From the NCBI GenBank assembly GCA_025356575.1, contig JANXSP010000099.1, forward strand, positions 1-64,000: a DNA stretch of 64,000 nt, given 5' to 3'. The translations under genes and the position numbers were made by a program. Within the stretch, counting starts at the first letter, position 1. Each line of letters begins with the position of its first letter. The notes beneath the pieces were generated by a model that saw nothing but the letters and a program-made list of their open reading frames with translations, searched no databases and was not told the DNA's origin. Positions 1-64,000 of this stretch are shown here, piece after piece. Origin of the DNA: Novosphingobium sp. GTDB taxonomy: Bacteria; Pseudomonadota; Alphaproteobacteria; Sphingomonadales; Sphingomonadaceae.

Positions 1-3
1 CCG

Positions 4-773
4 TTGATCGGAACCGCAGGCTGGACGATCCCCCGCGCCGATCTGGCCGCGTTCCCCGAAAGCGGGACCCATCTGGCGCGTTACGCCAGGGTCTTGAACG
101 CGGTGGAGATTAACTCCTCGTTCCACCGCCCGCACCGCCGCTCCACGTACGAACGCTGGGCGCAAAGCGTCCCGCCGGCGTTTCGCTTCTCGGTCAAACT
201 GCCCAAGGAAATATCGCATACCCGGCGGCTGGTCGATGTGACGCGTATGCTTGCGGAATTCGTCGATCAAAGCTCCGCACTCGGCGAGAAACTTGGTGCG
301 GTGCTGCTCCAGTTGCCGCCGAGCATGGCGCGTTCGATGCTGGGGTGGTCGCTCCGTTCATCGCCGCACTCCAGCACGCGTTCGCGGCAGCGGGTTTGCC
401 GCAAGTGCCGGTTGTGTGCGAACCGCGCCATGTCTCATGGTTCGCGCCGCCGGCCGAGGCTTGCCTTGCCGACAACCGCGTGGCGCGGGTCGCAGCGGAT
501 CCGGCAATCGTCCCGGCCGCAGCCCTGCCCGGGGGCTGGCCGGGGCTGACGTATTGGCGCTGGCACGGCAGCCCGCGCATCTATCGTTCGCGCTATGACG
601 ATGGAAAACTGGCCGAACTGCGTGACCGGTTCGTGTCCGCCGATGCACTTGCGCCATTCTGGTGTATTTTCGATAACACGGCCTCCGGCGCGGCGACCGG
701 CGATGCGCTTCGCCTGCTGTCGCTTTGCCAGGGCCCCGACCTGGGTTCGGTAGGCGCTTCCCGCCGTCGTTAA
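4..773 (+). pseudogene. DUF72 (YecE-like) protein, interrupted by an apparent 1-nt deletion
   Basis: Frame 1 (4..549) starts IGTAGWTIPRADLAAFP...YARVLNAVEINSSFHRPH...FRFSVKLPKEISH...VLLQLPPSMAR; the homologous continuation FDAGVVAPFIAALQHAF...PVVCEPRHVSWF...YWRWHGSPRIYRSRY is in another frame (ORF 345..773). True start may lie before the window. Confidence 0.75.
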
Positions 774-848
774 TGTTCCTGGTCCAGGACGCCGGTCAGA
801 ACTGTGCCGAAGCCGCAATCCCCCGCGTCCGGGGGATTGCTGCCACCA

Positions 849-2144
849 TCATTCGTTTCGGCCATAGCGTCGCAGTTCCGCGCGCCCGACGACGAAGTGA
901 TGGACCTCGTCGGGCCCATCGGCGACGCGTAGAGTGCGCTGGCCGGTGTACATGTCGGCGAGCGGGGTCCACTGCGAGACCCCGGCGGCACCGTGAATCT
1001 GGATCGCCTCGTCGATGATCTTGCAGACCTTTTCGGGGACCATCGCCTTGACCATGTGGACCCAGGTCCGCGCCTCGCGGTTGCCGAGCACGTCCATCGC
1101 GCGGGCCGCCTTGAGCACCATCAGCCGCATCGCCTCGATTTCGATCCGCGCGCGCGACACCGTCTCGATGTTCTTGCCGAGCTGGATGATCGGCTTGCCA
1201 AACGCCTCGCGCCCCATGCCGCGGCGGATCATCAGGTCGAGCGCACGTTCGGCCTGGCCGATCGAACGCATGCAGTGGTGAATCCGGCCCGGCCCGAGGC
1301 GGAGCTGCGAGATTTCGAATCCGCGGCCCTCGCCCAGCAGGATGTTCTCTTCTGGCACGCGGACATCGGTGAAGCGGATGTGCATGTGTCCGTGCGGCGC
1401 GTCGTCGTGGCCGAACACGTGCATCGGTCCGAGTACATCGACCCCGGGGGTATCCATCGGCACGAGGATTTGCGATTGCTGCTGGTGCGCGGGTGCGCCG
1501 GGCGAGGTCTTGACCATCACGATCATGATCTTGCAGCGCGGATCGCCTGCCCCCGAAATATAGAACTTCTCGCCGTTCAGCACCCACTGTCCGTCGATCA
1601 GCTCGGCCTTCATTCCCACGTTCTTCGCGTCGGACGAGGCCAGGTCGGGCTCGGTCATCGCAAAGGCCGAACGAATTTCGCCGTTGAGCAGCGGCTTGAG
1701 CCACATCTCCTTCTGCGCCGCGGTACCGACCCGTTCGAGCACTTCCATGTTGCCCGTATCGGGCGCCGAGCAATTCATCATCTCGGACGCCAGCGGCGCC
1801 TTGCCCAGCTCGACCGCGATATACGCATAGTCGAGGTTGGCGAGCCCCTCGCCCGTCTCGGCGTCGGGCAGGAAGAAGTTCCACAGCCCGGCCTGCTTGG
1901 CCTTGCCCTTGGCTTCCTCGAGCACTTCGAGCTGCCCCGGCGCATAAGTCCAGCGATCGGCGCGGCCTTCACCGAGTTCGTGGAACTTCGCGGCGGCGGG
2001 TGCGGCGGTTTCGGCAATGAACTGCTTCACGCGCTCGAGGAGCGCGAGCCCCTTGGGCGATATGCGCAGATCGTGCAGCTTGTCGTTGGGATCGAACCCG
2101 AACGAGGGCGGCGGTGTCATCTCTAGATCCTGCGGCATCTGCAT
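849..2144 (-). CDS. acyl-CoA dehydrogenase
   Basis: 431-aa ORF with acyl-CoA dehydrogenase signatures (FAMTEPDLASSDAKNV, GRIHHCMRSIGQAERALDLM, IHGAAGVSQ). Confidence 0.9.
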   Translation of the reverse strand: MQMPQDLEMTPPPSFGFDPNDKLHDLRISPKGLALLERVKQFIAETAAPAAAKFHELGEGRADRWTYAPGQLEVLEEAKGKAKQAGLWNFFLPDAETGEGLANLDYAYIAVELGKAPLASEMMNCSAPDTGNMEVLERVGTAAQKEMWLKPLLNGEIRSAFAMTEPDLASSDAKNVGMKAELIDGQWVLNGEKFYISGAGDPRCKIMIVMVKTSPGAPAHQQQSQILVPMDTPGVDVLGPMHVFGHDDAPHGHMHIRFTDVRVPEENILLGEGRGFEISQLRLGPGRIHHCMRSIGQAERALDLMIRRGMGREAFGKPIIQLGKNIETVSRARIEIEAMRLMVLKAARAMDVLGNREARTWVHMVKAMVPEKVCKIIDEAIQIHGAAGVSQWTPLADMYTGQRTLRVADGPDEVHHFVVGRAELRRYGRNE

Positions 2145-2319
2145 CTCCCTTTTCTCGTTTTATAAGCCCCGGGCGATGCCCGGACGGGCGCAGAATTTCC
2201 CGCGTACGTGCGCCGTCATGCGCACTGCGCGAACCAACCACGCCCGTGTTGTTGTTGTCCCTAGCTCGGTTTTGCGGCTGAGCAACGATTGACTCTGGCC
2301 CGAGCGATCGCGGGCGGGT

Positions 2320-3048
2320 CTAGCTACGCTCCAACTCGACCAGTTCGTAGCGGTTCATCATGTAACCGTCGATCGATCCGGCGACGAGGATGCAATCGTC
2401 GTCCGCGGTTACCCAGATGTCGTAGTCGGGGTGGGTCGTGCCGCCCATTCCGCCCGCACTGTCGTCGACAAAGCGGAAGTGGCGCGTGGCGAACGTGCCC
2501 GCGGCGACGGTGCGTTCTTCCTCGCCGATGTACTCGAGCGCGATCCTTACCTCCGCGATCAGCGGCGGGGTCGCGCCGCGGTGATCGGGAGAAGGGAGGA
2601 AGCAGCGCAGCGTGCGCCGGTGCGGCCCGCGCGCAGTGTCGATCACCCGGCTGAGGAACCCGTCGCCGACCACCGGGTGCGTTCCGAACCCATCGAAACC
2701 GCCATTGGCATCGACTGTCTGCGAGATGCGTCCGAGCGACGGGCTAAAGCTTTCGCATTCGATCGTGGAGGTCGCGGGATCGTGGCGCAGCCAGCCCGAG
2801 CCCATGAACGCATCGTCGACGGTCAGGTGGACGTGGAGATTGAGCGGCACCCCGCCGGGCCCGAGGTGGTATATGATCTCGCGCAGCACGCTCGGCGCCG
2901 GCTCCTCGATCTCGCAGCGCGCGCGCATGATCGTACTGCCGTCGCGGTGATGGGTGAACGAGAACCATTCGCGCCCGCGCTCGCGCCCGGCCCATTCGGG
3001 CTTGAGCGAGGTATACGAAATACGGCCCGAAACAGTGCGATGACGCAT
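2320..3048 (-). CDS. uncharacterised protein, paralogue of 6902..7639
   Basis: Start MRHRTVSG overlaps the nitrilase stop (TGATG). Shares motifs with 6902..7639 (GSGW, GRISQ, GDGFL, AGTF, W.T.D.D...V.G...GYM...E.EL). Confidence 0.7.
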   Translation of the reverse strand: MRHRTVSGRISYTSLKPEWAGRERGREWFSFTHHRDGSTIMRARCEIEEPAPSVLREIIYHLGPGGVPLNLHVHLTVDDAFMGSGWLRHDPATSTIECESFSPSLGRISQTVDANGGFDGFGTHPVVGDGFLSRVIDTARGPHRRTLRCFLPSPDHRGATPPLIAEVRIALEYIGEEERTVAAGTFATRHFRFVDDSAGGMGGTTHPDYDIWVTADDDCILVAGSIDGYMMNRYELVELERS

Positions 3049-4094
3049 CAGATAACCCCGACCTTGGCCAACCGTTCGATCGCCAAGTCCTGCATCCGTT
3101 TGAACGCCTCGCGCTCGGGAACCTTGGCAGCGCCGCTCTCGAGCATGGTATTGCCGGGCTGGCCCACCGCGGCGGCATAAATCCCGGCAAACAGCGACGG
3201 GCGTTGGCGGGCAAGACTGTTGGTCATCGCCGGGACCCGGCGCAGCGCGCGCAAATGTTCGACGTCGATCTCGGCAAACGCGGTATAGGTCTCGCCCGAC
3301 AGCGACTGGGCGAGCAGCTTGCCCGATGGCCCGACGACCTGGCTGTTCCCGTCGGCCGAGGCGAGCGGCATCGCGGTTCCCGAAATCCCCGCGGTGTTGG
3401 CCGATACGACGTAAGCCATGTTCTCCCACGCGCGGGCGCGCTTGGCGATGTCCTTGGGGGTGGCGAGCGGCGATCCGATCTCGCTCGAGGAGTGAGCAAA
3501 CACTTCCGCGCCGCGGAACGCCAGCGCGCGCGCGATCTCGGGATAAAGGATTTCCTCGCTGGCGATGCAGGCGAGGTTGCCGATTGCGGTGCGCGCGACG
3601 GGAAACACCGCGTCGATCCCGTAATGGTCGAGATAAGCGTCCCAGACATCGTGCGGGCTTGGCGCGAACATCGACAGCAGGCGGCGATAGCGCACGATCA
3701 CGTCGCCCGCGGGATCGACGATGAAGCTGGTCTGGAAATAGAAATCGGGAAAGTGCGCGTCGCTTTCGTAGGCGTTGCCCGCGATGAAAAGACCAAGCTT
3801 CTGCGCCAGTGCGCCGAGCGCCGCATATTCCGGGCCATCGGCGGCAAACGCCGCACGCCGCGCGAAATCGGGGATCGAGATGCGTCCCGGATAGCTGGTG
3901 AACAGGTACTCGGGCAGCACCGCGAGCCGCACCTTGCGCCCCGAATACTGCTCGATGAAGATTGCCGCGGTGCGGATCTGGCCCTCGAGCGAAGCAATGT
4001 GCGACAGCATCTGCGCGCGCGCCGCACCGTCGTCGGCGCAGCCTTCGAGACTGCGCGCGGTAAGCTGCATCGCGACTGCGGCGTAAGGCTCCAT
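3048..4094 (-). CDS. carbon-nitrogen hydrolase (nitrilase/amidase superfamily)
   Basis: LAVLPEYLF (Glu region), RYRRLLS (Lys/Arg region), LACIASEEILYPEIARALAFRGAEVFAHSSSE (Cys region) pattern of the CN-hydrolase fold. Confidence 0.8.
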   Translation of the reverse strand: MEPYAAVAMQLTARSLEGCADDGAARAQMLSHIASLEGQIRTAAIFIEQYSGRKVRLAVLPEYLFTSYPGRISIPDFARRAAFAADGPEYAALGALAQKLGLFIAGNAYESDAHFPDFYFQTSFIVDPAGDVIVRYRRLLSMFAPSPHDVWDAYLDHYGIDAVFPVARTAIGNLACIASEEILYPEIARALAFRGAEVFAHSSSEIGSPLATPKDIAKRARAWENMAYVVSANTAGISGTAMPLASADGNSQVVGPSGKLLAQSLSGETYTAFAEIDVEHLRALRRVPAMTNSLARQRPSLFAGIYAAAVGQPGNTMLESGAAKVPEREAFKRMQDLAIERLAKVGVI

Positions 4095-5647
4095 CACAAT
4101 CCCAGGCTTCCCGGGTTCATCAGCCCGCGGGGGTCGACCGCGTGCTTGAGCGTTTCGAGCAGGCCCCACGCCGGCGCGTCGTGGCTGGCCTTGAGCGGAT
4201 AGGTCCGCGCGATCTGGAGGTGGATCGCACCGGCGCGCGTGAAAATCTCGACGATTTGCGCCCGCAGCCGGTGCACCAGCGCGCTGCTGCCTGCATTGGC
4301 GGCAAAACCCTTGAGCTTGGCCAGATGCCCCGCTTCGACCGCGTGACGGTGGAGCGGATTGAGCGCTTCGGGCCAGAAGAACACCGGCTCGATCAGGCAC
4401 GCCTGCGGGCTGACCGCAGCCAGCATCGCCCCCGCCTCGACCCCGTGCGAGGACATTTCCGCGGCATTTTCGGCATAAAGTGCCTGGATCGCCGCCCAGG
4501 TCTCGACCAGCCGCGACTGGCGCACGAAACCGTGGACCGGGACCCAGCGTTCGCCCGCGGGGCCGACCATCGAATTGACCGGGGGAAACGGATTGGCGCG
4601 CAGGATCTTGGGGATCGTGTTCTCGATCGTGCGCCCGCCTGCCCCGGCAACGATGCGCTCGATCTCGGCCATGTCGGCAGCAGCTTCGCCCTCCCGCCGG
4701 CGTTCTGCGATACAATGGAGCGAGAACGGCACGTCGTCGAGGAAGCTGCGCCCCGCCAGCGCGACCTTGGCGCCTTCCTTGAGACCTTTGAGGAGCGAGC
4801 CTTGCGCGCGCATCATCGTGACGAAACTCTTGGCGTCGGCAGTCAGGCTTTCGCGCTTCATCCGCTGGGCCTGGAGAAACGGATCGAATCCGAAGCTTTC
4901 AGCGGCGAGCCCTTCGCGCGCGATCGCGCTCATCGCCCCGAAAATTGCCGCGGGAGTATCGAAAGCGAAGCTGCCGTAGGCGAGCCCCGCGCCTTCGCGG
5001 ACCAGCCGCAGCGTAACCCGCGCCTTGACCCCGAACGCCCCGCAATCGGCCGCAAACAGTCCGGTGAGGTCAGGGCCGTAGGGGCGGAAGAACGCGCTGC
5101 CGGTCGAGATCACTCGGCCGTCGGCAAGCACGATGTCGAACGCAAGCGCGCTATCGACGACGGTGCCGCCGCCCGCGCCCCAGAACACACCGTTCTGGCT
5201 CATCCCCCCGCCGACCGTGGCATTTATCCCAGACAGCGTGCCCCATGCCTTGACCCGCAAGCCCCTGGGCTGGAGCGCCCGGCGCAGCGCATCCCATGTC
5301 ACCCCCGCCTCGACCGTCGCGGTCATGTCGGTCTCGTCGATGTCGACGATCCGGTCGAGCCCGGCGGTATCGACAAGGATGAAGTCGGGCGTCGGCGAAA
5401 GGTAGCCGCCGGTGTAGCTCATCCCGCCGCCGCGCGGGACGATCGCGAGCCCGCCCGCGGTGGCGGCAGCCACGCCGCGCGCCAGTTCCTCAACCGAGGT
5501 CGGTCGAAACACCGCCCGCGGCTCTGGCCCTGAGGAATAGACGTCGTGGCTATAGAGTGCGAGCGTTGCGGGGTCGCTGCGCAAGCTGGCGGGGGCCACC
5601 GCGCTAGCGAGGGATTCAGGCAGGGTCAGCGCTGCAGTCGCCATCAT
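4094..5647 (-). CDS. FAD-binding oxidase/dehydrogenase (GlcD/VAO type)
   Basis: FAD-binding_4 motif VPRGGGMSYTGGY, GGGMSQNGVFWGAGGG, C-terminal DPRGLMNPGSLGL typical of FAD-linked oxidases. Confidence 0.85.
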   Translation of the reverse strand: MMATAALTLPESLASAVAPASLRSDPATLALYSHDVYSSGPEPRAVFRPTSVEELARGVAAATAGGLAIVPRGGGMSYTGGYLSPTPDFILVDTAGLDRIVDIDETDMTATVEAGVTWDALRRALQPRGLRVKAWGTLSGINATVGGGMSQNGVFWGAGGGTVVDSALAFDIVLADGRVISTGSAFFRPYGPDLTGLFAADCGAFGVKARVTLRLVREGAGLAYGSFAFDTPAAIFGAMSAIAREGLAAESFGFDPFLQAQRMKRESLTADAKSFVTMMRAQGSLLKGLKEGAKVALAGRSFLDDVPFSLHCIAERRREGEAAADMAEIERIVAGAGGRTIENTIPKILRANPFPPVNSMVGPAGERWVPVHGFVRQSRLVETWAAIQALYAENAAEMSSHGVEAGAMLAAVSPQACLIEPVFFWPEALNPLHRHAVEAGHLAKLKGFAANAGSSALVHRLRAQIVEIFTRAGAIHLQIARTYPLKASHDAPAWGLLETLKHAVDPRGLMNPGSLGL

Positions 5648-6888
5648 TCGGCCTCCCTGAGCACGGGATAGCGGCCCAGCGCGAGCAGCAGCGCCCCGCC
5701 GATCAGATACCCGAATATCGCGATGTGGAGGACGGGGTCATAGCTGCCCGCGGTGTCGCGCACTTTGGCGTAGACGATCGGCGAGATCGCCGAGAACAGT
5801 CCGAACGGCATGTACAGCATTCCATAGATCTTGCCGTAATGCGCCATCCCGAAATAGCGCCCGGTAAGGTAGGCGAGCAGATCGCTCTCTGCCCCCGCGG
5901 CAAAGCCGAGGAGGAACGCGGCAAGCGTCGCTCCGCTCAGCCCGAGGTTGGCATCGCCGAGCAGATAGCTCGAGATCGCTGGCAGGCACAGCAGCGGGAA
6001 ACCGACGAAACCCGCCCAGATTCGGTCGAGCAGCACGCCCGTGACCATCCGTCCGGCCAGGATGCCGAGACCGAGCACGCCCATCACCGAAGCCGCGGAT
6101 GTCGCGGGGATGCCGTGATCGGAGAGGATCTTGGGCATGTTGATGAACGCCCCGCCGAACGTCAGCGCGATCACCGCGGTCGACAGCCAGATCAGGTAGA
6201 ACCGGTAATCGCGCAAAGCCGCCGATAACGTCATCCCGGTCAGCTTGCCGCCCGTTCCAACGATCGCCGGGGGAACTTCTTCGGGGCGCGGCTCGCGAAA
6301 GAGGAAGTATGCGGTGGGCAATCCGATCACCAGCGGCAGCAGCGCCACTATCCCGAACATCGCCCGCCAGCCATATGTCGCGATGGCCCACACCGCGAGT
6401 TTGGGCACGGTCAGCGCGGCAAGGCTCGTGCCGAGGAGGAGGATGCCCAGCGCCAGGCCGCGCTGGTTGTAAAACCACATGTTGACCGCACGGGTCCAGG
6501 TCAGCGGGGTCGAGCCGATCCCGACCAGCCCGACCACGAGCCACAAAGCGTAATAGGCCATCAGACTTGGCGGGGTCATTCCGATCGCGGCGAAGCTGAG
6601 ACCGAAGGCAAGCAGGCTCGCCAGCGCCACTTTGCGAACGCCGTAGCGATCGGCAAGCGACCCGAATGCAGGCGCGAGGAGCGAGGCGACGACCCCGAAG
6701 ATCGTGATCGGCACAAGGATTTGCGTGGTCGACCAGCCGAATTCCTTGCTCAGCGGGGCAATAGTGAAGCCGATGATGTTGAACGGGATCGGCGAAGCAC
6801 CGCAGCCCACGCCGACCACGCCGGCCAGCAGCGTTTTCCACCCGAGCGCGAATTCCGATCGTCCGCCGCGTGCCGGTTGATCGATCAT
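5644..6888 (-). CDS. MFS transporter
   Basis: 414 aa with multiple hydrophobic helices and an MFS-type loop (GSLADRYGVRKV). Confidence 0.85.
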   Translation of the reverse strand: MIDQPARGGRSEFALGWKTLLAGVVGVGCGASPIPFNIIGFTIAPLSKEFGWSTTQILVPITIFGVVASLLAPAFGSLADRYGVRKVALASLLAFGLSFAAIGMTPPSLMAYYALWLVVGLVGIGSTPLTWTRAVNMWFYNQRGLALGILLLGTSLAALTVPKLAVWAIATYGWRAMFGIVALLPLVIGLPTAYFLFREPRPEEVPPAIVGTGGKLTGMTLSAALRDYRFYLIWLSTAVIALTFGGAFINMPKILSDHGIPATSAASVMGVLGLGILAGRMVTGVLLDRIWAGFVGFPLLCLPAISSYLLGDANLGLSGATLAAFLLGFAAGAESDLLAYLTGRYFGMAHYGKIYGMLYMPFGLFSAISPIVYAKVRDTAGSYDPVLHIAIFGYLIGGALLLALGRYPVLREAE

Positions 6889-6901
6889 GACTGTTTTTCA
6901 C

Positions 6902-7639
6902 TCATGTCAGGCATTCCCCCGAGAGTTCTTCCAGTTCGAACACCGCATTCATGTAGCCTTCGACCACGCCGCGGACATAAAGGAAATCCCCGTCGGAGGT
7001 CAGCCACATCGCATAAGGCGGATGGGCGTTGGTCATGCCGACGAAATCGACGCGGTAGCAATCGAAGGTGCCCGCGGGCACGGTCACGGTTTCGCGCGCG
7101 ATGTAGCGCAGGCCCGAGGTGCTGGTCGCCAGGCCCGGCCCGGTCGCGCCAAAATGGTGGAGGCTGTGAAGCACGTTCTGGCCATAGAACTGCTCGTGCC
7201 CCACGCCCTTGTCATAGGGAAAACTGGCGGCAAGGAACCCATCGCCCATCAGCGCATGGATACCGAACCCGCGCATCGGTCGGGTGATCGCGCGGCGCTG
7301 CGAGATACGGCCCTCGGCGCGGGTGAAGCTTTCGCCCTGGGCCTCGTGTTCGCCGAAGCGGAACCAGCCGCTGCCCGTCCATTCGCCGTGGTTGAGGATG
7401 CGGACATAGGCGTCGGTCGGCTGGTAGGCGGCATCGACCGCCAGGATCGAATCGCGCACCACTTCATCGGCGCCGAACGCCAGCTCGCAATGCGTGGTCA
7501 GCGTTCGCCCGCCCGCCCGGTCGCGCGTGAGGGTGAAATCCTCGAACCCCCACAAGGCGCCGGGCTCGCCCCCCGCGCCGCGCGCGCGGTAGGCAATCCG
7601 CCCGGCGCGGCTGGGAAGCGGAACCAGCTTCGCGGTCAT
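6902..7639 (-). CDS. uncharacterised protein, paralogue of 2320..3048
   Basis: MTAKLVPLPSRAGRIAYRARG start overlaps the TonB-receptor stop; shared motifs with 2320..3048. Confidence 0.7.
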   Translation of the reverse strand: MTAKLVPLPSRAGRIAYRARGAGGEPGALWGFEDFTLTRDRAGGRTLTTHCELAFGADEVVRDSILAVDAAYQPTDAYVRILNHGEWTGSGWFRFGEHEAQGESFTRAEGRISQRRAITRPMRGFGIHALMGDGFLAASFPYDKGVGHEQFYGQNVLHSLHHFGATGPGLATSTSGLRYIARETVTVPAGTFDCYRVDFVGMTNAHPPYAMWLTSDGDFLYVRGVVEGYMNAVFELEELSGECLT

Positions 7640-10206
7640 CAGAAGTTGTAGCGCGCCTTGACCAGCCAGCTCATCGGCGGGTTGAGGTAGGTGTAATTGC
7701 CCAGCGAGGACTGCACGAAAGTCGTGTTGAAGCAGTTGGTGCACTCGACCGACAGCTTGATCGCATTGCCCGGCGCGGACAGGGCGATGCCGCCGTTGAC
7801 GAGCCAGTGCGCCGCGCTGCGCGATCCGAAGATCGTGGTGCCGGAATTGAGGTTGTTGGGGAAGGTCCCGTTGGTGCCCGTTATCGCGCCGCTGAAGATC
7901 GTGATGTTGGATGTCCCGACCTCCATCTGCGAGCTGTAGCTGGCGGCGACCGATGGCGTGATCGCCCACCCGCCCGACATCTCCGCGCGGTAGCTGCCGC
8001 CCAGCGAGAAGGTCCAGTCGGGGGTGCGGACCGGTTCCGCAATCGTGCCCTGAGCGGTGACGATGCCCGAGGCGCAGCTCGAGATCGGCGGGTTGGTCGC
8101 GGGCAAATTGGCTCCGCCCGGAACCTTGCCCGCTGCCAGCGCCAGCTTGCAGTTGGCGAGCTGGGTGGCGACTGACTGGATGCCGTATTGATCGAACGCG
8201 GGCTGGCCGGTCTTGAGCACGTAATGATCGCGCGAATAGCCCAGATTGGCGAACAGGTTGAGCCCGTGGGCGGGCGCCAAGGTCAGTTCCGCCTCGACCC
8301 CGCGGTTGCGGTAATCGGCGAAGTTGCGGGTGATGAAGCTAAGCGATCCGCTGGCATTCACGAACGCCGACGGGGTCTGCAGGTCCTTTACATCGAGCTG
8401 GAAGACACTGACGTTGAGCCGGGCGATCCGGTCGAGCAGCGTCGCCTTGAACCCCGCTTCATAACTCCACACTTTTTCCGGACCGAACGGCAGGATCCGC
8501 ACAGGCGAGGTTTCTCGAGCGTTCCAGCCGCCCGACTTGAACCCGCGCGTTGCTGAAACGAACAGCAGCAGGTTGTCGCTCGGCTTGGCATTGATTGCGA
8601 AGCGCGGGGTCCAGATTTTGGTCTCGAGCTTGGTCGGGATCGCCTGCGCGGTCAGCACCGTGGTGCCGTTGGCGGGGACGATCAGGTTGGCGGTGTCGAG
8701 GCAGCTGACGGGAAGCGGCGCCACTGCGCAAATCGCGCGGTTGTCGTGAAAATCGAGCCGCTTGATCTCGTCGGTATAGCGGATGCCCGCGGTGAACTTG
8801 AGGATCCCGACATTGACGTCGGCCTGGAAATACCCCGCCACGGCGTTGGTCGAATTGCGCAGGATGCGGTCTCCCAGGACCGCCGCGCCCGTGGCCGTAG
8901 TCGTGCCGAGGATGTCGGCGAAATCGTCGGACACGTTCTCATGGATATAGAACACCCCGCCGACGTAATCGATCAGCCCGCTGCCGGCGCTGCCCGACAG
9001 CTTCACTTCCTGACTGAACTGGTTCGATTGCTGATCGGCCAAAAAGGTGAAGCCGCCCTTGGGCAACTGCAGCGGGGTCGGATACGCGTTGGCGATCGAC
9101 GGGGCATTCGAACTGCGCCCGTCGAAGAAGTCCAGCCCGTACTGCTGGACCTGGTTCACGAACCCGGTGATCAGGCTGAGCGTCCCCAGGCTACCCACGC
9201 CGATGTCGAACTTGGAGGTGATGAGGTCGCTGTCGTTCCTGACCCCCAGGCCATAGTTCGCCTTTCGTCCGTGGATGTTGAGACCGGCAAAAGTGCCCGG
9301 CACCTTGCTCAGCCCAGTGCTGGAATAGCGGCCGTTGCACTGCGCCAGGTTCAGCGGGTTGCACACGAAGTTGAGGATATTCTCGCCGTCGGCAACGATG
9401 TGCGCGTAGCTGCCCTGCCATTTCACCGACGGCGAAAGATCCCCGCGCAGACCCAGCCGCACGCCCCAGCCATCGTCGTCGTTGAGCCGCTGGCCGGTGG
9501 TGACGTTCTTCACGTAGCCATCGTCGTTCTGGTAATAGCCCGAAACCTTGGCCGAAAACCCAGGCGCGAGCGGCACGTCGATCGAGCCGCGGGCAAGCAC
9601 TTTGTTCCACCGTCCATAACCGACCTCGGCATAACCGCCGAGCACGTCCTTGGGCTGCGCCATGATCACGCTGATCGCGCCGCCGGTGGTGTTCCGCCCG
9701 AACAGGGTGCCCTGCGGCCCGCGCAGGACTTCCACCCGCTCGACATCGAACAGCGACAGGTTGTTGGCGTTCTGGCGCGACAGGTAGACTTCGTCGACAT
9801 ACGTGCCGACGGGCGGATCGTACGTCGGGATCGTCTCGGTCGAACCCAGACCGCGCAGATAATAGGCGTTGGCGCTGCCGAGCCCGGTATTGTTCATCGC
9901 GGTGAGATTGGGGACGAACTGTGCGATCTGCAGCGCGTTCGAAATGCCGCGTTCCTCGAGCTGCTGCTGGCCGAGCGCGGTGATCGAGATCGGCACGTTC
10001 TGGACATTCTCGCTGCGGCGCTGCGCGGTGACGATGATGTCGCTGACGCCGTCCTGCTGCTCGGGAGCGGCAGCGGTCGTGGTCGGAGCGGTTGTGCTCG
10101 AGGTAGCTGCGGTCGGGGTAGTTGTCGCAGCAGTCTGGGCGAAAGCAGGAGAAGCGATCAGCGCGAGAAGCGACCCGGCGCCGAGCAGAACGGAACGTGC
10201 CATCAT
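7639..10206 (-). CDS. TonB-dependent outer-membrane receptor
   Basis: Signal peptide, SDIIVTAQRRSENVQNVPISITA TonB-box/plug, FGRNTTGGAISV plug motif, C-terminal WLVKARYNF. Confidence 0.95.
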   Translation of the reverse strand: MMARSVLLGAGSLLALIASPAFAQTAATTTPTAATSSTTAPTTTAAAPEQQDGVSDIIVTAQRRSENVQNVPISITALGQQQLEERGISNALQIAQFVPNLTAMNNTGLGSANAYYLRGLGSTETIPTYDPPVGTYVDEVYLSRQNANNLSLFDVERVEVLRGPQGTLFGRNTTGGAISVIMAQPKDVLGGYAEVGYGRWNKVLARGSIDVPLAPGFSAKVSGYYQNDDGYVKNVTTGQRLNDDDGWGVRLGLRGDLSPSVKWQGSYAHIVADGENILNFVCNPLNLAQCNGRYSSTGLSKVPGTFAGLNIHGRKANYGLGVRNDSDLITSKFDIGVGSLGTLSLITGFVNQVQQYGLDFFDGRSSNAPSIANAYPTPLQLPKGGFTFLADQQSNQFSQEVKLSGSAGSGLIDYVGGVFYIHENVSDDFADILGTTTATGAAVLGDRILRNSTNAVAGYFQADVNVGILKFTAGIRYTDEIKRLDFHDNRAICAVAPLPVSCLDTANLIVPANGTTVLTAQAIPTKLETKIWTPRFAINAKPSDNLLLFVSATRGFKSGGWNARETSPVRILPFGPEKVWSYEAGFKATLLDRIARLNVSVFQLDVKDLQTPSAFVNASGSLSFITRNFADYRNRGVEAELTLAPAHGLNLFANLGYSRDHYVLKTGQPAFDQYGIQSVATQLANCKLALAAGKVPGGANLPATNPPISSCASGIVTAQGTIAEPVRTPDWTFSLGGSYRAEMSGGWAITPSVAASYSSQMEVGTSNITIFSGAITGTNGTFPNNLNSGTTIFGSRSAAHWLVNGGIALSAPGNAIKLSVECTNCFNTTFVQSSLGNYTYLNPPMSWLVKARYNF

Positions 10207-10291
10207 TAAATCCTTTCGAAAGAAAGCCTCATTGCCGGCGCCGGGTGATCCCGGTCGCGCAGCTCGAAATCCTGCAGCAAGAAAACCAAAG

Positions 10292-10303
10292 TTGTCCGGA
10301 CAT
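10292..10303. promoter_or_regulatory. candidate operator copy 1, TTGTCCGGACAT
   Basis: 11/12 match to TTGTCCGGACAA in the divergent 10206/10365 intergenic region. Confidence 0.7.
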
Positions 10304-10333
10304 TTGGGCTTTTGTCAATCGCGAAAGTATGAT

Positions 10334-10345
10334 TTGTCCGGACAA
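10334..10345. promoter_or_regulatory. candidate operator copy 2, TTGTCCGGACAA
   Basis: Perfect 12-bp palindrome, 42 bp centre-to-centre from copy 1, directly after a TATGAT -10-like hexamer. Confidence 0.75.
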
Positions 10346-10364
10346 CGTGATTTTGGAGAACCCG

Positions 10365-11042
10365 ATGACCCTTTCCGCGCTTGCCTATCCGACGCTGGTC
10401 TACATCCATCTCCTGCTGTTCGTGCTGTGGCTGGGCGCAGACGTCGGGGTGTTTCTGCTTGGCCAGCACTTCCGCAAGCGCGACCGCTACACGCTCGAAC
10501 AGCGCATTGCGCTGCTCAAGCTCCTGGTCCTTGTCGATATGACCCCGCGCAGCGCGTGGGCATTGATGGTGCCGCTGTCGCTGACGATCTCGGCGCTGGG
10601 CGGATGGTGGCACGTGCCCACCGCACTGGTCGTCGCGGGATGGCTCATCGGCGGGTTCTGGCTGTGGCTGGTATGGGATTCGCATCACCACGATCAGACG
10701 CCCCGGGCCGCGCGCAACCGCGGGGTAGAGAGCTGGATCCGTTATATCCTCGCCGCTTTCTACCTTTGGCTGGGGGCTCAATCGGTAATGACGGGCTTCC
10801 CGATCGCGCCCGCCTGGCTGGCATGGAAGGCGCTGCTGTTCGGGTTCATCTTCGTGGCTGCGATCATGATCGACGTCAGCTTCAAGCCGGTCGGCGGGCA
10901 GCTCGCTGCGGTTCTGCGCGACGGTTCGCGCGACGATACCGAAGTGCCGCTGCGTGCGACGATGGATCGCACCCGCCGCTGGGTCTGGCTGGTATACGCA
11001 CTGCTGGTGGCGACGTCATACCTCGGAACGGTCAAGCCGTGA
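10365..11042 (+). CDS. polytopic integral membrane protein of unknown function (CopD-like topology)
   Basis: 225 aa; ATG after operator copy 2; several hydrophobic helices (VYIHLLLFVLWLGADVGVFLLG...). Confidence 0.7.
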   Translation: MTLSALAYPTLVYIHLLLFVLWLGADVGVFLLGQHFRKRDRYTLEQRIALLKLLVLVDMTPRSAWALMVPLSLTISALGGWWHVPTALVVAGWLIGGFWLWLVWDSHHHDQTPRAARNRGVESWIRYILAAFYLWLGAQSVMTGFPIAPAWLAWKALLFGFIFVAAIMIDVSFKPVGGQLAAVLRDGSRDDTEVPLRATMDRTRRWVWLVYALLVATSYLGTVKP

Positions 11043-11087
11043 CCTTGCGGCAACAGTCCTGCGGGTAACGATGGGGCAGGCGAAAGT

Positions 11088-11099
11088 TTGTCTGGACAA
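11088..11099. promoter_or_regulatory. candidate operator copy 3, TTGTCTGGACAA
   Basis: One mismatch to the palindrome; upstream of the TonB receptor at 11166. Confidence 0.7.
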
Positions 11100-11103
11100 A
11101 TCT

Positions 11104-11115
11104 TTGTCCGGACAA
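11104..11115. promoter_or_regulatory. candidate operator copy 4, TTGTCCGGACAA
   Basis: Perfect palindrome, 16 bp centre-to-centre from copy 3. Confidence 0.75.
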
Positions 11116-11165
11116 CAATTCGGCCCGAGGACAACTGCGCACTGGGGCGCATGGGGGAACAGAAT

Positions 11166-13712
11166 ATGATGCGGACCTTGCGCGCACTGCTGTTGACGGC
11201 GACGATTTTGACCCCGGGCGCGGCATTCGCCCAAACGGCTTCCGCGCCGGCTGCGGCGCCCGCGGCGGTGACCGACACTGGCGGAATCGAAGACATCGTC
11301 GTCACAGCCCGCAAGGTTACGGAAAAACTGTCCGACGCACCGGTTTCGGTTTCGGCAGTGTCGGCGGCCACGATTGCCGCTCAGGGGCTGAACTCGATCG
11401 ACGATTTCGCCCGGCAAGCGACCGGTATCAGCTTCAGCCAGGCGTTCGGGCGTTCGTCCGATCGTCCGGTCATCCGCGGCCAGTCGAACGTGCTCGCGAA
11501 CGTCCAGTTCGGGGTCGAGACCGGCGCGGCCTATTTCGTCGACGGGATTTATTACCAGGGCGATATCCAGGGTTTCGATCCGCTGTCGATCGAACGGGTG
11601 GAAATCATCAAGGGTCCGCAATCGGCGCTGTATGGCCGCAATACCTATGCCGGCGCGATCAACTACATCACCAAGAAATCGACCGACACGTTCTCCGCAT
11701 CGGGCCGGGCGACGGTTGCCGAGCATAACGAATACCAGCTCGCCGGATCGGTTTCGGGTCCGATCATCCCCGGCGTGCTCGGCTTCCGTCTGGGCGGTCG
11801 CCACTTCGAATACGGCGGTCAGTACATCAACCAGCTGACCGGCAAGAAAGTCGGCAAGGAAAAAACCGACAGCATCAATCTTACGCTCGACTGGGATGGC
11901 GGCGACCTGCAGGTCAAGCAGCGCTTTTCGTACCAGCGCGACGACGACGGCCCGTTGGCAATTTTCCTCCAGGGCGCCGCGGCGGACAACTGCAAGCCGG
12001 GCTACCGCTCGGCGCGGTACCGCGCGGTATCGCCGTTCCTGCCAAACGTCCCGGCAACGCTGGGAACCTCGACCAATACCAATCAGTATTTCTGCGGTGT
12101 GGTCCAGCCGCAGCCCAACAATGTGCGGCTCAACACCGATCCGGTGCAGACCCCGTTCGGCCTGCTCGACGGGACGGCGTTCGACGGGATCTACAACCGG
12201 CAGTATTATCTGAGCCAGGTTGCCGACTGGAACATCGCGGGCTCGGGCTTCGTGCTCAGCAGCCTGACCGGCTACCGCGACAACGTGAACAAGTTCGGCA
12301 CCGACAGCGATCACTCCGAATCGTTCTTCTTCTTCGGCCCCGCGGTCGGCGAGCCGGCGTTCGCCAACACCACGCGCAAGGATAGCTGGGATTTCAGCCA
12401 GGAGCTGCGTCTGGCAACGCCGCAGGATCGTCCGATCCGGGCGCTGGTCGGAGTCTATTACTTCAAGCAGGTGCAAAGCGGCACCGACCTGACCTTCGCC
12501 AATCCTGACAAGGGCGATCCGTTCGGCAAGCTTGGCTCGTCGTTCAACTGGCTCGAGGATCGGGCGATCTTCGGTTCGGTGACCGTCGAGCCGGTCCACG
12601 GCCTCTCGATCAGCGGCGAAGTTCGCTATGCCGAAGAACGCAAGAAGCAGATCGACTTTTCGTCCGCGCCGCTGTTCTGCGCCGGCTATGCCGGGCAGGA
12701 TACCGCGTTCAACACCTTTGGCGCGAACAACTGCCTGCCCGAACTCAAGGAAACCGGCACCGATCCGCGCGTGACGATCGACTACCAGTTTCCCGGCGGC
12801 CTGCTGCTTTACGGGATTTTCGCCAAGGGCCGCAAACCGGGCGGGTTCAACGGCGCGGCGGGCGCGGTCGCCACCACCCAGACCGGTCAGCCGTTCATCA
12901 ACTATTTGCCCGAAAAGGCCGAATCGTTCGAGATCGGAACGAAATTCGATGCGCTCGACCGCCACTTGCGCGTCGCGTTCTCGGCGTATCACAACAAGTT
13001 GAGTGCGATTCAGCTGACCACCGCGATCCCCAACCCCAACGGGAACGGTGCCATCACGTCGATCGTGACCAACCAGGGCAACGGGATCACCCAGGGCTTC
13101 GAGCTCCAGTTCACCGCCGCGCCCACGCGTGCATTCACGCTCAACATGGGGGTGAGCTATGTCGACGCGCACTTCACGTCGGGCTGCGACGCCGACCAGT
13201 TCATCCTCAATTCGGGCGGTCTGCGGCCCAACTTCGATACCCGCAACCCGCCCGCCGCTGCGCTGCCGCTGTGCACGATCGCGGGCAACAAGCTGCCGCT
13301 GGGCAGTCCGTGGATCGTCAACGGCTCGCTCAATTACGAACTTCCGCTGGCCGGGGATAACAGCTCGATTGTCTTCAACACCAACTTCAGCTACGAAGAC
13401 AGCAAGTTCGTCCAGGTCCACAACCTGGCCGAAACCGGCGATACGTTCCTGCTCAACGCCCGCCTCGGGTTCAAGACGCGCGGGTTCACGATCTCCGCGT
13501 TCGGCCGTAATCTGACCAACGAGAACTCGGTCCCGCTGGCCACCCGCTGGTTCGACTATCGCTACGGCGCGGGCACGACCGGCCTGCCCGCGGCCTCGAC
13601 CGTCACCTTCAACGGCTCCCGCGCACAGATCGAGACGGGCGCACCGCGGGCGTTCTTCGCGACGCTGCGCAAGGGCCGGACATTCGGCGCCGAGGCTTCG
13701 TTCAACTTCTAA
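11166..13712 (+). CDS. TonB-dependent outer-membrane receptor
   Basis: Signal peptide MMRTLRALLLTATILTPGAAFAQ, EDIVVTARKVTEKLSDAPVSVSA plug, YGRNTYAGAINYITK, C-terminal FGAEASFNF. Confidence 0.95.
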   Translation: MMRTLRALLLTATILTPGAAFAQTASAPAAAPAAVTDTGGIEDIVVTARKVTEKLSDAPVSVSAVSAATIAAQGLNSIDDFARQATGISFSQAFGRSSDRPVIRGQSNVLANVQFGVETGAAYFVDGIYYQGDIQGFDPLSIERVEIIKGPQSALYGRNTYAGAINYITKKSTDTFSASGRATVAEHNEYQLAGSVSGPIIPGVLGFRLGGRHFEYGGQYINQLTGKKVGKEKTDSINLTLDWDGGDLQVKQRFSYQRDDDGPLAIFLQGAAADNCKPGYRSARYRAVSPFLPNVPATLGTSTNTNQYFCGVVQPQPNNVRLNTDPVQTPFGLLDGTAFDGIYNRQYYLSQVADWNIAGSGFVLSSLTGYRDNVNKFGTDSDHSESFFFFGPAVGEPAFANTTRKDSWDFSQELRLATPQDRPIRALVGVYYFKQVQSGTDLTFANPDKGDPFGKLGSSFNWLEDRAIFGSVTVEPVHGLSISGEVRYAEERKKQIDFSSAPLFCAGYAGQDTAFNTFGANNCLPELKETGTDPRVTIDYQFPGGLLLYGIFAKGRKPGGFNGAAGAVATTQTGQPFINYLPEKAESFEIGTKFDALDRHLRVAFSAYHNKLSAIQLTTAIPNPNGNGAITSIVTNQGNGITQGFELQFTAAPTRAFTLNMGVSYVDAHFTSGCDADQFILNSGGLRPNFDTRNPPAAALPLCTIAGNKLPLGSPWIVNGSLNYELPLAGDNSSIVFNTNFSYEDSKFVQVHNLAETGDTFLLNARLGFKTRGFTISAFGRNLTNENSVPLATRWFDYRYGAGTTGLPAASTVTFNGSRAQIETGAPRAFFATLRKGRTFGAEASFNF

Positions 13713-13731
13713 GACCACCGCGATCGTCACG

Positions 13732-13767
13732 AAAAAGGCCCCGGACTTGCGCCCGGGGCCTTTTTTT
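13732..13767 (+). terminator. rho-independent terminator
   Basis: AAAAAGGCCCCGG-ACTTGCG-CCCGGGGCCTTTTTTT hairpin with T-tract just after the TonB-receptor stop. Confidence 0.9.
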
Positions 13768-13804
13768 GTCCGGCGCGCTGGTCAGTGCGCTGGCGGCGCG
13801 GTGG

Positions 13805-14716
13805 TCAGTGCGCGGGCGGCGCAGCCGGGGGTCGCTGCTGATCGGCCCATTTCTTGAACACCGTCCACGAGGTTTCGTTGGGGCGGGTATCGTCGACCGG
13901 CGGCGGCGCGGTCCACGCCGGGTAGTTCGCCGCGATCTCGGTCTTGAGGACCGGCGACAGCTCTTCGAAACTGCGCAACTTGTTGCCCATGGCGTTGATC
14001 ACCAACTGACCTTGACGTCCGCGCATCTTCATCCACGGGAGGAACTCCGAAACGCGCACCCAACTGACGATCGGATACGCGGTCTTGTTGCGGGTATCGA
14101 GCATCTCGTTGGCATTGAACGCGAAATCGAAGATCTCCATCGCGTGGTATTTGCCGCCGATATAGTCTTGATACGTCCCGGCGAGCGGGTTGGTGTAAAA
14201 CAGCGGCGCTTCGAATGGCATGAAAAAATACTGCCCTTCACGGCGCAGCGAAGGGATCGAATACGGCGTGCCCGACGCGCTCATCGCAAAACTGGGCGAC
14301 TGGTTGACCGGATCGTTGGCGACCTGAAGAACGTGAACCATCTCTCCGGTCCAGGGGTTTTTCCATTCGCGCACGACTTCGCCGGTGAGCGGATCGAGGT
14401 AGAGCAGGATTTCCCGGCTGACGAGCCGCCAGCCCTTGCCGCGCACGGGATCGTCGACCGTGGCGCATTGGCGGATGTTCATCCCCTCGACACGGAACAA
14501 CTGCCGATCGGGCTCGCCATCGACGCGGGAATAAAGCTTGCCAGACCAGTGATAGACCGCCGGCTGACCATCGGCTTCGCCACACTGGACGCGTTTCGAA
14601 ATTTCGAGCGCATCGGCTGGCTTGGCCGGATCGAGCATCCGCGGCGCCGCGGCATTGGCGGTACTCGAAGCGACGGCAAGTGCGGCCCCGGCAAGCATCC
14701 AGCGAAGACTTTTCAT
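13805..14716 (-). CDS. exported DUF1838-like protein
   Basis: Signal peptide MKSLRWMLAGAALAVASSTANAAA; 303-aa body (LYSRVDGEPDRQLFRVEGMNIRQC..., PLTGEVVREWKNPWTGE) resembling the DUF1838 family. Confidence 0.65.
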   Translation of the reverse strand: MKSLRWMLAGAALAVASSTANAAAPRMLDPAKPADALEISKRVQCGEADGQPAVYHWSGKLYSRVDGEPDRQLFRVEGMNIRQCATVDDPVRGKGWRLVSREILLYLDPLTGEVVREWKNPWTGEMVHVLQVANDPVNQSPSFAMSASGTPYSIPSLRREGQYFFMPFEAPLFYTNPLAGTYQDYIGGKYHAMEIFDFAFNANEMLDTRNKTAYPIVSWVRVSEFLPWMKMRGRQGQLVINAMGNKLRSFEELSPVLKTEIAANYPAWTAPPPVDDTRPNETSWTVFKKWADQQRPPAAPPAH

Positions 14717-14770
14717 GAAGACAATCTCCTTCCCCCGCGCCCCCAGTGGCGCTTTCAGCTTGACTTTAGA

Positions 14771-14784
14771 TTTGTCCGGACAAA
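14771..14784. promoter_or_regulatory. candidate operator copy 5, TTTGTCCGGACAAA
   Basis: Perfect 14-bp palindrome between divergent DUF1838 (-) and CitE (+) genes. Confidence 0.75.
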
Positions 14785-14856
14785 TTGTGAAGCGCAATTG
14801 TCGCGGATGCTGTGCGGCACGGTGCGCATGCGCGCAGAGGGGATCACGTAGGCTTC

Positions 14857-15681
14857 ATGCTCGCTGCCAACAGCCTGTTATTCGTGCCCGGATCGCGTGC
14901 CGACCGCTTCGCCAAGGCGCGCGCGGCGGGCGCCGGCCTGACCATCATCGACCTCGAAGATGCTGTCGCCCCGGGGGACAAGGAAAGCGCCCGCAGCGCG
15001 GCGCTGGCGCAATTTGCGGATAACGCTTCGGGCTGGGCGCTGCGGATCAACGCGTTGACGACCGCGGCGGGGATCACCGATCTCGCCGCGCTGATCGCCG
15101 CCGAGACGATGCCCGCCGCTTTGCTTGTGCCGATGGTCGAGGCGGCAACCGAAGTCGAGGTGGTGGCCAAGGCCCTGGGCGCGCGCTGTCCCGCACTGAT
15201 CCCCCTGATCGAAACACCGCGGGGGTTGCGCCATGCAGTAGCCATCGCCGCGGTTCCCGGCGTCACCGCGGTGATGTTCGGCGGGGGCGATTTCGCCGGC
15301 GAACTCGGGGTTGCGTTGGCGTGGGAACCGCTGCTTGGCGCGCGCCAGGCAGTGGTGCTGGCGGCGGCCGAGGCGCGGGTTGCCGCAATCGACGTGCCGT
15401 TTCTCGGGCTCGACGATCCTGCCGGGCTCGAGCACGAATGCCGCGCCGCCAAAGCGCTCGGGTTCCACGCCAAAGCGGCGATCCACCCCGCGCAGCTCGC
15501 TGCAATCGAAGCCGCCTTTGCGCCTTCGGCTGCGGAAATCGCCGAAGCCGAGGAAGCCATTGCTGCCTATGCCGCGGGCGGCGAGCGTGCCATCCGGTTC
15601 AAGGGCAGGATGCTCGAGGCACCCGTGGTCAAACGCTATCGCGCCGTGCTCAGCCGACAAGGAACCAACGACGATGCGTGA
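14857..15681 (+). CDS. CitE/HpcH-type lyase (citramalyl-CoA/malyl-CoA lyase-like)
   Basis: LLFVPGSRADRFAKA, IDLEDAVAPGDKESAR, LIPLIETPRGL, FGGGDFAGELG, LGFHAKAAIHPAQ motifs. Confidence 0.85.
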   Translation: MLAANSLLFVPGSRADRFAKARAAGAGLTIIDLEDAVAPGDKESARSAALAQFADNASGWALRINALTTAAGITDLAALIAAETMPAALLVPMVEAATEVEVVAKALGARCPALIPLIETPRGLRHAVAIAAVPGVTAVMFGGGDFAGELGVALAWEPLLGARQAVVLAAAEARVAAIDVPFLGLDDPAGLEHECRAAKALGFHAKAAIHPAQLAAIEAAFAPSAAEIAEAEEAIAAYAAGGERAIRFKGRMLEAPVVKRYRAVLSRQGTNDDA

Positions 15682-16183
15682 TGCTGTGAAGGAAGTCGCC
15701 CCGGGGCGCTTCCGCGAGGTCCAGGGCCGGTATTTCGAGGATTTCGTCGTCGGCCATATCTATGAGCACCGCCCGGGGCGGACGATCACCGATGCCGACA
15801 ACGTGTGGTTCACGCTGCTGACGATGAACACTCATCCCGCGCACTTCGACTACGAATTTGCCAAGAAGACCGAGTTCGGCAAGCCGCTCGTGGTCAGCCC
15901 GTTGACCATCGCCTTGATGACCGGGATGAGCGTGTCGGACACCAGCGGCAAGGCCGTCGCCAACCTTGGCTGGGACGAAGTCCGAATGACCCACCCGCTG
16001 TTCGTCGGCGACACGCTGACCTGCGAGAGCGAGGTTCTCGAAAAGCGCGAAAGCAAGAGCCGCCCCGACCAGGGGATCGTCACGTTCAAGACAACCGGGC
16101 ACAATCAGGACGGCAAGGTGGTCAGCCATTACAAGCGCACCGTGCTCGTCTGGCGGCGTGGCTGCGGCCCCAACGACGACTGA
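15674..16183 (+). CDS. MaoC-family dehydratase/hydratase
   Basis: 169 aa; GRTITDADNVWFTLLTMNTHPAHFD hydratase-2-type motif and PLFVGDTL. Confidence 0.85.
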   Translation: MRDAVKEVAPGRFREVQGRYFEDFVVGHIYEHRPGRTITDADNVWFTLLTMNTHPAHFDYEFAKKTEFGKPLVVSPLTIALMTGMSVSDTSGKAVANLGWDEVRMTHPLFVGDTLTCESEVLEKRESKSRPDQGIVTFKTTGHNQDGKVVSHYKRTVLVWRRGCGPNDD

Positions 16184-16185
16184 GG

Positions 16186-17403
16186 ATGAAGGACATGAAC
16201 GTGGCAACCGCACCTGTACTGATGGCCGACCAGGGCCGCACGATCGATCCCGATGAAGAGGCCGCGTTCCTCGACGCGATCGACCGCTGGCTCGAACGTT
16301 CGGTCATCCCGGTGGTGATGCACCATGATCACGGCGACATCTGGCCGGCCAAACTGGTCGACGAGATGGCCGAGATGGGCCTGTTCGGTGCGACTATCGG
16401 CCAGGAATACGGCGGGCTCGGCCTGCCGGCGACGACATATGCCAAGATCGTCATGCGGATATCTTCGTACTGGATGGCGATTACCGGGATCTTCAATTCG
16501 CACCTGATCATGGCCGCCGCGCTCGAACGCTTCGGCACCCCGGCGCAGAAGTCGAAATGGCTCCCCAAGTTCGCCAGCGGCGAGATCCGCGGCGGGCTCG
16601 CGCTGACCGAACCCAACGCGGGGACCGACCTTCAGGCGATCCGCACCGTGGCGGTGCGAGACGGCGACGATTACGTCATCACCGGTACCAAGACGTGGAT
16701 TTCCAACGCATTGAACGGCAGCTGCTTCGCGCTGCTGGTCAAGACCGACCCCGCCGCCAACCCGCGCTACCAGGGGATGAGCCTGTTCATCGCCGACAAG
16801 CGGGCCGGAGAAGCGGGAGCGGGCTTCACCACCGGCAAAAAGTTCGAAAAGCTGGGATACAAGGCCATCGATTCGGCCGAACTGATCTTCGACAACTACC
16901 GCATCCCCGCCGACCAGCTGATCGGTGAGGTCGAAGGTCAGGGGTTCTTCCAGGCCACCGGTGGGCTCGAGCTGGGACGGATCAACGTCGCCGCGCGCGG
17001 GGTCGGTCTGGCCGAGGGATCGCTGCGGCTCGCCACCACTTATGCCCAGCAGCGCGAGACGATGGGCAAGCCGATCGCGCAGCACCAGGCGATCCAGCTG
17101 AAGCTGGGCGAAATGGTCACGCGCGCCCGCGCCGCACGCCTGCTGACGATGGACGCCGCCGAAGCGTATGATCGCGGCGATCGCTGCGACATGGAAGCAG
17201 GCATGGCCAAGTTTTTCGCGAGCGAGGCCGCGGTTGAAAACAGCCAGGACGCGATGCGGATCTACGGCGGCTACAGCTATTCCAAGGAATACGACATCGA
17301 GCGCTACTATCGCGATTCGATGTTGATGTGCATCGGCGAAGGCACCAATGAAATGCAGCGGATGATCATTGCCAAGCAGTGGCTCAAGGCGAACCCGATC
17401 TGA
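16186..17403 (+). CDS. acyl-CoA dehydrogenase
   Basis: LALTEPNAGTDLQAI, GTKTWISNA, RINVAARGVGLAEGSLRLA, IYGGYSYSKEYDIERYYRD. Confidence 0.93.
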   Translation: MKDMNVATAPVLMADQGRTIDPDEEAAFLDAIDRWLERSVIPVVMHHDHGDIWPAKLVDEMAEMGLFGATIGQEYGGLGLPATTYAKIVMRISSYWMAITGIFNSHLIMAAALERFGTPAQKSKWLPKFASGEIRGGLALTEPNAGTDLQAIRTVAVRDGDDYVITGTKTWISNALNGSCFALLVKTDPAANPRYQGMSLFIADKRAGEAGAGFTTGKKFEKLGYKAIDSAELIFDNYRIPADQLIGEVEGQGFFQATGGLELGRINVAARGVGLAEGSLRLATTYAQQRETMGKPIAQHQAIQLKLGEMVTRARAARLLTMDAAEAYDRGDRCDMEAGMAKFFASEAAVENSQDAMRIYGGYSYSKEYDIERYYRDSMLMCIGEGTNEMQRMIIAKQWLKANPI

Positions 17404-18605
17404 TGCACTTGCCGCTTACCGGTTTCCGCGTGATCAGCGTCGAGCAATACGGCGCGGGTCCGTATGGAACGATGTTCCTTGCCCAACTCGGCGCGGACGT
17501 CATCAAGATCGAGCCGCCGCAGAAGAACGGAAAAGGCGGCGGCGACACCGCGCGCGGGGTTGGTCCGCACTATCTGCGCGAGAATGAGAGCCTGTATTTC
17601 CAGGCCTTCAACCTCAACAAGCGCTCGCTCACGCTCGATCTCAACAGCGCCGAGGGCCAGGCGATCTTCCGCAAGCTGGCGGCAACTTCGCACGCGGTCG
17701 CCAACAACATGCGCGGCGATCTGCCCGCGAAATTGGGGCTGACCTACGCGGCGCTCGCGGACCTCAATCCCGCTATCGTCTGCGCGCACCTGTCCGCCTA
17801 CGGGCGGGACAACGCGCGCGCTAAATGGCCGGGTTACGACTATCTGATGCAGGCCGAGGCCGGCTATTGCGCGTTGACCGGCGATCCCGCGGGCGAACCG
17901 CAGCGGATGGGGCTGTCGATGGTCGATTTCATGACCGGCACCGTGATGGCGATCGGCTTGCTTGCCGCGCTGGTCGATGCCCAGCGCACGGGCACCGGCC
18001 GCGATGTCGATACCGACCTGCTTTCCGCGGCGGTCCACCAGACCAGCTATCCCGCGCTGTGGTACATGAACCACGGCACCGCGACCGACCGCACCCCGCG
18101 CTCGGCGCATCCGACCGCGACCCCGAGCCAGATGTTCCGCGCCGCGGACGGGTGGATGTTCGTCATGTGCCAATTGCCCAAGTTCTGGGATCTCATGGTC
18201 ACTCGGATCGGGCACCCGGAGCTGGCCGAAGACGCACGATTTACGACCAACGAGGCGCGGCTCGAGCACCGCGGTGCGTTGTCCGATGCGCTCGATGCGA
18301 TCTTCGGGCAGCAGCCGGTGGCGCACTGGCAGGGCCTGCTGGAAGGGTATGTGCCGGTCGCCCCGGTCAACTCGCTCGAGGCGGCAATGGACAACCCGTG
18401 GCTCGAGACCACGGGAATGCGCGACAGTGTCGATCATCCCGATCTGCCCGGGATGCAAATCCTCGCCAGCCCGATCCGGCTCGACGGGCAGCGCCTGCCC
18501 AACCGCGCGGCGCCGCTGCTCGGGGCGGACAGTGCCGCAATCCTGGGCGATCTCGGCTATGACGCGGCGGAATTCACGCGGCTGCGCAACGCGGGCGTGG
18601 TCTGA
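17403..18605 (+). CDS. CaiB/BaiF (family III) CoA-transferase
   Basis: LTGFRVISVEQYGAGPYGTMFLAQLGADVIKIEPP; family III N-terminal signature. Confidence 0.9.
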   Translation: MHLPLTGFRVISVEQYGAGPYGTMFLAQLGADVIKIEPPQKNGKGGGDTARGVGPHYLRENESLYFQAFNLNKRSLTLDLNSAEGQAIFRKLAATSHAVANNMRGDLPAKLGLTYAALADLNPAIVCAHLSAYGRDNARAKWPGYDYLMQAEAGYCALTGDPAGEPQRMGLSMVDFMTGTVMAIGLLAALVDAQRTGTGRDVDTDLLSAAVHQTSYPALWYMNHGTATDRTPRSAHPTATPSQMFRAADGWMFVMCQLPKFWDLMVTRIGHPELAEDARFTTNEARLEHRGALSDALDAIFGQQPVAHWQGLLEGYVPVAPVNSLEAAMDNPWLETTGMRDSVDHPDLPGMQILASPIRLDGQRLPNRAAPLLGADSAAILGDLGYDAAEFTRLRNAGVV

Positions 18606-19700
18606 ATGGGCAAGCTTGGCGGGATCACCGTTATCGATCTGACGCAGTTTCTGCCCGGTCCGATGCTGAGCGTGATGATGGCCGATCACGGCGCGCGCGT
18701 AATCAAGATCGAACCGCCCGCGGGTGACCCGGTGCGCACGCAGGCGCCGTTCGAAGGCGGAAATTCGGTGTGGTTCACCCAGCTCAACCGCGGCAAGGAA
18801 AGCCTGACGCTGGACCTCAAGAGCGAGGCCGGCAAAACGGCGCTACGCGCACTGATCGCCGGTGCCGATGTCTTCCTCGAAGGGTTTCGCCCCGGCGTCA
18901 TGGCCCGGCTCGGGTTCGATTATCCCGCGGTCAAGGCGCTGAACCCGCGCATCGTCTACTGCTCGATCTCCGCCTTCGGCCAGCACGGCGCGCTCGCCCA
19001 GCACCCGGCACACGACATGGCGGTGCAGGCACTGGCCGGGTTCCTGAGCGTCAACGACGGGGCAGACGGGATGCCGGTCGTCCCCGGTGCGCCCGCAGCC
19101 GACATGGCCGCCGGGCTGACTGCGCTGGCGGCCGTGCTGATGGCGCTGATCGGGCGCGAGCGGAGCGGCCAGGGCGATTACATCGATACCGCGATGTTCG
19201 ACAGCCTGCTCCCCTGGGCTGCCCACACCGCGGGCAGCGCGATCATGGGCGGGGACGCGCCGAGATCGTCGGCGCAGCGCTCGCTGGGTGGTGCGGGATT
19301 TTACCAGGTGTACCGGACAAGCGATGGGCATCATGTGGTACTGGGCGGACGCGAGCTCAAGTTCGCGCGCAATCTGCTTGGCGCGCTCAACCGCGAAGAC
19401 CTGCTGCCCCTGGCCGAAGCGCCTGCGGGTGAACAGGACGCGCTGATTGCTTTTCTGCGCGATACGTTCGCCGGCAGAACGCGCGCGGAATGGATCGCGT
19501 GGTTCGCGCAGCTCGATGTCGCCTTCGCGCCCGTACTGAATTTCCGCGAGGCCCTCGACGAGCCCCATATCGCCGAGCGCGGCTTGCTGGTTATGGCCGG
19601 CGGGGCGCACCACATCGCTCCGCCGATTCGCTTCGATTCCGAACCCGATTGGCACCCCGGCGCCGTACCCGCCCAGGCGCCCGGCCAGGCGCCGCAATGA
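18606..19700 (+). CDS. CaiB/BaiF (family III) CoA-transferase
   Basis: GGITVIDLTQFLPGPMLSVMMADHGARVIKIEPPAGDPVR...LTLDLKSEAGK...EGFRPGVMARLG. Confidence 0.92.
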   Translation: MGKLGGITVIDLTQFLPGPMLSVMMADHGARVIKIEPPAGDPVRTQAPFEGGNSVWFTQLNRGKESLTLDLKSEAGKTALRALIAGADVFLEGFRPGVMARLGFDYPAVKALNPRIVYCSISAFGQHGALAQHPAHDMAVQALAGFLSVNDGADGMPVVPGAPAADMAAGLTALAAVLMALIGRERSGQGDYIDTAMFDSLLPWAAHTAGSAIMGGDAPRSSAQRSLGGAGFYQVYRTSDGHHVVLGGRELKFARNLLGALNREDLLPLAEAPAGEQDALIAFLRDTFAGRTRAEWIAWFAQLDVAFAPVLNFREALDEPHIAERGLLVMAGGAHHIAPPIRFDSEPDWHPGAVPAQAPGQAPQ

Positions 19701-19717
19701 ACCCGGTCGCGTGCGGG

Positions 19718-20452
19718 TCAGCTATCGACGTCGATGTGCATCGAATAGGCAAAACGGTCGCCCGGATGGTGGCTGACCGAAACCTCGAACAGGCGCCCCT
19801 TGGTGTCGAAATAGCAGCGCAGGATTTGCAGCACGGCGCTCCCCCGCTTGAGTTCGAGCGCGGCCGCGACGGGCGCGGTGGCGATCACCGCCTGGATATC
19901 CTGGGTAACCTTGCCGACAGCGGTGCCCGAATAGGTTTCGATTTGTCCGAACAGCGTGCCCGCGCTGAGATCGAGCCGCTCGGCCGCTCCGGCAAGGCGC
20001 GGGTGGAAATAGGCGTCGGTGGCCGCAAGCGGACGGTCATCGCCTTCCTGGCGGCGCACGCCGGTAAAGCACAGCCAGCTGCCCGCGGTATCCTCGGCGA
20101 TTTGTTCGCAGACCTTTGCGGGAATGGCACAATCGCTGCGCCGTTCGTAGGTGACGTGCGTATCGCGTGCGTACTGGAGGATTTCGCCGACATTGGACAG
20201 CGGCTGGTGGAGCGTGCCGCCGCGCGCCGCCGCGGGCTGGACGGTAGTGCCCGAGCCGCGCCGCCGCGCGATCAAGCCTTCTCCCTGCAACCGCCGCAGC
20301 GCCTCGCGCACGGTGAAGCGGCTAATCGAGTAATGCTGGCACAGTTCGCTTTCGGTGGGGAACTGCCGCGATCCGGCATATTTGCCGGCAAGGATCTCGG
20401 CGCGAAGTTCGGCGGCGATCTGCAGGTAACGGGGCGGCGCGCGGTCGGGCAT
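19718..20452 (-). CDS. GntR-family transcriptional regulator, HutC subfamily (UTRA domain)
   Basis: wHTH PPRYLQIAAELRAEILAGKYAGSRQFPTESELCQHYSISRFTVREALRRLQGEGLIARRRGSGTTV followed by a UTRA-like effector domain. Internal start MPDRAPPRYLQ preferred over the ORF-track start. Confidence 0.9.
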   Translation of the reverse strand: MPDRAPPRYLQIAAELRAEILAGKYAGSRQFPTESELCQHYSISRFTVREALRRLQGEGLIARRRGSGTTVQPAAARGGTLHQPLSNVGEILQYARDTHVTYERRSDCAIPAKVCEQIAEDTAGSWLCFTGVRRQEGDDRPLAATDAYFHPRLAGAAERLDLSAGTLFGQIETYSGTAVGKVTQDIQAVIATAPVAAALELKRGSAVLQILRCYFDTKGRLFEVSVSHHPGDRFAYSMHIDVDS

Positions 20453-20514
20453 GACGGTAGCCAGGTCGTTCAAAGCGTACTCCCGCGGTCGCGTTCCGCC
20501 AGCGAGTCGGTTCG

Positions 20515-21738
20515 ATGAGCGAGCCGCTGCTGGTGCAACTTGTCCGGACTTTAGCCCGGCCCATCGGCGAAAGCGATAGGGCACGTGCGCGGCTCCATTT
20601 GCTCGATTGGCTGGCCTGCGTCGCGGGGGCGCGGGAGAGCGCGGTGGCCGGTGCGCTGAACCCGATGCAGTCCGACCGGATGATCAACGCGGCGTTCCTC
20701 GGCAACGTGCTCGAGATGGACGATATCCACCGCACCGCCCTGCTCCATCCCGGCCCGGTGATCTGGCCTTGCGCGCTGATCGAGGATTTCAGCGATCTCG
20801 ACGCCGTGCTCGACGCGGCGATCGCCGGCTACGAGGTCATGATCGCGGTCGGGGCGACGTTCGATGCGCGGCACTATGCGTTTTATCACCCGACTACGAC
20901 CGCGGGGGTGTTCGGCGCGGCGGCGACATTGGCGAAGGGACGGCAATTGGACCCCGAGCGCTTCGCGAACGCGCTGGCACTAGCGGGTTCGGTAACAGGC
21001 GGCTTGTGGCAGATGCACCGCGAGCCGGTCACCGCCAAGCAGTGGCACGCCGCGCACGCGCTCCAGACCGGGCGGGGAGCCGCCGAATACGCGGACATGG
21101 GGATCACCGGGCCGCTCAGCGTGCTCGAGGGTCCGCAGGGGATCTACGCGGCGACGTGCGATCGGCCGAACGCGATGACGTTCCCCGACCAGTGGCGTAT
21201 TCACGAGGTCAGCTTCAAGCCCTGGGCGGCGTGCCGCCACGCGCATCCGGCGATCGATTGCGCGCTCGAACTGCGCGCAGCGGGCAAGCTGACCGCGCCG
21301 TTCCGCGTCGAAACCTATGCCGACGCGCTGGCGTTCTGCGACCGGTCCGACCCGGTGACCGAGGCCGAGGCCAAATTCTCGCTCCAGCACGCGGTCGCGG
21401 TCATCGCCGACGGCCGCGACGCGGGGCCCGAGGACTTTACCCCGGAGGCGATCTCCGCACTCGCCCCGCTGCGCGCGCTGGTCACCGTGACCGAAGCGCC
21501 CGAGATCACCGCGCGTTATCCGGCGCACTTCGGCGCGCGCGTGAACGGCTTCGAACTGATCGACGCCCGCGGCGATCCCGAACGCCCGGTGAGCGAGGCG
21601 GATGTTATTGCCAAGATGCACGCGCTCGCCGCGTGGGGCGGACTTGCCGGGGAACACGCCGAGCGTGCGACCGAACTGGCGCTGCGCGGCAACGACGCGG
21701 GCGCGATTTCGGCGCTGCTGGCGGAGTGGCTGGCATGA
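20515..21738 (+). CDS. MmgE/PrpD family protein
   Basis: ARLHLLDWLACVAGARES..., NAAFLGNVLEMDDIHRTALLHPGPVIWPCAL; MmgE/PrpD fold signatures. Confidence 0.85.
   Translation: MSEPLLVQLVRTLARPIGESDRARARLHLLDWLACVAGARESAVAGALNPMQSDRMINAAFLGNVLEMDDIHRTALLHPGPVIWPCALIEDFSDLDAVLDAAIAGYEVMIAVGATFDARHYAFYHPTTTAGVFGAAATLAKGRQLDPERFANALALAGSVTGGLWQMHREPVTAKQWHAAHALQTGRGAAEYADMGITGPLSVLEGPQGIYAATCDRPNAMTFPDQWRIHEVSFKPWAACRHAHPAIDCALELRAAGKLTAPFRVETYADALAFCDRSDPVTEAEAKFSLQHAVAVIADGRDAGPEDFTPEAISALAPLRALVTVTEAPEITARYPAHFGARVNGFELIDARGDPERPVSEADVIAKMHALAAWGGLAGEHAERATELALRGNDAGAISALLAEWLA
20540..20551. promoter_or_regulatory. candidate operator copy 6 (degenerate), TTGTCCGGACTT
   Basis: 10/12 match, about 88 bp upstream of the gntR start and inside the first codons of the divergent MmgE/PrpD gene. 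Confidence 0.5.
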
Positions 21739-23015
21739 CCGCCACCGCCGATCTGCTTGCCTTTGCCGCCGCCGATCACATCCTGCCGGCAGCCGTGCGC
21801 GCCGACGCGGTGCGGCTGCTCGGCGACACGCTGATGGTTGGCGCGGCAGGGGTCGGCGCGCCGGGTGAACCTGCGATCCTGACTGGCGCGCGCGGGTTCG
21901 GCAGCGGAGAAGAAGCGCGCCTGCTCGGCACCGGCGAGCGCCTGCCTGCGCCTTCCGCGGGCTTCGTCAACGGCTACCGCATTCATTGCCTCGAATGGGA
22001 CGCAGTCCATGAACCGGCAGTCGTCCATGCGATGAGCGTCGTCACCGCGGCGCTGGGGGCGGCGATCGATCGGCGCGGCGGGTGCGATCCCGAAGCCGCT
22101 CTAACCGCGCTCGCGATCGGCGTCGATGTCGCCAGCGGGTTGGGCCTGGCCGCGACCAGCGGCCTGCGCTTCTTCCGTCCCGCCACCGCCGGGGTGATCG
22201 GCGCAGCGCTGGCGGTGGCGCGGATCGACGGGGCCCCGCTCGATCACGCGCTCGGCCTCGCCTATTCGAGCGCGGCGGGCACGATGCAGGCGCATATCGA
22301 AGGCTCGATCGCGCTGCCGTTCCAGGTCGCCAATGCCGCCCGCGCGGCGGTTGCGGCAAGCGATCTTGCGGGCGCCGGGTTTACCGGGCCGCTCGACGCG
22401 CTTGAAGGGCCGTTCGGATATTTCAGCCTGATCGACGAAGGCAACCTGGCAACCTATACGCGCGATCTGGGAGACGTATGGCGGATCGCCGAGATCAGCA
22501 CCAAGCCGTTTCCCTCCGGCCGTGCCAGCCATGCGGCGCTAGGGGCCCTGCAGCCGTTCGCCAGGCAGCATGTTGCGGAGATCACGCTCGCCGCGCCGCC
22601 GCTCATCCACCGCCTCGTCGGGCGGCCTTGCACCTCCGAAATGTCCCCAGCCTACGCCCGGTTGTGCCTGCCTTTCCTGGCCGCGCTAATGCTGCGCGAT
22701 GGCCGGATCGACCCGCGGGCTTTTACGCCCGAGACGCTGGGTGATGCCGATCTTGCGGCAGGATCGGCAAGGTTTTCCCTCATCGCCGACGGCAGCACCG
22801 ATCCCAATGCCCTGTTTCCGCAAAAGCTGACCGTGACGCTGGGTTCGGGCGAGCGGCATGTGGCCGAAATCCCCGATACGCTTGGGAGCCCGGCCGCGCC
22901 GCTGGACCCTGCGCAATCGCTGGCAAAGACCTCGCTCGCGCGCGATCTTGCGCCGGTCGGGTGCGACTCCCGCCTGTTTTCCAGTCCCCTCGCCTATTTC
23001 ACGGAGCCGCAATGA
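21735..23015 (+). CDS. MmgE/PrpD family protein (second copy)
   Basis: DAVRLLGDTLMVGAAGVGAPGEPAIL, GFVNGYRIHCLEWDAVHEPAVVHAMSVV; 4-bp overlap with the upstream paralogue. Confidence 0.8.
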   Translation: MTATADLLAFAAADHILPAAVRADAVRLLGDTLMVGAAGVGAPGEPAILTGARGFGSGEEARLLGTGERLPAPSAGFVNGYRIHCLEWDAVHEPAVVHAMSVVTAALGAAIDRRGGCDPEAALTALAIGVDVASGLGLAATSGLRFFRPATAGVIGAALAVARIDGAPLDHALGLAYSSAAGTMQAHIEGSIALPFQVANAARAAVAASDLAGAGFTGPLDALEGPFGYFSLIDEGNLATYTRDLGDVWRIAEISTKPFPSGRASHAALGALQPFARQHVAEITLAAPPLIHRLVGRPCTSEMSPAYARLCLPFLAALMLRDGRIDPRAFTPETLGDADLAAGSARFSLIADGSTDPNALFPQKLTVTLGSGERHVAEIPDTLGSPAAPLDPAQSLAKTSLARDLAPVGCDSRLFSSPLAYFTEPQ

Positions 23016-24376
23016 GCTTTCCGACCTATTTCGAAGCGCTCGATATCAAGGCGATGCTCGCCGACTATCCGATCGGCGACGCGTTCACCGCGCGGTACAG
23101 GGCAATGAGCCGAGACGAGCTCAACGCTGTCCAGGAACGCCAGTTCACCCGCCTTATGGCGCGCGGTTGGCAGGTGCCATTCTACCAGCGGCTGTGGGGT
23201 GCCAGGGGCATCGAACCCGGCGATATCCGCGGCCTGGCGGACATCACCAAGCTGCCGGTTTACGACAAGACCGATCTTATGGCCTCGATCGCCGCGCATC
23301 CGCCCTATGGCGATTTCGCGGGGATGGGCGGCGACGACCGCCCGCCGACGATCTTCCACACCACCAGCGGCACAACCGGCAAGCCGCAGACGCTGATGTT
23401 CGGGCCGAAGGGGCGCGAGATCACCAACCTGCTGGTCGGGCGCATGTACCGCTGGCAGGGGCTGAGCCCGCGCGACGTGGTCCATTCGGTCTATGGCCAC
23501 GGGATGATCAATGGCGGACATTATATCCGCGAAGCCGTAACGCATTTCACCAACTCGGTGTTCCTCTCTGCCGGCACGGGAATCGAGACGCGCTCGGTCA
23601 ACCAGGTCCAGCTGATGGCCGATTTCGGGGTGACGGTGATGGTCGGGTTCGTCGACTATATCCGCAAGCTTGCCGAAGTGGCCGAGGCTGAAAAGATGTT
23701 CGACCGGATCAAGCTCAAGATGATCATCGGCCATCTCGGCACCGAGGACCGCGCCGCGACCGAAGCCGCGTGGCACGGCGCCAAGGCGTTTGACTGGTAC
23801 GGGGTCGGCGATACCGGATCGATCGCCGGAGAAGGCCCCGAGCGCGACGGGCTTTATGTGTGGGAGGACGCGCAGTTTCTCGAACTGCTTGGGGTCGAGG
23901 ACGGCGCACCCGTGGCCAAGGGTGAAACCGGCGACATGGTCGTCACTTGCCTGTTCAAGGACGACATCGCGCCGTGCATCCGCTTCAACACCCACGACAT
24001 CACGCATGAACTGGACGGCCGCGGCGAGCTCGCGTTCAAGCGCATCGCCGGCTTCAAGGGGCGCAGCGACAACATGGTCAAGCTGCGGGGGATCAACCTT
24101 TTCCCCCACGCCATCGCCGCGCTGATCGAGAACCGCGCCGACCTTACCGGCGAATACGTATGCAACGTCCGCCGCGATGCCGGCGGGCGCGATGCGATGG
24201 AGGTGACGATCGAAAGCCGCGGCGGAAGTGCGAGACAAGAGCTGGCGGAAACGCTGCGGCGCGGGCTGGGGGTGGAGGTCGAGGTGACGCTGTGCGAACC
24301 CGGCGGCACCGCTAGCGCGACCCAGATCGATACCCGCCAGAAGCCGATCCGCCTGATCGACGAGCGCGGTCTTTGA
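23012..24376 (+). CDS. AMP-forming CoA ligase, phenylacetate-CoA ligase-like
   Basis: FHTTSGTTGKPQTLMFGPKG adenylation motif; GRSDNMVKLRGINLFPHAI C-terminal motif. Confidence 0.88.
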   Translation: MSFPTYFEALDIKAMLADYPIGDAFTARYRAMSRDELNAVQERQFTRLMARGWQVPFYQRLWGARGIEPGDIRGLADITKLPVYDKTDLMASIAAHPPYGDFAGMGGDDRPPTIFHTTSGTTGKPQTLMFGPKGREITNLLVGRMYRWQGLSPRDVVHSVYGHGMINGGHYIREAVTHFTNSVFLSAGTGIETRSVNQVQLMADFGVTVMVGFVDYIRKLAEVAEAEKMFDRIKLKMIIGHLGTEDRAATEAAWHGAKAFDWYGVGDTGSIAGEGPERDGLYVWEDAQFLELLGVEDGAPVAKGETGDMVVTCLFKDDIAPCIRFNTHDITHELDGRGELAFKRIAGFKGRSDNMVKLRGINLFPHAIAALIENRADLTGEYVCNVRRDAGGRDAMEVTIESRGGSARQELAETLRRGLGVEVEVTLCEPGGTASATQIDTRQKPIRLIDERGL

Positions 24377-25515
24377 CAGATTTCGCCGATCTTGGCGCGT
24401 TCGTCGATATGGACCCCGCGGCGGCGTTCGGCACCGGTGTGCTTGGCGATGTGACGGTGGGGGTGAAGTCCAACATCGCGGTTGCGGGGCTGCCGCGCAC
24501 GGGCGGGATGGCGCACCTGCGCGGGCGGATCGCGCCCGCCGACGGCAAAGTTGTAGCGCAGTTGCGCGCCGCCGGCGCCAAAATCCTCGGCACGCTCAAC
24601 ATGCATGAGGCCGCGCTCGGCGCAACCACCGACAACGCGTTCTACGGGCGCACGCACAATCCCCACCATCGCGGCTTTTCCCCCGGAGGGTCGTCGGGCG
24701 GAAGCGGCGCGGCGGTCGCGGCGGGACTCTGCGACCTTGCGCTAGGGACCGACACGCTCGGCTCGGTGCGCATCCCGGCAGCGTATTGCGGGGTCTATGG
24801 CCTCAAGCCGACCGCTGGGGCAATCGCCGAAGAGGGGATGCTTTATCTAGACGCACGGTTCGATTCGATCGGCCCGCTGGCGCGCGATCTGTCGATGATC
24901 GAGCGGGCGTGGGGCGTTATCGGCAATGGCGCGGTCAGCGCCCCGTTCGCACGGGTGCTAACCCTGGCGAGCCTTGGCGGGGTCCAGTGCCAGCCTGCGG
25001 TGATCGAAGGCTACGAACGCGCGCTTGGCGCGTTACCCGCACTTCCCCTCAGCGAGATGTCGCTTCCGGGCGATCCAACCGCGATCCGCACGGCGGCGCT
25101 GGTTCACGCCGGACGCGCGCTGATCGCGTATCTCGGCGAAAACCGCGCCACCGTTTCGCCCGAACTCGCCATCATCCTCGATGCGGTGGATTCCCTGTCC
25201 GAGAATGAGCCCCTGCTTGCTGCCACCCGCACCGCAGTGCTCGACGCGTTCGGCGCCGACGGCGTGCTGATCATGCCGACCACGCCCCATGCGGCGTTCC
25301 CGCACGATACCCGCGCGCCCGCGAGCCAGGCCGATTTCACCACCCTCGCCAATATCGCCGGCCTGCCTGCGATCGCGTTGCCTGCGGGCCGCGATCATGA
25401 CGGGCTGCCAGTGTCGGTCCAGCTCGTCGGGCCGGCGGGATCGGAAACGCGCCTGATCGCGCTCGCCCGCATTCTCGATGCCGCGCTCGGCGGCTATGCA
25501 CCCCCTGTTTCCTGA
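24373..25515 (+). CDS. amidase (amidase-signature family)
   Basis: GVKSNIAVAGLPRTGG, HNPHHRGFSPGGSSGGSGAAVAAGLCDLALGTDTLGSVRIPAAYCGVYGLKPT (GGSS signature). Probable TTG start. Confidence 0.9.
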   Translation: MTDFADLGAFVDMDPAAAFGTGVLGDVTVGVKSNIAVAGLPRTGGMAHLRGRIAPADGKVVAQLRAAGAKILGTLNMHEAALGATTDNAFYGRTHNPHHRGFSPGGSSGGSGAAVAAGLCDLALGTDTLGSVRIPAAYCGVYGLKPTAGAIAEEGMLYLDARFDSIGPLARDLSMIERAWGVIGNGAVSAPFARVLTLASLGGVQCQPAVIEGYERALGALPALPLSEMSLPGDPTAIRTAALVHAGRALIAYLGENRATVSPELAIILDAVDSLSENEPLLAATRTAVLDAFGADGVLIMPTTPHAAFPHDTRAPASQADFTTLANIAGLPAIALPAGRDHDGLPVSVQLVGPAGSETRLIALARILDAALGGYAPPVS

Positions 25516-25527
25516 AGGAGAAGACCC

Positions 25528-25833
25528 ATGCGGATCGTCGTCCTGTTCAACCTGCTCCCCGGCGCCAGCGCCGCCGATTACGAGGCCTGGGCCAAGGGCA
25601 CCGACATTCCGGGCGTGAATGCGCTGGCATCGGTCGGCAAGTTCACCGTCCACAAGGCCACCGGGCTGTTCGGATCGGATGCCGCCCCGCCCTATCAGTA
25701 TGTCGAGGTGATCGACATCCACGCGATGGACGCGTTCGTGGCCGACGTGAGCGACCCCGAGTTCCAGAAAGTCGCCGCCGCGTTCGGGCAGTTCGCGGAC
25801 AACCCCGTGTTTATCTTGACCGAGGACCTGTGA
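25528..25833 (+). CDS. small ferredoxin-fold (Dabb/REDY-like) protein
   Basis: 101 aa, MRIVVLFNLLPGASAADYEAWAKGTDIPGVNAL... resembles small REDY/HapK-like proteins. Confidence 0.55.
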   Translation: MRIVVLFNLLPGASAADYEAWAKGTDIPGVNALASVGKFTVHKATGLFGSDAAPPYQYVEVIDIHAMDAFVADVSDPEFQKVAAAFGQFADNPVFILTEDL

Positions 25834-25837
25834 CATC

Positions 25838-26635
25838 ATGAGCCGCTTTTCGGGCAAGACCGTCGTCGTCACCGGCTCGGGCCGGCACAAGGGGCTGGGG
25901 CAAGGCATCCTCCAGCGCTTCGCCGACGAAAAGGCCAACTGCGTCGTGTCGGACGTCGCGATCGGCCCGGAAGCCGAGGAAGTTGCCGAGGAATTGCGCG
26001 GGCGCGGGGCGCAAGTGCTGACCGTGGAGTGCGACGTCTCCGATCCCGCGCAATGCGCCGCGCTGGTGGCGCGATCGGTGGAAGCGTTCGGGGCGCTTCA
26101 CGTCATGGTCAACAACGCCGGGATCGGGTTCATGATGAAGCCGCTGCTCGAGGTCGACCCAGCAGACTGGGCCAAGGTCATCGCGGTCAACCTGTCGGGT
26201 GCGTTCTACTGCACCCAGGCCGCAGCACGCGCGATGGTCGAGGCTGGAACCGGCGGGCGGATCATCAACATCGCCAGCCAGGCGGCCAAGACCGGCTTCC
26301 CCCACCTGCCCGCCTACGTAAGTTCCAAGCATGGCATGATCGGGCTGACCCGTGCCAGCGCGGTCGAATTGGGCGGCGCTGGGATCACCGTCAACGCGGT
26401 GTGTCCCAACCACGTCACCACGGCCCTGGGCGCAGAGCAGAACGAATACTTCTCCAAACTGCTCGGGTTCGACAGCGTGGACAAATACCTCGCCAACATG
26501 GCCGCCAAGAACCCGATGGGGCGCCCCGGCCTGCCTACCGATACCGCCCACGCCTGCGCCTGGCTCGCCAGCGACGAGGCATTCTATATCACCGGCGAGG
26601 CGCTCAACGTCTCGGGCGGCGAGGAGATGCACTGA
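25838..26635 (+). CDS. short-chain dehydrogenase/reductase
   Basis: TVVVTGSGRHKGLGQGI, VNNAGIG, YVSSKHG. Confidence 0.92.
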   Translation: MSRFSGKTVVVTGSGRHKGLGQGILQRFADEKANCVVSDVAIGPEAEEVAEELRGRGAQVLTVECDVSDPAQCAALVARSVEAFGALHVMVNNAGIGFMMKPLLEVDPADWAKVIAVNLSGAFYCTQAAARAMVEAGTGGRIINIASQAAKTGFPHLPAYVSSKHGMIGLTRASAVELGGAGITVNAVCPNHVTTALGAEQNEYFSKLLGFDSVDKYLANMAAKNPMGRPGLPTDTAHACAWLASDEAFYITGEALNVSGGEEMH

Positions 26636-27507
26636 TGCCGCTGCTCGAGGAACGGATCGACTGGCCGGACGGCGCGAAGATGGCGCTGAGCGTGGTCGTC
26701 AACGTCGAGGAAGGCTCCGAACAGACGATCGCACGGGGCGACCGGGGGATGGAGCCGGTCGACGAGCTGGGCATCTTCATTAAGGCGCCGATCCGCAATT
26801 ATTCGAACGAATCCAACTACCTCTACGGGATCAAGGCCGGCGCGCCGCGCGTGGTCAAGCTGCTCAAGCAATACGAAATCATGGCGAGCTGGACCGTCGC
26901 CGCGCTGAGCCTGGAAAACCACCCCGAGATCGCGCAGGCGATCGTCGAGCTGGGTCACGAGCCGGTTAGCCATGGCTACCGCTGGGTTCATCAGTTCCGC
27001 TTCGACGAGGACCGCGAGCGCGACTTCATCCGCAAGGCGGCCACCAGCATTCACGCAAGTTGCGGCGTGCGCCCGGCGGGCTGGCTGTCGCGCTACATGC
27101 TCACCGACAACACCCGGCGGCTGCTCAGCGAGGAAGGGTTCACGTATCACATGGACGATTATTCGGGCGACGTACCGTTCTGGGACCGGACGACGGTGCC
27201 CGAAAAGCCGATGGTAATCGTGCCCTATCAGCTCGACAACAACGACATGAAGATGTGGACCGACCCGGCCATGACCCCGCAGCAGTGGCTGGATTACGCG
27301 GTCCGTAATTTCGACCAGGTCTACCGCGAAGGCCAGGAAGGAAGCCCCCGGATGATGAGCCTGGGCCTGCATTTGCGGATCATCGGCCGGCCCGGGCGCA
27401 TCTGGGCGCTCGAGGAATTTTTCCGCCACGTCCGCCGGCACAGCGATGTCTGGGTGACGACGCGGCTCGCCATAGCCGAGCATTTCGCACGGATTTCGCC
27501 GGCGTGA
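26635..27507 (+). CDS. polysaccharide-deacetylase (NodB/PuuE-like) family hydrolase
   Basis: VVVNVEEGSEQTI, ASWTVAALSLENHPEIAQAIVELGHEPVSHGYRW, RPAGWLSRYM. Confidence 0.85.
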   Translation: MPLLEERIDWPDGAKMALSVVVNVEEGSEQTIARGDRGMEPVDELGIFIKAPIRNYSNESNYLYGIKAGAPRVVKLLKQYEIMASWTVAALSLENHPEIAQAIVELGHEPVSHGYRWVHQFRFDEDRERDFIRKAATSIHASCGVRPAGWLSRYMLTDNTRRLLSEEGFTYHMDDYSGDVPFWDRTTVPEKPMVIVPYQLDNNDMKMWTDPAMTPQQWLDYAVRNFDQVYREGQEGSPRMMSLGLHLRIIGRPGRIWALEEFFRHVRRHSDVWVTTRLAIAEHFARISPA

Positions 27508-28259
27508 CGCTGCGTCTCGAAAAGGACGGTGCGACCGCGCACCTGCTGATCGATCGCGCGGCCAAGCGTAACGCGTTCGACATGGCGATGTGGACCGCGC
27601 TGCCGCGCATCCTCGCGGGCGCGGCCGAAGACCCCGATCTGCGCCTGCTGATAATACGCGCGGCGCAGCCCGGCGCATTTTGTGCAGGCGCGGATATCGC
27701 CGAACTCCTCGCCAACAAGGACGACGCCCAGTGGCGCGGCGCCAACCAGGCCGCGATCAACCGCGCCCAGTTCGAACTGACCCGCTTCGCCCTGCCGACG
27801 ATTGCCTTGATCGAGGGCGACTGCATCGGCGGCGGCTGCGGGCTGGCACTCGCCTGCGACTTGCGCATTGCGGCGCGGGGCGCGCGATTCGGGATCACTC
27901 CGGCCAAGCTCGGCCTCGTCTATCCCTTGCACGATGTGAAGCTGCTGACCGATCTGGTTGGACCCGGGCAGGCCAAGCGGCTGCTCTACACCGGCAGCCT
28001 GATCGACGCGGAGGAAGCGCTGCGGATCGGGCTGGTCGAGGCGCTGGGCGAGGACGTTGCCGCATTCGCCGATCCGATCCTCGCGGCCTCGCCGCACTCG
28101 ACCCGGCAGATCAAGCGTTTCGTCCGCCGCGTCCTCGACGGGCAAACCGAGGACGACGCCGACACCTTGGCAACCTTTGCGCAGGCGTTTACCGGCGCGG
28201 ACTTCGTCGAAGGGACGAGCGCGTTCGTCGAGAAGCGCCAGCCCGAGTTCAGGCGCTGA
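27504..28259 (+). CDS. enoyl-CoA hydratase/isomerase
   Basis: RAAKRNAFDMAMWTAL, AFCAGADIAEL, IEGDCIGGGCGLALACDLRIAARGARFGITPAKLGL. Confidence 0.93.
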   Translation: MTLRLEKDGATAHLLIDRAAKRNAFDMAMWTALPRILAGAAEDPDLRLLIIRAAQPGAFCAGADIAELLANKDDAQWRGANQAAINRAQFELTRFALPTIALIEGDCIGGGCGLALACDLRIAARGARFGITPAKLGLVYPLHDVKLLTDLVGPGQAKRLLYTGSLIDAEEALRIGLVEALGEDVAAFADPILAASPHSTRQIKRFVRRVLDGQTEDDADTLATFAQAFTGADFVEGTSAFVEKRQPEFRR

Positions 28260-29155
28260 TCGCGCACGGGACCATTTTGGGCGGATTGTCGACGGTTCCC
28301 GACCTCGATCTGGCGCTTGCCGCATACCGCGATGTTCTCGGGCTCGACCTCGTCGAGCAAGGAACGGTTGCCGCAGAACTCGCCTTGAGCTGGGGCGCCC
28401 ACGCCATCACGGGCGCGCGCTACGCTGCACTGCGCCCGCGCAGCGGTGCGCCGTGCTGGCTGCGATTGGTCGAACAACCCGATCATCCGGCGTTCGTAGC
28501 GACGACGACGTATGGCTGGGCGGCGTTCGAACTTTCGGTGCAGGATGTTTATGGCTGGCCCGCGCGGCTCGCGGGATCGGGGTTCGACATCGTCGGGCCG
28601 CCGCGGACCATTACCGGGATCGAGCCGGCATTCATCCCGATGCAGGTGCTCGGCCCAGGGCGCGAGATGCTGTATCTCAACCAAGTGCTCACCGACATGC
28701 CAACGCTCGACCTGCCGCGCGCAACGTCGCCGGTCGACAAGATGTTCATCGTGATCCTTGCGGCACCCGAACGGACACGCGCGGCTGCGTGGTACCAGAC
28801 TGTTTTGGGGTTCGAGCCGGGCGATAATTTCATGATCCCGTACACGATGATCAACCGCGCGTTCGGCCTACCGGGCGATCATCTGACGACCCTGACCATG
28901 ATCAAAAAGGAGCGCTTGCCCATCGTCGAGATCGACGATTACCCAGCCGGCGCTGCACCGCGCGGCGCACATGCGGGGTTGCTGCCACCCGGGAATGCGC
29001 TGGTGTCGTTAGCCGTTCCAGATCTGGCGGCCTGCCGCTGCGCCTGGATAACGCAACCGTCACAACGCGGCGGCGCGCTCTACGAAGATCGCCGATCGGC
29101 TACGACCCGCGGAATGGCCGGCGAATTGATCGAGCTGATCGAAGTTGGATCATAA
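28257..29155 (+). CDS. VOC-superfamily (glyoxalase/dioxygenase-fold) protein
   Basis: GGLSTVPDLDLALAAYRDVLGLDLVEQG... and second module FIVILAAPERTRAAAWYQTVLGFEPG; start codon uncertain. Confidence 0.75.
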
Positions 29156-29226
29156 GGTCGACAGGACGCGCAGAAAATTCCGGGCGGCTTCTTTAAGTCC
29201 ATCTAGGCTGCTTTGCCCGGATCAGG

Positions 29227-29376
29227 TCAGGTGACGCGGCGGCCAGTCACGAAATGCACCACCAGCGCGATGATCGCCAGGATCACGAGAATATGGATCA
29301 GCCCGCCCGCGACGTGAAAAGCGAAAAAACCCAGCACCCAAAGGACCGCCAAAACCAACGCGATGCCAATCCACAT
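29227..29376 (-). CDS. small two-helix membrane protein
   Basis: MWIGIALVLAVLWVLGFFAFHVAGGLIHILVILAIIALVVHFVTGRRVT (49 aa). Confidence 0.7.
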   Translation of the reverse strand: MWIGIALVLAVLWVLGFFAFHVAGGLIHILVILAIIALVVHFVTGRRVT

Positions 29377-29649
29377 GATCTGTCTCCTCGGAGTGCAGCC
29401 GTCGTCCGGCCAGGGGCTCTCGGACATACAAACTCGGATCGAGGACAATATATCCCGGCATTGATGCGATCGGGCTTTCCTCCGATGCCGAGAGACGGAC
29501 CGAGCAGCCGCTTGCGGGCGCATAGAGGCCACCCGAACCCTTGAATCGACGGCGCCCCCGAACTTTGCTAGGGCGCAGCGGGGGAGTCCAGGTTCAGCAC
29601 ATACGCCGCCGAAGATGGAAGCCGATTTTCTTCCAAGGATCTGTGTGTA

Positions 29650-30819
29650 GTGTTCGTATCAGCCCTGGCTGCAGCACCGTTGTTGTTCGTTGCACAAGTT
29701 GCTCCCGCCGAAGATCGGATGTCGGCGCCGTCCGTCAGCGCAGCTGAAATCGCCAGCGAGACGACCGGCATATCGTTCTTTGCCGAGGTTGCCGAAGCCG
29801 GAGCGGGCGCGGATGCGGCATTGTCGGAAACGTCGGCCCGGCAGGTCGTAAGCGGGACTGACCTGCCCGAAGTCCCGACTCGCCAATTCCCGGCACTCGC
29901 GCAATTGTCGCCGCAAACAGGCCCCGGCGCGCTGCCCCAACCTGTGTCCATGGAGGACCAGGCCGATAGCGACATCGTCGTCACCGCGCGGCAGGGCGAT
30001 ACCCCCAGCGACCCCATTGCCGGCGTCAACAAGGTCAGCTTCGGCGCGACCCAGGCCGTCGACAGGGCGCTGATCGCCCCGCTGGCCCACGCTTATGAGC
30101 ACGCGATTCCCCGCCCGCTCCGCGACGGGCTGCGCAACGCGCTCAACAACCTGCTCGACGAACCGATCGTCTTCCTGAACTTCCTCCTCCTGCTGAAGCC
30201 CGGCAAGGCCGCCGAGACCCTCGCCCGGTTCGCGATCAATTCCACCATCGGGATCGGGGGCGTGCTCGATATCGCCAAGCGGCGGCCATTCCATCTGCCC
30301 CGCCGCCAGGTCGGCTTTGCCGATACGCTCGCTTGTTACGGAGTGGGGCCGGGCCCGTTCCTGTTCCTGCCGCTGGTCGGGCCCACGACCGTGCGGGACA
30401 TTTTGGGCGGCGCGATCGATGGCCTCGTCCTGCCGACCCTGGTCGGCAAGCCGTTCACGCAGGTCAAGTTCACGGGCCCCACCGCGGTGCTCCACGAGCT
30501 CGATAGCCGGGTCGCGTTCGACGACGAGCTCGAAACGATCAACAATTCGCCCGATCCGTACCTCGCCCGGCGCGCATCGTATCTCCGGACGCAGCAGGCG
30601 CAAATCGACGCGCTTCATTGCGGTCACCATCGGCGGACGACACCCGCACCGGGCCAGCGTGGTCCGGATCCCTCGATCCCCCCGCAGGCGGCGTTGCAAG
30701 TGTCGGTCCAGGCCGCGTTGCAAACCGCGCCGTCGCCCGCCGACCCTGCGGCCTCGTTGCCCGAGAGCGAACCGACGTCGCTCGCCGTGCCACTGCGGGA
30801 AACCGTCGAAGCGCTTTAG
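29650..30819 (+). CDS. MlaA/VacJ-family protein
   Basis: RPLRDGLRNALNNLLDEPIVFLNFLLLLKPGKAAETLARFAINSTIGIGGVLDIA...GVGPGPFLFLPLVGPTTVRD. Confidence 0.85.
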   Translation: MFVSALAAAPLLFVAQVAPAEDRMSAPSVSAAEIASETTGISFFAEVAEAGAGADAALSETSARQVVSGTDLPEVPTRQFPALAQLSPQTGPGALPQPVSMEDQADSDIVVTARQGDTPSDPIAGVNKVSFGATQAVDRALIAPLAHAYEHAIPRPLRDGLRNALNNLLDEPIVFLNFLLLLKPGKAAETLARFAINSTIGIGGVLDIAKRRPFHLPRRQVGFADTLACYGVGPGPFLFLPLVGPTTVRDILGGAIDGLVLPTLVGKPFTQVKFTGPTAVLHELDSRVAFDDELETINNSPDPYLARRASYLRTQQAQIDALHCGHHRRTTPAPGQRGPDPSIPPQAALQVSVQAALQTAPSPADPAASLPESEPTSLAVPLRETVEAL

Positions 30820-30844
30820 ATTCAGCGCGGTGCCGGGACGCCGT

Positions 30845-33472
30845 TTACGCCACCGCACTCACCTGCTTCTTGCGAGCGGCGCTTGCGCGGGAGCCGCCGA
30901 CAAGCGTCTGGAGGTCGAACAGGGCGCGGGCCAGACCGAACCCGGACGGGCCGGCAATGTACCGCGACGCCCACACCGGTGAAAACTTGTCCTTGTAGGC
31001 ACGCAGGCCTTCGAACCCGTAGAAACTATCGCCGTGGCGATAGAGGAACGCTCCGGCCCGCGCCCAGATCGGCGCCAGGCGGCGTGCGGCGATCCCTGAA
31101 AGCGGGGCAATTCCAAGGTTGAACCAAGTGTATCCTTCGGCCTTGCCCCATCGCATCAGGTTGATGAGCAGGAAATCCATCGTGCCCTGGGGGATGGCAT
31201 CGCCGTGGCGCATGAGGTCGATGGAAAACTCGCCCCCGGGGGCGGCTCGCCAGATATTGGCGAAGGCGACCACCCGGCCTTCGTGGCGAATGATCGCGCA
31301 ATCGCACCGGGCAAGGTAGGCGGGTTCGAAGCGGCCCACGCTGAACGCCTTTTCCGACTGGCCCTTGGTCTTGAGCCATTGATCGGAGATCGCCCGCAAC
31401 TCGGGAATGAGCGCCGGCACTGCGGGTGCCTTGACGATCTCGAACCGCGCGCCTTCGCGTAGCGCGCGGCGTTCCGAATAACGCAGGCTCTTGCCCTCGG
31501 CTCCATCAAGGGTGAATCTGTTAAGATCGACCATCGCTTCCTCGCCGTATTTGACGAGCTTGAGGCCAAGATCGATCGCCAGGGGAAGCGCTTCGGGTGA
31601 AAGTTGGTACAGCAACAAGCGGCCCTGGGCCGCGTCGGCGCGTTCGCGGATGCGCCACAGCAGATCGGACCATTGTTCGCGGGGCCCCACCGGATCGCCC
31701 ATGACGACCCAGGTGCTGCCTTGTACCTGATACATCAGGAACGCATCGCCGCCGGGCAGTTCGAGAAAGCGCTTGTCGCCGGTCCATGCCAGCATCGCGT
31801 CCGAACGCTCGCTGTGCGCCAGCAGATCGCCGATCGCGGGCGCGGTGCTGTCGCTCGCGGGATCGGGCCGCGCTGCCGGTCCGAACAGCCACACGACGAT
31901 AGCGCCGACCAGCATCACCGCTGCGGCAAACGTTGCGCGCATGGCGCGCGAGGCGCTTCCGCGCCAGGCGAACTGCCACCACAAGTCGCTGTCGAACGAG
32001 ACATGCCGGAACGCGAACAGCGTGATCCAGACCGATAGCCCGACGGCGATCACGCAAGCAGCGATCCATCCCGCCGAAAACGACCGAACCGTCAGCGCGG
32101 TGTGGCGATAGAAGGCCTTGCGCGACCACTGCAGGAACGCGGCGATCAAGCCGAGAAGCAGCGCCTCTTCGAAATCGATGCCCTTCGAAAGCGAGAACAC
32201 GGCGCCGGCGATGAGCAAGACCCGGGTGACCAGAAAGGCGCCGTCGAGCCGTTTGTAGAGCCCCGGCGCCAACAGCAGCAAACCGGTGCCGGCAAGGCTC
32301 GCACCGATTTGCGAAGCCTCGACAAAGGGCAGCGGCACGAACGCACGCAGGGCTTGCAGACGCCCCGGGATCGCGGGCAACGATCCGGAAATCAGCAGGA
32401 CCAGACCCCCGGCGAAGGTCAGGGCCGAAAGCATCATCGGTGCCATGCTGGATACGACCGATTGCGAAAGTTTATAGACCGCGGCCACGGGACTGCGCCA
32501 CGTCCGGTATTCGTTGATCGACACGATCAACCCGGCCACCAGCAGTGGCAGGAGATAATAGATCGCCCGGTAAGCGACCAGTGCGGCAAGCAGATCGGGC
32601 TTGGGAATGCCCGGTAGAGCCGCGATGATCATCGCTTCGAACACACCGACGCCGCCCGGTATGTGAGAGATCGCCGCGGCGATCACTGCAATCACATACG
32701 CCACGAACACCGCCGGAAACAGCGCCAGACTGATGCCGGGGACCAGGAAGAAAAGAGCGGCGCTGGCGGTTACCAGATCGAGTATAGCCACCACCAACAC
32801 GGATATCGCCTGGCGGCGGCTGGGCATCGGCAGCGTCCATCCGAACAGCGTAAGCAACCTGCTGCGGTTTTGGGTCCGCCACAGCAGCACCCCGGCCAGC
32901 GCCACCACGCTCGTCGCCGCCACAACCCGGGCGGTCGTTCCGATCGCGATGCCGGTGAAGGCCAGCGCCGCTGGGTCGATGATCAGGGCGGCGGCCGCAG
33001 TCATCGCTATTCCGGTCCAGAAGGCTCCGCTCGCGATCGCCAGGATCTGGGCGATATGCACCGTGCCGAGGCCGTTGGACCGATAGACCCGGTAGCGCGC
33101 CGACCCCCCGGTCAGCAGCGAGAGACCAAGGTTGTGGCTAAGCGTATAACTGGTGAACGAAGCGAGCGCGGCGGTCCGCCAGGGCAGCGACTTGTCGATG
33201 ATCCACAAAGCGATCGAATCGTACAGGGTCAGCAGGAAATAACTCGCCGCGGTGAATCCGACTGCAGCGGCAACCTGCCAACCCGCGAGCCCCCGCAAGG
33301 CAAGGCGGACATCGCGGAAATGCACCTGCGCGACCAGCAGATGCAGCGCATACAAGCCAAGTGCCGTCAGCCCGACGACAACGAGCAGCCCGGCCGGTCG
33401 GCGATATCGTGCAAGCTTGCGGAGCAAGCGGGCCTTGCGGATCAGCCCTTGTGCCAAATCTGCGATTTGCAA
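30845..33472 (-). CDS. MprF/LpiA-like bifunctional phosphatidylglycerol aminoacyl-transferase/flippase
   Basis: 875 aa; N-terminal multi-helix domain (HNLGLSLLTGGSARYRVY, IPGGVGVFEAMI) and C-terminal DUF2156 domain (ALREGARFEIV, FSIDLMRHGDAIPQGTMDFLL, FNLGIAPLSGI). Confidence 0.92.
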   Translation of the reverse strand: MQIADLAQGLIRKARLLRKLARYRRPAGLLVVVGLTALGLYALHLLVAQVHFRDVRLALRGLAGWQVAAAVGFTAASYFLLTLYDSIALWIIDKSLPWRTAALASFTSYTLSHNLGLSLLTGGSARYRVYRSNGLGTVHIAQILAIASGAFWTGIAMTAAAALIIDPAALAFTGIAIGTTARVVAATSVVALAGVLLWRTQNRSRLLTLFGWTLPMPSRRQAISVLVVAILDLVTASAALFFLVPGISLALFPAVFVAYVIAVIAAAISHIPGGVGVFEAMIIAALPGIPKPDLLAALVAYRAIYYLLPLLVAGLIVSINEYRTWRSPVAAVYKLSQSVVSSMAPMMLSALTFAGGLVLLISGSLPAIPGRLQALRAFVPLPFVEASQIGASLAGTGLLLLAPGLYKRLDGAFLVTRVLLIAGAVFSLSKGIDFEEALLLGLIAAFLQWSRKAFYRHTALTVRSFSAGWIAACVIAVGLSVWITLFAFRHVSFDSDLWWQFAWRGSASRAMRATFAAAVMLVGAIVVWLFGPAARPDPASDSTAPAIGDLLAHSERSDAMLAWTGDKRFLELPGGDAFLMYQVQGSTWVVMGDPVGPREQWSDLLWRIRERADAAQGRLLLYQLSPEALPLAIDLGLKLVKYGEEAMVDLNRFTLDGAEGKSLRYSERRALREGARFEIVKAPAVPALIPELRAISDQWLKTKGQSEKAFSVGRFEPAYLARCDCAIIRHEGRVVAFANIWRAAPGGEFSIDLMRHGDAIPQGTMDFLLINLMRWGKAEGYTWFNLGIAPLSGIAARRLAPIWARAGAFLYRHGDSFYGFEGLRAYKDKFSPVWASRYIAGPSGFGLARALFDLQTLVGGSRASAARKKQVSAVA

Positions 33473-33906
33473 ATCAGACCGCCGAGCACACAGCCGCTTA
33501 TCTTCAAGGTCTCCGCATTCAATTGCGAAATCGTCGAATAAAACCTGTGACCCATGTCGGGAACGAAGACGTGCCCTTCCCAGCGCCCCGGACCGACCGA
33601 ACGATAACCCTGGAGCAACTGGGTCCCGACCAGGTTCTGAGTGCCCGCTTCACGGGCTTCCTGCGCCGCTTCGGGGGTCGCCCAGATCACCCAGCCGCAC
33701 AGCTTGCCGGCGCAATCGCCAGTCTGAACCTTGACGTTACCGTAAGGGTTGACCCAGACCGCCCGCTCAAGCGAAGGCGTGACAGATACCGCAGTGCTCG
33801 CCGCGCCAAGGGTCGGGGCAGTGACCACACAAGCTGCCAGCGCAGCGCCAAGAAACGACCATTTCCTCACGATATCAGTCCACAACTCATTTTCGAAGGC
33901 CAGCAT
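33442..33906 (-). CDS. DUF2147-like exported protein
   Basis: Hydrophobic N-terminus then VWVNPYGNVKVQTGDCAGKLCGWVIWATPEA...YSTISQLNAETLKISGCVLGGLICKSQIW. Confidence 0.75.
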   Translation of the reverse strand: MLAFENELWTDIVRKWSFLGAALAACVVTAPTLGAASTAVSVTPSLERAVWVNPYGNVKVQTGDCAGKLCGWVIWATPEAAQEAREAGTQNLVGTQLLQGYRSVGPGRWEGHVFVPDMGHRFYSTISQLNAETLKISGCVLGGLICKSQIWHKG

Positions 33907-33950
33907 ACTAGGCTCGGGAGTCTGAACCCAGGCTGATGCGCCACCGGGTC

Positions 33951-34751
33951 CTATAGCTCCTTTCGAGGCAGCTTGTCGACCGTGTGCAACGTGTTCGCGG
34001 CAATGGCCGCGACATCCCAGTGCATCGCGTGACCGCCCGGCAGACCCACTCTTACCACGTTCGGGCCGCGCAAAAGCGGGCACGGACTGTCGTCTTCCTC
34101 CAGTCCGTAGATGCACGTAACCGGCACCCAGTCGAGCGACTGAAGAGTGCCGAGCGTGGGCGCGTCAGGCGCCCCGATGTCGAGCATTTCTTGCGGCGAA
34201 ATGCGTAGGTACAACCCCTTTGTGGGGACGATCAGGACAACCCCGGCGATGGCTGTGCGCTGCGCCGGAGGCAGTGCTGCAAGAGCCGCCTGAAGAACAT
34301 CGGCGCCAAGCGAATGGCCGACCAGCACGACCCGGTCGGCTCCGGCGAGCGCTTTGGCGCGGGCAGTCGCTTCTAGGATCAGGCCTGCGACATCGGCCAC
34401 CGAACGCTGCTTGCGGAAAAATCCGAGCGAATTGATCGCCACCACTGGCACCCCGCGATCGGCAAATCGCTTCGCGAGCATCCCGCCCAGCGCGACCTTG
34501 AACCCGACGTCACCCGAGACGTAGACGATTGCAACGCGCGCACTCTTCGGCCCGGTCACGGCGGCCGCGGGCACGTCGGTAAAGACGTCGGTGTCCCAGT
34601 ATCCGGCCCAGGCCAGGCCGCCTACGCCCAAGCCGATAGTGGTGCCCACGGTAACGCCCAGGACCCTGAGCCAGCGAAAAAGCGGTCGCGTGATCTTGCG
34701 TCTTTCGAATTGCCAAGCTCGTCTTACGGCGCACGGCGCGGCAATTGGCAA
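33951..34751 (-). CDS. VirJ/AcvB-like alpha/beta hydrolase
   Basis: VAIVYVSGDVGFKVALGGMLAKRFADRGVPVVAINSLGFFRKQRS, VLVGHSLGADVL, LYLRISPQEML; VirJ-type signatures with N-terminal TM segment. Confidence 0.82.
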   Translation of the reverse strand: MPIAAPCAVRRAWQFERRKITRPLFRWLRVLGVTVGTTIGLGVGGLAWAGYWDTDVFTDVPAAAVTGPKSARVAIVYVSGDVGFKVALGGMLAKRFADRGVPVVAINSLGFFRKQRSVADVAGLILEATARAKALAGADRVVLVGHSLGADVLQAALAALPPAQRTAIAGVVLIVPTKGLYLRISPQEMLDIGAPDAPTLGTLQSLDWVPVTCIYGLEEDDSPCPLLRGPNVVRVGLPGGHAMHWDVAAIAANTLHTVDKLPRKEL

Positions 34752-34823
34752 CTCGATTTGTCTCTCAGGCCCGCCGTGCGCGGAAAAACCGCCGAAAGAG
34801 TCGTTGTTTCTGAAAGCGGCGCC

Positions 34824-35372
34824 TTATGGCTTCGCCGGCGCTGCGATCTGGACAATGGCCTCGGCGCTGAATTCGGCGCGGTAACCATCCTCGCCGACCT
34901 TGCCGATGAGATCCTCGCGCAAAGGCGCTTCGGGATAGACCGCAACGATGTAGTCGCCGGCCGAAGGATTGAGCCGCAAAGGCTTGATCTGCTCCTGGTA
35001 AACCTTGCTGTTCCAGAACGCGCGCGCATTGGCCATGCAGGGAAAACGGACGATCAGGTTGACGTAGCCCGCGGGCGCGTTGCCCTCGAAGATTTCCTGC
35101 GGCCCGGCAAGATTGACGTAGTAGCCGCCAAGCTGGCGGTAGAGTCCGCTGTCGGCGATCGCCTTGCCGTAAACCATCATCCGGGCACGATCGAGCGTGG
35201 GGCCCGAGATCACCATCACCACCGGCTGGTCGCAGGTGGAGCCTCCCGGCGGCCCGGCGCGCGGCGCCTCGAGCGGGACTTGCGGGGTGGAGCTGCGATC
35301 GGGAACGATCGGGGGCGTGGTGGCCCCTGCGGCGGCGCCCGCGGCAGCCAGGACAAGCAACGAAGCCATCAT
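34824..35372 (-). CDS. exported DUF1330-like protein
   Basis: Signal-like N-terminus; MVYGKAIADSGLYRQLGGYYVNL...NLIVRFPCMANARAFWNSKVYQEQIKPLR. Confidence 0.65.
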   Translation of the reverse strand: MMASLLVLAAAGAAAGATTPPIVPDRSSTPQVPLEAPRAGPPGGSTCDQPVVMVISGPTLDRARMMVYGKAIADSGLYRQLGGYYVNLAGPQEIFEGNAPAGYVNLIVRFPCMANARAFWNSKVYQEQIKPLRLNPSAGDYIVAVYPEAPLREDLIGKVGEDGYRAEFSAEAIVQIAAPAKP

Positions 35373-35391
35373 GATTCACCCTCTTGTTCGA

Positions 35392-35850
35392 TCATTTCGC
35401 GACCCTGCGCTCGTCGCAAAGTGTGCGTTTCCACGGTCCCCCGTCGCGGTACCATTCCCATGTCCGGGCACGGCTCCGGTGGTCGGGCGCGATTGTGATC
35501 ATCTCGGTGTAATAGGCGCCGGGCACGTCGCGGCGGTCAAGCCGCAACATTACGATATCGTCGCCGGTCTGCCAGCCGTGCCCGGCAAACCGATCGGTCT
35601 CCCACACCAGCCGATCGCCGTGGAGCGCACCGCCGAATTCATACGTCGCGGTTCGCCCATCGTCCCACGTCAGCGCGTTGTGCTGGATATAGTGCCACGG
35701 TCCGGTGTCTGGAAACTCGCACCATGTCGCCACCTTGTGGGCGTCGAGCAGCACGCCCGCGCGATCGAGGTGCCGGTACCACCCGTCCCAGTGCCCTTCG
35801 TGGAGCAGCATCGCGGGCATTGCCGCCGCCAGCGCCTCGCGGTTGGTCAT
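35392..35850 (-). CDS. uncharacterised protein, paralogue of 41177..41731
   Basis: LLHEGHWDGWYRHLDRAGVLLDAHKVATWCEFPDTGPWHYIQHNALTWDDGRTATYEF matches the pattern of 41177..41731. Confidence 0.65.
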   Translation of the reverse strand: MTNREALAAAMPAMLLHEGHWDGWYRHLDRAGVLLDAHKVATWCEFPDTGPWHYIQHNALTWDDGRTATYEFGGALHGDRLVWETDRFAGHGWQTGDDIVMLRLDRRDVPGAYYTEMITIAPDHRSRARTWEWYRDGGPWKRTLCDERRVAK

Positions 35851-37286
35851 CGCCCGCCCGGGCCGGCATGCGCGTCTTCGGCATAGGCGGCGAGCGGCAG
35901 CGGGGTGCCGGTCTGCCGGATCAGGGCCTGGCGCCGCAGGAACCGCAGCAGACCCTCGTCGCCCATCCGCGAGGGACCAAGACCGGATGCTTTTTGCGAG
36001 GAATTGGTGGCATCCCAGACCATCGAGGTGAGCGCGCCGTCGTTGATCGACACCGCGCCTACTTCAAGCCGCGCGGCAACGGCTTCCGCCTCCTCTACGC
36101 TCGCGGCGAAGACCGCGGCGGAGAGCCCATATGGACTTGCGTTAGCGAGCGCGATCGCCTCCTCGATGCTATCGAACACGGTCACGGGTAATACCGCGGC
36201 AAACGTCTCGTCGGCCATCACCGCCATGGCGGGCGTGACGTCGACGAGCACGGTCGGGCGCAGGTATTTTCCGCCGTCCAGGGTTTCCACCTGCCCCCCC
36301 GAAAGTATGCGCGCTCCGCCGGCGACCGCGGCATCGATCTGTGCCGCGACCTTGTCTGCCTGCGGGGCGAAAATGAACGGCCCGATCTCGCCCGCGCCGA
36401 TATCAGGATGATTAAGCCGCACACCGCGCGCCGCGGCGACCAGTTCGGCCAGGAACGGTTCGGCGATGGCGCGCGCGACATAAATTCGCTCGATCGACTG
36501 ACACGCCTGACCGCTTGCCACGACGCTGGCCCGCAGCGCGGTGCGCGCCGCGGCGACCGGGTCGGCGCTGGCAAGGACGATCAGCGGATCCTTGCCGCCA
36601 AGCTCGAGGTTGGCCGGGATCAGCGCGCGCGCCGCCGCCTCGGCGACCTTGCGCCCGGTCTGGGTCGAGCCGGTAAAGCAGATGTAATCGACCGCGGCGA
36701 TCAGCGCCTGGCCGGTTTGCGCGCCGCCCTCGACATAAGCCATCACCGCGGCCAGTTCGGGCACTTCCGCCAGTGCGGCGCGCAGCGGCGCGACACAGCG
36801 GGGGGTCACCTCGCTCGGCTTGATCAGCGCGGCGCACCCCGCCATCAGCGCGGGCAACGCGTCGATATGGCTGAGGATCACCGGGAAATTCCACGGCGCG
36901 ATCGCCCCGAACAGAGTATAGGGCAAAAACCGCGTGCGCAGCTCGATCCCGGGTGTGGCCGATGGCGATGGCCCTTCGTCCAACCCGGCAAAAATCTGCG
37001 GTGCGCGGCTGGCCCAGCGGCGGATGCTGGCGGGCAGGCTGGCGACTTCGACCCGCGCGATTGCCCCGCGCCCGGTATCGATCATCAACGCGGCGGTGAT
37101 CGCAGCGGCGTGGCGCTCTACCGCAGCGGCGAATTTCTCGAACACCGCGGCGCGCCCTTCGACCCCGAGTGCAGCCCACGCGGGCTGAGCGGCGCGGAGG
37201 CGCGCGGCTTCGGCGCTGACTGCGGCAGGATTGGCGGGCGCAATCTCGTAATCGAAATCGCCGGTGCGCGGGTTGCGGACTTTCAT
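35847..37286 (-). CDS. aldehyde dehydrogenase family (NAD(P)-dependent)
   Basis: PYTLFGAIAPWNFPVILSHIDALPALMAGCAALIKPSE, FTGSTQTGRKV, LELGGKDPLIV, SGQACQSIERIYV. Confidence 0.93.
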   Translation of the reverse strand: MKVRNPRTGDFDYEIAPANPAAVSAEAARLRAAQPAWAALGVEGRAAVFEKFAAAVERHAAAITAALMIDTGRGAIARVEVASLPASIRRWASRAPQIFAGLDEGPSPSATPGIELRTRFLPYTLFGAIAPWNFPVILSHIDALPALMAGCAALIKPSEVTPRCVAPLRAALAEVPELAAVMAYVEGGAQTGQALIAAVDYICFTGSTQTGRKVAEAAARALIPANLELGGKDPLIVLASADPVAAARTALRASVVASGQACQSIERIYVARAIAEPFLAELVAAARGVRLNHPDIGAGEIGPFIFAPQADKVAAQIDAAVAGGARILSGGQVETLDGGKYLRPTVLVDVTPAMAVMADETFAAVLPVTVFDSIEEAIALANASPYGLSAAVFAASVEEAEAVAARLEVGAVSINDGALTSMVWDATNSSQKASGLGPSRMGDEGLLRFLRRQALIRQTGTPLPLAAYAEDAHAGPGGR

Positions 37287-38197
37287 TGCTGTGCGCTCCA
37301 CGCCGCGATGATTTCTCCTCCGGGGGCGAACCACGCCTCCGAACGCGCGGTGAGCTGCGCGAGCAGCGCCTCGACCGCGCCGATGCGGTAAGGCAGCCCC
37401 ATGATGTACGGGGTCAGGTGGATCGGCAGCATCCGCCCGCCGCCGCTCTCTGCTGCCTCACGCGCAAGCCAGTCGAACGCATCGGCCATGCTCTGCGCCC
37501 AGCTGTCCGCCGATTGCTGCTGGACCGCGATGATCTGCCGGTCGGACAATTCGTGGTTGAGCGGCAGGTCGATCAGGCCGTTGGTGAAGCGATACGGCAG
37601 CTCGTCGTTGACCCAGTCGGCGCACCAGGTCAGCCCGTGTTCCTTGAGCAGGTCGAGCGTCCGCCAGCTCTGCGACCGCGCGATCGACAGCCACCCGGTC
37701 GGCTTGACCCCGCTCGCCGCCTCCAGCCGCGCCAGCGCCGAGGCGATCAGCACGCGCTCGTCGGCCTCGGGCAGCGAGCTGTCGATGGTCCCGTTCATGT
37801 CGGTCGAATGCGCGACGATTTCGTGGCCATCGGCGAGGATCGCGGCGATCAGCTCGGGATAACGCTCGGCCACCGCGGCGTTGGTAGCAAAGCTGACGCG
37901 CACTCCCGCGGCCTTGAACGCATCGAGGAAACGCCACGCGCCGACCCGGTTGCCATAATCGCGCGCGGTGTAGTGGCGATAATCGGGATACGCGGTCTGC
38001 ATGTGTCCAGGCGCGCGGAACGGGCTGTCGACGGGCGTTATCGGAAACCATTCGAGGCTGACGCAGATCCACACCGCCACCGCGCCCGAAGGCCAGCGGA
38101 CCGGCGCGCGGTCCTTCAGCGCAGACCACGGGTACAGCGCGTGGTCGTAGCCTTCGGCGCGGCGGGGATATTCGAGGTAGGCGGGATCGAGCGTCAT
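37283..38197 (-). CDS. polysaccharide-deacetylase (NodB/PuuE-like) family hydrolase
   Basis: RVSFATNAAVAERYPELIAAILADGHEIVAHSTDMNG, KPTGWLSIARSQS, PIHLTPYIMGLPYR. Confidence 0.85.
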   Translation of the reverse strand: MTLDPAYLEYPRRAEGYDHALYPWSALKDRAPVRWPSGAVAVWICVSLEWFPITPVDSPFRAPGHMQTAYPDYRHYTARDYGNRVGAWRFLDAFKAAGVRVSFATNAAVAERYPELIAAILADGHEIVAHSTDMNGTIDSSLPEADERVLIASALARLEAASGVKPTGWLSIARSQSWRTLDLLKEHGLTWCADWVNDELPYRFTNGLIDLPLNHELSDRQIIAVQQQSADSWAQSMADAFDWLAREAAESGGGRMLPIHLTPYIMGLPYRIGAVEALLAQLTARSEAWFAPGGEIIAAWSAQQ

Positions 38198-39072
38198 CGC
38201 TGCGCCCGCCATGCATCGACGATCTCGCCCGCGCGCGCGATCCAGGCGCGGCCATCGCCCGCGATATGCCGCAACGCTTCCTCGAACGGGCCGATGCGGT
38301 GCGGCTGGCCGATCAGGTAGGCGTGCAACGGGATGCACATGACCGTGCCCGATGTCGCGCCCTCCTTTGCCAGCCGCTCGAACTGGCGGACCAGCGTGTC
38401 GGCGTATTCGCGCCCGCTCATGTTGTAGACGAAGAACCCGTAATGGTCGTTGACCTCGAGGCTGTAGGGGATCGACGCCAAACGCCCCGACGCAACGTTG
38501 ACCACCTGCACCTGATCGTCGTGATAGAGGTCGCAGGTATAGTCGAGGCCCATGTCGGCGATCAGGTCGAGCGTGCGCGGGGTGTGGGTCAGCGCGGGGG
38601 CGAGCCAGCCGCGGATCGTCTGCCCGGTCGCCTCGCGCACCGTGCGGATCGAATCGGCGATGATGCTGCGCTCCTGCGCCTCGTCCATCCCGTAGGCGTA
38701 GCGGGTGTTGTAAATGCCGTGGCTGAAGAACTCCCATCCGCGCGCGTTGGCGTCGGCGACGACCTGTGGGTGGTGCTGGCACAGCGCCACCGACAGGCTG
38801 ACCGAGCCGGGAAAGCCGTGCTTCGACATGACCTCGGCCATGCGCCAGTGCGAGACGCGGTTCGAATGATCGCGGTGGGCGTAGCCCACGACATCGGGAT
38901 GCGGCCGCGCCCACGCCTTGCGCTGCGGGTGCACGGGCGGGTCGATCTCGTAATATTCGAGGTTGGGCGCGACCCACACCGCCACGGTCTTGCCGCCCGG
39001 CCAGACGACCTTGGAACGGCCGCGATAGGGGGCATAGTCGTACAGGAGCGGGTCGCCGCTGCCCGGCTGCAT
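38194..39072 (-). CDS. polysaccharide-deacetylase (NodB/PuuE-like) family hydrolase
   Basis: SVSLSVALCQHHPQVVADANARGWEFFSHGIYNTRY, IRGWLAPALTHT, CIPLHAYLIGQPHRI; 4-bp overlap with neighbour. Confidence 0.85.
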   Translation of the reverse strand: MQPGSGDPLLYDYAPYRGRSKVVWPGGKTVAVWVAPNLEYYEIDPPVHPQRKAWARPHPDVVGYAHRDHSNRVSHWRMAEVMSKHGFPGSVSLSVALCQHHPQVVADANARGWEFFSHGIYNTRYAYGMDEAQERSIIADSIRTVREATGQTIRGWLAPALTHTPRTLDLIADMGLDYTCDLYHDDQVQVVNVASGRLASIPYSLEVNDHYGFFVYNMSGREYADTLVRQFERLAKEGATSGTVMCIPLHAYLIGQPHRIGPFEEALRHIAGDGRAWIARAGEIVDAWRAQR

Positions 39073-39782
39073 CACCGCGCGCCAAACCAGTCGATCACCG
39101 CCGAGACCGGCTCGACATCCGCATATTTGAGCTGGAGGTCGGTGAGGTTGGCGAAGTGGTAGCTCTCGTGCTTGTCGGCGGTGGTCTCGATCGGCACGAT
39201 CGTGCGGTAGCCGCGCGACAGCGCGTCGACCGCGGTGGCGCGCACGCAGCCCGAGGTGCTGCCGCCGGTGACGACGACGGTATCGACCTTGTGCCAGACG
39301 AGGTAGCTGGCCAGCGGGGTTTCGAAAAACGCGCTCGGCATCCGCTTGGTGTACTGAAGATCGCCCGGCGCAATCCGGCAACGCGGGTCGTAGGCGTGGC
39401 GCTCGCTGCCGTATTTGATGTTCTGGAGGCTGTCGGGGGTATCGGTGCGCGTGCCCCAGACCCCGGCATCGCCCGCGTCATCGGCATAGCCGACGCGGCT
39501 CCACACGACGGGCATCCCGGCACCGCGCGCGAGATCGCTGATCGCGTTGACCCATTCGATCTGGCGCGGATCGGTTTCGTAGGCGGTCGCGAACAGGTCG
39601 GTGCGGGTGTAGGCCTGCTGAAAATCGACGTTGACGATGGCCAGCTTGGTACCGAAGCCGAACTTGCGCCGGGCGGGATTAGCCATCACCTCTTCGAACA
39701 ATTGCCGCGCCGTCTTGCCGTCGCTGACCATTTGCGTGCCTTTCACGCCTGTCTCCATCAGAATTCGCGTTTTTTCGACCAT
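39072..39782 (-). CDS. isochorismatase-type cysteine hydrolase (amidohydrolase-like)
   Basis: TKLAIVNVDFQQAYTRTD, YTKRMPSAFFETPLASYLVWHKVDTVVVTGGSTSGCVRATAVDALSRGYR (Asp/Lys/Cys pattern). Confidence 0.88.
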   Translation of the reverse strand: MVEKTRILMETGVKGTQMVSDGKTARQLFEEVMANPARRKFGFGTKLAIVNVDFQQAYTRTDLFATAYETDPRQIEWVNAISDLARGAGMPVVWSRVGYADDAGDAGVWGTRTDTPDSLQNIKYGSERHAYDPRCRIAPGDLQYTKRMPSAFFETPLASYLVWHKVDTVVVTGGSTSGCVRATAVDALSRGYRTIVPIETTADKHESYHFANLTDLQLKYADVEPVSAVIDWFGAR

Positions 39783-39798
39783 AAAGCGAGATAAGGGC

Positions 39799-39810
39799 TT
39801 GTCGAGACAA
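39799..39810. promoter_or_regulatory. candidate operator copy 7, TTGTCGAGACAA
   Basis: Palindromic variant of the operator in a 51-bp divergent intergenic region. Confidence 0.65.
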
Positions 39811-39812
39811 AT

Positions 39813-39824
39813 TTGTCCGGACAA
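39813..39824. promoter_or_regulatory. candidate operator copy 8, TTGTCCGGACAA
   Basis: Perfect palindrome (14-bp form TTTGTCCGGACAAA); 14 bp centre-to-centre from copy 7. Confidence 0.78.
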
Positions 39825-39833
39825 ATTGAGCGC

Positions 39834-41180
39834 ATGATCACACGTCATTTCATTACGATTCCCGGCTCCGGTTCGGTCCCGCCGCGGCGCGTTCACTTTC
39901 GCCGCTGCGGAAACGGTCCGGCGCTGCTGATGGTCCATCAAAGCCCGCGCAGTTCAGCCGAATACGAACGCCTGATGCAGGAATGGGGCGCGTATTTCAC
40001 CTGCATCGCGCCCGACACGCCCGGGTTCGGCCAGTCCGATGCTCTCCCCGGGCACCCCGAGATTGCCGAGTTCGCCGACGCAGCCGCGGAGTTTCTCACC
40101 GCACTCGGGATCGAACGCTGCGCCGCGTACGGGTTCCACTCGGGCGGGATCATCCTGGTCACCGCGATGGCCCGCCACGCACCGCGGTTCTCGTGCCTTG
40201 CGGTCGGCGGCTACGCAATCTGGACGCCGGAAGAGATGCGCATCTTCGGCGAATCGTATCTCCCTGCGTTTGAACCCTCGGGCTACGGCGAACACCTCAC
40301 CTGGTTGTGGAACCGGATGCTCGAGCAGAGCTGGTATTTCCCGTGGTTCGATACGCGCGACGCGGCGCGGCTGTCCGGGGCGCACGCCGATCTCGTCCGC
40401 GTCGATGCCGCGGTGATGGAAATGCTCGATGCCGGCGCGGCGTATCGGGCAGGTTATGGCGCGGTCTTGCGCGCCTCGCGCGATATCCCGCCTGCCGACG
40501 CGGTAACCCCGCCGGTGCTGATCACGGCGTACGACGGCGATCCGCTTCAGGCCCACATCCACCGCCTGGGCGCGATGCCCGCGGCGTGGAGCGCGCACAA
40601 AGTCTCTGACCCTGCCCGACAGGAGGCCGACAGCCTGGCGTTCCTGCGCGTGCATGCGGGCGACATTTGTCCCGCGCTTGCCGAGGACCTCGACGAAGGG
40701 TTCATCGCGGTTGGCGAAGGTCTGGTTCACTGGCGCGGCGCGCGCGGGGCGGCGAGGCTGGCACTCCACATGCCCGGCGGAGAGCTGGCTGAGCCGCGCG
40801 CGGATGAGATCGCGATCGACGTGCCGGGCCACGGGTTGTCGTCGCCGCAGCCCGATATCGCCGCCGCGATCGAGGCGGCACGCGCCGCGCTCGGCGCTCT
40901 CGAGACCGTCTGGCCCGCCGCGCCTGCGGGCGAACCCGCGCAGCTTTACCCCGATCTCACCCCCGATCGCGCGGGCGGGCACTTGACCCGCGCGTGGAGC
41001 GCGGTGCGCGCTGCGGTGATCTTCGATCCGTGGTACGCGGCGGGCAAGGACAACGCCAAGGCTATCGACCCTGCCGCGCTCGCCCCCAATGCCCTTGCGC
41101 CGCGTGCCCGCGCGCTGCTCCGCGCCGGAACCGCCGCGCGGACCTACCACGACCTGCTCGCATCAAAGGACCGTGCATGA
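39834..41180 (+). CDS. alpha/beta-hydrolase
   Basis: GPALLMVHQSPRSSAEY, APDTPGFGQSD, AAYGFHSGGIILV, with a C-terminal extension. Confidence 0.85.
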   Translation: MITRHFITIPGSGSVPPRRVHFRRCGNGPALLMVHQSPRSSAEYERLMQEWGAYFTCIAPDTPGFGQSDALPGHPEIAEFADAAAEFLTALGIERCAAYGFHSGGIILVTAMARHAPRFSCLAVGGYAIWTPEEMRIFGESYLPAFEPSGYGEHLTWLWNRMLEQSWYFPWFDTRDAARLSGAHADLVRVDAAVMEMLDAGAAYRAGYGAVLRASRDIPPADAVTPPVLITAYDGDPLQAHIHRLGAMPAAWSAHKVSDPARQEADSLAFLRVHAGDICPALAEDLDEGFIAVGEGLVHWRGARGAARLALHMPGGELAEPRADEIAIDVPGHGLSSPQPDIAAAIEAARAALGALETVWPAAPAGEPAQLYPDLTPDRAGGHLTRAWSAVRAAVIFDPWYAAGKDNAKAIDPAALAPNALAPRARALLRAGTAARTYHDLLASKDRA

Positions 41181-41731
41181 CCGATATCCGTACTGCCATG
41201 CCGCTGCTCGCCCGCCACGAAGGCGTGTGGGACGGCGTCTACACCTACTTCAACGCCGCCAACGAAAAGGTCGACGAGCACGCCAGCCGCTTGTTGTGCC
41301 GGATGCCCGAGGATGGCCCTCACCCCTATCACCAGACCAATCATTACCGGTGGGCCGACGGCAAGACCGAAATCCGCGACTTTCCGGCCGAGTTCCGCGA
41401 CAACCGCATCTGGTGGGACAACGAGCTTATCCAGGGCTGGGCCGCCGAAGTCCCGCTCGACACGCTGAACCGCACCATGATGCTGTACTGGCAGCGCACG
41501 GGCGATCCGCTGCTGTATCTCTACGAGCAGATCCAGATTTCCGACGATGGCCAAAATCGTTGCCGTACCTGGCACTGGATCCGCAAAGGCATGCTCGAGA
41601 CGCGCACCGCGATCCAGGAACGCTTCGTGACCAAGGACTGGCGCAAGATCGAGGCCGAGATGATCGCTGCCGAAGCCGCGGGGACGCGCGTGCAATTCGG
41701 CGGCGGCTCGGGCTTCGGCGGAGCAACCTAA
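41177..41731 (+). CDS. uncharacterised protein, paralogue of 35392..35850
   Basis: LARHEGVWDGVYTYFNAANEKVDEHASRLLCRMPEDGPHPYHQTNHYRWADGKTEIRDF. Confidence 0.65.
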   Translation: MTDIRTAMPLLARHEGVWDGVYTYFNAANEKVDEHASRLLCRMPEDGPHPYHQTNHYRWADGKTEIRDFPAEFRDNRIWWDNELIQGWAAEVPLDTLNRTMMLYWQRTGDPLLYLYEQIQISDDGQNRCRTWHWIRKGMLETRTAIQERFVTKDWRKIEAEMIAAEAAGTRVQFGGGSGFGGAT

Positions 41732-41740
41732 GCCAAAGCG

Positions 41741-43105
41741 ATGCCGCAGACGCTGTTCGCCAAGATCTGGGAATCGCACCGCGTCGCGGATACCGCCGCG
41801 GGATCGAGCCTGATCGCGGTCGATCGCGTATTCCTGCATGAGCGGACCGGTGCCGCCGCACTGAACGGCATGGTTGCCGCAGGTCGCAGCGTGCGCGATC
41901 CCGCGCGAGTGTTCGCGGTTACCGACCACATCGTCGATACCCGACCCGGCAGGGGCGACGCCACCCTGATGCCCGGCGGGCAGGCCTTCATCACCGAGAC
42001 CCGCGCAGCATGCGCGGCGGCGGGGATCACGCTGTTCGATGTCAACGACCGCGATCAGGGCATCGTCCATGTGATCAGCCCCGAGCTTGGCATCGTCCTG
42101 CCCGGCGCCACGCTCGTCGCGCCCGACAGCCACACCTGCACCCAGGGCGCGTTCGGCGCGCTGGCGTGGGGGATCGGCTCAAGCGAAGCCGAACACGCGA
42201 TGGTCACCGGAACGTTGCGGATGGTTCGGCCCCGGACGATGCGCGTGACCTACACCGGCGCACTGAGCCCAGGGGTCACGGCCAAGGACATGGCGCTGAC
42301 GCTGATCGCGGCGCACGGCGCGGGCGGCGGCGCGGGGCATGTGATCGAGTTCGCGGGCGAAGCGGTGGAGGCGCTCGACATCGAGGCGCGGATGACGCTG
42401 TGCAATATGGCGACCGAATTTGCGGCCGTAACCGCGATCATCGCGCCCGATGCAAAGACGTATGCCGCACTGGCCGGGACGCGCTATGCCCCCGCGGACT
42501 TCGATGCCCCGTATTGGCAGGCTTTGGCGAGCGATGAGGGAGCGGTATTCGACGCCGAGATCGTCATGGATGCCGCGGCAATCGCCCCGATGGTCAGCTG
42601 GGGGACCAGCCCCGAGCAGAGCGTTGCAGTGGGGGCAGTCATCCCGCAAGGACCCCAGCGCGCGCACGACTATATCGGGCTGGCCGCGGGTGAGCGTCTG
42701 GCCGGGACGCCAATCGACGCGGCATTCATCGGCAGCTGCACCAACGCCCGCTTGTCCGACTTGCGCCGTGCCGCCGCGATATTGAAGGGTCGCCGCATCG
42801 CGCCGGGCATCCGCTCCGCGCTCGTCGTCCCCGGCAGTTCCGCGGTGCGCCGGGCCGCCGAGGCCGAAGGGCTCGACCGGGTGTTTACCGACGCCGGGTT
42901 CGAATGGCGGGAAAGCGGCTGCTCGCTGTGCTTTTACGCGGGCGGCGAGGGCTTTGCCCCCGGCAGCCGCACGATCAGCAGCACCAACCGCAACTTCGAA
43001 GGCCGCCAGGGCCCGGGCATCCGCACGCACATCGCCAGCCCCGAAACCGTCGCCGCCAGCGCGATCGCCGGGGTGATCGCCGATCCGCGAGATTATACGC
43101 CATGA
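41741..43105 (+). CDS. aconitase-family hydratase, large subunit (LeuC-like)
   Basis: IVHVISPELGIVLPGATLVAPDSHTCTQGAFGALAWGIGSSEAEHAM, FIGSCTNARLSDLRRAA, ESGCSLCFY, TNRNFEGRQG. Confidence 0.93.
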   Translation: MPQTLFAKIWESHRVADTAAGSSLIAVDRVFLHERTGAAALNGMVAAGRSVRDPARVFAVTDHIVDTRPGRGDATLMPGGQAFITETRAACAAAGITLFDVNDRDQGIVHVISPELGIVLPGATLVAPDSHTCTQGAFGALAWGIGSSEAEHAMVTGTLRMVRPRTMRVTYTGALSPGVTAKDMALTLIAAHGAGGGAGHVIEFAGEAVEALDIEARMTLCNMATEFAAVTAIIAPDAKTYAALAGTRYAPADFDAPYWQALASDEGAVFDAEIVMDAAAIAPMVSWGTSPEQSVAVGAVIPQGPQRAHDYIGLAAGERLAGTPIDAAFIGSCTNARLSDLRRAAAILKGRRIAPGIRSALVVPGSSAVRRAAEAEGLDRVFTDAGFEWRESGCSLCFYAGGEGFAPGSRTISSTNRNFEGRQGPGIRTHIASPETVAASAIAGVIADPRDYTP

Positions 43106-43701
43106 CCCCGTTTACCACCCTCACCAGTATCGTAGTGCCGCTGCTGCGCGACAATATCGACACCGACACGATCATCCCCAGCCGCGAGATGCGCAGCACC
43201 GGTCGCACCGGGCTCGCGGACGGCCTGTTCGCCCCTTGGCGTTATGTCGAGGCCCGCGTGCCCGATCCGGCGTTCACGCTCAACCAGCCCGCGTTTGCGC
43301 GCGCCGCGATCCTTGCCAGCGGGGCCAACTTCGGCTGCGGATCGAGCCGCGAACATGCGGTCTGGGCGCTGAGCGAATGGGGCATCCGCGCGGTGATCGC
43401 GACCAGTTTCGCGCCGATTTTCGCGGGCAACTGCGTGCGTAACGGGGTGCTGGCAGTGGTGCTGGAGCGCGATGCGATCGCGGCGCTGGCGGGGCACGAA
43501 ACACGGATCGACCTGGCGGCACAGACCGTCAGCGCCGGCGCCGCGTCGTGGGCGTTCGCCATCGATCCCGAGAGCAAGAGCATGCTGCTCGAGGGCTTGG
43601 ACGCGATCGACCTGACGCTGAAGTCGCGCGCCGCAATCGACGCGTGGACCGCGCAGGACCGCACCCTGCGCCCATGGGTCTATCTGGAGCGCGCCGCATG
43701 A
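43102..43701 (+). CDS. aconitase-family hydratase, small subunit (LeuD-like)
   Basis: VVPLLRDNIDTDTIIPSREM, ASGANFGCGSSREHAVWALSEWGIRAVIATSFAPIFAGNCVRNGVL. Confidence 0.93.
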   Translation: MTPFTTLTSIVVPLLRDNIDTDTIIPSREMRSTGRTGLADGLFAPWRYVEARVPDPAFTLNQPAFARAAILASGANFGCGSSREHAVWALSEWGIRAVIATSFAPIFAGNCVRNGVLAVVLERDAIAALAGHETRIDLAAQTVSAGAASWAFAIDPESKSMLLEGLDAIDLTLKSRAAIDAWTAQDRTLRPWVYLERAA

Positions 43702-44615
43702 CCGCCATTCTCGTGTCCGAGGTCGGCCCACGCGACGGGCTCCAGTCGATCGACCGGGTGATGCCGCTGACCGCCAAGCAGGCGTGGATCGCGGCCGAGG
43801 CTGCTTCCGGCGTGCGCGAGATCGAGGTTGGGAGCTTCGTGCCGCCCGCCCTCCTCCCGCAGATGGCCGATACCGCCGCGCTGGTCGAATTCGCGCTGAC
43901 GATCCCGGGACTCAACGTCGTCGCGCTGGTGCCCAACGCCAAGGGTGCCGCGCTGGCGGCGGCGGCGGGGGTCCACGCGATGAGCGTGCCGTTCTCGATG
44001 AGCGAGACGCATTCGCTGCGCAACGTTCGCAAGGACCACCCCGTCATGCTCGCCGAGATCGCCGAGATCGCGCGGATCGCCAAGGCGGCGGGAAGCCACT
44101 TCGCGGTCGGGCTATCGACCGCGTTCGGGTGTACGATCGAGGGTGCGGTGCCCGAGGCGCAGGTCGTCCGGCTCGCGGTCGCCGCGGCGGAGGCCGGGGC
44201 GCAGGAGTTCAGCCTGTCGGACACCACGGGATACGCCGATCCAGCGCAAGTCCGCCGCCTGATCCGCGCCGTCCGTGCCGAGGTCGGCGATTTGCTGACC
44301 ACGCTCCACCTCCACAACACCCGCGGGCTGGGGCTGGCCAACGCGCTGGCGGGGCTGGACGAGGGGATCACCACGCTCGATGCTTCGCTCGGCGGGCTTG
44401 GCGGTTGCCCGTTCGCGCCGGGGGCCTCGGGCAACCTGGTGACCGAGGATCTGGTGCTGATGCTCAACGCGATGGGCTACGACACCGGGATCGACCTCGC
44501 CGCGCTGCTCGAAGTGCGCAAGATCGTGGCCGAAGCGCTGCCGGACGAACCGCTGTACGGCTTCACCCCCGACGCCGGGCCGATGCTGGATTACGCAGAA
44601 CGGGCCGCGCGATGA
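43698..44615 (+). CDS. hydroxymethylglutaryl-CoA lyase-like aldolase
   Basis: VSEVGPRDGLQSI, IEVGSFVPP, LHLHNTRGLGLANALAGLDEGITTLDASLGGLGGCPFAPGASGN. Confidence 0.93.
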   Translation: MTAILVSEVGPRDGLQSIDRVMPLTAKQAWIAAEAASGVREIEVGSFVPPALLPQMADTAALVEFALTIPGLNVVALVPNAKGAALAAAAGVHAMSVPFSMSETHSLRNVRKDHPVMLAEIAEIARIAKAAGSHFAVGLSTAFGCTIEGAVPEAQVVRLAVAAAEAGAQEFSLSDTTGYADPAQVRRLIRAVRAEVGDLLTTLHLHNTRGLGLANALAGLDEGITTLDASLGGLGGCPFAPGASGNLVTEDLVLMLNAMGYDTGIDLAALLEVRKIVAEALPDEPLYGFTPDAGPMLDYAERAAR

Positions 44616-45793
44616 TCGGGCCGACCCCGCTCGCCGGCCTTCGCGTGATCGAGTTCACGCACATGGTGATGGGGCCCACGGTGGGCCACATCCTTGCCGG
44701 ACTCGGCGCAGAAGTCACCCGGGTCGAGCCGATCGGCGGCGACGCGACACGGCGGCTGCTAGGCTCGGGCGCGGGCTATTTTCCGATGTACAACCGCGGC
44801 AAGGCCTCGATCTGCCTCGATCTCAAAAGCGCGGATGGGCTGACTGTGGCGCAGGACCTCTGCGCCAGCGCCGACATCCTGGTCGAGAACTTTCGCCCCG
44901 GCGCGCTGGGCCGGCTCGGGCTGGGCTACGATGCGCTCGCCGCCGCAAACCCGCGGCTGATCTATTGCAGCGAAAAGGGCTTTCTTCCCGGCCCGTACGA
45001 GAACCGCACCGCACTCGACGAGGTCGCTCAGATGATGGGCGGGCTCGCCTACATGACGGGGCCGCCGGGCCAGCCGCTGCGCGCGGGCGCCAGCGTGATC
45101 GACGTGACGGGAGGCATGTTCGGGGTAATCGGGGTGCTCGCCGCGCTCGAGGAACGCCACCGCACCGGGCGCGGGCAAAAGGTCGTCGCCAGCCTGTTCG
45201 AGACGACTGCCTACCTCGTCGGCCAACACATGGCGCAGTTCGCGGTGACCGGAAAACCCGCCGCGCCGATGCCCGCGCGCGTCTCCGCCTGGGCGATCTA
45301 CGACGTGTTCCAGACCCGCGACGAGCCGGTGTTCATCGGCGTGGTCACCGACGCGCTGTGGGAGAAGTTCTGCGCGCTGTTCAGCTTGGACGAACTGTGG
45401 GCCGACCGGTCGATCCGCGCCAACAACGCGCGGGTCATGGCGCGCGAGCGCATCCTCCCCCCGATCCGCGCGCTGATCGCGCAGATGACCCGCGCCGAGG
45501 TAATCGCCAAGCTGGACGGGACCGGGATGCCGTTTGCTGCGATCGGGCGGCCCGAGGATCTGTTCGCCGATCCGCATCTGGCCACCGGCGGGCTCGAACC
45601 GGTGACGCTCGACGATGGCCGGGCGACGCAGCTTCCGACGATTCCGCTCGAGATGGATGGCAAGCGCCCGGGCGGCGCCAGCACCCTGCCACGCGCGGGC
45701 GCCGATGCGCGCCGGGTGCTGGCCGGGCTGGGCTACGACAACGACAGGATCGCCGCGCTGATCGCCAGCGGCGCAGTGGAGGAAAGCACATGA
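44612..45793 (+). CDS. CaiB/BaiF (family III) CoA-transferase
   Basis: LAGLRVIEFTHMVMGPTVGHILAGLGAEVTRVEPIGGDATR, LDLKSADGLTVAQDLCASADILVENFRPGALGRLGLG. Confidence 0.92.
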   Translation: MIGPTPLAGLRVIEFTHMVMGPTVGHILAGLGAEVTRVEPIGGDATRRLLGSGAGYFPMYNRGKASICLDLKSADGLTVAQDLCASADILVENFRPGALGRLGLGYDALAAANPRLIYCSEKGFLPGPYENRTALDEVAQMMGGLAYMTGPPGQPLRAGASVIDVTGGMFGVIGVLAALEERHRTGRGQKVVASLFETTAYLVGQHMAQFAVTGKPAAPMPARVSAWAIYDVFQTRDEPVFIGVVTDALWEKFCALFSLDELWADRSIRANNARVMARERILPPIRALIAQMTRAEVIAKLDGTGMPFAAIGRPEDLFADPHLATGGLEPVTLDDGRATQLPTIPLEMDGKRPGGASTLPRAGADARRVLAGLGYDNDRIAALIASGAVEEST

Positions 45794-46404
45794 AAGCAGC
45801 TATCGTCGCAGGGTTCGCGATTGCGGGATTGACCCTGAGCGCAAACGCCGACGCGCGGACGGCGCGTCGTCCGGTGGTTGCGGAGCATCCCGCGCCGCCG
45901 CATGCCTCGCCCGGCGTGACCGCGCCCACGGTGCGCCTGCCGACCGACGTGCGCCGCACCACGATCATCGTGCGGAGCATGGAAAACAGCCTCAAGCTCT
46001 ACCGCGACGTGATCGGGATGAAGGTCAACTACGATGCGGTGGTCGAAACCTCGGGCGTAGCGCTGCCCGCGGGCGCGCCGGGGGCCAAGACGCGGCTCGT
46101 GCTGCTCAACGCCAACGATCCGTTCGTCGGCTGGATCGGATTGATGGAGTGGCTCACCCCGCCGATCCCCGCGGGCGAGTACCCCAAGCGGATGGGCCCG
46201 GGCGGGGTGGTGATCGTGATGAACACTGACGATGTCGACGGCCGCTGCGCCCTGGCGCGAACGGTTCCGGGGGTGACGATGACGTCCGAGGCCCGGATGC
46301 AGGAATACCCCGGCCGCAATGGCGCGCCGCCGATCAAGGTGCGCGGGTGCAATTTCTTCGATCCCGACGGGGTTCTGATCGAGATGAACCAGTTGCTGCG
46401 CTAG
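45790..46404 (+). CDS. exported VOC-superfamily protein
   Basis: Signal peptide MKAAIVAGFAIAGLTLSANADARTA; VOC domain TTIIVRSMENSLKLYRDVIGMKVNYD...FFDPDGVLIEMNQ. Confidence 0.75.
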   Translation: MKAAIVAGFAIAGLTLSANADARTARRPVVAEHPAPPHASPGVTAPTVRLPTDVRRTTIIVRSMENSLKLYRDVIGMKVNYDAVVETSGVALPAGAPGAKTRLVLLNANDPFVGWIGLMEWLTPPIPAGEYPKRMGPGGVVIVMNTDDVDGRCALARTVPGVTMTSEARMQEYPGRNGAPPIKVRGCNFFDPDGVLIEMNQLLR

Positions 46405-46450
46405 GCAGGGAACAATGTCTCGACGGGCGCGGCTGCGCCGCTGCTCGACA

Positions 46451-46514
46451 CGAACGGGGTAGGAGCGGGGGAGCAAGCCAACCCGCAAAGGATTTCCGAA
46501 CCTATCCCCGTTCG
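46451..46514. other. long imperfect hairpin between convergent genes
   Basis: CGAACGGGGTAGG (46451-46463) pairs with CCTATCCCCGTTCG (46501-46514), one bulge; nested GCGGG/CCCGC. Confidence 0.5.
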
Positions 46515-46566
46515 GAGTGAGATGGTTGCCCGGATTGCAGGGTCGCAGCGCGCTGGCCGAAAGCCC

Positions 46567-46932
46567 CTACTCGCGCGCCAGTTTCTCCACCCAGTCCTGC
46601 ACCGGCGGGTCGGCGGCTTCCAGCGCCTCGACCTCCTGCTGGTAGCCGCGCATGATCCGGGCGATATAGGCCTTGGTCGCCACCCCGCGTTCATAGCCCG
46701 CGGCGGTATCGGGCACATATTCCTCGATCGCCCGGCGCTCGAGCGAGCCCCCCGCTTCGAGCAGACGCTCCACCGTATCGAGCCGTTCGCGCAGCACCGA
46801 AACTTCCGAGGCCAGCGCGGTTGCCAGCGAAAGCAGGCGGTCGATTGCGGGATCATCGAAATATTCGGGCCGCTTGCCCTTGGCGCGTTTGCCCGCGCGC
46901 GCGATCCAGTCGAGCGGAGCGTCGTCACTCAC
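46567..46932 (-). CDS. small charged helical protein of unknown function
   Basis: Probable GTG start; SDDAPLDWIARAGKRAKGKRPEYFDDPAIDRLLSLATALASEVSVLRERLDTVERLLEAGG; 4-bp overlap with the methyltransferase stop. Confidence 0.6.
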   Translation of the reverse strand: MSDDAPLDWIARAGKRAKGKRPEYFDDPAIDRLLSLATALASEVSVLRERLDTVERLLEAGGSLERRAIEEYVPDTAAGYERGVATKAYIARIMRGYQQEVEALEAADPPVQDWVEKLARE

Positions 46933-48143
46933 GCGGCGGCAACCTGCGCCAGCGGCTTCCATGCGCCATAGGCGTTCCACACCGCGGCGCGGCCGTAATC
47001 CTCCGCCTCGCCGCTCGGCGCATCGGGGAAGATCGTCCGGTCGACGACCGCGCGCACCCCGACTTCGAACTGCGCATCGCGCGGGAAGCCGGCACGCGCG
47101 ATCACGTCCTTGAGGTCGAAAGCGTGCATCGAGGACCAGAACGGCTCGTTGTTGTTGAACGCATCCCAGTCGCGCATGAACTGCTCGTAAAGCGGCATCG
47201 CGTCCGAATATTCGGGCTGTTCGATGTGGAATATCAGCCCGCCCGGCGCGAGCACGCGGCTCGCCTCACCCAGCACCTTCGGCAGCGCCTTGCCCGAAAG
47301 TTCGTGGAGGAACATGGTGGTCTGGACCCAGTCGAAATAGCCATCGGGCCAGCGCGAGAGGTCCTCGCCAGAAGCCTGGACGAAACGGATGTTCTTCACC
47401 CCCAAGCCCGCCGCGCGCGCCGCGCCGTAGCGCAGCGAAGCGCCCGCGGTGTCGATCGCGATGACCTCGGCATCGGGAAACGCCTGCGCGATCGGCAGCG
47501 CATTGTGGCCGACCGTGGCCCCGATATCGAGGATGCGCTTCGGCCGGAAATCGGGGTGCGCCCGCTTCGCCCACTCGGCCACCGCCGCGCCGCCGCCGTC
47601 GTTGAGCGCGCCCATCGCGCCGCCGGTGGTGGCGAAAATCCCGACATCGTAATTCGCGCCCGCAGCGACATCGCCCGCGCGCTCTTCGGTATGGTACCCG
47701 CCAGGCTGGCAGTGGATATCGACCGCGGTCTGGTAATGCGGCTGCGCCACCGCGGGATCGAGCTCGAGTTGCCCCGAATGCGCGTTGAATTGGCGCGCCA
47801 GCGCGTCGAGCTGGTCGAGTTGGCGCAGCGTCGTCTGGCGCCCGTTATGCTGGCGCAGCTCCATCGAATTGCGCTTGAGCGCCGACCACATCCGGTGCCA
47901 CGGATCGCGGTTCATCGCCTTGCGGATTTCGTTGCGGTGCTGCGGATCGCGGCCATGTTCGGCGCGGAACGCGGGCAGCACGCGCTTTTCGTAAGCCAGC
48001 TTGTTACCCGCGCCGATCGTGCCTGACAGGTACCGATTGAAATTGGCGAGGAAGTTGAAACGCGCCGCTTCGTCGTGATCGACCCGCGGCATCATCGGAT
48101 GGCGAGTCAGCGCGGTGTAGGGCGGCGGTACTTCCTGGGTCAT
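46929..48143 (-). CDS. SAM-dependent class I methyltransferase
   Basis: RILDIGATVGHNALPIAQAFPDAEVIAIDTAGASLRYG (motif I), GYFDWVQTTMFLHELSGKALPKVLGEASRVLAPGGLIFHIEQPE. Confidence 0.85.
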   Translation of the reverse strand: MTQEVPPPYTALTRHPMMPRVDHDEAARFNFLANFNRYLSGTIGAGNKLAYEKRVLPAFRAEHGRDPQHRNEIRKAMNRDPWHRMWSALKRNSMELRQHNGRQTTLRQLDQLDALARQFNAHSGQLELDPAVAQPHYQTAVDIHCQPGGYHTEERAGDVAAGANYDVGIFATTGGAMGALNDGGGAAVAEWAKRAHPDFRPKRILDIGATVGHNALPIAQAFPDAEVIAIDTAGASLRYGAARAAGLGVKNIRFVQASGEDLSRWPDGYFDWVQTTMFLHELSGKALPKVLGEASRVLAPGGLIFHIEQPEYSDAMPLYEQFMRDWDAFNNNEPFWSSMHAFDLKDVIARAGFPRDAQFEVGVRAVVDRTIFPDAPSGEAEDYGRAAVWNAYGAWKPLAQVAAA

Positions 48144-48157
48144 CGGCTCACTCGCAA

Positions 48158-48169
48158 TTGTCCGGACAA
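48158..48169. promoter_or_regulatory. candidate operator copy 9, TTGTCCGGACAA
   Basis: Perfect palindrome 15 bp upstream of the methyltransferase start; TTGACA hexamer on the minus strand at 48192-48197. Confidence 0.75.
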
Positions 48170-48290
48170 TTTGCCGCCACGCCGGGACTTTTGTCAAGCG
48201 AAGCGGTGCTGGGAGCGGCGCGAATTTTGCCGGCGATGCCGGCGCGGCGGCCAGGAAGAACGAACCCCGCTCTGCCGGAAACCCGGCAAC

Positions 48291-48998
48291 CTAGTTGAGG
48301 ATGTTCACCGCGCGCGCCGCCACCAGCGCCAGCGTGAGCAGCGAAATGGCCGATTCCGCCATCATCAACATCTTGGCCCGGTCCGAAAGCGGCATGGTGT
48401 CGGTCGGCGAAAAGGCGGTGGCATTGGTGAACGAAAGATAGAGATAATCGGGAAAGCCGGGCGACCAGTCCTCGCATCCCTTGAGCGTCATCTGCGGAAA
48501 CAGGAAATCATCCTCGCCGACAGGGGTGATCCCTTTGGACGCCGGCCCCCCCCGATCGATGCTCCAATACCACAGCGCGAAGGCGATGACGTTGGTTGCC
48601 CAGATGTTGAGCGCGTCGAGCAGCAGCGTCTGTCCGGGCGCGCCGAGATGCCCGACGAGCAGCTGGCGCACCAGCAGCAGCAGCGACCCGAAGTTCATGA
48701 TCGTCACCAGCGCGGTCAGGAGCAAGGCCAGCCGGCGGATCCATCGCCGCTGCCGCGCGATCCGCTGCCAGTGATGATCTTCGGCGGCTTCGCGAACCAG
48801 CCCCTGGGTCCACGCCGTCGCAAACGACAGCGGCGCAAGCAGTGCGAATTCCAGCGCCGGAGCAAGCCATCGCGGCCCCAGGGTCAACTTGTTGATGATC
48901 AGGAGCTGCAGCGCCCCGATGACGACGACCGAGGCGCGCGCGAACCAGAAATCCAGCGCGTGCGTGTGAATGGCCTTGAGATGCGCGCTCATCGGCAT
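48291..48998 (-). CDS. integral membrane protein (DUF1345-like/ion-channel-like pore region)
   Basis: Helical segments; LYLSFTNATAFSPTDTMPLSDRAKMLMMAESAISLLTLALVAARAVNIL. Confidence 0.65.
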   Translation of the reverse strand: MPMSAHLKAIHTHALDFWFARASVVVIGALQLLIINKLTLGPRWLAPALEFALLAPLSFATAWTQGLVREAAEDHHWQRIARQRRWIRRLALLLTALVTIMNFGSLLLLVRQLLVGHLGAPGQTLLLDALNIWATNVIAFALWYWSIDRGGPASKGITPVGEDDFLFPQMTLKGCEDWSPGFPDYLYLSFTNATAFSPTDTMPLSDRAKMLMMAESAISLLTLALVAARAVNILN

Positions 48999-49144
48999 TC
49001 CAGTCCATTGTTCGGGCGCCCCACGACCGGGGCCCGCGTGTAGCCGATCCCCGGCAGCGCAACAAGCTGGGCCGCCAACTTTGCGCGGCGATGCGCGCCG
49101 GATATACCTGGGCCGGCGACACCGCGCAGCGAGGTAGGATGAGG

Positions 49145-49528
49145 ATGGCACGCAGCCGGACAAGAGTGTTCTTCGATGGCGGCTGCCGTCCCAACCCCGG
49201 ACGGATCGAAGTGGCGGTGGTGGTGGCGGGCGTAACGCATCTGTTCGACGATCTGGGACACGGCACGAATACGGACGCGGAGTGGATGGCGCTGATCCGC
49301 GCGGCGGAATTGGCCCGTTCGCTGGGACTGCGCGATGTGGAACTGGTCGGTGACGCTCTTGGGATAATTCGGGAAGCGAACTCCATCTTGCGCGAAGGTC
49401 ACGCGCGACCCGGCCACTCGAGCAGCTTTCTGAAAGCGACGCTTCGGGCCCCGCCGGCCAGGGTCCGCTGGGTCCGCCGCGCGCAGAATCTGGCGGGGAT
49501 CGCGCTGGCCGCGCGGCATCCCCGTTAG
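49145..49528 (+). CDS. RNase H-like protein
   Basis: TRVFFDGGCRPNPGRIEVAVVV...TNTDAEWMALIRAAELARSLGLRDVELVGDALGIIREAN. Confidence 0.7.
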   Translation: MARSRTRVFFDGGCRPNPGRIEVAVVVAGVTHLFDDLGHGTNTDAEWMALIRAAELARSLGLRDVELVGDALGIIREANSILREGHARPGHSSSFLKATLRAPPARVRWVRRAQNLAGIALAARHPR

Positions 49529-49627
49529 CGCTGCATCGGCAAAGCTCGCGGCCGTGGCGGTCGCGCCCGTTCGCCGCCAGCATTTGGCCTGCTGCCTGCC
49601 TCCGCATAAGGCGCTATAACCGGGCCC

Positions 49628-51067
49628 ATGTCCGTCCATCGTGGCCTCTTGCTCCTCGTCTTCCTGCTTCACGTAGCGGTGATGGTCCGAGCTTTGCTGG
49701 TCGAGGGCCGCGACCCTTACGCGCGCCTGGCGTGGGTGCTTGCGCTCGCGCTTTTCCCGATCGGCGGCGTCATCGGCTATGCGATGTTCGGCGAGCCGTG
49801 GATGTCGGGCCGGTTTCGGCGACAGGCCAACCGCGCGTACCGCCGCCTCGAAAACCTGCCGATTGCCGGCCCTTCCGAGGCGCCCTTGCGCGATCTGCCC
49901 GACCACTTCATCGGCCCGTTCCGGACATGCGAAAGGCTCAGTCAGTCCGCCGCGACCGATGGCAACGTGGTTGCGCTGATGGCCGATTCGGACGCGGCAA
50001 TCACCCAGCTGGTGGCCGATATCGAAGCCGCACACGATACCATCCACATCTCGTTCTACATCTGGCTGGACGACACCAACGGGCTGAAGGTCATCGACGC
50101 GGTGTGTGCTGCCGCGCGCCGCGGGATCACCTGCCGGATCGTTGCCGACGCGATCGGTTCGCGGGCGATGATCGGCTCGTCGCATTGGGCGGCCATGCAC
50201 CGGGCGGGGGCCAAACTCTGCGCTTCGCTGTCCGCTCCGCTTGGCTTCGGATCGATCGCGGCTCACCGTCTCGATCTGCGCAACCATCGCAAGATTGTCG
50301 TTATCGACAACATCATCACGTACTGCGGCAGTCAGAACTGTGCCGACCCCGCTTTTCTGATCAAGGCCCGCTTCGCCCCGTGGGTCGACATCATGCTTCG
50401 CTTGACCGGGCCGATCGCGGTCCAGAACCAGTTGATCTTCGCGAGCGCCTGGGCGGTCGAGACCGGCGAGGACCTGGCACCGTGGCTGCGGACGGTCACT
50501 TGCCCCCAGGGAGACGGCGATGTGCTCGCGGTCGCGTTCGGCACCGGACCGCTGTCGCCCAGGGGCGCGATGTCCGGAGCCTTCGTCAGCCTGCTTTACG
50601 CAGCCAAGCGCGCGGTCGTCATCTCGACACCGTATTTCGTACCCGATCCGCCGCTGTTCGCGGCAATCATCGCGTGCGCCCGGCGCGGCGTCGAAACCTC
50701 GCTGATCTTGCCGAAATCGAACGATTCCCGGGCTATCGGCGCAATCAGCCGCGCACTTTACCCTCAGATGATCGCCGCGGGGGTTCGCATCTTCGAGTAT
50801 TCGGGCGGCTTGCTGCATGCCAAGACGCTCGTGGCGGACGGCGAGGTTAGCCTGATCGGATCGGCCAACATGGACCGCCGCAGTCTGGAATTGAATTTCG
50901 AAAACAATATCCTGCTGCATTCCAAAGCGCTCGCTGCTCAGATCGGTGGGCGGCAAGCGGTTTACCTCGCGGCGTCGAACGAGATTACGAAAGACGAAAT
51001 TGCCGCTCAGTCGCTGGTTCGGGAGCTAGTCCAGAATGTGGTCGCCATGGCCAGCGCGATTTATTGA
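49628..51067 (+). CDS. cardiolipin synthase / phospholipase D family
   Basis: Two HKD-type motifs: HRLDLRNHRKIVVIDNIITYCGSQN and HAKTLVADGEVSLIGSANMDRRS. Confidence 0.92.
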   Translation: MSVHRGLLLLVFLLHVAVMVRALLVEGRDPYARLAWVLALALFPIGGVIGYAMFGEPWMSGRFRRQANRAYRRLENLPIAGPSEAPLRDLPDHFIGPFRTCERLSQSAATDGNVVALMADSDAAITQLVADIEAAHDTIHISFYIWLDDTNGLKVIDAVCAAARRGITCRIVADAIGSRAMIGSSHWAAMHRAGAKLCASLSAPLGFGSIAAHRLDLRNHRKIVVIDNIITYCGSQNCADPAFLIKARFAPWVDIMLRLTGPIAVQNQLIFASAWAVETGEDLAPWLRTVTCPQGDGDVLAVAFGTGPLSPRGAMSGAFVSLLYAAKRAVVISTPYFVPDPPLFAAIIACARRGVETSLILPKSNDSRAIGAISRALYPQMIAAGVRIFEYSGGLLHAKTLVADGEVSLIGSANMDRRSLELNFENNILLHSKALAAQIGGRQAVYLAASNEITKDEIAAQSLVRELVQNVVAMASAIY

Positions 51068-51163
51068 CCAAACCGCAATCCCGCGGTTCGCCCGGCGCGG
51101 GATGAGATCGAGGCGTGTGCAAAAGGCTGGCGTAATGCGGTGAGACTTGGCAGTCATGCTACC

Positions 51164-52225
51164 ATGGAAAAACGGTCGCCGCGGCGGACAGGTACCGGCG
51201 AAAACGTGCATTCCGCGGTAACCTCGTACGATGTCGCGCAGCTGGCCGGGGTTTCGCAATCGGCGGTTTCCCGGTGTTTCCGTCCTGGCTCGAGCATTGC
51301 CCCCAAAACCCGGCTGCGGGTCCTGGAAGCCGCGCAACAGCTTGGCTACGCGCCCAACGCGATGGCTTCGGGCCTGATCACCCGGCGCACCAATCTTGTT
51401 GCCGTGCTGATCTCCAACCTGACCAACCTTTATTATCCCGAAGTCCTGGCCGAAATTACCCGGCGCCTGTCCGATCACGGGATCCGCGTCCTGCTGTTCG
51501 CGCTGCCGGCCGAAAGCGAAGTCGACAGCGTGCTCGATCAGGTTTGGCGCTACCGGGTCGACGGTGCGATTGCGGCGCTGCGCCTGTCGCCCGACCAATT
51601 GCGGGATTTCGCGCGGCGGCGGGTGCCGGTGGTGCTCTATAACCGCTTTGGCGAAGGCGAGGCCGTGCCCAGCGTGTGCTGCGATTCAGTGGGCGGGGAG
51701 CGGCAACTGGTCGATCGCCTCATCGCCGCCGGACACAAGGCATTCGGGATCATCGCTGGACCCGACGATTCCTATGTCAGCCAGGAGCGCGTGCGCGGCG
51801 CCCGCGAGCGGCTCGAAGAACGTGGTCGGAGCGCGCTCGTCACCACCGGTTCGTTCGATTACAGCAGCGGCAACGCCGGGCTCCATGCGCTTATGGCGCA
51901 GTCGCAGGGGAAGCTCGACGCGCTGATCTGCGCCAACGACTTGATGGCGATCGGGGCGATCGACTGCGCGCGCAACGACTTCGCTCTTGTTGTTCCGGAC
52001 GATCTCTCGATCGTGGGGTTCGACGGGGTCGCCCCGGCGATGTGGTCGAGCTATCAGCTCTCGACCATCCGCCAGCCCGTGCGGCGGATGACCCAGGCGG
52101 CAGTCGACATGCTGCTCGAACGGATCGGCGATCCCGATCTGCCGCCGGAAGTCAGGACCTTTGCCGGTGCGCTTATCGAGGGCAGTTCGGCCCGGCTTGC
52201 GGCGCGGGCCGAACCTTTACCCTAG
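51164..52225 (+). CDS. LacI-family transcriptional regulator
   Basis: SYDVAQLAGVSQSAVSRCFRPGSSIAPKTRLRVLEAAQQLGYAPNAMASGL HTH plus periplasmic-binding-like effector domain. Upstream in-frame start at 51140 also possible. Confidence 0.92.
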   Translation: MEKRSPRRTGTGENVHSAVTSYDVAQLAGVSQSAVSRCFRPGSSIAPKTRLRVLEAAQQLGYAPNAMASGLITRRTNLVAVLISNLTNLYYPEVLAEITRRLSDHGIRVLLFALPAESEVDSVLDQVWRYRVDGAIAALRLSPDQLRDFARRRVPVVLYNRFGEGEAVPSVCCDSVGGERQLVDRLIAAGHKAFGIIAGPDDSYVSQERVRGARERLEERGRSALVTTGSFDYSSGNAGLHALMAQSQGKLDALICANDLMAIGAIDCARNDFALVVPDDLSIVGFDGVAPAMWSSYQLSTIRQPVRRMTQAAVDMLLERIGDPDLPPEVRTFAGALIEGSSARLAARAEPLP

Positions 52226-54888
52226 AACTTGACGCTGCCGCGGACCCCGAACAACCGCGGCGGGGCATAGCTCGCCTGGAGGTTGTTGCCGCCGCCATAG
52301 ACGAAGCGCGTCGCAGTCGCCTTGTTGGTGACGTTGGTGACGAAGCCTTGGATCGAGAATCTATCGTTATAGTCCCACGTCAGGCGCAGATCGAGCTTGG
52401 CGAAAGCGGACTGGCGATCGAGAATCGAATTGATCGGCTGCCCGTAAAACGCGCCCGAAAAGCTGACCTGGGCATAAGGGGTCAGATGCCCGGCGCTGCC
52501 CAGGTCGATCGCGTATTCGATCGCGACGGCACCCGAATAATCGGGCGAATGGGCAATCTTGTTGCCCGACAGGTCGCATCCATACGCGGCACCGGGCTGG
52601 CCGACGCCGCCGGTACCCGGGATCAGCCCGCAGTTGTACCCCACCGCGAAGATGCGGCGCTGGCCCGCAGGCGCGATCGTCACGCCGTTGACCAAGGTCG
52701 GGGTGAGCGCGGTGGCATCGGGGATCAGGATCGAGGTGCCAAACGGCGCGGCAACCTGATCGTACTTGGTGTAGCGGGCATTGAGATAGGCGAAGCTGGC
52801 GTTGATCGTCAGCGCGCTGACCGGGCGCCAGATCGCCTCCAGCTCGGCCCCGTATGAACGCGCCTTGCCGCTGTTCTCGATGATCGAGAGCGTCGTGTTG
52901 CCGACCGGAATCTGGCGCTGTTCCTGGAGATTGTTGTAGCGGTTGTAGAACGCCGCCAGGTTGATCTGCACGGTGTTGTCGGCAAACCGGTTCTTCGATC
53001 CGATCTCGAACGCGGTCACCGTCTGCGGGGTGAAAGTACCGCGGCCCAGCGCCAGCGCGGCTTGACTGCCATTGAACCCGCCCGAGCTGAACCCGGTGGA
53101 AGCCGAAGCATAGAGCAGGTTGGTCGGGGTTGCCTGATAATCCGCGCCGAGCCGCCAGGTGACGCGCTCGAACGTCGCAGTCGGGAAGGTCGCGCCGTTG
53201 AACCGGGTCGGGATGTTGTCCAGGCAGCGGAAGCCGGCCACGGGCAGCGGGATCGACGTGTAGGTGCAGTTGGTCGCCGCGCCTTGGACCCCGAACGAAT
53301 AATCGGGCACCGGCCCGGTCGCGAAGGTTATCGCGGTCCCATCGGGTACACCGCCGGCAAGCGGCAAGATCGCATCGGCGTTGGCGAACTGATAGTCCTT
53401 GCGATCGCGTGTCCAGCGAATGCCGCCGGTCAGCTTGAATTGCTCGGTAAGCGCGTACGTCGCCTGCGCATACGCCGCTATCGAAACGGTTTTCCCGCGG
53501 TTCTGCGAATAGAACCCGCCCGCCCGGGGGCGCGTGATATTGGGGGTCACGTTGCGCACGATCTGGTCGAACTGCTGGTTGATGAACACATCGCGAAGCT
53601 GATCGTGGAAGTAATAGCCGCCGATCACGTACTGCAGTGGCCCGGGCTGCGACGAAAGCAGTTGCAGTTCCTGCGTGAACGTCTTGGCGGCGGAGAACTG
53701 GTAATCCGCGCCGATCTGGTTGCCCGAAAAGTCGGTATCCTGGGTACGGGTGGTGGCGAAATCGTTGTACCCGGTGATCGATTTGAGCGTCACGGGCCCT
53801 AAATCGTAGGCCAGATTGGCGGCAAACCCATAGTTCTTCAGCGCCAGCGTGCCGCGATAGTCGTTGTCGATATGGTACGGATCGCCCGCTGCATAAATCG
53901 GCACGCCGGCGTCGATCGTCAGGGGCGAATCGACGATTCCGTCGCGGTTTCCCGCCCGGGTGTTGAGGATCACCGGGGTCGCGTTGAACAGCGCGGTGTT
54001 GGTCGGGACATAGACATAACTGCCGACCAGCTTGTAGCCGAAGGCCGACCCGCCGATGCCGCCGCGCGCCGAATAATCGAACTTGAGCGTCGCGGTGAAG
54101 TCGCTGCTTGGCTTGAAGGTGATCGCGGCCCGGGCATAGGTATCGTCGTTATCGAACAGGTTGCCGCCCGCCGGATTGATGTTCTTGACGTAGCCGTTGG
54201 ACTTTTCGTAGCCGCCCGCAAACCGCACGGCGACGGTCTCGCTCAGCGGAACGTTGACATAGCCGGTCACGCGGATCTGGTTGTTCGAACCGACGGTGAC
54301 GTCGCCCCCGCCCAGCATCCGGTCCATCTTTGGCGCCGCGGTGACGACCGAGATGTTGCCGCCGAAGGTATTGCGCCCGTACAACGTCCCTTGCGGGCCG
54401 CGCTGGATTTCCACCCGCTCTAGGTCGACGAAACCAAGCGTCCCTTGCGAAGCGCGCGACTGGTAAATGCCATCGACGAAGAAGCCGATCGTGGTGTCGG
54501 CGTTGATCCCGACGTTTTCCGTGCGAACCCCGCGGATCGCCGGACGGGCATCGGTGCCCGAGCGGCCGAAGGTGAAGCCGGGAACCAGGCCCTCGAGCCG
54601 AGAAATATCGGTCAGGCCCTTCTTGGCGATTTCGGCCGAGTTGAATGCCGAAACCGAAATCGGGACGGTCTGGAGGTTTTCTTCGCGGCGCTGGGCAGTG
54701 ACGACGATGTCCGCGATCCCGGACGCTGGCTCAGCCTCGGGGTCGGTGCTTGCGGTTGCGGTTGTGGTTGCCGCGGCGCTTGCCGCCGGCACGGTCTGCG
54801 CAAAGGTCGGGGTGGAGCACATGGCCAGTGCCAGTGCGCCGAACGAAACTTGCGCCGCGCGCTGCTTGGCGAAACCGTATACCCTCAT
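52222..54888 (-). CDS. TonB-dependent outer-membrane receptor
   Basis: Signal-like N-terminus, IADIVVTAQRREENLQTVPISVSAFNSAEI, YGRNTFGGNISVVTAAPKM, C-terminal RLFGVRGSVKF. Start placed at MRVYGFAKQ. Confidence 0.95.
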   Translation of the reverse strand: MRVYGFAKQRAAQVSFGALALAMCSTPTFAQTVPAASAAATTTATASTDPEAEPASGIADIVVTAQRREENLQTVPISVSAFNSAEIAKKGLTDISRLEGLVPGFTFGRSGTDARPAIRGVRTENVGINADTTIGFFVDGIYQSRASQGTLGFVDLERVEIQRGPQGTLYGRNTFGGNISVVTAAPKMDRMLGGGDVTVGSNNQIRVTGYVNVPLSETVAVRFAGGYEKSNGYVKNINPAGGNLFDNDDTYARAAITFKPSSDFTATLKFDYSARGGIGGSAFGYKLVGSYVYVPTNTALFNATPVILNTRAGNRDGIVDSPLTIDAGVPIYAAGDPYHIDNDYRGTLALKNYGFAANLAYDLGPVTLKSITGYNDFATTRTQDTDFSGNQIGADYQFSAAKTFTQELQLLSSQPGPLQYVIGGYYFHDQLRDVFINQQFDQIVRNVTPNITRPRAGGFYSQNRGKTVSIAAYAQATYALTEQFKLTGGIRWTRDRKDYQFANADAILPLAGGVPDGTAITFATGPVPDYSFGVQGAATNCTYTSIPLPVAGFRCLDNIPTRFNGATFPTATFERVTWRLGADYQATPTNLLYASASTGFSSGGFNGSQAALALGRGTFTPQTVTAFEIGSKNRFADNTVQINLAAFYNRYNNLQEQRQIPVGNTTLSIIENSGKARSYGAELEAIWRPVSALTINASFAYLNARYTKYDQVAAPFGTSILIPDATALTPTLVNGVTIAPAGQRRIFAVGYNCGLIPGTGGVGQPGAAYGCDLSGNKIAHSPDYSGAVAIEYAIDLGSAGHLTPYAQVSFSGAFYGQPINSILDRQSAFAKLDLRLTWDYNDRFSIQGFVTNVTNKATATRFVYGGGNNLQASYAPPRLFGVRGSVKF

Positions 54889-54942
54889 GTCCAGCCCCTT
54901 GTTGGATGCATTGACGGGCAGCTTATAGGTCGGATTTCGGTT

Positions 54943-54962
54943 TTGCAATCGCAGTCAAAAAT
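54943..54962. promoter_or_regulatory. candidate shared element 2, TTTTGCAATCGCAGTCAAAA
   Basis: Upstream of the TonB receptor; 17/20 identical to 60955-60974; imperfect dyad TTTTG-N10-CAAAA centred on CG. Confidence 0.55.
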
Positions 54963-55070
54963 AATCCAGCGATGTGACATTAATACGATTCGCGGTGGTG
55001 TCTGAAGCTTCGCCGTGCCCCGTTTTGCGCCAATATACCACCCCGCTTGCTTTTGCATCCGGCAGCATTC

Positions 55071-56342
55071 ATGTTCGTTTCGCAACACGCCGTGTCGGAG
55101 AAACCCATCGCTAGTTCAGCCAAGCCTTGGATCAACGCCGCCGATCTTTCGGCCACGCGTCGCTATGCTGCGCTAGCGTTCCTGCTTGTCGCTTATTTTT
55201 GCTACGCGTGGTCGTGGAATACCGTCGACATCTTGCGCCCGTACATCAAGGACAGCCTGCATCTCACGCTGACCCAGTCGGGATCGCTCTATTCGCTCCA
55301 GGCGATCGGGGCGATTGCGGGTGCGGTCGTCATGGGCCAGATCGCGGACAAGATCGGGCGGCGCAACGCGCTCAGCATATCGATGCTTGGCTATGGTTCG
55401 GGAATCCTCGCCGCGCTGCTGGTCCACGATTATACGCAGTTGATTTTCCAGCGGATTTACCTCGGATTCTTCATGGGCTCGATGTTCCCGATTGCGGTGG
55501 GGATCTACTCCGGGCTGTTCGCGCGCGATGTCCGGGGACTTATCGCGGGGATCGTACTGGGCACGTACAACGTCGCGGTGGCGGTGCTCGGATTCATGTC
55601 CGCCGCGGTGTTCCGCGCGGGGTACGACTGGACGGTGCTGCTCTACATTGGCGTCGTTCCGGTTGCGATGGCACTGTTCGCACCGCTGGCCATTCCCGAC
55701 GACCGTATCCTGATTCCGATGGACGGGATCGCCGATGGCCAGACGGTGGCCAAGGCCAGGCTCCCCATTGCCGAGCTGTTCGCACCCGGGGTCGCCCGCC
55801 AGACGATCCTGCTGGCGACGATGACGGGCCTCAACTTCTTTGCGTACCAGGCGTTCACTGGCTGGGCGACGACCTACCTCAAGACGGTGCGCCTGATCCC
55901 CGATACCGTGATCGGCGATGTGCTCGGCTGGCAGTTCATCGGCGCCGCAATCGGCGGGCTCGGCTGGGGCTGGATCAGCGACCGGCTCGGCCGCCGCGCC
56001 GCGGCATGGGGCTTTGTCGCCGCTGCCGCGATCATCCCGATCTATCTGTTCGTACCGATGGGCGTCCGCCTGCTCGAGCTCACCGGGTTCGTCTACGGTG
56101 TGATGCTGTCGTGCAGCGCGATCTGGGGACCGTGGTTGTCCGAGCTCTACCCGCCCCACTTGCGCTCGACCGCCGCGTCGATCTTCAACTGGGGCCGGGT
56201 CATCAGCATGACCGCTCCGCTGATTACCGCGCCGCTGGCCGAAGCGGTCGGGCTGGCGCCGGTGATGTGCCTCGCGTCGGTCAGTTTCGTTGCCGCGGCA
56301 GTGATCTGGCTGAGCTTGCCCGAAACGCTCAAGCGGGCATAG
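55071..56342 (+). CDS. MFS transporter
   Basis: Twelve-helix-type profile; GQIADKIGRRNALSISMLGYGSG, GWISDRLGRRAAAWGF. Confidence 0.9.
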   Translation: MFVSQHAVSEKPIASSAKPWINAADLSATRRYAALAFLLVAYFCYAWSWNTVDILRPYIKDSLHLTLTQSGSLYSLQAIGAIAGAVVMGQIADKIGRRNALSISMLGYGSGILAALLVHDYTQLIFQRIYLGFFMGSMFPIAVGIYSGLFARDVRGLIAGIVLGTYNVAVAVLGFMSAAVFRAGYDWTVLLYIGVVPVAMALFAPLAIPDDRILIPMDGIADGQTVAKARLPIAELFAPGVARQTILLATMTGLNFFAYQAFTGWATTYLKTVRLIPDTVIGDVLGWQFIGAAIGGLGWGWISDRLGRRAAAWGFVAAAAIIPIYLFVPMGVRLLELTGFVYGVMLSCSAIWGPWLSELYPPHLRSTAASIFNWGRVISMTAPLITAPLAEAVGLAPVMCLASVSFVAAAVIWLSLPETLKRA

Positions 56343-56344
56343 CG

Positions 56345-57415
56345 ATGCGGTGGGACGATCTGCCCGAGGTCCGCTCGCCGGCCGGACGCACCCTCTCCGA
56401 TTTGCTCGAGGAAGGCCCGCCGCGGCAGGATTTGCCGGGCTACGATCCGGTCTACCGCGATTTCGTCGACTACATCATCCGCTGCACCCACCGGATCTGG
56501 GAGCAGAAGAACGTCGGGCTATGCCGCACGCACTATAGCGATGACTGCGCTATCCACACGCTGGCCGGGCCGGTCAGCGGGGTCGAGGCAGTCGTCCAGA
56601 ACACGATTACGACGCTGGCGGCGACCCCGGACCGGCTGCTGATCGGCGAAGACGTGATCTGGTCGGACGACGGCGCCGCCGGGCTTTACAGCTCGCATCG
56701 GATCGTCAGCCGGTCGACCCATATGGGCGACGATCCATTACTCGGCGGCGCGACGATGATACCCAACGGGGTGATGACGATCGCCGATTGCCTTTGCCGC
56801 GAAAACCGGATCGTCGAGGAATGGCTGGTCCGCGACAACCTGCGCGGCGTGCTCCAGGTAGGCGGCGATCCGTGGGCGGTGGCGCGGGCGCAGGCCGAGA
56901 CCGACCGCACCGGCGATCAGACGCGGCATGCGTGGCGCAACCAGGCGATTGCTGCGGTCCGCGGTGAGGCCGATGTCGCAATTCCCGAAGGCCATCCCGC
57001 GGCTGCGCCCGTCGCCATGCTGATCGCGACATTGCGCGGCGACCGTTACGGCGACGGTGCCGAGGCGCTGTCGCCCGCGTGCGAAGTCCGCTGGCCGAGC
57101 GGCCGCCGCGGGTTCGGACGCGGATACTGGATCGGCTGCCTGACGCAGATCCGCAGCGCTTTGCATGACCCGGTCTTTCGCGCCGAACATGTCGCTGCGC
57201 GCCCGCTGCCCGGCGGCGACATCGCGGTGGCGGTGCGCTGGTCGCTGGCGGGCAGACACCGCGGCGACGGACTTTGGGGCGCTGCCAGTGGGCGTGAAAT
57301 CATGATCATGGCGGTTTCGCACTACCGGCTGCGCGGCGGGTCGATTGTCGAGGACGTGACCGTGTTCGATGAACTCGCGGTCCTGCGCCAGATCGCCGGA
57401 GGCCTGGGCGCATGA
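56345..57415 (+). CDS. SnoaL/NTF2-like protein
   Basis: HRIWEQKNVGLCRTHYSDDCAIHTLAGPVSGVEAVVQNTITTLAATPDRLLIGEDVIW plus a second similar half. Confidence 0.65.
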   Translation: MRWDDLPEVRSPAGRTLSDLLEEGPPRQDLPGYDPVYRDFVDYIIRCTHRIWEQKNVGLCRTHYSDDCAIHTLAGPVSGVEAVVQNTITTLAATPDRLLIGEDVIWSDDGAAGLYSSHRIVSRSTHMGDDPLLGGATMIPNGVMTIADCLCRENRIVEEWLVRDNLRGVLQVGGDPWAVARAQAETDRTGDQTRHAWRNQAIAAVRGEADVAIPEGHPAAAPVAMLIATLRGDRYGDGAEALSPACEVRWPSGRRGFGRGYWIGCLTQIRSALHDPVFRAEHVAARPLPGGDIAVAVRWSLAGRHRGDGLWGAASGREIMIMAVSHYRLRGGSIVEDVTVFDELAVLRQIAGGLGA

Positions 57416-58059
57416 GCGCGGGCGTGGCACTGCGCCAACTGGCACGCGGCGAGCGCCCGGGCGAGGCGCTGCTCCATACCGCGCGGCTCGAAGCGCTGGG
57501 CGCCGAATATTACGGCGAGGAGGCGATCCTCGCCAGCTTCCGCGGTGATCCGCTCGACCTGGGGGCCGGCGCGGTGCTGCTCGAAGCCCCTGGCTTTTGT
57601 TTCGTGATCGACGGGCAAACCGCGCTGTTTGCCGAGTTGACGGGTAACTACATCGCGCGGCTGTGGCGTTTGGGCAGCGGCGCGCCGGGCGCAGCAGAAA
57701 CCGCCGTGGCGGTCGCGTTCGACCCCGATCTGAGCCAGTCACGCGGCGCGGTGATGTTCGCCCCCTGCGATCACCCGGCGCTGGCCGGAGACGCTGCCGA
57801 ACGCGTGGTCGCTGCGGCCACCGCGCTGACCTGCGATCCCGCGCTGCGCACGCGCGTTTTCGTGATCCGCGCGTTCGGCGACAGCAAACAGGGGGCTGCG
57901 CTCTACGCCGTCTACCGGCTGGGGGGCAGTGGACCGCTGAAGTCCGGTTTCGCCATGGCCTTGAGTTGGTGGACGCCCGCCGGCGACGGCACGATCCGCG
58001 ATCGTGCGGGCGAAGCCGCGGTCGCCGTGCGGGTCTGGACCCCGCGCGTCGGAGCGTGA
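57412..58059 (+). CDS. hypothetical protein
   Basis: 215-aa ORF, 4-bp overlap with upstream gene; operonic position. Confidence 0.55.
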   Translation: MSAGVALRQLARGERPGEALLHTARLEALGAEYYGEEAILASFRGDPLDLGAGAVLLEAPGFCFVIDGQTALFAELTGNYIARLWRLGSGAPGAAETAVAVAFDPDLSQSRGAVMFAPCDHPALAGDAAERVVAAATALTCDPALRTRVFVIRAFGDSKQGAALYAVYRLGGSGPLKSGFAMALSWWTPAGDGTIRDRAGEAAVAVRVWTPRVGA

Positions 58060-58081
58060 TTTTTATCGAGGACCTTGCTGA

Positions 58082-59233
58082 ATGACCGACCGTATCCTGA
58101 CCACCCACGTCGGTTCGCTGCCGCGCTCCGCCGCGGTGACCGACCTGATCTTTGCCGCCGAGCGCGGTGATGCAGTCGACCCGGTCGAGTTTGCGGACGT
58201 AGTCGGCGCCGCGGTGAGCGAAGTCGTGGCCCGCCAGCGCGCGGTCGGGATCGATCTCGTCAGCGACGGCGAGATGTCGAAGATCAGCTATGCGACCTAC
58301 ATCAAGGATCGCATCACCGGGTTCGAGGGCGACTCCCCGCGCACGCCCCCGGCCGATCTCGAGGACTTTCCCGAGTTCCTCAATCGCCAGGCCAAGGGCG
58401 GGGGCACGCCATCGTATCGCCGGCCCAAGTGCGTCGGCGCGGTCGCGCCCAAGACGCTTGCCCCGCTTCAGGAAGACCTGCGCCACATGGAGTCCGCGCT
58501 GGCGCCTTATCCCGGCACGCAAGGGTTCATGAACGCCGCCTCGCCCGGGGTGATCGCGCTGTTCCAGCCCAACGAGTTCTATCCGACGCAGGACGCGTAT
58601 CTCGAGGCGCTGGGCGAAGCGATGCGCCCCGAATACGAAGCCATCGTTGGTGCCGGACTGATCCTCCAGCTCGATTCTCCCGACCTCGGGCTCGGGCGCC
58701 ACATGATGTACAAGGGCCGCTCCGACGCCGACTATCTGGCGCTGATCGGGGTCCATGTCGAAGTGCTCAACCACGCTTTGCGCAACGTGCCTGCGGACCG
58801 CGTGCGGATGCACGTCTGTTGGGGCAACTACGAAGGCCCGCACACCCACGATGTCGAGATGGGGGTGATCCTGCCGACGCTGATGCACGCCAAGCCCGCG
58901 GGGCTGCTGTTCGAAACCTCCAATCCCCGCCACCAGCATGACTGGAATTATTTTGCCGAGATGATCGCGCTGATCCCCGAGGACAAAGTCCTGATCCCCG
59001 GGGTGATCGACAGCACCACCAATTTCGTCGAGCACCCGCGCGTGGTCGCCGAACGGATCGAACGGTTCGCCGCAATCGTCGGGCGGGAGCGCGTGATCGG
59101 CGGGACCGACTGCGGGTTCTCGACCTTTGCCGGGTTCGGCGCGGTCGATCCGGACATCGTCTATGCCAAGCTTGGCGCCCTGGTCGAAGGCGCAGCCCTG
59201 GCGAGCCGCAACCTCTACCGGTCGGCGGCGTGA
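58082..59233 (+). CDS. MetE-like (cobalamin-independent methionine synthase C-terminal fold) enzyme
   Basis: ILTTHVGSLPRS, GIDLVSDGEMSK, LILQLDSPDLGLGRH, RMHVCWGNYEGPH (His-x-Cys), VIGGTDCGFSTF. Confidence 0.85.
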   Translation: MTDRILTTHVGSLPRSAAVTDLIFAAERGDAVDPVEFADVVGAAVSEVVARQRAVGIDLVSDGEMSKISYATYIKDRITGFEGDSPRTPPADLEDFPEFLNRQAKGGGTPSYRRPKCVGAVAPKTLAPLQEDLRHMESALAPYPGTQGFMNAASPGVIALFQPNEFYPTQDAYLEALGEAMRPEYEAIVGAGLILQLDSPDLGLGRHMMYKGRSDADYLALIGVHVEVLNHALRNVPADRVRMHVCWGNYEGPHTHDVEMGVILPTLMHAKPAGLLFETSNPRHQHDWNYFAEMIALIPEDKVLIPGVIDSTTNFVEHPRVVAERIERFAAIVGRERVIGGTDCGFSTFAGFGAVDPDIVYAKLGALVEGAALASRNLYRSAA

Positions 59234-59988
59234 ACCTGCGCGAACGGATTCGCGCCCGCGAACTGCTCGCGGCGACGTGGGTCAAGACGCCGCACCCGCA
59301 CGTAGTGGAAGTGCTCGCGCTCTCGCCGCTCGACTTCCTGGTACTCGACGCCGAACACGCGCCGTTCGACCGCGGCGATCTCGACGCCTGCATTCTTGCC
59401 GCGCACGCGGGCGCCAAGCCGGTGCTGGTCCGCCCTGCATCCGCCGCGCACGAGCAGCTCCTCAACGCGCTCGATCTGGGCGCGGACGGCGTTATCGTCC
59501 CGCATGTGCGCTCCGCTGCGGAGGCCGCCGCCATCGTCCACGCTTGCCACTACCGTCCGGGCGGGCGCGGCTTTGCCGGAAGCACGCGCGCGGCGGGCTA
59601 CACCACGCTGGGCATGGCCCGGCACCGCGCCGCGGCGCAAGGGGCGATCGTCATCGCCCAGATCGAGGACGCCGAGGCGTTGGGCGAAATCGATGCGATC
59701 GCCGCCACCCCCGGCCTCGACGCTCTGTTCATCGGGCGCGCCGACCTGACCGTTTCGCTCGGCGCCGAGACGCCCGATGCCCCCGAAGTGATCGCCGCGG
59801 TCGAAGCGATCTGCGCTGCGGGCCAGCGCGCCGGGATCGCGGCGGGGATGTTCCTCGGCCGGGTCGGCGACGTGGCGCTGTGGCGTGAGCGCGGAGCGAG
59901 CCTGTTCATCCTGCAATCGGATCACGACTTCATCCTGCAGGGAGCCGGCGCGCTGGCCGGGGCAATCAAAGGAGCGCGCGGCGGCTAA
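59230..59988 (+). CDS. HpcH/HpaI-type aldolase
   Basis: LLAATWVKTPHPHVVEVLALSPLDFLVLDAEHAPFDRGDLDACI, ALDLGADGVIVPHVRSAAEA, LFIGRADLTVSLG. Confidence 0.9.
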   Translation: MNLRERIRARELLAATWVKTPHPHVVEVLALSPLDFLVLDAEHAPFDRGDLDACILAAHAGAKPVLVRPASAAHEQLLNALDLGADGVIVPHVRSAAEAAAIVHACHYRPGGRGFAGSTRAAGYTTLGMARHRAAAQGAIVIAQIEDAEALGEIDAIAATPGLDALFIGRADLTVSLGAETPDAPEVIAAVEAICAAGQRAGIAAGMFLGRVGDVALWRERGASLFILQSDHDFILQGAGALAGAIKGARGG

Positions 59989-60000
59989 ATCGGCTGCAAT

Positions 60001-60921
60001 TCAGGCGCGCCGAACTGCAAAGGCGATCGCCTCGTCGCCTCGAACCGCGGCAATCGCAACTCCATCGGGGACGGTCATGGTGTCCCCCGCGTCCAGCCGG
60101 ACGGGCACGCCAGCGAGCGTGAAGGTCATGGTCCCGCGATGGATGAACACGACCGCGCCCGTCAGGTCTAAATCGCTGGGACCGGCAAGTGCGATCCGCT
60201 CGAGCGTGAACCCGTGCTCCCACGCAAGCGGTCCGCCCCGCCCGATGATCGCCGCGCTTTGGGCCTGCGCCCGGACTACCAGCCGCTCGGCCTCGCCCAT
60301 CGATGGCACCGCCAGCGCCGCCGCCTCGGCGGGCGAAGTGCGCGGCATGGGCGCGACATCCGCGGGCACCGCCTGGCCCGCCGCCGTGTCGATCAGGGTG
60401 CCGTTCTCGAGCAGGACGAGGCCGTAATCGGCGGCCATGTCGAACACCTCCGGAGCCCACAACACGCGGCCCGGAACATCGCTGCCGAGCACTGCCCACA
60501 GAAACCCGATATCATCGCCGATGTTGGTAAAGCCGCGGAACATGCCCGTGGGCAGAGAAATCGTATCGCCCGGCCCGCACTCGACCCGCGCGGCATCGCC
60601 GTGCTCGCCGAGATTGAAGCTCCACCGCCCGGTGTGGACGACGAAAACCTCGGCCGTATCGTGGCTGTGCTGCGAATTGACGCACCCCGGCGGCTGGCGC
60701 GCTCCGCCGATGTTGAAGCCGTGGGGCTGAGTAATATGAACGTGCTGATCCGGGTTCTCCGAAACGCCCGGGCCGATGATCGTGAAGTTTTCCTTGGCTT
60801 CCGAACCCGGGGTCCGGGTATCGATAAACGCGTTGAAGCACGGTTGAAGATCGCGGTAGCGGACGATCCGTGCCGCTATCGCCTCTGCGCTCCACCGCGC
60901 CGTTGCCGTTACGTCATCCAT
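60001..60921 (-). CDS. two-domain cupin protein
   Basis: QHSHDTAEVFVVHTGRWSFNLGEHGDAARVECGPGDTISLPTGMFRGFTNIGDD and a second cupin-like half. Confidence 0.7.
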   Translation of the reverse strand: MDDVTATARWSAEAIAARIVRYRDLQPCFNAFIDTRTPGSEAKENFTIIGPGVSENPDQHVHITQPHGFNIGGARQPPGCVNSQHSHDTAEVFVVHTGRWSFNLGEHGDAARVECGPGDTISLPTGMFRGFTNIGDDIGFLWAVLGSDVPGRVLWAPEVFDMAADYGLVLLENGTLIDTAAGQAVPADVAPMPRTSPAEAAALAVPSMGEAERLVVRAQAQSAAIIGRGGPLAWEHGFTLERIALAGPSDLDLTGAVVFIHRGTMTFTLAGVPVRLDAGDTMTVPDGVAIAAVRGDEAIAFAVRRA

Positions 60922-60954
60922 CGCCCACCTCGACCTTGATCAGTGGTTGCAGTG

Positions 60955-60974
60955 CTTTGCATTCGCAGTCAATA
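60955..60974. promoter_or_regulatory. candidate shared element 2 copy, CTTTGCATTCGCAGTCAATA
   Basis: Between divergent cupin (-) and SnoaL-like (+) genes; 17/20 identity to 54943-54962. Confidence 0.55.
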
Positions 60975-60982
60975 TAACTCGC

Positions 60983-61938
60983 ATGATCATCGATTTTCCC
61001 GCTGGCACGATCCCGCACAGTATTTTCGCCGGTGCGCCGTTGGCGCCCGACCACCTCTTGCGCGCATTCCACCCGGTCGGCGAAGGCCGCGGCGCAGGGT
61101 TTGTCGGCGACGCGCTGCTTGGTCCGCTCGGCCGCGCCATCCCGCGGTTCGAAGCGCGCGCCGACATTGCGATGAAGGGCCGCTGGCAGGAGGGCAGCTG
61201 GACCGGGACGAGCGGGCATCTGCTCGGGCGCTTCGTCGCCCCGTTGTGGGGAATTCCCGCAACCCAGCGCATCGTGTTCATCCGCTTCGGCTGTTTCCAG
61301 TTGTGGCGCGCAGGCGAGGTGACCGAAACCCTGCTCCTCCTCGATCTGCCGTCGCTTATGATGCAGGCGGGCGTCTGGCCGCTGGCCCCGGCGATGGGTC
61401 CGGACTCGATGGCTCCCGCTCCGCTCGGCCTGGCAGGTGTGTGGCCGGACGACATCGGCGAAAGCGCAGCCAGCCTCGCGCTGGTCGAGGGCATGATCAA
61501 CGGGCTCAAGAAGTTCGACGGCGACGGGCTGGCGAAGATGGGCATGACCGATTTCTGGACCGACGAGTTCTGGTGGTATGGCCCCGCCCCGATCGGCAGC
61601 TTTCGCGGACACCGGGATTACGAACGCGGTCACCAATTGCCGTTCCTCACCGCGTTTCCAGATCGCGTCGGCGGCAACCACCGCGCGCGGTTCGGCGACG
61701 GGATGTTCGTTGCTTCGACCGGGTGGCCGAGCATCGCCGCGACGCACAAGGGCAGCGGTTTCATGGGCTCGCCGCCACCGACCACGCGATCACGATGCGA
61801 GTGATGGACTTCTGGCGGCGCGAGGGTGAACGCTTGGCGGAAAACTGGGTGATGATCGACATCCCCGATTTGCTGAATCAAATGGGCCTCGATGTATTCG
61901 AGCGGATGCGCCTGCTTGCCGAGGCCCGAGGCGGCTGA
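60983..61938 (+). pseudogene. SnoaL-like/ester-cyclase-type protein with apparent 1-nt frameshift near the 3' end
   Basis: Frame 1 ends ...ATHKGSGFMGSPPPTTRSRCE*; the alternate frame continues [56 protein letters not shown]. Confidence 0.7.
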
Positions 61939-61975
61939 ACGGCGCACAACGAAGTTTCATCTTTCAGGAGCGATC

Positions 61976-63295
61976 ATGGCCGAATATCTCAAGCGCGGAG
62001 CCACCGCCGAAGCCAAGGCGGACAGCGACCGCAAGGTGCGCGACACCGTCGAGGGGATCCTTGCCGACATCGCCGCGCGCGGCGACGCTGCGGTGCGCGG
62101 GCTCTCGATCAAATTCGATGGCTGGGACCGCGACGACTATCGCCTGAGCCCCGACGAAATCCAGGGGTGTCTCGACCAGCTGACCGGCCAGGACCTCAAG
62201 GATATAGAGTTCGCGCAAACCCAGGTGCGCGGTTTCGCGCAGATCCAGCGCGCCTCGATGACCGACGTCGAAGTCGAGACGCTTCCCGGTGTCGTCCTGG
62301 GCCACAAGCATCTGCCGGTGAACGCTGCGGGTTGCTATGTCCCCGGCGGTAAATACCCGCTGCTCGCCTCGGCGCACATGAGCGTGATCACGGCCAAGGT
62401 TGCCGGGGTCGCGCGCGTCGTCACCTGCGCCCCGCCGTTCGCAGGCAAGCCCGCGCCGGCGATCGTCGCGGCGCAGGCGATGGCCGGGGCGGACGAGATC
62501 TGGTGCCTCGGCGGGATCCAGGCGGTGGGCGCGATGGCGCTGGGCACCGCGAGCATGGCGCCGGTCGACATGCTTGTCGGGCCGGGCAATGCGTTCGTCG
62601 CCGAGGCCAAGCGCCAGTTGTTCGGCCGGGTCGGGATCGACCTCTTTGCCGGGCCGACCGAGACGCTGGTGATCGCCGACGAGGTCGGCTGCGACGGCGA
62701 ACTGGCGGCGACCGACCTGCTGGGCCAGGCCGAGCACGGCCCCGATTCGCCCGCGGTGCTCCTCACCACCAGCCGCGCGCTGGCCGAGGAAACCATGCGC
62801 GAGATCGAGCGCTTGCTGACGATCCTGCCGACCGCGGACGTCGCCCGCCGCGCGTGGGAAAACTTCGGCGAAGTGATCGTGGCGCAGGACGATGCCGAGA
62901 TGGTTCGCATCGCCGACGAGATCGCCTCAGAACACGTCCAGGTGATGACCCGCGATCCCGAATATTTCCTCCAGCACATGACAAATTACGGCGCGCTGTT
63001 CCTGGGTAGCCGCACCAATGTCAGCTTCGGCGACAAGGTCATCGGGACCAACCATACCCTGCCCACCAAAAAGGCCGCGCGCTATACGGGCGGCTTGTGG
63101 GTCGGAAAATTCCTCAAGACCTGCACCTATCAGCGCGTCACCAGCGACGCTGCTTCGGCGATGATCGGCGAATACTGCAGCCGGCTTTGCGCGCTCGAGG
63201 GATTTGCCGGACACGGCGAGCAGGCCAACATCCGCGTGCGCCGGTTCGGCGGGCGCAACATTCCCTACGCCGGCGCCGCACAGCCGGTGAGCTGA
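61976..63295 (+). CDS. histidinol-dehydrogenase-like (HisD family) protein
   Basis: [107 protein letters not shown]. Confidence 0.92.
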
Positions 63296-63296
63296 C

Positions 63297-64000
63297 ATGG
63301 CGCTGCCGCAAACGCCCTCGTTCCGGCTCGACGGACGCCGCGCGTTGGTCACCGGCGCCGGGCGCGGGATCGGCCTGGCGCTGGCCGCTGCCTTGGCCGC
63401 GGCGGGGGCGCAGACCACGCTGGTCGCCCGCACCGCAAGCGAGATCGAAGCCGCTGCTGCAGAAATGGGGGCGGAATGGGCCGTGCTCGACGTCAGCGAT
63501 CTGGCGGCAGTCGCTGCGTTTTTCGCCAGCCGGCCCGCGTTCGACGTGCTGGTCAACAATGCCGGAACCAACCGTCCCATGCCGATGACCGCGGTGAACG
63601 AGGCAGACTTCGACGCGGTGCTCGATCTCAACCTGAAGTCGGCGTTTTTCGTGACCCAGGCCTGCGTGAAGGAAATGATCGCCGCCGGTACGGCCGGCAG
63701 CGTGATCCACATCGGTTCGCAAATGGGCCACGTCGCCGGTCCCGAGCGCAGCCTCTATTGCGCATCGAAGTGGGCGCTGGAAGGGATGTCCAAAGCCTTC
63801 GCGCTCGATCTCGCGGCGCACGGCATCCGCAGCAACACGATTGCCCCGACGTTTATCGAGACCCCGCTGACGAAGCCTTACTTCGAAGATCCGGCGTTCA
63901 AAGCTGCGGTCTTGTCCAAAATCAAGCTGGGCCGGCTGGGGCGGGTCGAGGACCTGATGGGCGCCGCGGTGTTCCTGGCATCGGACGCTTCGGCACTGGT
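63297..64000 (+). CDS. short-chain dehydrogenase/reductase (truncated by window end)
   Basis: RRALVTGAGRGIGLALAAAL, VNNAGTN, YCASKWALEGMSKAFALDLAAHGIRSNTIAP; no stop before the window end. Confidence 0.92.
   Translation, partial: MALPQTPSFRLDGRRALVTGAGRGIGLALAAALAAAGAQTTLVARTASEIEAAAAEMGAEWAVLDVSDLAAVAAFFASRPAFDVLVNNAGTNRPMPMTAVNEADFDAVLDLNLKSAFFVTQACVKEMIAAGTAGSVIHIGSQMGHVAGPERSLYCASKWALEGMSKAFALDLAAHGIRSNTIAPTFIETPLTKPYFEDPAFKAAVLSKIKLGRLGRVEDLMGAAVFLASDASAL

Follow-up and report, generated by a model that had tools for sequence, protein, structure and literature searches.

Genes and regulator of the locus

The part of the window from 51164 onward (the window being the whole stretch of Novosphingobium sp. 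DNA that was analyzed, 64,000 nucleotides in length) holds a cluster of uptake and enzyme genes beside a LacI-family regulator, with two closely similar words placed between divergently oriented genes (Table 1). Domain searches agree with an earlier sequence-only reading that had placed a LacI-type protein at 51164: both PF00356 (47.6 bits) and PF13377 (93.4 bits) score above their cut-offs, and the protein has a LacI-type helix-turn-helix together with a periplasmic-binding-protein-like effector domain. Alignment with E. coli LacI shows that the hinge leucine equivalent to L56 is present (NAMASGL / NRVAQQL), and the helix-turn-helix alignment indicates that the recognition-helix residues QSAVSR are invariant among orthologues that carry the motif described below. 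The host genome (2.62 Mb, in 178 contigs) encodes only one other LacI-type protein, and its recognition helix differs (VAVKTVSRVL).

Table 1. Positions of the regulator, cluster genes and intergenic elements in the window
Feature	Coordinates	Strand	Evidence or remark
LacI-family regulator	51164..52225	+	Pfam LacI and Peripla_BP_3; HTH alignment; helix VSQSAVSRCF
TonB-dependent receptor	52222..54888	-	Pfam TonB_dep_Rec_b-barrel and Plug
Operator 1 (predicted), TTTTGCAATCGCAGTCAAAA	54941..54960	none	TonB receptor/MFS intergenic region (divergent genes); block invariant across five orthologous promoters
Operator 1 core, TTGCAATCGCAGTCAA	54943-54958		
MFS transporter, aromatic acid/sialate-like	55071..56342	+	below family cut-offs
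SnoaL-like protein	56345..57415	+	Pfam SnoaL
Protein without family match	57412..58059	+	conserved in cluster relatives
MetE-like protein (Meth_synt_2)	58082..59233	+	single copy in genome
HpcH/HpaI-type aldolase	59230..59988	+	
Bicupin, HxHxxxE metal-site pattern	60001..60921	-	Pfam Cupin_2, alignment, structure model
Operator 2 (predicted), CTTTGCATTCGCAGTCAATA	60955..60974	none	cupin/SnoaL-like intergenic region (divergent genes); block invariant across seven orthologous promoters
Operator 2 core, TTGCATTCGCAGTCAA	60957-60972		
Protein called SnoaL-like in the sequence-only reading	60983..61804	+	no Pfam match; conserved beside operator 2 in relatives
Histidinol-dehydrogenase-like (HisD-like) enzyme	61976..63295	+	Pfam Histidinol_dh
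SDR oxidoreductase	63297..64000	+	ORF translation; runs on to contig position 64046

The MetE-like protein scores far under every methionine-synthase cut-off, the only matches of the bicupin model are generic bicupins (TM-scores about 0.5), and the SnoaL-like structure model (pLDDT 56) is too poor for use. A gene for a GH5-family (cellulase-fold) protein follows the SDR gene directly on the opposite strand, beyond the window (L108:4057-5979, contig 64057-65979), and no operator was seen at it. A first cluster, at 41741-45793, is likewise without operators of this kind; as judged from ORF translations only, it holds LeuC/LeuD-like hydratase, HMG-CoA-lyase-like and CoA-transferase genes, and possibly encodes a branched dicarboxylate route.

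Position and form of the intergenic elements

Direct comparison of the two elements confirms the proposal that they are identical at 17 of 20 positions. The second element lies where it had been reported, while the first sits two bases to the left of the earlier placement at 54943-54962. Measured to the start codons of the flanking genes, operator 1 stands 52 bp before the likely ATG of the receptor (at 54888 on the minus strand) and 110 bp before that of the MFS gene (at 55071). For operator 2, which is likewise upstream of both neighbors, the distances are 33 bp to the cupin ATG at 60921 on the minus strand and 8 bp to the SnoaL-like ATG at 60983; the last of these four spacings falls outside the distance range of LacI operators (PMC4052901). 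Neither site shows a clear sigma-70 promoter, and Rfam matched no RNA element.

How much the likeness of the two words means depends on the way in which it is counted. The fixed 20-bp word had no match in 100 dinucleotide shuffles, whereas 2,544 freely chosen pairs of 20-mers in the window reach 17/20; 22 such pairs (about 10 groups) are noncoding, by a rough definition of noncoding. Since pairs of this quality are common in the window, the element pair alone is weak evidence and does not convince.

The elements share an even-length, CG-centred form, TTGCAWTC/GNAGTCAA (the slash marking the center), in which the central CG is invariant across 31 asymmetric sites and nearly so across 21 palindromic ones; even, CG-centred palindromic operators are the rule in the LacI family (PMC4052901). 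The outer dyad TTTTG-N10-CAAAA to which the sequence-only reading drew attention is present, but it is not the conserved part: relatives keep a core of 14-16 bp, TTGCAWTCGNAGTCAA, and not the outer A/T runs. What counts instead is the symmetry TTGCA(W)TC/G(N)AGTCAA, whose right half is not palindromic: in the window a left TGCA half-site is mismatched with a right GTCA, and both operators are poor palindromes.

This asymmetry is seen in the clade to which the window belongs, where the right arm reads GTCA, not TGCA, at nearly all sites, and also at most receptor promoters. The palindromic form TGCATTCGNATGCA occurs in sister genomes and in Ensifer; within the sister clade, the cupin and HisD sites are palindromic and the receptor-promoter site deviates in its right arm in several genomes. 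A tree of the LacI proteins places most of the genomes with asymmetric sites in one group (support 90/92), which also includes one palindromic and one mixed genome. Genomes with asymmetric and with palindromic sites have an identical recognition helix, which therefore does not explain the asymmetry. Perfect palindromes stand beside the LacI genes of more distant relatives in Ensifer (TGCATTCGAATGCA) and Sinorhizobium (TGCATACGTATGCA). As the LacI proteins there have QSTVSR or QSAVSR helices, the TGCA half-site is tied to this LacI subfamily. In Sinorhizobium medicae, TGCATACGTATGCA or a version one mismatch off lies at L118:208, 7968 and 11474, upstream of ABC-transporter, cupin and hydrolase genes, and the LacI protein encoded next to these palindromes has the identical QSAVSR helix.

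Conservation of the core beside LacI orthologues

Orthologues of the regulator were collected together with their surrounding DNA, and a first scan, which used only the motif of the window itself, found that motif in most close-orthologue loci. Across the orthologue loci, either TTGCAWTCGNAGTCAA or the palindrome TTGCATTCGNATGCAA recurs upstream of the same genes, preceding TonB receptor, cupin/SnoaL, cupin/HisD and SDR/HisD genes. When the 14-bp core was allowed at most one mismatch, 61 sites were recovered in 20 loci with LacI relatives of at least 40% identity, compared with none for the reversed control and one in the loci of distant LacI homologues; some of the 20 loci are near-duplicates (L006/L007, L013-L015), so the number of independent loci is smaller. 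The LacI relatives at L016 (58%), L018 (51%) and L106 (58%) have no good site in the stretches scanned, and in the first two of these stretches much of the cluster is absent.

Alignments of the cupin/SnoaL promoter from seven genomes, and of the receptor promoter from five loci (two of them close copies), show TTGCATTCGNAGTCA or TTGCAATCGCAGTCA as an invariant block in which only one or two edge bases vary. The DNA around this core is essentially unalignable, leaving the core as the only long invariant block. Conservation at orthologous promoters, which the earlier reading had named as a check, is thus borne out: in relatives the same core stands before the receptor, cupin/SnoaL and HisD-like/SDR genes, and its sites are linked to LacI orthologues. 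Four loci carry tandem operators 23 bp apart, or about two helical turns (L005:9885-9923, L008:2774-2812, L010:7767-7805 and L114:7765-7803), upstream of the TonB receptor gene or, in L114, of the LacI gene.

The element is also rare. Within its own genome, the 20-mer has one additional match at up to three mismatches, and a relaxed 16-mer has exactly two perfect sites, both in the window; weaker matches are close to background, the totals being 13 for the pattern and 4 for its reverse. Candidate further regulon members among the matches with one or two mismatches were rejected, as these lie near the reversed-control level and are mostly not motif-like. Many random genomic copies, the outcome that would have spoken against a regulatory element, were looked for in this genome and not found. 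Strict copies among 251 genomes of the family are confined to the window genome (two), G156 (two, beside its LacI gene) and G024 (one). G024 has no LacI orthologue at E <= 1e-80, and its stray copy is within chance, about 3 being expected by an estimate for ~0.8 Gb, both strands and uniform base composition. The LacI protein itself is found at that threshold in 6 of the 251 genomes. Full or degenerate sites occur in five of these six (the window genome, G021, G040, G156 and G223) but not in G074.

A predicted local LacI regulon

The two elements are very probably docking sites for the LacI-type protein encoded beside them, since a word almost identical to theirs precedes the same genes in many relatives that have this regulator. 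The assignment to a LacI-family operator made in the sequence-only reading is upheld by the even, CG-centred form, by the perfect palindromes in other orthologue genomes and by the way in which the motif follows the LacI orthologues. We therefore consider, with high confidence, that the elements are predicted operators of the protein encoded at 51164-52225, which would repress two divergent promoters until an effector appears. The companion proposal, that this second cluster forms a regulon separate from the first, also gains support at the level of sequence, as the motif lies at orthologous cluster promoters and tracks orthologues of this regulator across genomes.

We infer that the regulator binds and represses, rather than activates, its targets in the following way. 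An effector-free dimer would sit on the TTGCAWTC/GNAGTCAA sequence, its hinge leucines placed at the CG in the center, and would block RNA polymerase at both divergent promoters: the pair serving the TonB receptor on one side and a putative MFS-SnoaL-MetE-like-aldolase operon on the other, and the pair serving the bicupin and a putative SnoaL-like-HisD-SDR operon. Judged from its position 8 bp from the SnoaL-like start, binding at operator 2 should block transcription there. A substrate or pathway intermediate would then release the repressor, turning on uptake and catabolic genes together as a local regulon. Autoregulation is seen in 72% of the LacI regulators surveyed (PMC4052901), whereas no operator was found near the LacI gene in the window; operators do adjoin the LacI gene in other genomes, such as L105, L112 and L114.

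It is improbable, if not negligibly so, that the same protein binds these sites as an activator or dual regulator instead of a simple repressor. Dual regulators are known in the LacI family, PckR being a predicted example (PMC4052901), and neither site has a clear sigma-70 promoter. Against such a role, the closeness of operator 2 to the SnoaL-like and cupin starts suits blocking, and SuxR of the Xanthomonas sux locus, a local LacI-type regulator that adjoins a TonB receptor and an MFS transporter as here, has been shown experimentally to be a repressor that is relieved by its sugar (PMC1790865). We give still less weight to the idea that the element is recognized by another DNA-binding protein, whose gene lies elsewhere, and that the LacI linkage is a by-product of cluster conservation. 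The cluster and the LacI gene do travel together, so linkage alone cannot tell LacI from another binder, and the three relatives without good sites would fit this view; however, the element has the standard LacI form with its central CG, the only other LacI-type protein of the genome has a different recognition helix, and Ensifer and Sinorhizobium, despite differing gene content, keep TGCA palindromes together with a QSTVSR or QSAVSR LacI. The remaining reading, that two AT-rich words between genes resemble each other by chance or belong to the core promoter, can practically be dismissed despite the many equally good 20-mer pairs and the -35-like TTGACT that the asymmetric arm shows on its reverse strand, since the core is kept at orthologous promoters amid unalignable DNA with no control matches, the TTGACT has no consistent -10 at 16-18 bp, and a promoter element would be genome-wide instead of present in two exact copies and absent from nearly all family genomes.

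Repression by the LacI-type protein would make this a predicted local regulon of a conventional kind. It resembles the LacI-family local regulons described by Ravcheev et al. (2014, PMC4052901) in regulator type, in the even, CG-centred operator, in the small clustered set of uptake and catabolic genes and in the comparative-genomics nature of the evidence, and differs from them in its non-palindromic right half-site; the text of that study mentions neither Sphingomonadales nor TonB. No LacI regulon of Sphingomonadales turned up in a literature search, and neither TGCATTCGAATGCA nor the core was found in a search confined to the running text of papers. The sux locus differs in its enzymes (amylosucrase) and in that its substrate is known to be sucrose; it also lacks a divergent cupin/SnoaL promoter. 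Also related are uncharacterized plasmid-borne LacI/cupin/SnoaL/HisD/MetE-like clusters of Octadecabacter, Marinovum, Sinorhizobium and Ensifer (L114-L118), which share overlapping families and a QSAVSR/QSTVSR-type LacI, and which in Ensifer and Sinorhizobium have related palindromic operators; no clear site was found in the Octadecabacter, Alloyangia and Marinovum stretches. In these clusters sugar ABC transporters replace the TonB receptor and MFS transporter, and in several an RraA-type protein replaces the HpcH aldolase. Cluster relatives lie on large plasmids in several genera (L112 and L113 in Novosphingobium, and L114-L118), a location that suggests mobility of the cluster between Alphaproteobacteria.

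The overlap with gene sets that include sugar ABC transporters, on plasmids of Roseobacteraceae and Rhizobiaceae, suggests a carbohydrate-like substrate, whose uptake and catabolism the regulon probably governs; searches of NCBIfam, the PDB and the literature did not assign the substrate. More tentatively, the MetE-like, SnoaL-like, HisD-like, bicupin and aldolase proteins might jointly form an undescribed, Alphaproteobacteria-wide pathway for a sugar-acid-like compound, with the asymmetric half-site of the one clade being functional (for example, in setting strength or direction at divergent promoters) as opposed to drift. What began as a pair of words picked out by eye is now a well-supported predicted regulon, with its regulator named and a motif that can be searched for, and about ten genes without an assigned common function are gathered in one unit that is probably inducible. 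Screens for compounds that induce these promoters would be a direct way to find the substrate of this widespread, uncharacterized cluster.
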